Source of the DNA: a virus
Length of the DNA: 38,842 nt
Strand: one strand, 5' to 3'
Virus record (IMG/VR): IMGVR_UViG_3300020185_000118
Span: 1 to 38,842 of that record
In this document: positions 1 through 38,842 of the stretch, in pieces
How the letters are laid out: each line of letters begins with the position of its first letter
Numbering within the stretch: position 1 is the stretch's first letter
Program-made: the position numbers and the translations under genes
The notes under the pieces: generated by a model
The model's input: the letters and a program-made list of their open reading frames with translations, nothing else
Database searches by the model: none
Told to the model about the DNA's origin: nothing

Positions 1-1485
1 AAATAGCTTCTCTTGTACGTCTCTGTTCTTACGTTTAGCTTGTGACTCTTTGAAACTAGTGGCACTTCCCCCAAGTATACCTACAAGTGCACCGATAATG
101 AATTGCTCTCTTGATTCAGGGTTAGAAAACGTTTCAGACGCTCTCTTCCCTATCTGAGGAAGAGCTTCACCTAGAGCTTTTATTCTGCTAGTATCCATCA
201 TCCCCTCAACTAGCTCTCCTAGACCTGCGTCATTATAGCGAGCCATTTGATAGTCTGTAATACCTTCTTGTATAGCATATTGAGAAGCTTCTTCTGTTCC
301 CTCAGATGCCATTGTAGCTAGAAAAGGAGCACTAAACCTAGCTCCCTGTGCTACTTGTCTAAATCCTCCTGGAAGATCTGCAAGTTTGTCAACGACTAAA
401 CCTTTACCGGTCGCTCTTTCAGCTGCTGTTGTTTTTCTTAGAAAAGATGAAGTTATGTTTCTAGATTTGAATGGCTTTAACAGCCCTCTAAATGCAACCG
501 CGTTACTTGCAGTAAGTACAGCAACGTTCCCATAAAATGCAGAAGCTTCAGCTTCCTGAGCTTGCATCTTAAGTTGTTGCATTTCCTGAGAAGTCAGGTT
601 AGGATCTTCTCCTCTAAACTCCTTATCCTTTTTTGCTTGTGCTACAAGCTTTTCATAAGTTATACGACCTGTCTCCCTGCCTTCTAATGCAGCTTCTCCT
701 AATGAGGAGTAAAAAGCACCTTCCATATAAGCAGCAGCTCCTCCGACCTTTGATGTCCAGAATTTAGTATTTCTATATGTGTTTAAAGACTTAGCAACTC
801 CTGCACCAGAAGCTAAAGACTTACCTGTTTTATATGCAGCTAATGCTCGTGAAATCTTTAATGCTTGTCCTGCTCTTCCTATTATACCAAGTCCCCCAGT
901 TGCATACATACTTGCAGCAGTTCCCAAGAAAAATCCTACGCCGTCAAACACCTTATCGCTAAAAAAGTTTGCTGTAAATATACCAGCAAGTGTTCCCTTG
1001 TTAGCTATCTCCTCTCTAGTGTAGTAGTGAGGCATGGACTTTCGAATAGACTCTCTCCACTCTTCTGTGTCTATTGCTCTAGCATGTTTTGCTTCATATG
1101 CAGCTAAGCTTTTTTCGCTGAAAGATTTACTTGTATCAGTAGCATAGTCTAAGAGACCTGCCATTCCTGTAAAAGTGTTAACAAAAGATGCGCCTGCAGT
1201 TACACCAAGTTTTGTAAATCCCCTGCCGTACTTTTCCCAATTACTTTGTCTCTGAGCTCTAAGATCTTCGTAGTCTCTGGTTCGTGCAGAGACATCTAGC
1301 CCGTAATCAGAATAGTTAGAAAAGTCTCCTGTACTGACTGCTCCAAATAAACCTTGAGTTTGCGCACCTCGGTCTTTGGGTCTGTATGCTACTGCTCCTT
1401 CAGGAAGTAGTGCTCCAAGGGGATCAGTTGCTTTAGGGTTTGGGAGTAATCCAGTAAGAGGATCAAGTGATTGGTTGTCGCTCAT
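1..1485 (-). CDS. Large internal/cargo protein candidate, N-terminal 495 residues (partial)
   Basis: An open frame runs from an ATG at 1485 to the left edge without a stop, so the C-terminus is missing. It begins MSDNQSLDPL three bases after the stop of the preceding 876-aa gene. The visible part is rich in Ala, Gly and Ser. It has hydrophobic stretches near residues 180-215 (DGVGFFLGTAASMYATGGLG), and near 475-485 (FIIGALVGILGG), separated by charged helical sequence (for example around ERATGKGLVV and EGTEEASQYA). I recognise no enzymatic motif. Position after the muzzle and two other large proteins matches the place where crAss-like phages keep giant cargo/ejection proteins, so an internal virion protein with membrane-active segments is the best inference. 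Function is otherwise unknown. Confidence 0.7.
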   Translation of the reverse strand, partial: MSDNQSLDPLTGLLPNPKATDPLGALLPEGAVAYRPKDRGAQTQGLFGAVSTGDFSNYSDYGLDVSARTRDYEDLRAQRQSNWEKYGRGFTKLGVTAGASFVNTFTGMAGLLDYATDTSKSFSEKSLAAYEAKHARAIDTEEWRESIRKSMPHYYTREEIANKGTLAGIFTANFFSDKVFDGVGFFLGTAASMYATGGLGIIGRAGQALKISRALAAYKTGKSLASGAGVAKSLNTYRNTKFWTSKVGGAAAYMEGAFYSSLGEAALEGRETGRITYEKLVAQAKKDKEFRGEDPNLTSQEMQQLKMQAQEAEASAFYGNVAVLTASNAVAFRGLLKPFKSRNITSSFLRKTTAAERATGKGLVVDKLADLPGGFRQVAQGARFSAPFLATMASEGTEEASQYAIQEGITDYQMARYNDAGLGELVEGMMDTSRIKALGEALPQIGKRASETFSNPESREQFIIGALVGILGGSATSFKESQAKRKNRDVQEKLF

Positions 1486-1488
1486 ATT

Positions 1489-4119
1489 TTATTGATTAGT
1501 CTGCGCCTTCAGTGTATTATATTTTTCAATAAAATCAGCAAGATTGTAGGATGCTTCTAGCGGTTCGCCATCTACCCCAGAACCTTTAACGTGTACTCTG
1601 CTTATACCTGCTATAATACCTAGGTTATCGTCTCCCATTTCTCGAATAGTAGGGAACATTGTTATTTCCAAATCTGTTCCGTTGATGTTCTTGTTGAAAG
1701 TGACACCGTCTTTCGGTGAAACTGCTCCTGGTATATTTATCATCAAAGATAAAGCATCGTTTGTTAGCTGCATACCTGGATTATCAAATTCATTGTTGAC
1801 TCTACTTTGCATAGTAGGGTCAAAGCTTGAGATAACATCATCGTATAACATTGTAACAGAAGAGGCTCCTAGTGTAGCATCTCTGTCTGCTCCTGTAGCC
1901 TTCTTTAACTGTAACACAACACCAGCCTGCATTCCTGAAGCAGTTGGAACCTGTGTAAATCTTACGTCAGCTATTTGTGCAAGTCCTATATTTTCTCCTA
2001 AGAGCTCCCCTACTGTGTTTATATTTCCTTCTGTTCCTGCGGGGACAATAATATTAGAATTAGCATAAGCAGAAAGATCCTTGCCTTTAAGTTCATTTAA
2101 AATCAGCTTCGACCTAGTGCCTTTCTTATCATCTCCAAGAGCCACTGAAGTAACATCCATAGCGTAATTTACCTTGCTTTTTTCAGACAAAAATTCTACA
2201 GATTCGTCATGTGCTTCTGATATGCTCTTTTGAATAATCTTATTTATAGCGCTGGACATTTCTGTTACTCTAGAGTCTTGATAGTATGTAGGTCCAGCTT
2301 TTAGGCCAGGACTGTTGATCTGCTGCACAGTTCCGCCCCCAGTTTTAACTGCACTTTTGTCAACCTCTACAGAAGAGGCTAAGGCAATCATTTCTTCTGC
2401 CTCTTCCCTATCTACTCCAAATAGCTGTTGTGTTATCTCTAAAGCGCTTTCATTTGCGTCAACTCCGGCGTTAGTAAGAAGTGCAGATGTAGAAGAGATT
2501 GCAGGTAATATATCTTTTAACATGACAATGTTAGCTATTTCCCTGGCTCCTTGCTGAGGCTCATCCTTTGTCACTGTTATAGTGTTACTATTTTCGTCGT
2601 AGACAAAATTGTTTTCAATTGGTTGCTCTTTAAAGTACTCACTGAGAGAGCCTGCGGGGATCATCATGTCGATTGCAAAATCTGAGACAACATCTGAAAC
2701 AAACGTTTCTGCAAATCCTCCATACGAGTTTTTAAGAAGTCTTTGTGACAACTCTGCTTCTTGTCTATATAACTGTATTTGAGAGTCAGCTGCATTAAGG
2801 GTACGTGCAATAGTAGCTCTGTCAGCTTCTGGGTTAGCACGCATTATATCGTCCATCAAAGTTGGGATATCTTGAAGTCTGTCCTCTAACGATTGTCCGT
2901 TACTCTCTAATAATTCTGCGAGTTGTGGAAGCTGGTCTAGAACAGTCGCATAGGCCAAGTTTGTAGCTTCTCCTACTCTTTCAATATTAGCGTTAATAGA
3001 AGCAGCAGTTACTTTTTCGTCGTCTCCTATAATATTAGCTGCTTTTATTTGAAACTCCCCTCCAGGTGTAGTAACTCGGAATGCTCCTGCATCTAATCTA
3101 TTTTCTTCTAGCTTTTTATTTAAAGCGTCAGCATACGTCATTTTGTAGCTTCCCCCATATGCACTAGGTTGTCTAGTAGCTAAAGCAGTTCCCAAGTAGT
3201 TAGAGGCTTCTTTGTTGTATGCTATTGCACGAGCTGCACGTCGTTTGTCTCCCAATGATGCGGTAGTTCTTATTCGATCTACAGCGTCTGCTCCTGCAGT
3301 TTCTTCTTGCTCTTTTAGATCATATGAATGTTTAGCTAGTATACTATCAATAGTACCCTCATCCATGTCAAGCGTAGTGAAGTCTGCAGTTTGTTGCATG
3401 TACGCAGAAACATCAGGTCTATTAAGTATATTATTGGTAACTGCCATTACAGCTTCCTGCGGGATATACTCAACTGTTTGTCCTTCTTTTTCTACAGCGT
3501 AAACTAACCCATCTGGGCCTTGCTCATAACCCTTTACTGTATATCCTCCTTGTTTTACTTCAGGTATATCATTAAGTGCGTCAAGTATCTCTTGCTGTAC
3601 ATCTACATATTGTGCAATAGCAGTACCACCATACATACTTGATTTGTTTACTTTCCCGTTCTCATCAAGCTCAATCCCCTTGTACGCAGCATAGTCACCA
3701 TCTTGTTCAGTAAGTCTGCTTTTCTTAAGCCATCCTTGGTAATCAGACATAGTGATCTTACCCTCCTCTAGCATCTTCTCTTTTGCTTCCTTATCTGTCT
3801 GATATCGTGTGTAGTTTTCTACAAGAGGAGATGCTGTTTCTCTGTAGCGTTTTGCAAGTCTACTTACAGGCATAAACATATTCTCATAGTCACCTCTTTC
3901 TGCAAGTCCATCGATCTCTGACTTAGTGTTATTGTACAAATCATTGTACATACGTTGGTCATTTTCAAATGAAGCGACAGTAAGATCGCTCATAGATTGC
4001 GAGATAGCATCTTGAGCTTGGAAGTTATGGAGATATCTCTCCTTGAGCATCGCTGATGTTTCTGTAGACATAGGGTCTACAAATTGACTAAGCGGCTTGT
4101 ACAAGTTTCTATATGCCAT
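1489..4119 (-). CDS. Large virion/internal protein candidate, 876 aa
   Basis: The gene starts MAYRNLYKPL and its ATG overlaps the upstream TAA by one base (TAATG at 4119). The first 150 residues are charged and predicted helical (STETSAMLKERYLHNFQAQD and onward), and the rest mixes helical and beta-like segments. No signal peptide, long membrane span or catalytic motif is visible. The N-terminal pattern of a short Tyr/Pro-rich start, then a long helix, resembles uncharacterised structural proteins that I recall downstream of the muzzle gene in crAss-like phages. I infer a structural or packaged role from position only. It is followed after three bases by another large internal-protein candidate. 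Confidence 0.75.
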   Translation of the reverse strand: MAYRNLYKPLSQFVDPMSTETSAMLKERYLHNFQAQDAISQSMSDLTVASFENDQRMYNDLYNNTKSEIDGLAERGDYENMFMPVSRLAKRYRETASPLVENYTRYQTDKEAKEKMLEEGKITMSDYQGWLKKSRLTEQDGDYAAYKGIELDENGKVNKSSMYGGTAIAQYVDVQQEILDALNDIPEVKQGGYTVKGYEQGPDGLVYAVEKEGQTVEYIPQEAVMAVTNNILNRPDVSAYMQQTADFTTLDMDEGTIDSILAKHSYDLKEQEETAGADAVDRIRTTASLGDKRRAARAIAYNKEASNYLGTALATRQPSAYGGSYKMTYADALNKKLEENRLDAGAFRVTTPGGEFQIKAANIIGDDEKVTAASINANIERVGEATNLAYATVLDQLPQLAELLESNGQSLEDRLQDIPTLMDDIMRANPEADRATIARTLNAADSQIQLYRQEAELSQRLLKNSYGGFAETFVSDVVSDFAIDMMIPAGSLSEYFKEQPIENNFVYDENSNTITVTKDEPQQGAREIANIVMLKDILPAISSTSALLTNAGVDANESALEITQQLFGVDREEAEEMIALASSVEVDKSAVKTGGGTVQQINSPGLKAGPTYYQDSRVTEMSSAINKIIQKSISEAHDESVEFLSEKSKVNYAMDVTSVALGDDKKGTRSKLILNELKGKDLSAYANSNIIVPAGTEGNINTVGELLGENIGLAQIADVRFTQVPTASGMQAGVVLQLKKATGADRDATLGASSVTMLYDDVISSFDPTMQSRVNNEFDNPGMQLTNDALSLMINIPGAVSPKDGVTFNKNINGTDLEITMFPTIREMGDDNLGIIAGISRVHVKGSGVDGEPLEASYNLADFIEKYNTLKAQTNQ

Positions 4120-6965
4120 TACTTTCTTTTTCTTTTTATCTTCCCAATCTTACGTACATACCCGCCCCGCTTAGATTGTGTAGTTTGTTGTTGAGCTTGC
4201 GTCATAGCGTTTGTAACAGCTTCAACTCTTTCTCCGTCTTGAGCGTTATAAGTAGGAGCTCCTTGGGACATTCGAGCAGCCTGTTCTCGCAGCTGAGTAT
4301 CGTTCATCCCAAAGTAATCAGACTTCTTTCTTTTAGATTGTCTACGAAGCTCTTCTAAATACTTTTGTCTTGTGTACTCTCCCCCAATTTGAGAAGCTTC
4401 TGCAAAACGTTCTTCTGCTTTATATGCTCTTATGTCATTAGCATATTGTGCAGTGTTAGTACCTAGTTGGTTAAACGCTAGCATACGCTTTTCATACTCA
4501 TTTTGATCACGCTGATTTTGAGTAGCCGCATTAAACTGTCTTGCTTTAGTTACGTTCTGTGCATCAAATTGAGATGCTCTAAGATTACCCATCTCTTCTT
4601 GCGCTGCTAATTGCTTATTGTTTCTTGCTTCTGCATTAGCAATTTGCATGTTGTTTGATCTTTGCTTTTCATTTGTAGCCATCATAGCTGCTATGGCTCC
4701 TGGCCCTGCAGCTTGACTTTGTATGAATTTATTTGCAGCATTACTACTTGCGGAAGAAGCTGCTCGTTCAGAATTAAAGTTTACTCTAGGCAGCTTTATT
4801 CTTCCTGTAGTAGCTGCTGCTACTTTATTAGGTTGTGGGTATTTAGAATTAAGCTCTGCTAAAGGCCCCATCAATTGATAAGGTAACAGTACATCTTTTC
4901 TAAGCGTTATCCCAGTAGTAGGTATCTCTTCTGGTATTTCTTCTGGTATATCTTCCGGTATATCTTTTTCACCATCGTCATCACCTCCTGTAATTTCTTC
5001 TTTGGAAGCTCTTTTCGTGTAAGGGATATAAGCACTTACAGTTTGTTCACCAACTTTACCATCAACTCTAATTTCACTTGCTTCTGGTGCGTGTGCATTG
5101 TAAGCTTCTTGAAATTTTATTACAGATTCTGGATCTGTGGGATCAAAGTTTTCCCAATCGTCATACCAAGGATTGTTGGCTTTGAGGCCTTCTACTTCTG
5201 CTAAGGTAACTGGGTCTCCGTCATCTCTACGGTACAAACCTTCCTCAGTTTTATGTTGTTCTTCTGGAAAACGTCTAGCATATGCATTTTCTGCGTCTAG
5301 CTCAAAATCACCAGCAGCAGCGTCTGCGGGTATTGTTCCATATGAATCGTTAGCAAAGAAACTATAATCAGTAGCTCCTCCTTCTTCCATAATCATCTTA
5401 GGATTCCTTTCCCCATTTTCATCTCTCCCCTCACGCTTAGCCACTTCTTCCTGCATTTTAGCAAGCTTCTGTATATCAGCTTGTGTTCCTCCACGCTCTA
5501 ACATCTCTTTATGCCGCTGCGCAAATGTCTTTTTTCCTACTTTAAGAAAGTCTGAGAAAATGTAATCTCCAGGTCCACCATTTTTCATATTTACTTTGTC
5601 CATAGTTTCTCCTCCTTCTACTTCAGTTTGAGCATCTAACATGATACCACCTTTAGAATGCTTAGGTCCCATAAACTCGACAGCCCCACCCGCAAGTGGT
5701 TTCATATAGCTGCCTCCAGCTTGTTTGCTGTTCTTTAAATTTTCTTCAGTAGGAGCTCCTTTAGATCCAGGCTTACGCATAGACTCTCCCGAGCCTTCTG
5801 CTATACGTTTACGTTTGGCATGAATGTTTGCCCAAAGACCTCCTCCTTTCATTTGATAACCAGGAAGATACGAGTTAGTTTGAGAGTTACCAATATTGTA
5901 ACCCTGATCTTGACCTGTACTAACCATAGACTGCTCAAAAGCACGTTGTTCAGAAGCTCCTATTTGTTCTTCCTGTTGCAGTCTTTTTTTTTCTTCTTCT
6001 CTCGCAGCTAACTTCTTTTTACGTTGATTTACAAGTGCCATGCCTCCCCCGACAAGTCCTGCCCCAATTAGACCTATAGGTCCCCCAAGAGCAGTGCCTG
6101 CTCCAAGCATTGCAGCAAGACTTACCCCAGTGCCTGCTCCTGCAATAGCTCGACCTGCGCCTTCTCCAAAATTTGTTTTAGTATCGTCTTTATCATCAGA
6201 TATATGTTCAATGCCTTTTCCAGCTAAAGCTGCAGCTGCTGCAATAGGGCCAGCACCAATTGACGCACCAGCGGAGCCTGCAGTAGCTGCAGTACCGGCT
6301 GCATTGCCTGCGGCTGATACTCCCTCTGCTCCAGCTTTTGCTCCTTGTCCATAATTACCAAGGTTAGCTAAAAGCTGTCCTGTAGTATCTGAAGCTTTGG
6401 CAACTTGTTGTGCATTAGCTGTTCCTTTAGCAATTTTAGCCATACGGCTTGCTTGCACAGCGTTCTGCAATCCCTCTCTCCCAAAATCATCAGCAATATC
6501 AGTAGCACCTGTTTTTACTCCTTGTTTAAATTGAGCGTCTTTAGCCCGTTGCCTCTCTTGAGCGGCGTCAAGTTGTTGTTGTTGACTTGCAGCAACTTCT
6601 TGTTGAAGTTGTGCTAATTGCTGTTTAGCTTGTTCTGCCCCAGCCATTCCAGACATGGTACTAGTGTATCCAGATGTTGCCGCAGAAGTAGGCATTGCGT
6701 ACGGATTACCTCCTGCGGTGTACTCACCAAGTTTATATCTAAAGACATTACGGGTAAGTTCCTTATTTATTCCTTCGCGTTTAGCTTTACGCTGACCACG
6801 AACAAATTGACGAAACTCTTTATTATCATCACGATCTAATTTACGGCTTGCTTTGTTGTCCGTCCTAGTAGACGCTCTATTTGATGCGTTTACTTTACGA
6901 GTTTCTTTTCGGTTTAGTTTCCGGGCTTCTCTTCGGTCGCCATCTCTTCTACTCTTTTTGCTCAT
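4119..6965 (-). CDS. Internal virion (ejection/cargo) protein candidate with glycine-rich membrane-active segment, 948 aa
   Basis: Residues 1-70 are extremely basic (start MSKKSRRDGD, many RK pairs). Residues 108-145 are Gln/Ala-rich and coiled-coil-like. Residues 205-312 are Gly/Ala-rich and hydrophobic, including a glycine-zipper-like stretch (GTALGGPIGLIGAGLVGGG, 290-308), followed by a basic patch. Residues 433-453 carry a GPKHSKGGIML...EVEGGE motif, and residues 466-482 read GDYIFSDFLKVGKKTFA. I recall this pair of motifs from conserved structural proteins of crAss-like and related Bacteroidota phages. An acidic IPEE/IPED tandem repeat lies near residues 666-681, and the C-terminus is basic. 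It starts two bases after the muzzle gene. A DNA-ejection or membrane-penetration role is inferred from composition and position. Confidence 0.8.
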   Translation of the reverse strand: MSKKSRRDGDRREARKLNRKETRKVNASNRASTRTDNKASRKLDRDDNKEFRQFVRGQRKAKREGINKELTRNVFRYKLGEYTAGGNPYAMPTSAATSGYTSTMSGMAGAEQAKQQLAQLQQEVAASQQQQLDAAQERQRAKDAQFKQGVKTGATDIADDFGREGLQNAVQASRMAKIAKGTANAQQVAKASDTTGQLLANLGNYGQGAKAGAEGVSAAGNAAGTAATAGSAGASIGAGPIAAAAALAGKGIEHISDDKDDTKTNFGEGAGRAIAGAGTGVSLAAMLGAGTALGGPIGLIGAGLVGGGMALVNQRKKKLAAREEEKKRLQQEEQIGASEQRAFEQSMVSTGQDQGYNIGNSQTNSYLPGYQMKGGGLWANIHAKRKRIAEGSGESMRKPGSKGAPTEENLKNSKQAGGSYMKPLAGGAVEFMGPKHSKGGIMLDAQTEVEGGETMDKVNMKNGGPGDYIFSDFLKVGKKTFAQRHKEMLERGGTQADIQKLAKMQEEVAKREGRDENGERNPKMIMEEGGATDYSFFANDSYGTIPADAAAGDFELDAENAYARRFPEEQHKTEEGLYRRDDGDPVTLAEVEGLKANNPWYDDWENFDPTDPESVIKFQEAYNAHAPEASEIRVDGKVGEQTVSAYIPYTKRASKEEITGGDDDGEKDIPEDIPEEIPEEIPTTGITLRKDVLLPYQLMGPLAELNSKYPQPNKVAAATTGRIKLPRVNFNSERAASSASSNAANKFIQSQAAGPGAIAAMMATNEKQRSNNMQIANAEARNNKQLAAQEEMGNLRASQFDAQNVTKARQFNAATQNQRDQNEYEKRMLAFNQLGTNTAQYANDIRAYKAEERFAEASQIGGEYTRQKYLEELRRQSKRKKSDYFGMNDTQLREQAARMSQGAPTYNAQDGERVEAVTNAMTQAQQQTTQSKRGGYVRKIGKIKRKRK
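4921..4968 (-). repeat. Four-copy 12-base tandem repeat inside the 948-aa gene
   Basis: Four consecutive 12-base units (plus-strand consensus ggtatntcttct, with 1-3 differences) encode IPED/IPEE tetrapeptides on the minus strand. They form a short acidic linker between the motif-bearing half and the basic C-terminal half of the protein. Slippage could change copy number in frame. Confidence 0.8.
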
Positions 6966-6967
6966 GA

Positions 6968-9900
6968 TTATCTAAAGGATTGTCGGAATTTAGTACCTGC
7001 GGAATACAAATATATTAAATTACGTTCTAAATTGTCACTTATAAGTCTAACTCCTAGGAAATGATCTACAAATTTCTTATGGTTGTACCACTGCTTAGTA
7101 GTATCTAGATAAGCAGGATTTATAACACCCTCTTCTATAAACATAGACCTGTTTGTAAGAGACGTCGTAGATCCTACATTAAACACGTCATGTACATTTA
7201 ACTGGTTATTTGCTATTACTGCTGCAGTGTTTGTAGTCTGTGCGCTGAGGTCTCTAAAATCATTAATATACCAGAACCTGTCAACTAGTCTAGCGTTCGT
7301 TAGGTAGTATATATCTCTTGCTCCTGACAGTTGAGTACTGTTGTACGTGTAGAAAGAAGTAAATGCAGGAGACGTATGCTTGTCTGACATGTCAGGGTAA
7401 ACTCCGTTTATTCCTACTACTTCTGCCCAGTACCTAATTGCTGTAAATATTTTAGGAATTCCTACTTGGGAATTATCAATGTATTCTACCTCAAAGTTAT
7501 ACTGGGTATCATAAAATTTACCTGGATTGTTTAGATCTGAGTGTTCCCATACGTTTGTAGCGGATGTGTTAACAAGGCCGTAGTATTCTTTTTGCGTGTT
7601 AGCAAATAGATTTGGGAGATAACTGTGTCTGCTGCCCCATACTTTTAATTCTGGGTAATACGACATAGTCCATCCTGCTGGTCTAAAGTTTGAGGTATCA
7701 GAGAATTCAAAGATTGCTTTTCCACCGCTACTTGGGAAGCTTCCTGATATAGTTATGTTTGTCTCAGTTACTAAATCAATTTGTACATCAGAGTAGCCCC
7801 CTGTTAAAATACCAAGAAGTGCTCCTGTAGGAAGGAGCTCTCTTTTAGATAAAATAATTCTTTTGTACTTAGGATCATATACAGCGTTAAACCCAAATAG
7901 ATGAGTAGGAGCGTCAAGGTTTCCTGCGTTTTCGAGATCGATATACGTTTGTATCTTATATGGTATGTTATCTAAGAACCATTTCTCCATTCCTAAGGAG
8001 CTCAGTTCTTGAATACTCTCACCCATCAGATATACCTTTCGATCTTTACGATTAACAAAGAATTGCCCAAACCTAGTAGTTAAGGAGGCAAACTGACAAT
8101 CAGTACCTCCATACCCCTCTGTTGTTGGGATCATCTCGTCAGGACTTTGTTCAAAGATGTCTCCACTGCCTACAAACGCTTGCGTGTTATCACTGAGGCC
8201 TAACTGCTGTCTACCTCTAGTGACAAATAAACTTCGCTCTGTGTGCAGATAGAGGATACTTCCTAGAGTAAATAGCTTTGTAATCTCCCCTCTGTTTCTA
8301 GGAATATCTTTATAATCTAAAGACAAGAAGAATCTATATTTATCCTGTATACTTCCGTCGTCCACCGTAGATCGTATAGTTCGAGTAGGATACAGGGTAG
8401 GATTGAATAACTTCTTAGGTAAAGGAGAAGTTACTTTAATGTCTTGAACAGCAGAGTAGTTGTTCATGTACAGCAGATGTTCTGACTTTGTTTGATCATT
8501 GTCAGGACCGCTAAACAAAACATCTGCACCTGTAGATGCATCTAAGAACATACTTTCTGGAACAGTTACTCCTTCAGAGGTGTCTCCCTGGTGTCTAAAT
8601 CCAAGCAAGTCATCTGATTCGCAATAAAAATTAAACACTGTTGCATACGGGTCTACTGGCCTATACTTAGGTTGCTGATTAGAACCGTTAACAGAATGTA
8701 GCCTGTAGGGATTAGTTGCCCAGTTCCCAACATCTGTAAGACCAATAGAAAAAGCGCCATTGCTCGGTCCCCTGTAGAAATTAGCTCCGTAATCTTGAGA
8801 TGTAGACCTAAAAGAATGTCTATTTACAAATGTGTCTCCTCCAAATACTGTATCTGTTTTGTACACATACGGATTCTCATCATCTTGTCGTGCTCCTGCT
8901 GTGCGAGCTTCATCCAAGGCCTGATAGTAACCTGTCCAAACTAATCTTTGTTGATCAAAGGGTTTGTAAACATTAGTTTTGTAACTGCATAAGTTTACTA
9001 GATAAACAGTAGGCCAGGATGCGTATGAGCCAGGATTTGATATGTGAGCGAGAGCATTTAGTTGTGCAAGCTCATAATTTGATCCATTGCCTGACGGATT
9101 GGTGGCGGAACTCCACTTCGCTTGTGTCCACCACTGTGTTCTTTGTCGGTAGGGAGCAGAAGATGCTACTGTTAGTGGGATTGGGTAATTTCTGTGTTCG
9201 AGTAAAGCAGGAAGTCCTGATACAAGACCAAAGGCCATACATGATTCCCCAGCAAAGTGCATAAGGTAATCTGCATTTTTAAATGCCCCACTTTCAGAAT
9301 TCTTAAGTAATGTGCTGCCCGTTATATATGTCTTACTGTTACTTTCTAACGCTAAAACTGTTTGATAATTATTAAGCCAGTAACCGTATTCTTCTCGATT
9401 GCTAGTGTAAAACCAACTATTTATTGTTGAGTCAGCGAAGGAGCTATTCACATAATTAGGATTATGATATCGAGTGGCTACTAGTACTGATGTGTAATAA
9501 TTTGTAACGCCCGGAAGGCTTGCGAACGTAGTATCGTCTGGGTCTGTTACTGTTACAGCTTGGACCGCGTTGTAGTCGTCACCTCCACCTGACGGGTTCG
9601 TCCATTCATACCACTGTGTATTCCCGATTGTAACATTTATCCAGTCTGTATCTATCATGTAAGGCTTGTTGTCGCCTGCTTGTTTTTTGTTTCCTCCATG
9701 ATACATGCGCATTGTGAGGATTTTCTGCACATCAATGTGAGACGCTCCACTAAGCGTATGTTTGTTTTTAAGAAGGTTAAAATCATGAAAAGTAAATACA
9801 GATAGCGCTTTTCTTGCTTTACCTACTAGACCAGGAATGTTTTTTATTGAAGGAAGATTTGGCCCATAGGGAAGCATACCTTTTAAAAACCAAGCATCTA

Positions 9901-11965
9901 CGTAAGAACCGTGTACGGCGTTTGTCATACGGTTTGTAATCGCTATTTCATCTTCATACCAAGAAGGAAGTACAGCACTTTGACCTATAATAGTTTTTTC
10001 TTGTTGCTGTCTTTTTGCGTAGTAGACTTTAAAGCCTTGTACTTGATCACGTATAAACTGCGGGATAGATATATCTGTAAGAGTTACCCCAAGAATTTTT
10101 ATTGTTTCTTGTAAAATTAATCCGTCCTGATCAGCATTTTGTCCAAAAAGATTTGGGAAAACTTCTCCCCCACCATCAAGTGTATTTATGAATGAGTAAA
10201 TCTCATTTTTATTTGGGGGCATTTTATGGTGCCTAACTTTTTTGTTCTTTAAATCTCCTACCTCTACAGAGCTCCCATCTCCAGTGACATTAAGAACATC
10301 AAAATCCGGAGAGTCAGGGTATTTCTCATCTTCATTTTCCCAATAGCTCATTTCTTGGCTATTCTCTGAATCAATGTATTGTGTATCTGTTATTTGATAC
10401 ATACGCGTGTCAGGATACAGGTCTTTAATTTCGGATAACTGCAAATTAATTTCACTGTCCGCTACAGCAGTCAGTACTGTCTCTGTCAACGTACTTGTTT
10501 CGGTTACATTTACATTACCAGATGAAGCTCTTGGAAGATCTTTTGGAGCTCTTCCTGGGATATGATAGGCGTACGTTTCTGAGCCATCATTTAGAACAAA
10601 CGAAATGTAAAAAGCGTATACTTCAGAGCGTCGATAGCCTTTGTACTCGTGAGACATTTTTACATCTTTATATCCCTTACGAACATTTGATGCAAAAAAC
10701 CCATCTGCTAGATCGTCTTCTTGGAGATCCTTATAGATATTAAAATCATTGTTAAATATGCCTGCGATGTAGTTTGCGTACCCGTTGTTTAAAACAATAG
10801 AGTGTATTCGTTTAGGGTCGAATTTTGGGATAGGTCTTACAGTTGGTATAATCTTTATGCTATTAGCATATCTCTGGTACCCTATGTCTCCTCTAGCTCT
10901 TAGATTGGATATGTACAACCTATTGTCTAGTTGTACAAATGACTTAGCAGTTTCATATCGTACCGAATCTATAACTATCTCGGAGATAGCAGAAGCAGCT
11001 ACTTGTTCTAGCCCTGTATATGTGATGTCTAAGCTTATGTCACTTGCGCCTGCTGTTGCTGGAATTTTGACAATTTCAAGTTCATACGCAAACTCGCTTG
11101 ATTCTTGATTTGTCCCACCTCCAAAACGTTGTATTATAACGGGGCGTACGTGAGTGTAATTAGAGGGGAGAGGAATATCTACAGTCCATGTTATGGACTT
11201 GTTTGATTGACTTCCTTGTGGGTCTCCTGTGATAACCTCTGTTGGGATTGCATCCTCTTGAGCTGTTACAAGATGCACAGGATTAGAAGTAGCTAGATAG
11301 TTTGTTCGATTTAAATCTTCGTCTACATAAGCTAAGGCCAAATGATACGTCCCACTTACAACACCTCCTCCTTCTTCTATTTTAATATTTGTGAATTCAG
11401 GTATAAATCCTGCATTCATAAAAAGATCTAGTTTGGTTACTGTGTAATCTGCATTGCCATAAAGCCTAGAAACATTAGTTGATGTTTCTTGTCTTGTGAT
11501 ATTAATAACTCTTGGGGGGTTATAATCACTTATGTATTCAATATTTGTAAACGGATCTGTTTCCTTTAAGATGTAGTTATCTGTAAAGTATACTAACACA
11601 TTTCCATTAACATCAATTTTAGTTGTAGCCTCTATTGTATTAGGAGCTTGGAAGTTAAGCTGCGCATCTCTATAGATGATAGTATTCTCCTTTAGGGATG
11701 TGTTTACTATTGAGATGGCAGAAGTAGAGCTGCCCTGAAACGTGTAATTAAAAAACAGAACAATTCTACCGTCAGTGAGAGGGCACTGTCCGATAATATT
11801 ATCAATGGTGAAGCTGCCGACATTTACAATAGGAGAGGTTCCTTGCTCGTTAACTACTGCACCTTTTAGATAATACAAATTTGCATTCAGAGCATCTCTG
11901 TATGAACCTTCCGGCTGATCAACCCTTTCTGGGTCTTTTACCATTCCTCCTATAAACTTTTTCAT
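6968..11965 (-). CDS. Muzzle / tail-stabilisation-type protein, 1665 aa
   Basis: This is the largest gene of the window. The N-terminus (MKKFIGGMVKDPERVDQPEG, then SYRDALNANLY) fits the recalled start of crAss-like muzzle proteins and related P22 gp4/gp10-type tail proteins: a GG, an acidic Pro-containing stretch, then YRDALN and a GxSPxxN-like turn. Around residues 1260-1335 it has a second family-like block (LYLHTERSLF, VGSGDIFEQSPDE, GGTDCQFASL, FGQFFVNRKDRKVYL, GMEKWFLDNIP). The rest is beta-rich, aromatic and Asn/Tyr-rich. In crAss-like virions this protein forms the barrel closing the short tail. Its ATG shares a TAATG junction with the preceding 95-aa gene, and large internal proteins follow, as expected for such a genome. 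Family identity is from memory of motifs; no search was run. Confidence 0.8.
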   Translation of the reverse strand: MKKFIGGMVKDPERVDQPEGSYRDALNANLYYLKGAVVNEQGTSPIVNVGSFTIDNIIGQCPLTDGRIVLFFNYTFQGSSTSAISIVNTSLKENTIIYRDAQLNFQAPNTIEATTKIDVNGNVLVYFTDNYILKETDPFTNIEYISDYNPPRVINITRQETSTNVSRLYGNADYTVTKLDLFMNAGFIPEFTNIKIEEGGGVVSGTYHLALAYVDEDLNRTNYLATSNPVHLVTAQEDAIPTEVITGDPQGSQSNKSITWTVDIPLPSNYTHVRPVIIQRFGGGTNQESSEFAYELEIVKIPATAGASDISLDITYTGLEQVAASAISEIVIDSVRYETAKSFVQLDNRLYISNLRARGDIGYQRYANSIKIIPTVRPIPKFDPKRIHSIVLNNGYANYIAGIFNNDFNIYKDLQEDDLADGFFASNVRKGYKDVKMSHEYKGYRRSEVYAFYISFVLNDGSETYAYHIPGRAPKDLPRASSGNVNVTETSTLTETVLTAVADSEINLQLSEIKDLYPDTRMYQITDTQYIDSENSQEMSYWENEDEKYPDSPDFDVLNVTGDGSSVEVGDLKNKKVRHHKMPPNKNEIYSFINTLDGGGEVFPNLFGQNADQDGLILQETIKILGVTLTDISIPQFIRDQVQGFKVYYAKRQQQEKTIIGQSAVLPSWYEDEIAITNRMTNAVHGSYVDAWFLKGMLPYGPNLPSIKNIPGLVGKARKALSVFTFHDFNLLKNKHTLSGASHIDVQKILTMRMYHGGNKKQAGDNKPYMIDTDWINVTIGNTQWYEWTNPSGGGDDYNAVQAVTVTDPDDTTFASLPGVTNYYTSVLVATRYHNPNYVNSSFADSTINSWFYTSNREEYGYWLNNYQTVLALESNSKTYITGSTLLKNSESGAFKNADYLMHFAGESCMAFGLVSGLPALLEHRNYPIPLTVASSAPYRQRTQWWTQAKWSSATNPSGNGSNYELAQLNALAHISNPGSYASWPTVYLVNLCSYKTNVYKPFDQQRLVWTGYYQALDEARTAGARQDDENPYVYKTDTVFGGDTFVNRHSFRSTSQDYGANFYRGPSNGAFSIGLTDVGNWATNPYRLHSVNGSNQQPKYRPVDPYATVFNFYCESDDLLGFRHQGDTSEGVTVPESMFLDASTGADVLFSGPDNDQTKSEHLLYMNNYSAVQDIKVTSPLPKKLFNPTLYPTRTIRSTVDDGSIQDKYRFFLSLDYKDIPRNRGEITKLFTLGSILYLHTERSLFVTRGRQQLGLSDNTQAFVGSGDIFEQSPDEMIPTTEGYGGTDCQFASLTTRFGQFFVNRKDRKVYLMGESIQELSSLGMEKWFLDNIPYKIQTYIDLENAGNLDAPTHLFGFNAVYDPKYKRIILSKRELLPTGALLGILTGGYSDVQIDLVTETNITISGSFPSSGGKAIFEFSDTSNFRPAGWTMSYYPELKVWGSRHSYLPNLFANTQKEYYGLVNTSATNVWEHSDLNNPGKFYDTQYNFEVEYIDNSQVGIPKIFTAIRYWAEVVGINGVYPDMSDKHTSPAFTSFYTYNSTQLSGARDIYYLTNARLVDRFWYINDFRDLSAQTTNTAAVIANNQLNVHDVFNVGSTTSLTNRSMFIEEGVINPAYLDTTKQWYNHKKFVDHFLGVRLISDNLERNLIYLYSAGTKFRQSFR

Positions 11966-12252
11966 TATGTGCCTAATTTACGGACATTTACATTGTCAAT
12001 TTTACCGTATTCTTCCACAGGAACATCAAACGTAACCTGAGTTCCATCGGATTGCACATACGTCATCTGCCGTGCCTCTGTCACATCCCATGTCTGGTAG
12101 GTAGCATAATACACACCGTCAATTTCTTCGCACTCTTCTATTGATTCTTGATCGTACATAAACACCATGTTCGGAACACGGCTGTCGACCCAACCTTCAA
12201 CGAAATCCGTATCCTCAGCCACGGCTACTCTGTATGTGTTTCCTCTTACCAT
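11965..12252 (-). CDS. Small beta-rich protein of unknown function, 95 aa
   Basis: I chose the ATG at 12252 (MVRGNTYRVAVAED), which overlaps the upstream gene's TAA in a TAATG junction. A longer reading to 12318 would run 66 bases into the propeller gene and begin with low-complexity Ser/Asn sequence. The protein is acidic with short beta-like strands and several Tyr and Val residues; no motif is recognised. It ends in another TAATG junction with the muzzle gene. Position between fibre-type genes and the muzzle suggests an accessory tail protein, but nothing in the sequence proves it. Confidence 0.65.
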   Translation of the reverse strand: MVRGNTYRVAVAEDTDFVEGWVDSRVPNMVFMYDQESIEECEEIDGVYYATYQTWDVTEARQMTYVQSDGTQVTFDVPVEEYGKIDNVNVRKLGT

Positions 12253-13436
12253 TATCCTGCTACTAATACTGCAGCTCTTTGCGCTGCTATTGTTACTCCT
12301 GTTCTTACTTGATACCAATTGCTGTTTACGGTTTGCCCGAAAACTGCTTTAAATTCTTGACTGTCTTCGCCTCCAATCCAAAAGGCTCCTGATTTTATTC
12401 CTATACCCAAATGTTCAGAGTTTGAGCCAGCCCAATCTGCCGCATCGTAATGAGTCCAACCTGAACCTACGCTGGTCAATTGATAACCGCTTGAACTAAG
12501 TTTTTTGTCGGTTGTGCTGTTGTCGGGGCGTAAATATTTTGAACCCTCACCGTTGAATCGCAAATATCCTGTCGAATCAATGTGGCATCCGGCAGCATGA
12601 CTGTGGTTACAAATTTTAGAACAGACGTAATTGGTAGAACTATTGACGGCTAACAGGGGGCCATTCCTACTCGAAGTTGTGGTGATTTGTGGGCCTGCCA
12701 GTCCGTTCGTGTTATTGCCTGTAAAGTAAACATCGCCACTGCTGTTTCTAAGCCACGAGCAACGGTAACCACCTGCAGCTTCAACTATATTAGTTAAGCT
12801 GTTTTTTTCTCGGGTGTAGGTCGAAATTGTGCCTGTTGAGCCTTGGCCCGTCATGTAGTCGTAACCGTAGCCTGTTGAGTATGCCTCACCACTGCTGTTA
12901 ATTGCCCATGCATGACGATAGCCGTGGTGTATTTTTGTCCAATTACCTGCTGTATTTACGGTTGTCCAACTGCTTCTACTGGATGTGCTTCCATCACCAC
13001 GCTGCCTGTAGCTACCGCTTCCTAAAAACATGATGTCGCCGCCTTTGATTGCGCCAAACGTATACTGTCCAGCAGTTATATCTGTCCAATCTGTATCTGT
13101 GCCGTACTGCCTCCAAGTGCCATCGCTTGTAAAATACGATGTGGACATGAAGCTAGTACTTACAGACCAATACCACAAAGTTCCGTCACTTTTAAGGGCG
13201 TGAAACTGCAAATAGCCGCGGCTGGCAGCAATCTTAGTGAATGTGTTTGCCGTGTATGCGGGTCCGATATTGAATTCTTTAGTCACATAGGGATTGGACC
13301 AAAATGAACTTGAACCATACATCTGTAATCCCGTGTTAGTAACAGAATTAGCCGTGATGCCGCTAGATCCTTGAGTCGTATAGAATCCGTCTACGTTGTC
13401 TATGTCCGCTGTTGGAACTCCTGAAATTTCTCCCAT
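12252..13436 (-). CDS. RCC1-like beta-propeller tail/receptor-binding protein, 394 aa
   Basis: Residues about 66-394 contain seven degenerate repeats of the RCC1 / alpha-tubulin-suppressor type: a Trp followed by an xxIxxG turn, a small-residue strand, then G-x-hydrophobic-Y/W-x-x-G. Examples are WTDITAGQYTFGAIKGGDIM (117-136), WTKIHHGYRHAWAINSSGEA (166-185), IVEAAGGYRCSWLRNSSGDV (217-236) and W374-G380 near the C-terminus. Seven units are what a closed propeller needs. The N-terminal 60 residues (MGEISGVPTADIDNVDGFYT) may be the attachment part. It lies directly after a long trimeric-fibre-type gene (TAATG junction), so a distal or receptor-binding role is inferred. Base composition looks more GC-rich than that of its neighbours, consistent with exchange. 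Confidence 0.75.
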   Translation of the reverse strand: MGEISGVPTADIDNVDGFYTTQGSSGITANSVTNTGLQMYGSSSFWSNPYVTKEFNIGPAYTANTFTKIAASRGYLQFHALKSDGTLWYWSVSTSFMSTSYFTSDGTWRQYGTDTDWTDITAGQYTFGAIKGGDIMFLGSGSYRQRGDGSTSSRSSWTTVNTAGNWTKIHHGYRHAWAINSSGEAYSTGYGYDYMTGQGSTGTISTYTREKNSLTNIVEAAGGYRCSWLRNSSGDVYFTGNNTNGLAGPQITTTSSRNGPLLAVNSSTNYVCSKICNHSHAAGCHIDSTGYLRFNGEGSKYLRPDNSTTDKKLSSSGYQLTSVGSGWTHYDAADWAGSNSEHLGIGIKSGAFWIGGEDSQEFKAVFGQTVNSNWYQVRTGVTIAAQRAAVLVAG

Positions 13437-16400
13437 TATGAATCAATTTGAATCCAGTCGTTACTTGGATTGAAGTAAACTAAAAAACCTCCTGAGACAC
13501 TACCGAGATAGTGTCCCATTACGCGAGCATATGAATTAGCAGCAGTTGGCGCGGAGGCTATAAAACTACCTGATGCACCAAGCCACAACGGTCTTCCCGC
13601 TGTCGCTCCTGTTGGCACAGATTGACTAATCTCAACTATTCCGTTAATAACGCATTGATCAGAAGTGCTTGTGACAACTCCTAAAAAGTCTTTGCTGTTT
13701 GCGTTTGTGTTATCTGCTGTTGTGTCTTGCAGCATACTAACTATAACGCCTGCGCTTGCAGAAATGCCGTTTATAGATTCGAAGACTACATTCTTTGCAC
13801 CGCCTACATCATCGGAAACAAAAGCCCCTGTAATTGTATTCAGTAAAACTTTATCGGCCGCTGACATAGCCCCCTTTACAGCAGTAGTTGCTGTGTTTAT
13901 GCTAATAGCTGGTGTGTTGCCTCCACTACTAACAATCGGTGCAGTACCTGTGACTGCGAAAGTCTCAAATGCAAGATTTCCTGATCCATCTGTTTTCAGG
14001 TACTGACCGTTTGTACCGTCTGTGTCAGGAAGAGTAAAAGTAAGATCGGACGTCATGTTAGTCGACGGACCTTGCAGTATAACTCCATTTGTCCCACCCA
14101 TCGAAGGCTCGTTAAACTTAATGCTAGCTTGAGTAGTGCCCCCAGCTCCATTAAACTTAACGTCATGCAAAAACTGAGTAGGAGCACTAAACTGCCATAA
14201 ACCTGTGCCGGAGTTAGCACTTGTGTCGTATAATAGTTTAGAACTAGACCCAACTTTAAAGTTTAAATCGTGGCCCATCGTAACGATACGAGATCCCGAC
14301 AGAGTCATATCAGTATTCCCGAGATTGGTGTTTGTATCAGCTGTCTGAGCAACAAAAGATAAAGTACCACTACCATTTGTTGATAATACTTGACCATTAG
14401 TACCATCAAGAAGAGGTAAGGTATATATTTGATTAGTAGCTATTGAAGCAGGGGCCTTAAATCCTACGTAATTAGTACCAAAACCTGTCCCTTCTTGAAA
14501 TCTAAATTCTGCAACATTTGTAGTACCTGCACCCTCCAATAGGAGATTAGTTGGTTTAAGTAGTATATCTCCTGTGCCTGTGGGGTCAATTACTATGTCG
14601 CCATTACTAACAGAAGTAATCTTGTTTCCATTAACATCAAGGTCACCGCCAAGCTGAGGCGTTGTGTCTTCTACTATATTACCGAGTCCCCCAGAACTAA
14701 TTGTACCCCAAGCATAATCGCTGCCCGTCCACTTCAAGTACTGTCCACTACTTGCACCGCTCTGATTTAGATGTGTGTTAACACTTGCGTCTGTGTAATG
14801 TGCTAAGTCACTAATTTGACTTTCGGTAATAGTTAGTGCTGCTTGATGCTGGGTTACAGACCCTTGTGAAATGCGAGCGTTAGCAAAAGTACCTGATGTA
14901 ATCTTACTTGCCCCTAACCCTGGGATACGTGCAGTACTAAATGTACCACTAGTTATTTCACTGGCTGCGTGGTTGTGCGATGAGGGTGCGAACGTAGAAG
15001 GTGTACCAGACAGACTTCCGTATGCTCCATCAAATAAAGCAGTATTCCCTGCTAAAGCTGTGCCCGCTGTAGTACCAAATCCTGGAAAAGAAGTCTTAGC
15101 AGTATTTGCCGCGACGTCCGTAGCAATATCAATTCCATCAACTGTTCCCGTAACAGAGATGTTACCCTCTACATCAAGTGCTTCGCTTGGCGATGTCGTG
15201 CCAATACCCAGATACCCTTCGGAGCTGAGGCGCATCTTCTCAAGGTTGGTGTTCGTAGTGCCAGCCGCTGCAATACCTTCACAAGTCCAAAAGCTTATCA
15301 CCCCGCTATCTCCAGAACCAGCACCAGGGCCAGCCTTGAGTCGAAGGTTTCCGCCACTTCTATTTGAGTAAGTGGCAGCACCTGCTTCAAGGTGAAGAGA
15401 AGATTGAGTTGAATTTGGTTCATCCCCTCTTACGCCTAACCTTTTTTCTGCCGACGTATTGCCACCAACATGACCAAACTGCAAATCTCCGCCAAGTACA
15501 GAAAAGTTTTTATAAACTTGAAGGCCACCGTTGTAAGACATCGAAGCAATCAAGTTGTCTGCAACTAAATCTGCTCCGTCGCTAGTGTTAGTGCCTTTTG
15601 CGTAAAAGCTAAGACCTCCTGTACCGTAAGAGCCGCCGCTACTTCTAATGCTTGCTCCAGCATTGTTAGAGGTTGTATGATGCTTGAAATCAAGATGTAT
15701 GGTACCGCCTGAATTAGTATTACCCCCTAACTTCAATACTGTCGTGTTGCCGTTTGGATTCGCAATTCGCGTAACGCCACTAGCGTCTGGTTCTAGAAGG
15801 ACTTCGCCCGATGAAACCGAAGTAATTTTATTCCCATTGACATCTAAATTTCCACCAAGCTGTGGTGAAGTATCTTCTACTATATTGCCCAGGCCTGAAC
15901 TAACTGTTCCCCAAGCATAGTCCGTTCCGGTCCATTTTAAGTACTGCCCGCTAGTTGCACTGTTTTGATTTAGATGCGTATCTACACTAGCATTTGTATA
16001 ATGAGATAGATCGCTAATCTGACTTTCAGTAATAGACAAAGAAGCCTCGTGCTGAGTCACATTAGAAACAGCTACTCGAGCGTCAGCAAGTGTACCGGAA
16101 CCGATTTTACTTGCATTCAAGCTAGGAATACGAGTAGTAGTAAAAGTCCCTGAGGTAATCTTACTAGCAGCCAGATTTGGAATAGCCGCACTAGTAAGAC
16201 CGGTTACGCTTCCATCAAAATCAACCGCCTCATTAAAAGTAGTAAGGGCGTTCGTCCCATTAGTATTACCTAATACAGTAATCGCATCTACAGATGATTT
16301 ATTTCCTGTAGTACCTGCTTGAACACTTAAAGTTAAGGTTGCTGCGCCTACCTCATTTAACTTAATAGCGGTATGCGAACCCGCTTGGAGGATAGAATCA

Positions 16401-16867
16401 CTCGTTTTAACAGAAACGTGAGACGCGGTTGTTGCTTTCCCGTCGCTTACAAATACACCACGATCTCCTGTATCAGTTTTAGTCGCAGCTTTAAGAGCTG
16501 TAACTTTAGCAGCTTCAGCAGTTATTAAGCTTGTATTTGTAGCGACTTTTGGGTCTATCGGAGTCGCTGCAAAATATGAAGTACTATTTAAGGTTGAAAG
16601 TACAGCTGCAGCACTGGCACCAATTGCAGTTGTGCCGTCCTTACCTACGAGTTTAGCAAAAGGAATATTATTTAATACAACCGTTCCATTGCTGTTTACA
16701 ACCTTTATCTGATTCGTGTTTACAATAGAGGCGGTAAGTGCTTCATTCGAAGGATACGTATTTACAGCAGGCGCATTGTTTATCGAGGAGTTTAATTTGC
16801 TTGATGCAGCTACGGCACTCGTAATTATAATCTGCCCGTTTTCAAGATATATTTTTATATTCTTCAT
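13436..16867 (-). CDS. Long tail-fibre-like protein with duplicated module, 1143 aa
   Basis: The start chosen is ATG at 16867 (MKNIKIYLENGQIIITSA), one base after the upstream TGA; a TTG four codons earlier is less likely. The protein is Ser/Thr/Gly/Ala-rich and beta-repetitive. It has fibre motifs seen widely in marine phages: ITESQISDL, GQYLKWTG.DYAWG, LGNIVEDT.PQLGG.LDVNG and GIGTTSPSEALDVEG. A module of about 130 residues occurs twice. The C-terminal 120 residues (GRPLWLGASGSF, ARVMGHYLGSVSGGFLVYFN) resemble a small tip domain found at the ends of phage fibres. I infer a trimeric adhesion fibre. It sits between the dockerin-bearing protein and the RCC1-like protein. Confidence 0.8.
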   Translation of the reverse strand: MKNIKIYLENGQIIITSAVAASSKLNSSINNAPAVNTYPSNEALTASIVNTNQIKVVNSNGTVVLNNIPFAKLVGKDGTTAIGASAAAVLSTLNSTSYFAATPIDPKVATNTSLITAEAAKVTALKAATKTDTGDRGVFVSDGKATTASHVSVKTSDSILQAGSHTAIKLNEVGAATLTLSVQAGTTGNKSSVDAITVLGNTNGTNALTTFNEAVDFDGSVTGLTSAAIPNLAASKITSGTFTTTRIPSLNASKIGSGTLADARVAVSNVTQHEASLSITESQISDLSHYTNASVDTHLNQNSATSGQYLKWTGTDYAWGTVSSGLGNIVEDTSPQLGGNLDVNGNKITSVSSGEVLLEPDASGVTRIANPNGNTTVLKLGGNTNSGGTIHLDFKHHTTSNNAGASIRSSGGSYGTGGLSFYAKGTNTSDGADLVADNLIASMSYNGGLQVYKNFSVLGGDLQFGHVGGNTSAEKRLGVRGDEPNSTQSSLHLEAGAATYSNRSGGNLRLKAGPGAGSGDSGVISFWTCEGIAAAGTTNTNLEKMRLSSEGYLGIGTTSPSEALDVEGNISVTGTVDGIDIATDVAANTAKTSFPGFGTTAGTALAGNTALFDGAYGSLSGTPSTFAPSSHNHAASEITSGTFSTARIPGLGASKITSGTFANARISQGSVTQHQAALTITESQISDLAHYTDASVNTHLNQSGASSGQYLKWTGSDYAWGTISSGGLGNIVEDTTPQLGGDLDVNGNKITSVSNGDIVIDPTGTGDILLKPTNLLLEGAGTTNVAEFRFQEGTGFGTNYVGFKAPASIATNQIYTLPLLDGTNGQVLSTNGSGTLSFVAQTADTNTNLGNTDMTLSGSRIVTMGHDLNFKVGSSSKLLYDTSANSGTGLWQFSAPTQFLHDVKFNGAGGTTQASIKFNEPSMGGTNGVILQGPSTNMTSDLTFTLPDTDGTNGQYLKTDGSGNLAFETFAVTGTAPIVSSGGNTPAISINTATTAVKGAMSAADKVLLNTITGAFVSDDVGGAKNVVFESINGISASAGVIVSMLQDTTADNTNANSKDFLGVVTSTSDQCVINGIVEISQSVPTGATAGRPLWLGASGSFIASAPTAANSYARVMGHYLGSVSGGFLVYFNPSNDWIQIDS
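14572..14967 (-). repeat. Fibre module copy 2 (about 396 bases, in-frame duplication)
   Basis: Encodes EITSGTFSTARIP through ITSVSNGDIVIDPTGTG and matches the copy at about 15781-16176 in the same order and spacing (SGTF..., VTQH.A.L.ITESQISDL, HYT.ASV.THLNQ, YLKWTG, VED..PQLGG). Edges are approximate, read by eye. Confidence 0.8.
15781..16176 (-). repeat. Fibre module copy 1 (about 396 bases, in-frame duplication)
   Basis: Encodes KITSGTFTTTRIP through ITSVSSGEVLLEPDASG, the partner of the module at about 14572-14967. The two copies are close in protein sequence but have clearly drifted in DNA, so the duplication is not very recent. Edges are approximate. Confidence 0.8.
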
Positions 16868-16868
16868 A

Positions 16869-18284
16869 TCAAGTTGCAATTACTTTAGTAACTACTTTTT
16901 TTACGACAACGCTTGCAAAGGTAGAAGTAGAAACAAAGAAAATGCGACATTCTATATCTTCAATGTATTCATCTACAGAAGGTTCGTGGTTTAACAAAAA
17001 CCCATTCTCAAGTGCTACAGAATGATTTTCAAATTCATCGGCCGCTACAAGATCATCATCATTTAAATCAATTACACCAAACATGTTGTCATAAGTCTCA
17101 GCTCCAGTGCTCACTAATCCCTGTCCATAACCCTCACCACCGTCAATTTTCATATAGTAAATACACTCTTGTGTCGTAGGCGTTTGGTCATCTCCTGTAA
17201 CTTTCACATACAATAAAGGTATTACTTCATCAGCAGCGCTAAATACAGCATTAAATTTTACTGTTACCTGTAAGCGTCGAGTAGCCCAATGAGATACTAT
17301 AAGAGCGGGTGTTCCAGAATTGTCCCCGCTTGTTAGATTGTCCCCGATAGACATATCATTTAACTTAACAAAGTTAGCGGCGTTAACAGAATTAGAAACC
17401 GATCCCCACCCATATGCATCTCCACTTGTTGAAAAGGTAATAGGATAGTTAAAAGTGGTTAGCTCTGAAAGAGCGAAGGTAGCCGTAAGATCGGTAGCCG
17501 CACTAGGGTTTATAGGTGCAGCTGCTTCTGTAGCTCCAGACATAGTAGTATAATCGGTTTCATATCCTACACCACTCTGTCCAAAACTGCCTAAAAATAG
17601 AAGCAAGTCCGCTGTGGTTACTTCACCGTCATTGTTTAGGTCTCCTGAAGATCCGCCTCCAAATCCATCGTCAGCTTGTTCCTGTGTAATTGTCCCACTT
17701 AGGACTAAGTCTGCAATAATTGTCTGTGTAAGTGCAGATGTAATCTCTCCCCAACTAAGCTTACGAGTTCTTTCTTTTTCAGTATCGTACCCAGCAAGAA
17801 AAAAGTTTTCGCCTGCTGCTGCTTGAAGATCAGAAAGTTGCGCACCTGTAATCGCATCGTACATATCGAAGTCCTGAATAAGCTCAGTCCAACGATCGGC
17901 GTTAGCTCTATTAGCATCACCTGTGTTCCCCGCAGTAGGAGATGTCTGAGCTAGGTATATACCCACTGCCTGCCCGCCGGTTAGCTTCGAGTCTTTGACA
18001 GAAATCAGACCCCCTTTAAGAGTCTCTAGTTTTACAGTAGTGCTTGCATCTACTTGATTAACTGTAGAACTGGCTGCAAGAGGAAGTTTGTAGAATTGAA
18101 CAGGATCGTCACTTGTATTTGTAAACTGCTCCTTTACATCTGAAGTATCGTTATAAGATACCTGTAAAGACGGACTAGTTCCTACAAAGCCGTTATAGAG
18201 ACCAACAATATTATGCTTGCTGGTCTCTATAATAGCAAAGTTAGAATTTACATTCTCTAGTAGATCAGCTAACTTTATCGGCAT
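16869..18284 (-). CDS. Fibre/appendage protein with dockerin-like and EF-hand-like calcium motifs, 471 aa
   Basis: It starts MPIKLADLLENVNSNFAIIE; the ATG lies 20 bases inside the end of the upstream 127-aa gene. Residues 155-192 (AAGENFFLAGYDTEK, then TRKLSWGEITSAL) resemble a connector segment common near the start of phage fibres. A Gly/Ser linker (207-213) leads to GDLNNDGEVTTADLLLFLGS (214-233), a single dockerin type I-like repeat with ligand positions D215, N217, D219 and D226. A second loop, DLNDDDLVAADE (406-417), fits the EF-hand spacing with Glu at position 12. The rest is beta-rich. Calcium binding is inferred from spacing only. Context among fibre genes suggests an appendage or receptor-binding role. 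Confidence 0.75.
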   Translation of the reverse strand: MPIKLADLLENVNSNFAIIETSKHNIVGLYNGFVGTSPSLQVSYNDTSDVKEQFTNTSDDPVQFYKLPLAASSTVNQVDASTTVKLETLKGGLISVKDSKLTGGQAVGIYLAQTSPTAGNTGDANRANADRWTELIQDFDMYDAITGAQLSDLQAAAGENFFLAGYDTEKERTRKLSWGEITSALTQTIIADLVLSGTITQEQADDGFGGGSSGDLNNDGEVTTADLLLFLGSFGQSGVGYETDYTTMSGATEAAAPINPSAATDLTATFALSELTTFNYPITFSTSGDAYGWGSVSNSVNAANFVKLNDMSIGDNLTSGDNSGTPALIVSHWATRRLQVTVKFNAVFSAADEVIPLLYVKVTGDDQTPTTQECIYYMKIDGGEGYGQGLVSTGAETYDNMFGVIDLNDDDLVAADEFENHSVALENGFLLNHEPSVDEYIEDIECRIFFVSTSTFASVVVKKVVTKVIAT

Positions 18285-18648
18285 TAGTCTTGAGGGTTAG
18301 AAAGTCCATTGCAGCCATCAAAACGGTAGGAGCAATAGACAAAGTTCCATCGTCTATTAGTTCAACCTTTTTTAAGCGGACTTTCTCATCCTCATTGAGC
18401 AATGCTTCTACTTGCTTTTTAAAGTCTGCAGCATCTTCGTCAGCGATTTCAGGATCACCATTAGAGTCAACTGTAGCCTTTGTGCGAAGCTGTTCAATAT
18501 AAGTTTGTCTGTGCTCTTCAAATGATTCAACTAGAGGTTGCAGCTTGGACATATTTTGTGCGATCGTCCATCCAGTTACAAGTGGGAGCTGTGACTCACT
18601 TATAGTCTGAAAGGCTTTATACACGTTGATACACTCTTTTAATAACAT
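18265..18648 (-). CDS. Small helical protein, DUF1617-like, 127 aa
   Basis: Starts MLLKECINVYKAFQTISESQ and is mostly charged helix, with an acidic segment near residues 80-100 and a hydrophobic C-terminal end (SIAPTVLMAAMDFL). The layout (short LPL-type turn near residue 21, long helices, E/K-rich middle, hydrophobic C-terminal helix) resembles small phage proteins of the DUF1617 type and the 135-aa protein encoded at 29759-30166. Both follow a fibre-type gene, so a role in fibre assembly or attachment is possible but unproven. It is preceded by a 36-base gap after the 805-aa fibre gene, and overlaps the following gene by 20 bases. Confidence 0.7.
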   Translation of the reverse strand: MLLKECINVYKAFQTISESQLPLVTGWTIAQNMSKLQPLVESFEEHRQTYIEQLRTKATVDSNGDPEIADEDAADFKKQVEALLNEDEKVRLKKVELIDDGTLSIAPTVLMAAMDFLTLKTNADKVS

Positions 18649-18684
18649 GATATTTGAAATTGGTTTGCTTTACAAATATACAAA

Positions 18685-21102
18685 TTATCCTACAACCACT
18701 ACATTGAATACGTCACCGTCAGCAATACCGCCTCCAATAGCAACGCGAACTGCATTTACTGTTTGAGAAGTGTACTTAAAGAAGACAATATTGTCGGAGG
18801 CATCGCGTACTTGTACGATAACATCCTTATGATTAAGGTTGTGCGTAATAGTAAAGTATCCATTGCTCACATCACTGTTGCCTGATTCATCAATAGTATA
18901 TTCAATCTTAAAGGTCCGAGCAACTCTAGTAAGAGCACTGGCAGCATGATCTTTGTTATCAATAGCCCAGTATTTATTGCCTACGGTAGTATCAAAAACT
19001 AAAGAAGGGTGCGCAGAGTTATCGTGATTTTGCTTATATGCCTCTATACCAAGTAAAGTACCAGCGGCCATAGCAGCAGCGTCTGCAAAATCTTCATCTT
19101 CTCCGTCATCTTCATTACCAAGCGTTATTAATGCGTCTCTCATATATACATTTTCCTGTTGAAGGTTAATGTATGTACCGTCTCCAATGACGTTAAGATT
19201 ACCAGAGACAGTAACGTCACCAGAGAAGCTTGCAGCTGCTGCAGTGATTGTACCTGTTAGGGCTGGTGAGTCTGCAAAAACAAGAGCGCCTGTACCTGTC
19301 TCATTAGTAATTATACTTGCCAACTGTGCAGATGTTGTATTTGCGAAAGCACCGAGGTGATTAGCGGTCAACGCAACTGTACCCGTAGCATTCGGTAGTG
19401 TAATCGTGCGATCTGCACCGGGATCATCAACAGCCAATGTAGTCTGAAAACCATCGCTAGTAGCTCCTTCAAAGATTAAAGGATTAGCACTTCCAATCGT
19501 AGACCCGCCTGCTAGTGCCACATACGCAGCATCGCCAGCAGTAGCAGCGGCAGACGCAGCGCTACTTAGTATTGTAGCTTGAGATACATTGGTCACATTA
19601 CCCAGTCCTACGTCTGTTGCAGTTACGGCTGCAAAAGTGGGAGCTTGTGCTGCAGCGCCTGTTCCCACTGACCGCATAAACAGGTTAGTAGCAGCTGTAT
19701 TACCGGCAAGGAATGCAGTAGTATCGGCATCACTCTGATAAGGTACGCTACCTACAGCTCCTCCTGCCAGCGCACCAGCAGTACCAGTAGTGTCTGCATT
19801 TATCAATGCAAACTTTGCACCGATAGCTTTGGATGACATGATGTGAGCATCGTCATCTACAAACTCAGAAGTAATATCAATGTCATCAATTGTGTGGCCG
19901 CCTAGAACCAAACTAGCAACAGTAGCCGCACCTGTATTTAGTGCGTTCGTACCATTATCTATGTCGCCAAAACCAGTATCTATACTTCCGTTAGACAAAA
20001 CCCCTACAGTAGTTATTGCAAGACCATTTATGTCACTTTGGGTTGGAGCAGCTGTGTATGAAGGTGTTCCAAAAGTACCATCATGTTTAAGAAATTCTCC
20101 GGCATTGCCTGCTGCAGGTACCAGACCTCCATTGCCTTTTGGCTGACCAGAATCAAACACGATGTCGCCGCTCATTGTACCACCAGCAAGAGCTAACTTC
20201 AAAGCAATAGCTGCGTCAGCGGCAGTTTCGTTCGCGTCAACGTCAGACTGCACAGCAGCAATGGCTGCATCTGCGTCGGACTCGTTGCCATCAACATCGC
20301 TTTGGATGTTATCAAGCTGAGTCTGAATATCGCCTGAAACACCACTTAAAGTTGCAAGCTCTGCGCTCGTGACTGCAGATACTGCAACTTTACCATCGCC
20401 ATTAGAAAGAAGTGCGCGATTTGCGGTAAGATCATTTGTAGCAATCGTGCTTGCTCCACCAGTGATATCACTAGTGCCCCCAGCTCCTGTAGCTCCAATG
20501 TAACGGTAGCCTGCAATGTAGACTACGTGAGTGTCGGTAAACGTTGTCCATGAATCAGAGTCCTCAAAGCTGCCAGTACCATTCTCATCCTCTGGAGTCC
20601 AGTACAGCATACCGGCTTCATAGTCGAAGTACCAATCGCGGTTAGCGTCTGAGCCAAAGATGACTTGCGTAATATTGGTATCGGTGGTGTCCCCATCCCA
20701 GTTTGCTGGTCCGACATATACCTTAACCAAATATCCAGCACCAAATGTTGGTCCTAGCCAGTTAGTAGCCCCAGTCTTCCAAGACCGTTTGAAATTGGTC
20801 TGCAGCGGCATAGCTGGCGCATCACCATTAGGTGTACACGTAGCCACAGCAGTAGTACTGCCAGGCTGCGTTCCTGTATGACTAGCATACACCTGTACAT
20901 AGGCGCTCGTAGCACTAGGAGGGACAACAGGAACGTTTGTTGTGTCTGCCTCTCTCCATATAGAGCTCGGCTTTACTGCAATAAAGGATGAAGAAGTTTC
21001 ACCCGCAGGCGTAAATTCCTCGCTTCTTCCGCTTTTGTTAGCACCAAAAGCAACTTTTTTATATAAGAGATCTAAAATCTCTTCACTAGAAAATCCAGCC
21101 AT
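18685..21102 (-). CDS. Tail fibre protein, marine phage type, 805 aa
   Basis: The N-terminus (MAGFSSEEILDLLYKKVAFG) followed by a P/T/S-rich stretch and SIWREADT matches the recalled virion-attachment start of many marine phage fibres. Residues about 100-200 are a globular domain rich in aromatic residues (GYLVKVYVGPANWDGD, DWYFDYEAGMLYWTPED). Residues about 244-295 contain an 18-residue heptad-like repeat (SDVDGNESDADAAIAAVQ, then SDVDANETAADAAIA), suggesting a trimeric coiled coil. The middle is a beta-repeat shaft, and the C-terminus (YFTITHNLNHKDVIVQVRD) resembles a distal fibre domain of T4-like cyanophages. It begins 12 bases after the 720-aa gene. Confidence 0.85.
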   Translation of the reverse strand: MAGFSSEEILDLLYKKVAFGANKSGRSEEFTPAGETSSSFIAVKPSSIWREADTTNVPVVPPSATSAYVQVYASHTGTQPGSTTAVATCTPNGDAPAMPLQTNFKRSWKTGATNWLGPTFGAGYLVKVYVGPANWDGDTTDTNITQVIFGSDANRDWYFDYEAGMLYWTPEDENGTGSFEDSDSWTTFTDTHVVYIAGYRYIGATGAGGTSDITGGASTIATNDLTANRALLSNGDGKVAVSAVTSAELATLSGVSGDIQTQLDNIQSDVDGNESDADAAIAAVQSDVDANETAADAAIALKLALAGGTMSGDIVFDSGQPKGNGGLVPAAGNAGEFLKHDGTFGTPSYTAAPTQSDINGLAITTVGVLSNGSIDTGFGDIDNGTNALNTGAATVASLVLGGHTIDDIDITSEFVDDDAHIMSSKAIGAKFALINADTTGTAGALAGGAVGSVPYQSDADTTAFLAGNTAATNLFMRSVGTGAAAQAPTFAAVTATDVGLGNVTNVSQATILSSAASAAATAGDAAYVALAGGSTIGSANPLIFEGATSDGFQTTLAVDDPGADRTITLPNATGTVALTANHLGAFANTTSAQLASIITNETGTGALVFADSPALTGTITAAAASFSGDVTVSGNLNVIGDGTYINLQQENVYMRDALITLGNEDDGEDEDFADAAAMAAGTLLGIEAYKQNHDNSAHPSLVFDTTVGNKYWAIDNKDHAASALTRVARTFKIEYTIDESGNSDVSNGYFTITHNLNHKDVIVQVRDASDNIVFFKYTSQTVNAVRVAIGGGIADGDVFNVVVVG

Positions 21103-21114
21103 GTTGTAATTGTA

Positions 21115-23277
21115 TTATTGTTCAAAGCACCCAATTTGTTCGATGAAATCTCCGCTCATTAATTTGACTCGTACGTACACCTTAGCGTCACTACCTGCGT
21201 TCCATCTTCCACTGCCTGCATTGATTTCAATAGTTTGTAGACTTGTTGCCTCGACATCTAAAACTCCACCAGAAGCACACCCAGTTCCGCCTGCGCCTGC
21301 AATGCCAGTGCCAGCATAAGAAACAGTAGCAGGAACCCAGCCTCCTGTATTTCCACCAGAGCTATTAGCTGTTAACAAACTGTTGCTAGAAGAAGCATCA
21401 AAAATCTTAAAAAAGACATTACCTCCTCCGTCTAAATCTCCCTTGAATTTGAAATCAAACTTTTGAAGAGGTTGGTTACAGGGAAAGGCGTAGGTAATGT
21501 ATTGTGCGTCGCCTTGAGTACGACCAGTTAAATCAAGAGCTGCTGGAACAGTGTCTGCATAGACAAAAGAAGCATTTGTAAAATCTCCAATTGAATGGGT
21601 TACTCTCAAAGCATTATTAGTTCCTGTTCCAAGCTGAGGCGATGTAATAGCGTCATGATTCTTAATGCTGAAAGAGCTAGAACTGTTATTACCATACTGC
21701 TGACTCCAAGCACCATATGAACCAACGGCATCAGAAGGAGTGTCCTCAGAATTTCCGTTTGTATCAGGATCTTTTACTCGTGCCCCCGCAGTGTCACTGG
21801 TATGCAAGGTGTTCATCAGATTATTTTCAAAAGGAGCAAGCAAGTCAGAGGTATTTGAAGGCTGGTCATAAAAGTAATAGTACTCCGTATTACCAGTGCC
21901 TACTGCTGTAGCAGAAGAGCTTCCATGAATAGACTTAGCTGTAATTGTAGGAGATCCAGCTTGGCTAATAGAAAATAAACGATATTGATCTGCTCTAGTC
22001 GTTACGCCTGTAATGTCGTGGCTACTAAAATTATCATTTTGCTGCACATTTGCGTTTGTGCTATTAGGCAAGTCAGCATAAGTCAGTGCACTAGGCGCAT
22101 TGCAAACATCTCCAGCTCCAAAAGTTACACAGTTATTATCGCTAGTACTGCTGCTAGCTCCATACACTTTACTGTTGTTAGGTATTAGTTGTCCAGTTGA
22201 TACTTCCAACTTAAACGTAGGATCTTTAAAACAGGGCAGTCCACTAGTATATCCTGCCGTGCCGTTTGCAGTTTTTGTAAGGATGGTGCCCCCTGCTGTA
22301 TTAAGAGAGACTACACTAGCAGAATTACCGTCGGCTGCAATATAAATTGTTTGTGTCACCGGGTTGTTTCCCCCAGAGTCATCTACCTTAAATACATTAT
22401 ATCCATCAGTAGAAACATCATTAGCTGCTACTGTGAATGAAGCTACTCCTGTAAAAAATCCGTCAGAGTCACCTCCTGTATTTGGGAAGTCTCCTGTTGT
22501 AACGTTAAGCGTTAAGGAACCGCCGTCATCGTGAGAGCCTGCAGCAAGTGTTGCAGATGTTGCCGTTGCGCTTGCAAGCTCTACAGATTGATCATTTAAA
22601 TGAAATCTAAGCTGTGTCTGCGCTAAATTGTTTGGGTTACTTCCGCCAGTAAAACTAAAGGTTTTAGAGTAGTCCTGACTTGAAGTAGTCTCCTCATCGA
22701 CATCCCACGCTACTACTGTACCTGCTGTTGTAGTTAAGCCTGCGTTTCCATTAACTGAATGAGATAGGGCGCTACCTGAGGTGTTTTTACCAATAAGCCG
22801 AGCAGCAGAGGTACTAATACCTATAGACAAGCCGCTTTTTGTAGACCATGCAGCTGGACTCGTAGGAACTAAGTTACCCAGCGTTTCATTCAATTGGTCA
22901 ATTGCATCTACAATTAACGTATCTGCAGTAAACGATGCGATTGCAGGGCTGTTGTCCGTTAAGTTACCGCTAGAAGGACTACCTAAAGTAGTACTACCTG
23001 CAGGTACCCAGTTAGTACCAGCAGCATGGCCCCACTCATTACTAGAGTTGTTATCGCCGGTAATGTCACCACCTGTTCCTGTAAAGATGTAGGCCTTGCC
23101 AGTATCTTTTGCAACAATGATAGACCCGGTACGCCTTGCATTAGCCGGGATAGCGATGAGATGATCATTCGCAAAGTCGTCGATAATGTGAATCCCAGCA
23201 ACGTTATCCCCAACCACATCCACAATAGGGTATGCAGTGTTTTGATTTTCAAGTGTATCTCCAAATTTGATTGCCAT
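21115..23277 (-). CDS. Fibre/adhesin-like virion protein, 720 aa
   Basis: Starts MAIKFGDTLENQNTAYPIVD one base after the preceding gene's stop; this opening resembles those of marine phage appendage proteins. Residues 1-110 look like an attachment domain (AKDTGKAYIFTGTGG, WVPAGSTTLG). The rest is Ser/Thr/Gly/Asn-rich and beta-like. It has aromatic-poor repeats and a C-terminal jelly-roll-like stretch (LQKFDFKFKGDLDGGGNVFF, WNAGSDAKVYVRVKLMSGD). No catalytic motif is visible. I infer an appendage or receptor-binding role from composition and neighbours. Confidence 0.75.
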   Translation of the reverse strand: MAIKFGDTLENQNTAYPIVDVVGDNVAGIHIIDDFANDHLIAIPANARRTGSIIVAKDTGKAYIFTGTGGDITGDNNSSNEWGHAAGTNWVPAGSTTLGSPSSGNLTDNSPAIASFTADTLIVDAIDQLNETLGNLVPTSPAAWSTKSGLSIGISTSAARLIGKNTSGSALSHSVNGNAGLTTTAGTVVAWDVDEETTSSQDYSKTFSFTGGSNPNNLAQTQLRFHLNDQSVELASATATSATLAAGSHDDGGSLTLNVTTGDFPNTGGDSDGFFTGVASFTVAANDVSTDGYNVFKVDDSGGNNPVTQTIYIAADGNSASVVSLNTAGGTILTKTANGTAGYTSGLPCFKDPTFKLEVSTGQLIPNNSKVYGASSSTSDNNCVTFGAGDVCNAPSALTYADLPNSTNANVQQNDNFSSHDITGVTTRADQYRLFSISQAGSPTITAKSIHGSSSATAVGTGNTEYYYFYDQPSNTSDLLAPFENNLMNTLHTSDTAGARVKDPDTNGNSEDTPSDAVGSYGAWSQQYGNNSSSSFSIKNHDAITSPQLGTGTNNALRVTHSIGDFTNASFVYADTVPAALDLTGRTQGDAQYITYAFPCNQPLQKFDFKFKGDLDGGGNVFFKIFDASSSNSLLTANSSGGNTGGWVPATVSYAGTGIAGAGGTGCASGGVLDVEATSLQTIEINAGSGRWNAGSDAKVYVRVKLMSGDFIEQIGCFEQ

Positions 23278-23278
23278 A

Positions 23279-24562
23279 TCAAGAATATTTTAGTTCTAGA
23301 TTTAATATAAGATTATCATCAAAAGCTCCAGGTTGATTTGATCTGTAAGCTTTATATGTAGGAACCGCTGTCCCTACGGTACGAGCAAAACCACTGCCAC
23401 TGTTATCGTAAAGTGTCCAACTATCTGTGTAGTTTGCAACACCTTTACCTATTACTTGAGCCGCAACTTCCCCTAATGTACCTGATCCTGGTATTAAAAT
23501 CCAAGTAAAGGTACTATTATTTTCTGTATTATTGTTACATTGTACCTGTAAACTTTGCACAACCTTCGAGGGGTCTACTAATAGTGTAGAAGTTATTGTA
23601 CTAGTTGCGTTGGTTAGTAAGTCTTGTACAGAGCTTACAGTAGATGCGGTAGATGTGATTACATAGAATCTATGCCTGTATTTTATATGTACAGTTTTTA
23701 GAAGAACAGTAGTTGTATTTGTACCTGGAAGTTGATATGCAACCTGCAGTCTAATATTTCTTTGGCCTATTGCAGTTGATACTGGAATACCAGGAGAAGA
23801 GTATGCAATAGATTGCACGTATGGAACATTTAGTGCACCGTAATCAGTTATGCTTTGTTGCGCTAACGCAATGTGATTTCCTACCGTAGTAGTATCTACT
23901 ATAATCAGCGGGTAGCCGTTGAATAAACTTTCAGGATTATTAAAGGTTATAGTCATCGCAGATGTGTTTGCTGCAAGACCGCACTCGACTATTAAGTTTT
24001 CTTCTTCTGAGATTGATGCTCCAGTACCCGCAATGCTAATTGCTCCTATGCTAGGAATTAAAAATGGGGCAAGCATGTCTCTCATAAGAACTTCTACTGC
24101 TGTTCCGCTGCTGTAAGTGTCTCCTTTTTCAGCATCTCCAATAGTATTAGTTACTGTTAAGGCTTGATCCAAGGTAGAGCTACCTCCGTCTGCTTCTGCC
24201 CAAACGTATGTTCCATTAACGTACTTGAGAAATTTGTTTGTTACAGGTACAGGAACATCTCCTAGATCTTCTAGTTGATGCGGGCTTGTTTTAAAAAATG
24301 CGTTTAGCGCTACAGCTGTTGCAGTTACATCAGCTCCCCAAACAGCATTATTTTCTGTTATTATGTCCCCGTGTGCAAGTCCAATAAATACTTTAATCTC
24401 CTTAGACTGTGTTTCAATATCTATTGCTCCTCCTACTACTCGTGCAAAAAGTTCTTGCGTAGGAAATGCACGCACACCTAATATCGTGTTTGTGTTTGTG
24501 GCATCTACTGTTTGAACTGTGTGCTGTCCACCACTTGCTTTAATTTTATACTTGTTTGCCAT
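23279..24562 (-). CDS. Appendage/baseplate-like structural protein, 427 aa
   Basis: Starts MANKYKIKASGGQHTVQTVD at a TAATG junction with the ring-protein gene. Residues about 105-160 (LEDLGDVPVPVTNKFLKYVN, then TYVWAE) form a fibre-like segment. Residues about 150-175 (YSSGTAVEVLMRDMLAPFLI, then PSIGAISI) fit a motif I recall from Bacteroidota-phage structural proteins. The remainder consists of beta-rich, Ig-like stretches rich in Thr and Asn. Being the first gene after the third ring protein, it may connect the appendages to the tail. That is inference from gene order. Confidence 0.7.
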   Translation of the reverse strand: MANKYKIKASGGQHTVQTVDATNTNTILGVRAFPTQELFARVVGGAIDIETQSKEIKVFIGLAHGDIITENNAVWGADVTATAVALNAFFKTSPHQLEDLGDVPVPVTNKFLKYVNGTYVWAEADGGSSTLDQALTVTNTIGDAEKGDTYSSGTAVEVLMRDMLAPFLIPSIGAISIAGTGASISEEENLIVECGLAANTSAMTITFNNPESLFNGYPLIIVDTTTVGNHIALAQQSITDYGALNVPYVQSIAYSSPGIPVSTAIGQRNIRLQVAYQLPGTNTTTVLLKTVHIKYRHRFYVITSTASTVSSVQDLLTNATSTITSTLLVDPSKVVQSLQVQCNNNTENNSTFTWILIPGSGTLGEVAAQVIGKGVANYTDSWTLYDNSGSGFARTVGTAVPTYKAYRSNQPGAFDDNLILNLELKYS

Positions 24563-25944
24563 TACTCCACTTTAAGCGTTCCTGCACTTATTTTAACTGC
24601 GCTGAGTCCTGGGTTTGATTGTACAGGGAGTCTAAGGAATACAGTAGCTGATTGTACACTTCCTACAAGGGTTGTTTCGTCTCCTTGTATTTGTGTATCA
24701 GTACCACTGAGGGCATATGTAGTTGTTCCTACAATTGTTTCTTGACCTGTAGAATTATTAACCATCACTACTTCTATATCTAAATCTCCTGCCCCGTCAT
24801 CATTAAATGTTAAAGTGTAAGCATACGTCAAAGTCATAGACGACGTAAGTCCGGTGAGAAGCCATTGATTGCTGGCGTACGTAATAATAGATGTGCCGTC
24901 AATTGTGCTTAAGTCTGTGGATTGTGGATTAAGCAATTGCACTGCAGCAGTTATACCTGCTCCGACGGCAATTCCATCTGTTGTAGTACTGCTCCAAGAA
25001 ACGCTAGTTGTTCTACGGGTTAGGTTTGTAGCAGCACTCTTTGTAGGAACGCTGTTTGAAATAGTTGCGCTATCTATAAGTGTTCCGCCCCCATTTCTGT
25101 CTAGTGACTCACGTCTGTTGAGACTCCCAAATCCTTCTGCGTGTCTGTTAATGTTAGGAATGAGTCGTACCCATTGATCCATAAAGGATTCGTATGCATC
25201 AATATCTGGATAGTTAGCTGCATTTCTAGCTTGAGTGCAATAGTACTTCCATTGCATTTCTGCAAATTCATACCCAATCCCATTTTGAGATGGGGTCATA
25301 TTACCCAGCAACATCTTTTTATATACGTACCAGAACATAGCCTCTTTAAAACTAATATCGTCTGGGATAAGAGGGTAGCAGTCATCATCTACGGGAAAAG
25401 CCATATAGCTTAAGCATACTTTGCCTGTAGAAAAAGATGTCTTAATCTTATCTGCTTCAATGTAATAACATCGTGACGTTACTTTATTATCTTCTATACA
25501 GTCAGGACAGTCTGTGCTTCTTGGAAAATGAGATCGGCATTTTGTTAAGATAGCCATGTCGTCTGCTCCCCCAAGTTGATTCTCTAAGACTTGCAGCCTA
25601 GAGTTCATTTCATTTAGCGTATGGTTAGATGCTCCTGTTCCGTTTATGATATTGTCTATTCGTTCTAAGAGCGTATCCATTTGCTCTGAGATAATTACAG
25701 ACTCAGCTGTTTCGTTGATAGCTACTTGATTAATGTAAAAGAGATCACTCGGCAATGCAGCTTTGTAATCTTTTACACTTAAGACGCAGTTACGCAACTC
25801 TAGCTGAGGGGCAGCACCGATATGCTCAAGTGCTTCTCCCATCCACTCGACTGCATCATCTATCCAATTATCTGTGTTAGGGTTTATGTCCCTAAAGATC
25901 TTTCGGATAATGACCTTGCTAGATGTTGTTTTATATATTGCCAT
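24562..25944 (-). CDS. Tail ring/adaptor protein with C-terminal extension, 460 aa
   Basis: Residues 1-281 fit the recalled crAss-like/P22 gp4-type ring family. An N-terminal helix has WIDDAVEWMGEALEHIGA (27-44), followed by VLSVKDYKAALPSDLFYINQ (54-73). Then come KTSFSTGKVCLSYMAFPVDD (168-187), YPLIPDDISFKEAMFWYVYK (190-209) and PDIDAYESFMDQWVRLIPN (246-264). Such proteins stack between portal and tail. Residues about 282-460 form a Ser/Thr-rich, beta-like extension (TIDGTSIITYASNQWLLTG, TYALSGTDTQ) that I do not recall in the family and that may be a decoration domain. The start at 25944 overlaps the upstream gene by 14 bases, and the stop is in a TAATG junction. Confidence 0.8.
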   Translation of the reverse strand: MAIYKTTSSKVIIRKIFRDINPNTDNWIDDAVEWMGEALEHIGAAPQLELRNCVLSVKDYKAALPSDLFYINQVAINETAESVIISEQMDTLLERIDNIINGTGASNHTLNEMNSRLQVLENQLGGADDMAILTKCRSHFPRSTDCPDCIEDNKVTSRCYYIEADKIKTSFSTGKVCLSYMAFPVDDDCYPLIPDDISFKEAMFWYVYKKMLLGNMTPSQNGIGYEFAEMQWKYYCTQARNAANYPDIDAYESFMDQWVRLIPNINRHAEGFGSLNRRESLDRNGGGTLIDSATISNSVPTKSAATNLTRRTTSVSWSSTTTDGIAVGAGITAAVQLLNPQSTDLSTIDGTSIITYASNQWLLTGLTSSMTLTYAYTLTFNDDGAGDLDIEVVMVNNSTGQETIVGTTTYALSGTDTQIQGDETTLVGSVQSATVFLRLPVQSNPGLSAVKISAGTLKVE

Positions 25945-26413
25945 GCTTCTTAAATTTGAGATAGGCTAATTCGTCTTCCTTCAGTAGCTTAGTTAATTTT
26001 TCCTTATTCCCCTTTACACCTCGGGTAGGGGTGAACCTGTATGCCGTTTTGTTGGGTATTTTGCATCTGTGCTTTTCCCAGTGGTACTTGCAATACCACG
26101 GATCAGTGTAGTATATAAACCACTTTGATCCTTCAGGGTTGTCCTCTGAGAATAACGTTTTACCCTCAGCTAATAACTCCTGTTTGTATTTATTACTCTC
26201 CCACCAATCTATCGTAGGCTTGGACGGATTACGCTCAATCCTACGGATAGAAAGGTTTGAGAGATTGTTCTTCATATTAAATACACTTCCTTCAAGAATT
26301 CCTTCTATAACCTCCATGTTGAATCTTTCGCAAATCTCTTTAAAGAGTTTTTTACTAATAGGTTCTTCTACTAACGTAGAGTAGCTGCTATATACATTCT
26401 TGAATGTGTGCAT
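25931..26413 (-). CDS. Conserved phage protein of unknown function, 160 aa
   Basis: Starts MHTFKNVYSSYSTLVEEPIS. It has the pattern FKEICERFNMEVIEGILEGS (24-43), then NLSNLSIRRIERN and TIDWWESNKYK, and later a Tyr/Trp-rich segment (WFIYYTDPWYCKYHWEKHRC) ending in a basic stretch. I recall this layout from small conserved proteins in crAss-like and other Bacteroidota phages, where the IDW motif is typical, but no function is known to me. It lies between a basic protein and the third ring protein, so a head or tail assembly role is plausible. Cys and His in the second half could bind metal, without a classic finger spacing. Confidence 0.75.
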   Translation of the reverse strand: MHTFKNVYSSYSTLVEEPISKKLFKEICERFNMEVIEGILEGSVFNMKNNLSNLSIRRIERNPSKPTIDWWESNKYKQELLAEGKTLFSEDNPEGSKWFIYYTDPWYCKYHWEKHRCKIPNKTAYRFTPTRGVKGNKEKLTKLLKEDELAYLKFKKHGNI

Positions 26414-26417
26414 TTAT

Positions 26418-27359
26418 TTAGCGCTTGCCCCCTTTTTTCATATACCCCATCTTGTTACGGACAGAAGTAGGAAGTTTCTTTAGGCCTTTTTGATCGTCGC
26501 TAGGATCTTTTAAACCACCTGCCTGCATTTTACCTTGTAGTCTACCTACACGCTTTTTCAGCCTGTCAGTTTTTCTGGCAGAACGTGCAGTTCTTCGGTC
26601 TATTGGTTTTTTAACTGATGCTGCAGGAGCTGCACTTTTAAGTTCGGCTTGTAAAGCTCGAGTGTCTCCTTGAGGGCTCATGCCCGTTCTGCTTGCTGTT
26701 GGCTTTGTTGAAACTTTTGCAACAGGCTTCTTAGCAGCAGGCTTAGCTGCTGGTTTAGCAGGAGTTGAAGACTTAATAGTAGGATTTCGCTCTGGGTTTT
26801 TAGGAGCGGGCTTAGGTGCTATTTTGTTAACCTCCGTACGCATAGGTCCTTTACCGTACGCTTTGTTGATCTGATTCTGTACTCTATTGTACTCAACAGT
26901 TCCTTTAGCATACTTTTTACGCTCAGCAATCAGCTTATCCAAGTTAGGGTTACGCTTCTTTGCGTCTGCATATGTACCTGGTTTTGGTCCAGTAGAAGCT
27001 GGTTTTTTAGCTGCGGGTTTTGGGCCTGGAGCATTACTTAATTCTTTAAGCTTACTTCCTACTTGAGGTTTTGCACCACCCCCAGTTCCTTGGGGAGTGT
27101 TTTGTTTTTCTTGTCTGCTAGGGCCTCTTTGTGCTGCTGCTGCTTTTGAAACTTTTTCTGCTTTGATTCTATTAGCTGCAGCCTTTGCTTTTTTTGCGTC
27201 CTCCATCTGCCGAGATACAGGACCAGCGGCTTCGTACTTACCTTTTTTCATGCCCCCAAACGTGAGCTCTTTATTTGGTTCCAAGAAGCTCCCATTCTTG
27301 TACATCGTCTTTTTGTTGCCTCCATACATTTTCTTGGAGGGTTTTTTCATATATGCCAT
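26418..27359 (-). CDS. Histone H1-like basic protein, 313 aa
   Basis: I chose ATG at 27359 (MAYMKKPSKKMYGGNKKTMY) because the alternative, a GTG at 27389, would overlap the upstream gene. The protein is very rich in Lys, Ala and Pro, with PAAKKPA-type runs (for example AKPAAKPAAKKPVAKVS). In the middle is a recognisable phage motif (NPNLDKLIAERKKYAKGTVE, then YNRVQNQINKAYG). It ends in RNKMGYMKKGGKR. There is no membrane segment. Such composition suits DNA binding or a flexible packaged protein; both are inferences. It follows another small basic gene. Confidence 0.75.
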   Translation of the reverse strand: MAYMKKPSKKMYGGNKKTMYKNGSFLEPNKELTFGGMKKGKYEAAGPVSRQMEDAKKAKAAANRIKAEKVSKAAAAQRGPSRQEKQNTPQGTGGGAKPQVGSKLKELSNAPGPKPAAKKPASTGPKPGTYADAKKRNPNLDKLIAERKKYAKGTVEYNRVQNQINKAYGKGPMRTEVNKIAPKPAPKNPERNPTIKSSTPAKPAAKPAAKKPVAKVSTKPTASRTGMSPQGDTRALQAELKSAAPAASVKKPIDRRTARSARKTDRLKKRVGRLQGKMQAGGLKDPSDDQKGLKKLPTSVRNKMGYMKKGGKR

Positions 27360-27382
27360 AGGTTCTATTGTTATTGTAGAAA

Positions 27383-27655
27383 TTAACACTTACATCTCCA
27401 TCTGCGGAGAGCCTTATTAATTCTTGAGTTAGGATCTTTTTTTGTTTCTGTTCCTGTGCGACTACGTTTCATACCACACATTCTTGCACAGAAAGATTTA
27501 CGGCGAGATTTTTTTTTGCCTGTGGGATTTTTTTCTGTTACAGCTTTAGATAGAGTACTTCCAGGATTAGCCCTTCGGTACGAAGCGATGCCTGCGGAGT
27601 TAAGTCCGCCTGAGTCACTTTTGCCTTCTTTCCTTTGCCATGCGGGAGATGCCAT
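27383..27655 (-). CDS. Small basic Cys-containing phage protein, DUF6321-like, 90 aa
   Basis: The start MASPAWQRKEGKSDSGGLNS followed by GIASYRRANPG resembles the recalled DUF6321-type phage proteins (PAWQR.EGK...GGLN..G..SY). The C-terminal half (KSFCARMCGMKR, then DPNSRINKALRRWRCKC) matches another widespread ending in phage proteins: ArMcGM, a DPNSR turn, then ALRRW and two cysteines. It carries four Cys (two pairs) and a large excess of Arg/Lys. It begins two bases after the upstream ring protein. A role in the virion, possibly with DNA, is inferred; the Cys pairs could bind metal. Confidence 0.8.
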   Translation of the reverse strand: MASPAWQRKEGKSDSGGLNSAGIASYRRANPGSTLSKAVTEKNPTGKKKSRRKSFCARMCGMKRSRTGTETKKDPNSRINKALRRWRCKC

Positions 27656-27657
27656 GA

Positions 27658-28326
27658 TTACTGCGTATCTTGTTGTCTATCGTTTTCGTCGTCTACTAAG
27701 GTACTAATTAATAGTTTAAGTTCTCCATTAACTAGTCCTGAGGTTATTGCTGAAACCATATCAGCAGGTATAGGGAAAGTAGAGTTTGCATCATAGCAGT
27801 TTTCTTCACAGCTTTTTATTCCTGCAAGCTCTTCTGGATCTTCAAATACACCTCGTATATTTACTTGCTCCATTCCCTTAGGATTGTAGATATACATGTA
27901 GTCTTCTATCATGTATGCCTTTGCGTTATTTGCTGTGTATTTATCAGCAGATAGCCATTGAACCTCATATGGCTCGATTATAGGTATTCTGCCTAATCCT
28001 GTTATGTCTCCTACATGTGTGATCGCATCACTAAAGTTGAAACGGACAGTGCGTGGTATTTTAATTGTGGTTCTATAGACTGGACAAGCTGTTGTAAAGT
28101 CACAAGGGCACTTGCTAGCATCTACTTTAATAAGACTTACACACCCTAAGTCCTGTTCTAGGTGTCTTGTTATAAGTCCGTTACGCATAAAATCTCTGCG
28201 AATAAACATCGCACGGTAATGCTTAATGTTGAATTTAATCTGTCCAACAGATAGATTCTCATCATTATGGGACCTGCCAGCTCTTAGGAGATTTAGCAGG
28301 TTGTATGCAATTTCATTCAGTGTCAT
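27658..28326 (-). CDS. Ring/connector protein candidate, 222 aa
   Basis: Starts MTLNEIAYNLLNLLRAGRSH with DDENLSVGQIKFNIKHYRAM-like helices (my paraphrase of residues 20-45: basic and aromatic helix positions), then LIxHLEQDLGCV and a Cys-containing loop. Later it has GLGRIPIIEPYEVQWLSADK, YMIEDYMYIYNP and VNIRGVFEDPEE, a pattern I recall from a crAss-like ring protein family. The C-terminus (IPADMVSAITSGLVNGELKL) is helical and ends in an acidic tail. The ATG lies 14 bases inside the end of the 102-aa gene. Function is assigned by motif recall and neighbourhood. Confidence 0.75.
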   Translation of the reverse strand: MTLNEIAYNLLNLLRAGRSHNDENLSVGQIKFNIKHYRAMFIRRDFMRNGLITRHLEQDLGCVSLIKVDASKCPCDFTTACPVYRTTIKIPRTVRFNFSDAITHVGDITGLGRIPIIEPYEVQWLSADKYTANNAKAYMIEDYMYIYNPKGMEQVNIRGVFEDPEELAGIKSCEENCYDANSTFPIPADMVSAITSGLVNGELKLLISTLVDDENDRQQDTQ

Positions 28327-28621
28327 CGAACTTACTCTTTATTACTAATAGCTCTGAGCACTTTTCGTACTCTTCGCCCTCTTCAAAATATGCTATTACG
28401 TCATCTATAATTAGCTCTACAGTTTCTGGCGCCTTGGGATCAAACGGAAGAAACACAATCCTACCTGATTCTGTTTCTTGTAGTAAAAACTCTTCTACAT
28501 GAACTTTCCCAGTTAAAATTTGATATGCGTTTTCGTAGGCCTCTCCAAGGATTTCAATCTCTTCGTTGATGTCCACGTCATCATCGTCGTACTCTTCGTC
28601 ATATGGTAGATCATTAAACAT
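28313..28621 (-). CDS. Small acidic protein of unknown function, 102 aa
   Basis: The chosen ATG at 28621 (MFNDLPYDEEYDDDDVDINE) overlaps the last codons and stop of the phosphoesterase gene (ATGTTTAA). A reading to 28825 would place 68 codons inside that gene and is unlikely. The protein has an acidic run in residues 8-23, then a helical E/D-rich body with a beta-like VEEFLLQETESGRIVFLPFD. No family is recognised. A purine-rich GGAAGGA lies about 13 bases upstream. Position between the phosphoesterase and a ring protein says little about its job. Confidence 0.7.
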   Translation of the reverse strand: MFNDLPYDEEYDDDDVDINEEIEILGEAYENAYQILTGKVHVEEFLLQETESGRIVFLPFDPKAPETVELIIDDVIAYFEEGEEYEKCSELLVIKSKFDDTE

Positions 28622-29762
28622 TGTATTGATTATATCCTTCCATTCCCCGCGCCTTACTCCATATATATGCCTGCCCTGTTCGCTTGGACTCATATCCCAT
28701 TTGCTTGTGCCAAGAATCGTTAGGACAAATAGAAGGAATGAAACGGACTTTGATTCCTCTGTACTCATTGACTTGTTCTTTATGAAAATGTCCACAGTGT
28801 GCTTCCCTATGAGAAGTGGCTGCAAACATTTCTGGTTGTTCTGTTGCCATGATTAAAGGAATGTTTTGGGCCTTCTCTTTATCGCCATGTGTAAACATGA
28901 GCATATTCGTTCCGTACCTGTAGTACTTTCTAGGCTCGTTGTTATTGTCTACTGTTACTGCATCGTCATTGCGGTACCATCCATCTATTACATCTCCTAC
29001 GTAATACATTCGTTCGTAGTCGTGATTTCCAGAAATGACTATGACGTCTACAGGTGCTATTGTTTTTAGATAGTCTATAGTGTAGACCATCAGTTTCCAA
29101 TATCCTCGAAAACTTTTCTTCCAATCCATGTAGTCCTGCTGCGGAGTTCCTTTAGTAGTTGTCTGCCGCATACCTTCTGAGTTAAGTCCGTCGTTACCTA
29201 TGGGTAGGATGAATCGTTCTATATCTAGTCCGGATGCTTTCGCTACTAAGTTTTGCACAACTCGTATATATTCTTTCTCTTGAAAGTCATACGGTAATGG
29301 CATATCTACTAGCTTCCCGTAATGTATGTCTGGGAGAGATATCTCATATGCAATAGGATCATCAAGTTCTTTGTACTCTTTGTCAGGATATATAGGAGCA
29401 TAGTCTTGTGCAAACTCTTGCACCTCTTTTCGTATACTGTCTATATCAGGTCCATCAGCAGTTACGATAGAGTATCGTAGATCTCCTGTAGATGTTTGCC
29501 AGAACTTTACGCTCGATACAGATGCCTCGCTTATACCATGAGTTTTAAGAAACTTCTGTAAGCTAGACGTATTTACAACATCCTCTCTGTCTAGTTTATT
29601 ACCAGACACATTTTCATTTTTAAGCTCTCGCTTAACAGCCCCTAATACTTCTGTAGCCTCTTCGATAGAACAATCTAATCTATGAGCTAAAGCCCAGGCA
29701 CCTTTTTTAAGGTACCCAGGCTTAGCTAGTAGAAATTGTCTTATGTACTCTTTTGACCTCAT
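28614..29762 (-). CDS. Calcineurin-like metallophosphoesterase, 382 aa
   Basis: The five metallophosphoesterase blocks are present in order: LPDIHYG (D145, H147), IGND (N190-D191), SGNHDYE (N246, H247), MFTHGDK (H292) and CGHFHKE (H325, H327). They would hold a two-metal centre that cleaves phosphodiester or phosphomonoester bonds. Residues about 20-50 (KGAWALAHRLDCSIEEATEV) look like a helix-turn-helix or small helical DNA-binding segment, and residues 60-110 link it to the catalytic part. The substrate cannot be read; DNA-repair-exonuclease-like action is one option. The ATG overlaps the upstream stop by four bases (ATGA). It is placed inside the virion cluster, so it may be packaged or may act late. 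Confidence 0.9.
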   Translation of the reverse strand: MRSKEYIRQFLLAKPGYLKKGAWALAHRLDCSIEEATEVLGAVKRELKNENVSGNKLDREDVVNTSSLQKFLKTHGISEASVSSVKFWQTSTGDLRYSIVTADGPDIDSIRKEVQEFAQDYAPIYPDKEYKELDDPIAYEISLPDIHYGKLVDMPLPYDFQEKEYIRVVQNLVAKASGLDIERFILPIGNDGLNSEGMRQTTTKGTPQQDYMDWKKSFRGYWKLMVYTIDYLKTIAPVDVIVISGNHDYERMYYVGDVIDGWYRNDDAVTVDNNNEPRKYYRYGTNMLMFTHGDKEKAQNIPLIMATEQPEMFAATSHREAHCGHFHKEQVNEYRGIKVRFIPSICPNDSWHKQMGYESKRTGQAYIWSKARGMEGYNQYNV

Positions 29763-30166
29763 CCTATTATGGGTAAAATTGGAACAACTTGTTCAGGAGT
29801 TACGTCCTCTGGTAGTTGTTCTTCTTTAATTGTTTGCAAACTTATTTCTATTGTTTGCTGCATAGTTTCTTCAAGCGCTGCAAGCTGAGACTTTCTCTCA
29901 CTGATGAGATCCGAGTGCTCTTCTTCAAGCTTTTTGATTCCTTCTTCGTCTTCGGCTTCTGCTAGCTTATGGGCTTTCCCAGAAACTTCAATAAATTCTG
30001 CAGAAGGCTTAGCAATTTCTTCGTACTTCTTTAGAAGCTGCTCTAGCTCTTTAACATTCCGGGCTACGATTATAGAGAATCGTGCTCCTTTGTGTTGTTT
30101 TACTGCTTCAAGTCCCTTGTACAACTCGATGGCATCTGCCACCTTCATTTCAATTTGATGATACAT
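29759..30166 (-). CDS. Small coiled-coil protein, DUF1617-like, 135 aa
   Basis: Starts MYHQIEMKVADAIELYKGLE; ATG at 30148 is an alternative start. It is almost entirely charged helix (KELEQLLKKYEEIAK, ERKSQLAALEETMQQTIEIS) and ends VTPEQVVPILPIIG. It has the layout of DUF1617-type small phage proteins: an N-terminal helix, an IARN-like turn (VARN, 34-37), an acidic Lys/Glu-rich middle, and a hydrophobic C-terminal end. It also resembles the 127-aa protein at 18265-18648 in size and architecture. It follows the 339-aa fibre gene after 25 bases. Role unknown; assembly factor or structural linker are possibilities. Confidence 0.75.
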   Translation of the reverse strand: MYHQIEMKVADAIELYKGLEAVKQHKGARFSIIVARNVKELEQLLKKYEEIAKPSAEFIEVSGKAHKLAEAEDEEGIKKLEEEHSDLISERKSQLAALEETMQQTIEISLQTIKEEQLPEDVTPEQVVPILPIIG

Positions 30167-30191
30167 CTGTTTTGGTTGGTTGGTTTGCGTA

Positions 30192-31211
30192 TTAATTTAT
30201 AACTACTACGTGTAGTCTTCTCGTGCTCGAAGGTCGCTCAGCGCCGTCGTTTATTAGTGTTACTTCTATCTGTCCCGAAGATACGGAAACTAAATTAGTA
30301 TAAATACCTCCCTCGAGGTTAGTACCTCCTACGTCAGGAGTAAGTAGAGTTACCATTACGACTGAGTCGGCAGTAACAAAGGAGTTATTAATGGCAAAAG
30401 TTTTTGAGGTCATTGTTCCAATTGTATCCGCATACAAAGTAATAACTCCTGCAGCAGCATTCATTGTTACAGCAGTAGTGAGGCTGGTCTGTTGTGTCAC
30501 AGCCCCTACCGTAGAGGTCTTAAACTTTCCTACTGTAACGTCTCCTGCAGTAACGTCTCCTAGAGTTACGTTTCCGAGAGTTACGTTATCATTTGCTTCT
30601 ACAAAATTACCTTTTGTAAATCCAACAGTTACTGTATTTGCAGAGTTGTCTTGAGCGATTGCAATGTTAGTTCCTGCAGTAAGAGTTTTCATCTCAGGTC
30701 CTGAGGTTGTTCCTACTGCTATTTCTAAGTTTGCATCAAGTACAGCATAACTTAAACTTGCGCCTCCTATTAACAATCCTTTGTTTGTAAATGACGCAAC
30801 ACCTGTTCCCCCATTTGCTATGGGTAATTGTCCTGTTACATTAGTTGCAAGGTTTACACTCGAAAGAAATGCAGAACTAGCGTTACTGCAGGTGCTTAGA
30901 TCAAAAGCTCCAATTCCTGTGAGACTGCTAATGTTTATATCACCAGGAGTAACAGCTAATGTTAGGTCATTAGTATTTTGAGTTACAGTTACACCTGTAC
31001 CCCCTACAATATCTCTTTGAGAAAGTGTTCCAAGAGCAAATGTTTTTACAACTCCTGCACCACCACTACCTAAAGTTGTAATAGTTTTTATTGCAGCAGA
31101 CAAGGCTGCAAACTTTGTGGTGGTAGACCCATCGGCCATTACAAAAAAGTGTGAGCTCGTTGTACTTGCTACTGCTGTAGCGCTAAGATCATTTATCTTT
31201 ACGTTAGCCAT
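30192..31211 (-). CDS. Fibre-like virion protein, 339 aa
   Basis: Starts MANVKINDLSATAVASTTSS followed by HFFVMADGSTTTKFA, a recalled N-terminal fibre/attachment pattern. LPIANGGTGVAS (around residue 130) is a common fibre motif. Residues near 209-226 are pentapeptide-like (NVTLGNVTLGDVTAGDVTVG). The C-terminal 120 residues are beta-rich (TFAINNSFVTADSVVMVTLL). It is much shorter than the fibres of the later block, so it may be a head fibre or a short tail spike; the sequence does not decide. It starts four bases after the 143-aa gene. Confidence 0.75.
   Translation of the reverse strand: MANVKINDLSATAVASTTSSHFFVMADGSTTTKFAALSAAIKTITTLGSGGAGVVKTFALGTLSQRDIVGGTGVTVTQNTNDLTLAVTPGDINISSLTGIGAFDLSTCSNASSAFLSSVNLATNVTGQLPIANGGTGVASFTNKGLLIGGASLSYAVLDANLEIAVGTTSGPEMKTLTAGTNIAIAQDNSANTVTVGFTKGNFVEANDNVTLGNVTLGDVTAGDVTVGKFKTSTVGAVTQQTSLTTAVTMNAAAGVITLYADTIGTMTSKTFAINNSFVTADSVVMVTLLTPDVGGTNLEGGIYTNLVSVSSGQIEVTLINDGAERPSSTRRLHVVVIN
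30535..30585 (-). repeat. 15-base tandem repeat, about 3.4 copies, in the 339-aa gene
   Basis: Units on the plus strand are gtaacgtctcctgca, gtaacgtctcctaga and gttacgtttccgaga, followed by gttacg. They encode a GDVTx/GNVTx pentapeptide series, likely regular beta turns along the fibre shaft. Confidence 0.8.
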
Positions 31212-31215
31212 TTTA

Positions 31216-31647
31216 TTAAGTTATTAGGTTGTCCGAGCCTTGTGTTATTAAAGGACTCCCTGATTGAGTTGTGATAAAAGTTATAATAGGTGTAGGGGAG
31301 CTGGAAGCTCCATCATTTCCTACAGTAACCGTAGCTCCAATTGTTAAGCAGTCTCTGCACTCTCTTTGTACGTAATCTAAAAATACGTTTATAAGCTTCC
31401 AACCAGGTCGAGCTGAATTGGTTACCTGCAGACAGTCTAGATCTTTTTTATCTTCTGCGTTTACTTGATAGTCCTGTAACAGGTATGCTATCAAAGTTAG
31501 TTTGACATTCTCACCAGTGTCACACTGTATTCCTCCTATCATCTTTGAATAGAGGGCGTGATGCTTTTTGCTGATACACGTACGCAATGCTGCGAGTCTA
31601 TCAACTATGACCTGGTTGTTGTCGTATGATTGTACTGTAGTAGCCAT
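31216..31647 (-). CDS. Small Cys-containing phage protein, 143 aa
   Basis: The ATG at 31647 (MATTVQSYDNNQVIVDRLAA) forms a TAATG junction with the upstream gene and is preferred over an ATG 18 bases earlier. It has six cysteines spread through a helical body (LRTCISKKHHALYSKMIGGI, QCDTGENVKLTLIAYLLQDY, YVQRECRDCLTIG) and a Ser/Thr-rich C-terminal tail. The pairing with the next upstream Cys-rich gene recalls small Cys-containing proteins that I have seen together in Bacteroidota-phage virion clusters. Function unknown; Cys may form disulfides or bind metal. Confidence 0.7.
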   Translation of the reverse strand: MATTVQSYDNNQVIVDRLAALRTCISKKHHALYSKMIGGIQCDTGENVKLTLIAYLLQDYQVNAEDKKDLDCLQVTNSARPGWKLINVFLDYVQRECRDCLTIGATVTVGNDGASSSPTPIITFITTQSGSPLITQGSDNLIT

Positions 31648-32231
31648 TAGCATCCACATGCGCAAACCTCTACACAGAGAGTATTTGCTTTGTTGTACAT
31701 ACTTACAGCGTGGTCGTAGTTGCTTTCTTGTTCAGCAGCAAACGTTGCACCCTGTAACATTAAAAATACTTTTTCTGCTCTAAGCAGATCTTCTTTACAC
31801 TTGTCACATTTGCAATGACATTCTATTGCTGCGTCAACAAGCTTTGCTATGCAGCAGTCTATTTGACACGATGCTACTGTATACAATGTCTGCATAAGAG
31901 TAGTATCTGTTGCATTTTCATTGTTTACTCCGTCTGCATCTATATCGTAGTTGAGAGTAGTAGCATCATGCAGCTCTACTGATATGACTCCTACAAATGC
32001 TGTAGTTGAGGTTGTTGTAAATGCTAATACTCCCCCACTCTCAGTCCAATCACTGGCGGTTAAGTACAGTTGTACTGTCTTACTCTGATCGTAGATGTAA
32101 ATCTTTTCGATTGTAGTTATGTCAGCGATGGCATTCCCGAACATATCAAGATGTCCGTTCGCTATTCTCCCGCTAATCGTTTTACAATTAGTAGAGGTAT
32201 TTAAGAATCTTACGTCTGCAGCAGATGCCAT
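31647..32231 (-). CDS. Cys-rich virion-associated protein candidate, 194 aa
   Basis: It starts MASAADVRFLNTSTNCKTIS, 18 bases after a U-tract. Residues 1-110 are beta-rich (IYIYDQSKTVQLYLTASDW, GVISVELHDATTLNYDID). The C-terminal 80 residues hold 11 of the 12 cysteines, including SCQIDCC, ECHCKCDKC and the ending CVEVCACGC, separated by a helical segment (RAEKVFLMLQGATFAAEQES). This looks like a helical hairpin braced by metal or disulfides. No known finger spacing is met exactly. As the first gene after a terminator-like hairpin, its expression may be set separately from the capsid genes. Confidence 0.75.
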   Translation of the reverse strand: MASAADVRFLNTSTNCKTISGRIANGHLDMFGNAIADITTIEKIYIYDQSKTVQLYLTASDWTESGGVLAFTTTSTTAFVGVISVELHDATTLNYDIDADGVNNENATDTTLMQTLYTVASCQIDCCIAKLVDAAIECHCKCDKCKEDLLRAEKVFLMLQGATFAAEQESNYDHAVSMYNKANTLCVEVCACGC

Positions 32232-32249
32232 GTTATTCTGTTTTCAATT

Positions 32250-32303
32250 AAAAAAGCCTGTAACTCACAAAACCTCGCACTGCGCAAAGTTTAGGTTACA
32301 GGC
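32250..32303 (-). terminator. Strong intrinsic-terminator-like hairpin with U tract
   Basis: On the minus strand, GCCTGTAAC (32303-32295) pairs with GTTACAGGC (32264-32256). An inner 9-pair helix (AAACTTTGC with GCGAGGTTT, two G-U pairs) closes on a GCAGT loop. Six T follow at 32255-32250. The next ATG is only 18 bases beyond, so there is no room for a separate promoter between them: downstream genes need read-through or the promoter candidate at 32309-32340. Confidence 0.85.
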
Positions 32304-32308
32304 AGCTG

Positions 32309-32340
32309 CAAAGTTATAAGTGATAAGGGGGAGAGCTCAA
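32309..32340 (-). promoter_or_regulatory. Flavobacterium-type promoter candidate
   Basis: On the minus strand, TTG (32340-32338), 21 bases, then TAACTTTG (32316-32309) fit the Bacteroidota consensus TTG-N17-23-TAnnTTTG. A start a few bases downstream would fall at the first base of the terminator-like hairpin, so the transcript would begin with that hairpin. The -33 element lies in the loop of another hairpin. Chance matches of this short consensus occur, so confidence is limited. Confidence 0.4.
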
Positions 32341-32351
32341 TTGCCCTCCCC
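32328..32351 (-). promoter_or_regulatory. GC-rich hairpin after the 366-aa gene, no U tract
   Basis: GGGGAG (32328-32333) pairs with CTCCCC (32346-32351) around a 12-base loop, 16 bases past the stop at 32368. CTTATCACTT rather than a U run follows on the minus strand, so an mRNA-stabilising or processing hairpin is more likely than an intrinsic terminator. Confidence 0.5.
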
Positions 32352-32367
32352 ATTACCATAATAGATA

Positions 32368-33468
32368 TTACCAAACGTACTTGGCAGACTCCAATACATT
32401 AGTATCATTTGTGATACCAAATGGAACAGTGATGTTCTGACTAGCTGTATCTGCCGCAATTTTAGTATCAGCACCAATATAAAGAACCACCTGGTTCAAC
32501 TCTCCTGCAGGTGCAATACCTGTAGAGCTTGGCCAGTTGTGTGCGTACTCAATAGTGATCTTGTGATACTCATTTGCTGCTTTAGCAAGTGTAGCAATTG
32601 TTTGTGGAAGGTACATTCTGTTGAAGTTACCTACACGGCTTTGGCAACGAACTTCTTCTCCAGCGACCTGCCAAGCATTACCGGTACCAAGTACCTGTCC
32701 TGTCATTCCTATAACAACTTTGTTAGCAGCAGTAGAAGCAACAGAAACAGAAGCACCTGCATTGTCTATAACAACAACATCAAAAGTAAATCCAACATGC
32801 TTAGACTGAAGATCCAAAGAAGTACCAGTACCAGTGTCAGTAGCAGTAACGAGCTTGCTCAATAAAGCGTGACCGTCAATAGCAATCTTACCTGCAGAAC
32901 AGAAAGTAGCAGTGTCGGTACAGTTAAACTCAACACTAATAGCCTTGTGATTGGTGGTGTTGAATGCTCCCAATGGGAACGGCTCAGTTCCAGACAAGAT
33001 AGATAAGTTGCTTCCAATCTGGTCGTAAAAGCTAAGCTGGTCAGTAGGCGTAGTGCGAACAATAACCTTCAAGGTTACGCTATTAACATTAGCAGCAGTG
33101 AAAGTACCATTTGGAGTAACAACCGCTTTGTGTCCTGCAGTTGCTTGGTACACATCAACGCTAAGACGCTTAATAGCGCTTGTAGCAATTACAGGTGTTG
33201 CGATAGCATTACCTGTTCCGCCCTGTACAATCTGCAATTCTTTTCGTAACCACGCAGGGTTAGCAAGTGTTACAGCAGCTGATGCGGCAGGATCACTACC
33301 ATCAGTGTCAGTATCCAGTGGTGAAAGTGTCTTCTGAAACAAAGCGGCAACAGAGAATGCTCCGTCTGCCCATAGTCCAACTTCTCCTGCTCCTCCTGAG
33401 TTAAAGTTGCCTGTGGCTGTTAATATTGCTCCGTTTTGTACGAAGACTTGTGATAAATTGGTTCCCAT
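32368..33468 (-). CDS. Abundant virion protein, candidate auxiliary capsid/decoration protein, 366 aa
   Basis: Starts MGTNLSQVFVQNGAILTATG with NFNSGGAGEVGLWADGAFSV. It is beta-rich throughout, low in charge, with LRKELQIVQGGTGNAIATPV and a C-terminal VPFGITNDTNVLESAKYVW. Codon choice resembles that of the capsid gene (many GCA, ACC, GTA), an impression of high expression. It sits in the head cluster after a connector gene and before hairpins, as expected for an abundant protein made apart from its neighbours. An auxiliary/decoration protein is my best guess; a head-fibre base or tail-tube-like protein are alternatives. The leader holds an AAACTAAC motif directly before the ATG. Confidence 0.75.
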   Translation of the reverse strand: MGTNLSQVFVQNGAILTATGNFNSGGAGEVGLWADGAFSVAALFQKTLSPLDTDTDGSDPAASAAVTLANPAWLRKELQIVQGGTGNAIATPVIATSAIKRLSVDVYQATAGHKAVVTPNGTFTAANVNSVTLKVIVRTTPTDQLSFYDQIGSNLSILSGTEPFPLGAFNTTNHKAISVEFNCTDTATFCSAGKIAIDGHALLSKLVTATDTGTGTSLDLQSKHVGFTFDVVVIDNAGASVSVASTAANKVVIGMTGQVLGTGNAWQVAGEEVRCQSRVGNFNRMYLPQTIATLAKAANEYHKITIEYAHNWPSSTGIAPAGELNQVVLYIGADTKIAADTASQNITVPFGITNDTNVLESAKYVW

Positions 33469-33499
33469 GTTAGTTTTATTTAGGGATTAAACGTCAAAT

Positions 33500-34630
33500 T
33501 TATTCACTCTCTAGGACTTCCCTAGATTGTGAGTTATACCTCGGGTCAGATATGGCCTCTAGTATGCTTTGAACTGTCATCTCCACGATCTCCTCGTGAG
33601 TGTGGGGAGACAGCTCACAACCTACGTTTAGGATAGAATCCATCTGCCTAGGTTGTCGTATGTATTTAATATTGACAAATGTAGTGAAAAAAGTATCGTC
33701 ACTATGTACGTCAATAAAGTTTTCTTGAATAGTGTATTTAATCTTGTCGTAACTAGTCGTATTAAACGGATCATCAAGTAACGCATAAAGATCATCATGC
33801 TGCACATAGCTCATTTTTTCCTTTTGTCTTGTGCCTGCGTCCTTGTACGTTCGATACGTTACAGTTACAGTAGCAGGTTGAACAGACGTTGCTTCTTCTT
33901 CCTCTCCTGCATCTAATGGATTAGTCCATATAGCCTTAATGGGTAGATCAGCAATTGCACCCGACAACAGGAGCACGAGAGTATTAGAATCACTCGTAGG
34001 AGTTAACTCTGAAGCAGCCCATTCTTCTATGTCGTATGCAGGATCTGTTGTTAATGATTCTGCCCCAAAAGCAGGATCAGACATAGCGGGTGCAATATCT
34101 GCTATCAAACTTTGATCATAGTTCTGCTTATTAAGTAAGTATGGTAAGTCCATACCTGCAGCATTAGAAATCAAAGGAGTTCCACCAGCAGTAATACTTG
34201 TGAGTATCCATCCTGGATTAGTCGTAGGTGTTAGCGGTACGCTGACCGGCTTATATGAAAGCACTGCATTTTCAAATACAATCGGGATATGACAATCGTA
34301 AAAAGTATCTCCTACAGCGTTTACTAAGAACATGTAGTCATTAGGTAAAGGCGCTCGGTCTACGTTAAATCCCGTTATAGTTGTGCCTCCGTAAAAGCAT
34401 TTTACTCGAGAGTCTACTACTAGAGCTCTTAAGTCATCTATACGCTTTTGAGATTGCTCAAAGCCATCACGGTATTTATTACCCATAGGAGAGTAACGTT
34501 GCTTAATAAACGAATCCATCGCACTATTAAGCTCGTGATCAATCTCTTGTGGTAAGAGATTGTCAACCTGGAAAGATGCAATTTTTTGCACCCCCAGGTT
34601 GACAGCAATATGCATCTCTTCTATAGTCAT
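33500..34630 (-). CDS. Ring/head-tail connector protein candidate, 376 aa
   Basis: Starts MTIEEMHIAVNLGVQKIASF with LLPQEIDHELNSAMDSFIKQ (25-44), then APLPNDYMFLVNAVG, and ends with YIRQPRQMDSILNVGCELSP followed by HTHEEIVEMTVQSILEAISD and PRY. The EIDxxLNxA block plus the terminal CELxxHTHEEIV...SDPRY block is a pairing I recall from a crAss-like ring protein family and from marine phage relatives. The middle carries a beta-rich insertion. It overlaps the upstream 268-aa gene by four bases (ATGA). It likely forms one ring between portal and tail. Confidence 0.8.
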   Translation of the reverse strand: MTIEEMHIAVNLGVQKIASFQVDNLLPQEIDHELNSAMDSFIKQRYSPMGNKYRDGFEQSQKRIDDLRALVVDSRVKCFYGGTTITGFNVDRAPLPNDYMFLVNAVGDTFYDCHIPIVFENAVLSYKPVSVPLTPTTNPGWILTSITAGGTPLISNAAGMDLPYLLNKQNYDQSLIADIAPAMSDPAFGAESLTTDPAYDIEEWAASELTPTSDSNTLVLLLSGAIADLPIKAIWTNPLDAGEEEEATSVQPATVTVTYRTYKDAGTRQKEKMSYVQHDDLYALLDDPFNTTSYDKIKYTIQENFIDVHSDDTFFTTFVNIKYIRQPRQMDSILNVGCELSPHTHEEIVEMTVQSILEAISDPRYNSQSREVLESE

Positions 34631-35433
34631 TTAATCTCTTTGAGTTGTGCCCTCATTGCATTAACCTGCCCTGAGTTCTTTTTATTATTAAAGTACACTA
34701 TAGCGTCAGTGATATTCTCACCAATGGTTTCATCTGCATAGATGATTTGATTACCAATAGTTCGAAGCACACTTAGCTCAATCATCTCTTCGAGTTCTGC
34801 ACGTACATCAAGATTCTTATCTGTACTCATTTTAAGAAACATTGCAGGTTTCTCACTTTTGATACTGTACAGTTGATTCTCTATCTCCATGTCTGTAAGA
34901 GTCTCTGGTCTTGCTCCTTTAGACAATACTCGCAATAGTCTGCGCATCTTATCCATGTCAGCAGAAATCTTGATAAACTCCTTATCTGCCTCTTTCTTAA
35001 GCTTAACCTCAACATTTTGTTTCAGCAAGTCTTTTTGTGGATCATATATATAGAACCGCTTTTGTCCGTCAGATTTCATTATTTCTTCTGACTCTGCAAC
35101 TTGTCTGTGCTTCAAACACCACTTGTAGATTAGGTAATCCATTACATTCTCTGGGTTACCGCTTTCATCTACTGCGATGTTTAACTCCTTTCCTTCGAAA
35201 GGAACCTTCACACTCATGCTAGACCAGAAATCTTTTTCTTCCTTTGGCCACTTTTCGTGTCCTGGAGGAACGTCTAAAATCTGCGCTAACAGTTTGTGTG
35301 ATTCTTCACCTTCTACACCTCGTAAAGGCTGTCGCCCTACATAGATGCTTCCGATGCTAATTTTTGCTCCTGCCCTTACCTCTTTGGGTAAGAAATTAAG
35401 AGTCTCTTTTCTGCGTATGTATATTGTTCGCAT
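34627..35433 (-). CDS. Conserved crAss-like phage protein after the capsid gene, 268 aa
   Basis: Starts MRTIYIRRKETLNFLPKEVR. It has IYVGRQPLRGVEGEESHKLL, then FWSSMSVKVPFEGKELNIAV, then VMDYLIYKWCLKHRQVAES and KRFYIYDPQKD. I recall this series (VGRQP.RG, FW...V.VP..GK.LNI, DYL.YKW, FYI.D) from proteins encoded just after the capsid gene in crAss-like phages. The C-terminal half is charged helix with an IGNQIIYADETIGENI segment. Function is not known to me. Tandem hairpin repeats lie in its leader. Confidence 0.8.
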   Translation of the reverse strand: MRTIYIRRKETLNFLPKEVRAGAKISIGSIYVGRQPLRGVEGEESHKLLAQILDVPPGHEKWPKEEKDFWSSMSVKVPFEGKELNIAVDESGNPENVMDYLIYKWCLKHRQVAESEEIMKSDGQKRFYIYDPQKDLLKQNVEVKLKKEADKEFIKISADMDKMRRLLRVLSKGARPETLTDMEIENQLYSIKSEKPAMFLKMSTDKNLDVRAELEEMIELSVLRTIGNQIIYADETIGENITDAIVYFNNKKNSGQVNAMRAQLKEIK

Positions 35434-35442
35434 GGTTTGATT

Positions 35443-35496
35443 GTTCTTTTAAGTTTAGAAAGAATAACTAAGCTGTTCTTTTATAAGAAGAATAAC
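35443..35496 (-). repeat. Two-copy hairpin-forming direct repeat in the leader of the 268-aa gene
   Basis: On the minus strand GTTATTCTTCTT...AAAAGAAC (35496-35475) and GTTATTCTTTCTAA...AAAAGAAC (35468-35443) share their ends with a variable centre. In each, GTTATTCTT can pair imperfectly with AAAAGAAC. They end 9 bases before the ATG at 35433. This may be a protein- or RNA-binding operator; no function is shown by the sequence. Confidence 0.55.
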
Positions 35497-35517
35497 TTAA
35501 TAGGGGTTTTTGGTAAG

Positions 35518-35548
35518 CAGGGGGACCACTCGATAGCAGTCCCCCCTG
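35518..35548 (-). promoter_or_regulatory. GC-rich hairpin after the capsid gene, no U tract
   Basis: CAGGGGGAC (35518-35526) pairs with GTCCCCCCTG (35539-35548; one extra C) around a 12-base loop. It lies 17 bases past the stop at 35566. CTTACCAAAAACCCC follows on the minus strand, so intrinsic termination is not clear. It mirrors the hairpin after the 366-aa gene in spacing and GC content. Confidence 0.6.
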
Positions 35549-35565
35549 TGCAAACCAAACACAAA

Positions 35566-36993
35566 TTACGATGCCACACACTGGAGATCAAGCGAAGTAT
35601 CGAATCTGCGGAGCAGGATACCAGCTGTCTTCAACATGTGTACAGATGCACCGTCTATGTCACTAGCGCGAGTGTCAGACTCAGCAAATCCCTTAGGGAC
35701 AACTGAACCAGCAACAGCCCAACGCAACATTTCACGGCCTTTCTTATTAATCATCTGGAGGTTGTTTTCTCCGTCATAAGAAGACTGGTCGACAAATGTC
35801 ATTCTGTACGATTCCAATGGCAATCCAGATTCTGGGTGCTTAGCAGAAGCTTGAGCAACAGGACCGTGATCCATCAATGGTACCTTAACTACATTCACTC
35901 TATGACCATCAACGTGCTCATAAGAATTGAAGTAACCAGTGATACCTAAGCTACGTCCGCTACCTGTGATAAACTTAGACTCCGTAGTTTGGAGATAAGG
36001 GGTATTACCATAGTAAGCTTTCATTGCTTTATCAAACTCACGTGCTCCACCAACACCGGTGTACAAAGTCACCTGCTTATCAGTAGCGTCAGTCATTCCG
36101 TAGAACAAGTCCCCAATCACGTTCTCAATCTTTTGTTGAGTGAGAGTAGAGTAAGTGTCCTTGTTGATGATTTGCTCAAACAAACCTGGACCTGCAATTA
36201 CAGGTTGTCCGTTTTCGTCAATCATCTCATTTACACCATTGTCACCATATGTCTTCTGGCCATACCAGTAGTACATCTCACACTCTTCTTTAAACTTGAG
36301 CATGTGACGGTACTCTTCGTAGTCCATCCACAATTTAGTCTTAGAACCCTCACGAGTTGGAAGCTCAAATTGTGCAACATAATCCTTAGCATTACCAGAC
36401 ATGTGGTAAGACTTACGTACTGTTCCGATCTTAGAACGAACCAAGCCGGGCGCTGCCCAGTTAGATGCATTTCCACGAGAGAAGTCTACACCTACTGATG
36501 CAAACAACATACCGAAGAGAGCGCCATTAACGACGTCTGCGGCAGGCATGCTAGCTTGATCAGGAGATACGAGCTTCAATGTATACTCATATCCACCAGA
36601 CACAGGCTTAGGCTGCTCCATAATACGAGCAAGTACACCAGACTGTGAAACCAAGGTATATGGGAAAATAAACCACTTGTCAGGGAATGTCAATTTGAAC
36701 AATTGACCGCCTGCACCTTGAGCTGCAGACAAAGCTGTTGCGTTAGACACGGGGCGGACATTCACTTCGTGAGTTTTTACACGGTACTCATACTCGAAAC
36801 GGTCGATAGATTTAGTGTTACCTACGCCTTCCGTAAGGAAAGACAAAGGAAACTTCTTCTCTTCGCGTCCTGCGAGGTGAGTAATAATTGGAGACAACTC
36901 TTCTGGTTTCTCCATCAAAGCATTAACCAACGAGTTAGTGTCGGTCATCTGCTGATCATTGTAGTACGTTTTTAGTACTTGCGTTAAAGCCAT
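35566..36993 (-). CDS. Major capsid protein, crAss-like HK97-fold type, 475 aa
   Basis: Starts MALTQVLKTYYNDQQMTDTN. It has EELSPIITHLAGREEKKFPL (32-51) followed by SFLTEGVGNTKSIDRFEYEY, the layout I recall from crAss-like capsid proteins. Later it has KLTFPDKWFIFPYTLVSQSG, an extended beta/helix body (YEEYRHMLKFKEECEMYYWY) and YFNSYEHVDGHRVNVVKVPL. Length fits the roughly 450-510-aa family. A scaffold-like acidic gene is immediately upstream (22-base gap), and connector genes are downstream. The HK97 fold is inferred from family, not seen. The leader carries an A-rich AAACTAAC motif and no Shine-Dalgarno site. Confidence 0.85.
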   Translation of the reverse strand: MALTQVLKTYYNDQQMTDTNSLVNALMEKPEELSPIITHLAGREEKKFPLSFLTEGVGNTKSIDRFEYEYRVKTHEVNVRPVSNATALSAAQGAGGQLFKLTFPDKWFIFPYTLVSQSGVLARIMEQPKPVSGGYEYTLKLVSPDQASMPAADVVNGALFGMLFASVGVDFSRGNASNWAAPGLVRSKIGTVRKSYHMSGNAKDYVAQFELPTREGSKTKLWMDYEEYRHMLKFKEECEMYYWYGQKTYGDNGVNEMIDENGQPVIAGPGLFEQIINKDTYSTLTQQKIENVIGDLFYGMTDATDKQVTLYTGVGGAREFDKAMKAYYGNTPYLQTTESKFITGSGRSLGITGYFNSYEHVDGHRVNVVKVPLMDHGPVAQASAKHPESGLPLESYRMTFVDQSSYDGENNLQMINKKGREMLRWAVAGSVVPKGFAESDTRASDIDGASVHMLKTAGILLRRFDTSLDLQCVAS

Positions 36994-37015
36994 AGTTTTA
37001 GATTTAAGTTAGTTT

Positions 37016-38119
37016 TTATTGTAGGATGCTTCCAAGATCTAAATCGTCAAAGTTGACGTTTGTAGATCTGCTTTGTTGTTTGCGAGCGCTCTTTACTCTC
37101 TCTTCATTTGAAACAATTCTGTTTCTCAAATTCTTAGCAGCTTGAGTTTTCGCTTTCTTTTCGATTACACCGTTAAGATCAAATCCGCTATATAGCATGT
37201 AATCTATAGCTAATTTGACATCTGTTGCTGCTTCTTGATAATCTAGGTCTCTTTGTGTTTCCCCGTTATCTCCGACAGATGCAGATATGTATTCGAAGAA
37301 GTTTGACTTCTCTCGGTCTGGAATACGAACTCCAGCAAACTCATTTCCTGATTCGATAGTATCAGCTACCTCACCCCAAAACTCTTGCTGTTGTTCTTGT
37401 TGTTGCTCGTACTGTTCACGCTGTTGAGCCATCATTTGTTCTTGCTCCTCTTTTTGATAGGCTGCAAGATGTCCTTTAGCTTTTTCAGCGTTATTGTACA
37501 ACTTTCCAGAATCCTCATACGTATCAATAGTGTCTTGTATGAATTCTGTATCGTGGCCTTTAGTTTGAAGGAACTGAGCTAGTATTGCACGTTGCATATT
37601 AACGTCTCCTTCTTCTACTTGGATAGAGTTATAATCTATTTGCTGGCCCTGTCTTTGAAAGAACTCACGGGATTCACCTCCCGCTAGTACATAGTCAAGA
37701 TGTTGTTGCACTTCAGGGAACTGCTGGAATAGGCCTTCCAATTGTTCTTCTGCTGCGTTTTGCGTAACGTCTTTTACGAAGTTTGTAAGACCCTCTACAG
37801 AATCTTCATAGTCTCCGTCTAATTCGAACCCTAAAGTTTTTGCAACTTCAAAGGCTACGCTTCCGCTTTCTGCTTCAACATCTTCGTCTGCTTCATCTTC
37901 AATATAGTTTTGATCTTCTTGCTCATGTTGATATTCATCATCATCAGCGTCTTCATCACCTCTATCATCAGGTTCTGCAGATATTTCATCTGTTACTTCC
38001 TCAACTTCTTGAGGAGATTCTGCTTGGACTTCTGTGTCGTCCTGCAGTACTTCGACTCCATCTCCTATGACATTGTCTAGGGTTAGAGAGTCTATGTTTA
38101 ACTTGTCGTCTGGTTGCAT
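37016..38119 (-). CDS. Scaffolding-like acidic head protein, 367 aa
   Basis: Residues 1-90 are very acidic (DDTEVQAESPQEVEEVTDEI, DEDADDDEYQHEQEDQNYIE). Residues 90-210 are mixed helix (AFEVAKTLGFELDGDYEDSV). Residues about 220-245 are a Gln-rich coiled coil (QREQYEQQQEQQQEFWGEVA). The C-terminus is basic (EERVKSARKQQSRSTN) before an acidic end, NFDDLDLGSILQ. An acidic helical protein with a basic C-terminal tail directly upstream of the capsid gene is the usual scaffold layout. Its leader (38120-38190, 71 bases) is extremely AT-rich and may hold a promoter that I cannot define. Confidence 0.75.
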   Translation of the reverse strand: MQPDDKLNIDSLTLDNVIGDGVEVLQDDTEVQAESPQEVEEVTDEISAEPDDRGDEDADDDEYQHEQEDQNYIEDEADEDVEAESGSVAFEVAKTLGFELDGDYEDSVEGLTNFVKDVTQNAAEEQLEGLFQQFPEVQQHLDYVLAGGESREFFQRQGQQIDYNSIQVEEGDVNMQRAILAQFLQTKGHDTEFIQDTIDTYEDSGKLYNNAEKAKGHLAAYQKEEQEQMMAQQREQYEQQQEQQQEFWGEVADTIESGNEFAGVRIPDREKSNFFEYISASVGDNGETQRDLDYQEAATDVKLAIDYMLYSGFDLNGVIEKKAKTQAAKNLRNRIVSNEERVKSARKQQSRSTNVNFDDLDLGSILQ

Positions 38120-38190
38120 GTTTACAAATTTAATTAGTTAGTTTGCTTGTTTCTTATAAAATTATTTTTTACAAAAAACCTTATAATATA
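38120..38190 (-). promoter_or_regulatory. AT-rich leader of the scaffold-capsid genes
   Basis: Intergenic sequence with long A and T runs and an AAACTAAC motif (plus-strand 38137-38144), followed by TAAATTTG just before the ATG. That -7-like box is too near the ATG and lacks a TTG at the right distance. A promoter is plausible for this position but not demonstrable from sequence. Confidence 0.3.
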
Positions 38191-38842
38191 TCACTTTGGT
38201 TGTTCAAAGTAATTAGGTAGGCGTTTCATAAACATATATTTATTTAAATTATCGTTTTGTAGGCCTTTCATACTTGTTTGAAATTCTCTTCTTGCCTTTT
38301 GTTCGTCTGGTCTTCTATTGTGCCCGTGATACCACAGGTCTTCTAGTGTTGCGTCTCCTCTTCCATAGGCTTTTCCGGGGGCTTCTCCTTGAATAAGATC
38401 TCCCATGTACAACATGTCTTGTTGCTCTGCGGTTAAAGTGTCCGCTGCAGCAGTGCCTTTGTCCCTGCGCATTTGTTGTATAAATGCAGGCGTTTCTAGT
38501 CCCATATATGATGAGATACTATCTATTCTATTAGCTGCGGTTAATGTAGACGGTTTATCATACATGTATTTTCCACGTCCTACACCAGGCACTAACTTTC
38601 CTGTATCTTCATCTTTAGCAATTTGTACAGCGTTAGGCTGCATTCTTTGCTGTTTTCCTGTTTCATGGTACGCAATACTATCTCTTACTGCTCCTGGTCG
38701 TTCTATGCCCTGTCTGTGCTCTGACACTAAGTCTAAAGCAGTGAGGTTAAGAGTGTCGTTAAATTGATCAGGTCCGTACTCTTTGCTGATCCAATCCATA
38801 GTGTCTTGCCATCTAACTCCGCCCGATTGCCTTCTCCCGTTC
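38191..38842 (-). CDS. C-terminal part of a virion protein with lysozyme-like segment (partial)
   Basis: The frame stays open past the first visible ATG (38799) to the right edge, through codons reading NGRRQSGGVRWQDTM, so the true start is probably outside. The segment AVRDSIAYHETGKQQRMQPN followed by AVQIAKDEDTG and GVGRGKYMYD fits a recalled phage lysozyme/transglycosylase-like pattern: IaxHE, then P.AvQ, then GpGrG.yqfe, then A..R. The conserved Glu of HET would be the catalytic candidate. The C-terminal 70 residues (GRGDATLEDLWYHGHNRRPD) are charged. It may help cross the cell wall during infection. It is the first gene of the visible run, with its stop 71 bases before the scaffold ATG. 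Confidence 0.6.
   Translation of the reverse strand, partial: NGRRQSGGVRWQDTMDWISKEYGPDQFNDTLNLTALDLVSEHRQGIERPGAVRDSIAYHETGKQQRMQPNAVQIAKDEDTGKLVPGVGRGKYMYDKPSTLTAANRIDSISSYMGLETPAFIQQMRRDKGTAAADTLTAEQQDMLYMGDLIQGEAPGKAYGRGDATLEDLWYHGHNRRPDEQKARREFQTSMKGLQNDNLNKYMFMKRLPNYFEQPK

Follow-up and report, generated by a model that had tools for sequence, protein, structure and literature searches.

We describe a conserved single copy of the dockerin type I calcium loop and helix that occupies a fixed point of candidate receptor-binding-type fibres. Its carriers are uncultured marine phages with more than one type of tail. The dockerin calcium loop with its helix is best known from bacterial cellulose-digesting complexes, and dockerins have been studied as paired modules of cellulosomes, whose parts are joined by dockerin and cohesin, and of secreted bacterial proteins. 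We know of no TNF/C1q-like trimeric fibre tip that carries a dockerin-type neck, and a search of the open-licence literature found no paper on a single dockerin-type phage module. On balance we lean towards the view that the 471-aa protein carrying the repeat is a receptor-binding-type tail appendage in which the half-module acts as a calcium-binding rigid neck, connecting a stalk to a trimeric-type tip. The module provides a sequence handle for host-range proteins of marine crAss-like phages and, together with the partner domain linked to it, opens calcium-dependent fibre assembly to a direct test with two recombinant proteins.

The window, i.e., the whole stretch of DNA that was analyzed, is an uncultured virus record of 38,842 bases. 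The fibre gene has the following features:

16869..18284, minus strand: fibre-like structural protein with a single dockerin-type repeat, 471 aa (ATG start; homologues)
18150..18284, minus strand: conserved N-terminal ~45 residues, MPIKLADLLENVNSNF... (top conservation in the homologue alignment)
17697..17753, minus strand: helix before the loop, aa 178-196 (AlphaFold2; loop-masked HMM)
17607..17642, minus strand: calcium loop of 12 residues, D215-L-N217-N-D219-G220-E-V222-T-T-A-D226 (sequence and conservation)
17586..17615, minus strand: F-type helix 3' of the loop, aa 224-233 (AlphaFold2 DSSP, same in the second model)
16872..17573, minus strand: C-terminal domain rich in beta strands, aa 238-471, predicted TNF/C1q-like jelly roll (AlphaFold2; VIA-align)
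17031..17069, minus strand: second EF-like loop DLNDDDLVAADEF, aa 406-418, not conserved (homologue alignment)

The segment GDLNNDGEVTTADLLLFLGSFG, residues 214-235 of the protein, is a complete dockerin type I calcium loop followed by its helix and is present in a single copy. The loop has D or N at positions 1, 3 and 5, G at position 6, a hydrophobic residue at position 8 and D at position 12, and its surroundings have the layout of a dockerin F-hand, with GGGSSG, the loop and then a helix, and no helix directly before the loop (two models, moderate confidence). A canonical EF-hand would have Glu instead of Asp at loop position 12 and a helix directly preceding the loop. The dockerin spacing and the Gly/Ser linker ahead of it (GFGGGSSG), both of which the original prediction had read from the letters, are therefore real, the former being borne out by the sequence, by the alignment to PF00404 and by matches to dockerins in the PDB. 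The profile search it proposed located the dockerin signal at aa 214-229, within the first repeat of the Pfam model only, and the score fell short of the gathering cut-off of 22.9 bits, reaching 12.4 bits in a full Pfam scan and 16 bits (E 5.9e-4) when the window record was searched alone; the homologue L091 scored 22.9 bits in one search and 20.2 in another. A phmmer search of the protein against the PDB returned a single match, the dockerin 2y3n_B (E 0.028), and a profile built from 19 family members placed dockerins at the top (2y3n_B at E 8.8e-11, the CelS dockerin at 1.3e-6), followed by calmodulin at 0.002.

The cellulosomal dockerin type I (PF00404) thus shares with the phage segment the same 12-residue loop and the one helix after it, and its PDB members are what the family profile matches first. 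It differs in having two tandem repeats, whereas the phage copy is single, lies inside a virion protein, scores under the Pfam cut-off and has no detected cohesin. With one repeat and a score under the PF00404 cut-off, the fibre protein is not a full dockerin. The EF-like loop DLNDDDLVAADEF at aa 406-418, which had escaped the original prediction, was considered as the missing half of a pair and rejected, being far from the repeat at aa 214 and not conserved in homologues. A chance motif was rejected as well: a degenerate DNA pattern for GDLNNDGEVTTADLLLFLGSFG has its sole match in the window at 17593-17642 on the minus strand and matches 0 of 100 dinucleotide shuffles, and the segment is conserved above its flanks.

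Homologues were collected by scanning viral contigs with two patterns chosen outside the loop, M[PA]IKLAD[LV] from the N-terminus and G[YF]ETDYT, derived from the window protein and from L088, a contig with the same gene order at this locus. All ten distinct homologues that reach the position keep the loop (L088, L090, L091, L092, L094, L096, L097, L099, L101 and L102), always directly before the C-terminal domain. Identity to the window protein is 50-77% in the loop segment, 16-40% before it and 11-34% after it. The columns that are nearly invariant past the N-terminus include G214, D215, D219, G220, V222 and D226, joined by N217 in a further alignment of carriers, and the relative entropy of aa 214-235 is 2.86 bits compared to a protein mean of 2.18, only the N-terminus being higher. 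Since the loop is kept at the same place in ten homologues while the flanks drop to 11-40% identity, it is not a product of chance. The conserved ~45 N-terminal residues resemble the start of the adjoining 720-aa protein, MAIKFGDTLENQN..., and are probably a virion-attachment segment. The fibres of L097, L101 and L102 have an extra EF-like loop in the N-terminal domain at about aa 89-103, e.g., DVNNDGTYSPAD.

The genes around the fibre block place the phage and bear on how fast the fibre changes:

18265..18648, minus strand: 127-aa protein upstream of the fibre gene (syntenic in relatives, 57-92% identical)
24562..25944, minus strand: tail tubular protein of crAss-like phages (context)
35566..36993, minus strand: major capsid protein, crAss-like (phrog_11589, E 7.7e-86)

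Judging by its major capsid protein, the window phage is a marine crAss-like phage, a placement made from gene families and not from a tree; the capsid is about 28-30% identical to the best-listed crAssphage capsid proteins over 94-100% of its length. The tail tubular gene lies upstream of the fibre block and large fibre-like proteins are nearby, in keeping with the earlier assignment of the single repeat to a phage appendage. A sister contig (L003) with a capsid 99% identical to that of the window encodes a phrog_6547 portal and a phrog_6681 terminase. The capsid, tail tubular, portal and terminase families are like those of Crassvirales and related Bacteroidota podophages, which differ in that tblastn found no such repeat in 50,697 GenBank phages. 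Since cultured relatives of the capsid and tail tubular genes, and of the terminase of one carrier (L007), infect Flavobacterium, Cellulophaga and Bacteroides, the host is likely to be a member of the Bacteroidota. The 127-aa neighbour in the sister contig is 92% identical to that of the window, whereas the first 107 aa of the fibre, the part present before the contig stops inside the gene, show only 55% identity. The fibre block thus evolves fast, and such change beside a near-identical capsid is as expected of a host-range part. Elsewhere in the window, an RCC1-like repeat protein is encoded downstream of the fibre genes at 12252-13436 on the minus strand (PF25390, E 1.7e-14, below cut-off), and an 805-aa protein at 18685-21102 on the minus strand has an N-terminal domain common to large phages of Caulobacter and Brevundimonas (phrog_9417). 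In a sister contig of the window there are two adjacent minus-strand ORFs of 347 and 707 aa with signal-peptide-like starts (L117:11269-12309 and 12309-14429).

Two AlphaFold2 models were made of the fibre protein. The better one (27-sequence alignment, mean pLDDT 60.8) has a helix at aa 178-196, coil through the loop and a helix at aa 224-233; its C-terminal domain is rich in beta strands, and the ordered parts of that domain mostly reach a pLDDT of 75-88. The second (12 sequences, 46.3) is poor and has the same secondary structure, the helix after the loop being 224-233 or 224-235 across the two. The structure prediction suggested as a check thus agrees with a dockerin F-hand, with coil at aa 207-223 and helix at 224-233, at a pLDDT of about 60-67 in the loop-helix region. 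For aa 238-471 the best VIA-align match was 8okw_B (rmsd 3.4 over 142 residues), with a Z of 8.1, a level at which unrelated folds can also match. Many TNF/C1q-like chains were among the matches: the comparison was headed by the Bdellovibrio Bd2734 fibre tip, followed by EDA-A1, C1q and BclA, and further down came the HS1 tail-needle knob and TM4 gp23. Foldseek gave no match at E <= 0.001 (best against the PDB, E 0.055). The Bd2734 tip belongs to a trimeric family and has been described as adhesive and TNF-like (PMC10769870). The predicted jelly roll is like those of the trimeric tips Bd2734, BclA and the phage HS1 needle knob, although sequence identity to them is only 6-9%, and we take the TNF/C1q-like assignment as a lead on the fold rather than proof.

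The loop, its conservation, its constant position ahead of the C-terminal domain and the linkage to the next gene are observed; from this arrangement we infer calcium binding, a trimer, a neck function and receptor binding for the fibre protein. The chain would run from an N-terminal attachment part through a helix and the dockerin-type half-module (loop and F helix) to a TNF/C1q-like jelly-roll tip. One calcium ion would be bound by the half-module, which would form a rigid neck between the stalk and the tip. If the fibre is a homotrimer, the base of its tip would be encircled by three such units, so that one repeat per chain would be enough. The putative neck is conserved, in contrast to the fast-changing tip and middle part. 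The original prediction had offered two readings, binding to a cohesin-like host protein or a calcium-stabilised joint, and the joint fits better, since the loop is single, keeps its calcium ligands and has a helix on one side and the predicted jelly-roll tip of trimeric type on the other.

The repeat proved to be a widespread conserved module, which goes beyond what the first reading had claimed. The pattern D.N.DG.[VI]...DLL.FL matched 83 viral contigs or stretches, of which 39 have one repeat inside the protein, followed by at least 100 aa, 13 have it at the C-terminus, 6 have it paired, 19 have it in tiny proteins and 6 fall outside these classes. The 39 single-repeat carriers mostly have 170-251 aa between the loop and the C-terminus, and their N-terminal parts vary by group, collagen-like stalks among them. 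An HMM of the preceding helix, built from the crAss-like set with the loop masked, still finds six other carriers (E 1e-6 to 1e-7; a near-duplicate makes a seventh), with the helix ending 3-8 residues ahead of the loop; consequently the helix belongs with the linker and the loop to a single homologous module. The unit of helix, linker, loop, helix and ~200 residues to the C-terminus recurs in dozens of uncultured phage contigs. With the same loop before the fibre tip in so many marine phages, it is probably a calcium-stiffened neck and not a curiosity of one virus. A crAss-like capsid is present in 14 of 37 carrier records; other carriers include portal-family relatives (L007, L017 and L058) and phages with a tape-measure protein (L068 and L080). 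We considered the former three unrelated to the crAss-like group and rejected this, as their portal family is that of the window's sister contig, so only the two tape-measure carriers are clearly different phages. PHROGs gave no match to the fibre protein or to any of 27 aligned family members, a whole-protein back-translation scan gave none, and neither did tblastn of the 50,697 GenBank phages with the whole protein, the segment or a 28-aa consensus, a search in which short queries are weak. Stand-alone dockerin-like proteins of ~50 aa, MTIDIYYLLSWLAYFGTQTKYDPTYDLNGDGYVTIADLLEFLTLFGTTI, occur in about 18 contigs (L022:6223-6372 on the plus strand, L010-L012, L014, L015 and others), that of L022 close to a fibre-like gene.

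The module is also tied to the gene that follows it:

16583..16867, minus strand: partner domain, N-terminal ~95 aa of the next gene (HMM from crAss-like carriers)
13436..16879, minus strand: partner fibre-like protein (start most likely 16867, MKNIKIYLENGQ)

The next gene starts within a few bases of the fibre gene and opens with a domain of ~90 aa, M..IKVYxKNGxVxI...ATVTALN. An HMM of this domain made from the crAss-like carriers matched all 19 other carriers picked by eye (worst E 0.001) and 0 of 18 controls (best E 0.37), and the domain was missing from all 13 tested carriers whose repeats are paired or C-terminal. Once the L006 group, L042, L047, L054 and L076 are counted, about 19 of 24 single-repeat carriers outside the crAss-like set, among those whose next gene can be read, have the domain; the added ones carry a single repeat in another layout or without the partner gene, and they count against the neck reading. 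Because the domain opens the next gene in most carriers, fibre and next gene look like a cassette. This raises the alternative, unlikely in our judgement, that the half-dockerin holds the N-terminal domain of the next gene product and so joins two fibres in one appendage. The occurrence of the domain in crAss-like and most other single-repeat carriers, and in none of the paired or C-terminal ones tested, speaks for it, as do the presence of the pair in both crAss-like and tape-measure phages and a reverse scan with the partner-domain pattern, which yielded two new contigs with the loop in the preceding gene (L129 and L131). However, the same scan yielded a partner-domain gene with no loop upstream (L121; L119 is cut off), the domain matches neither cohesin nor another known family, and appendage genes often travel together without direct contact.

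The neck reading leaves unexplained the close likeness of the loop to Flavobacteriales dockerins. A search of 84,980 species genomes with a stricter motif gave 9 contigs, all from Flavobacteriales MAGs and one of them labelled Chryseobacterium gleum. Most of these copies lie at the very C-terminal end of large proteins that are probably secreted; together with the GC-type dockerin (NF041540) they are the closest cellular motif, GDxNxDGxxNxADLLxFLGxFG. All 8 Flavobacteriales genomes searched have dockerin matches over the cut-off, some scoring with the NCBIfam family dockerin_GC (NF041540), a 'domain-anchored' family. The repeat might accordingly mimic the dockerin-type tags carried by surface proteins of Flavobacteriales and bind the receptor that holds them. 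We regard this as distinctly improbable: in the phages the repeat lies inside the protein, ahead of the tip, and the flanking cysteines of the cellular copies are missing from it (Cys occurs within 6 residues ahead of the loop in 0 of 39 single-repeat phage carriers), and cohesin (PF00963) over the Pfam cut-off was absent from the 8 motif-bearing Flavobacteriales genomes, which are incomplete MAGs and may not be the phage's host. With cohesin over the cut-off also absent from 16 carrier phage records, the cohesin-binding reading first suggested found no support. Docking to the partner fibre has better circumstantial support than docking to the host; taken together, it is rather unlikely that the half-dockerin is a true docking device, either joining two fibres via a new cohesin-like partner or binding a dockerin-holding machinery of Bacteroidota. 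The likely hosts have the same loop type, which would also suit a host fragment that was picked up recently and does nothing by itself, but the calcium ligands persist in homologues with only 11-40% identity in the flanks and in phages with different N-terminal domains, which makes this already disfavoured explanation very improbable. The difference in cysteines between the Flavobacteriales and phage copies would fit a host origin of the repeat followed by change to a protein folding in the cytoplasm.

Some carrier phages also encode a metalloprotease of M43 type (PF05572; L133:1025-2140, L134:771-1958 and L137:1600-3507, all on the minus strand, with similar ORFs in L135 and L136). PF05572 scores 64 bits in the three scanned, and the enzyme looks secreted, with dockerin-like repeats near its C-terminus; the tail of that in L137 resembles a type IX secretion signal.
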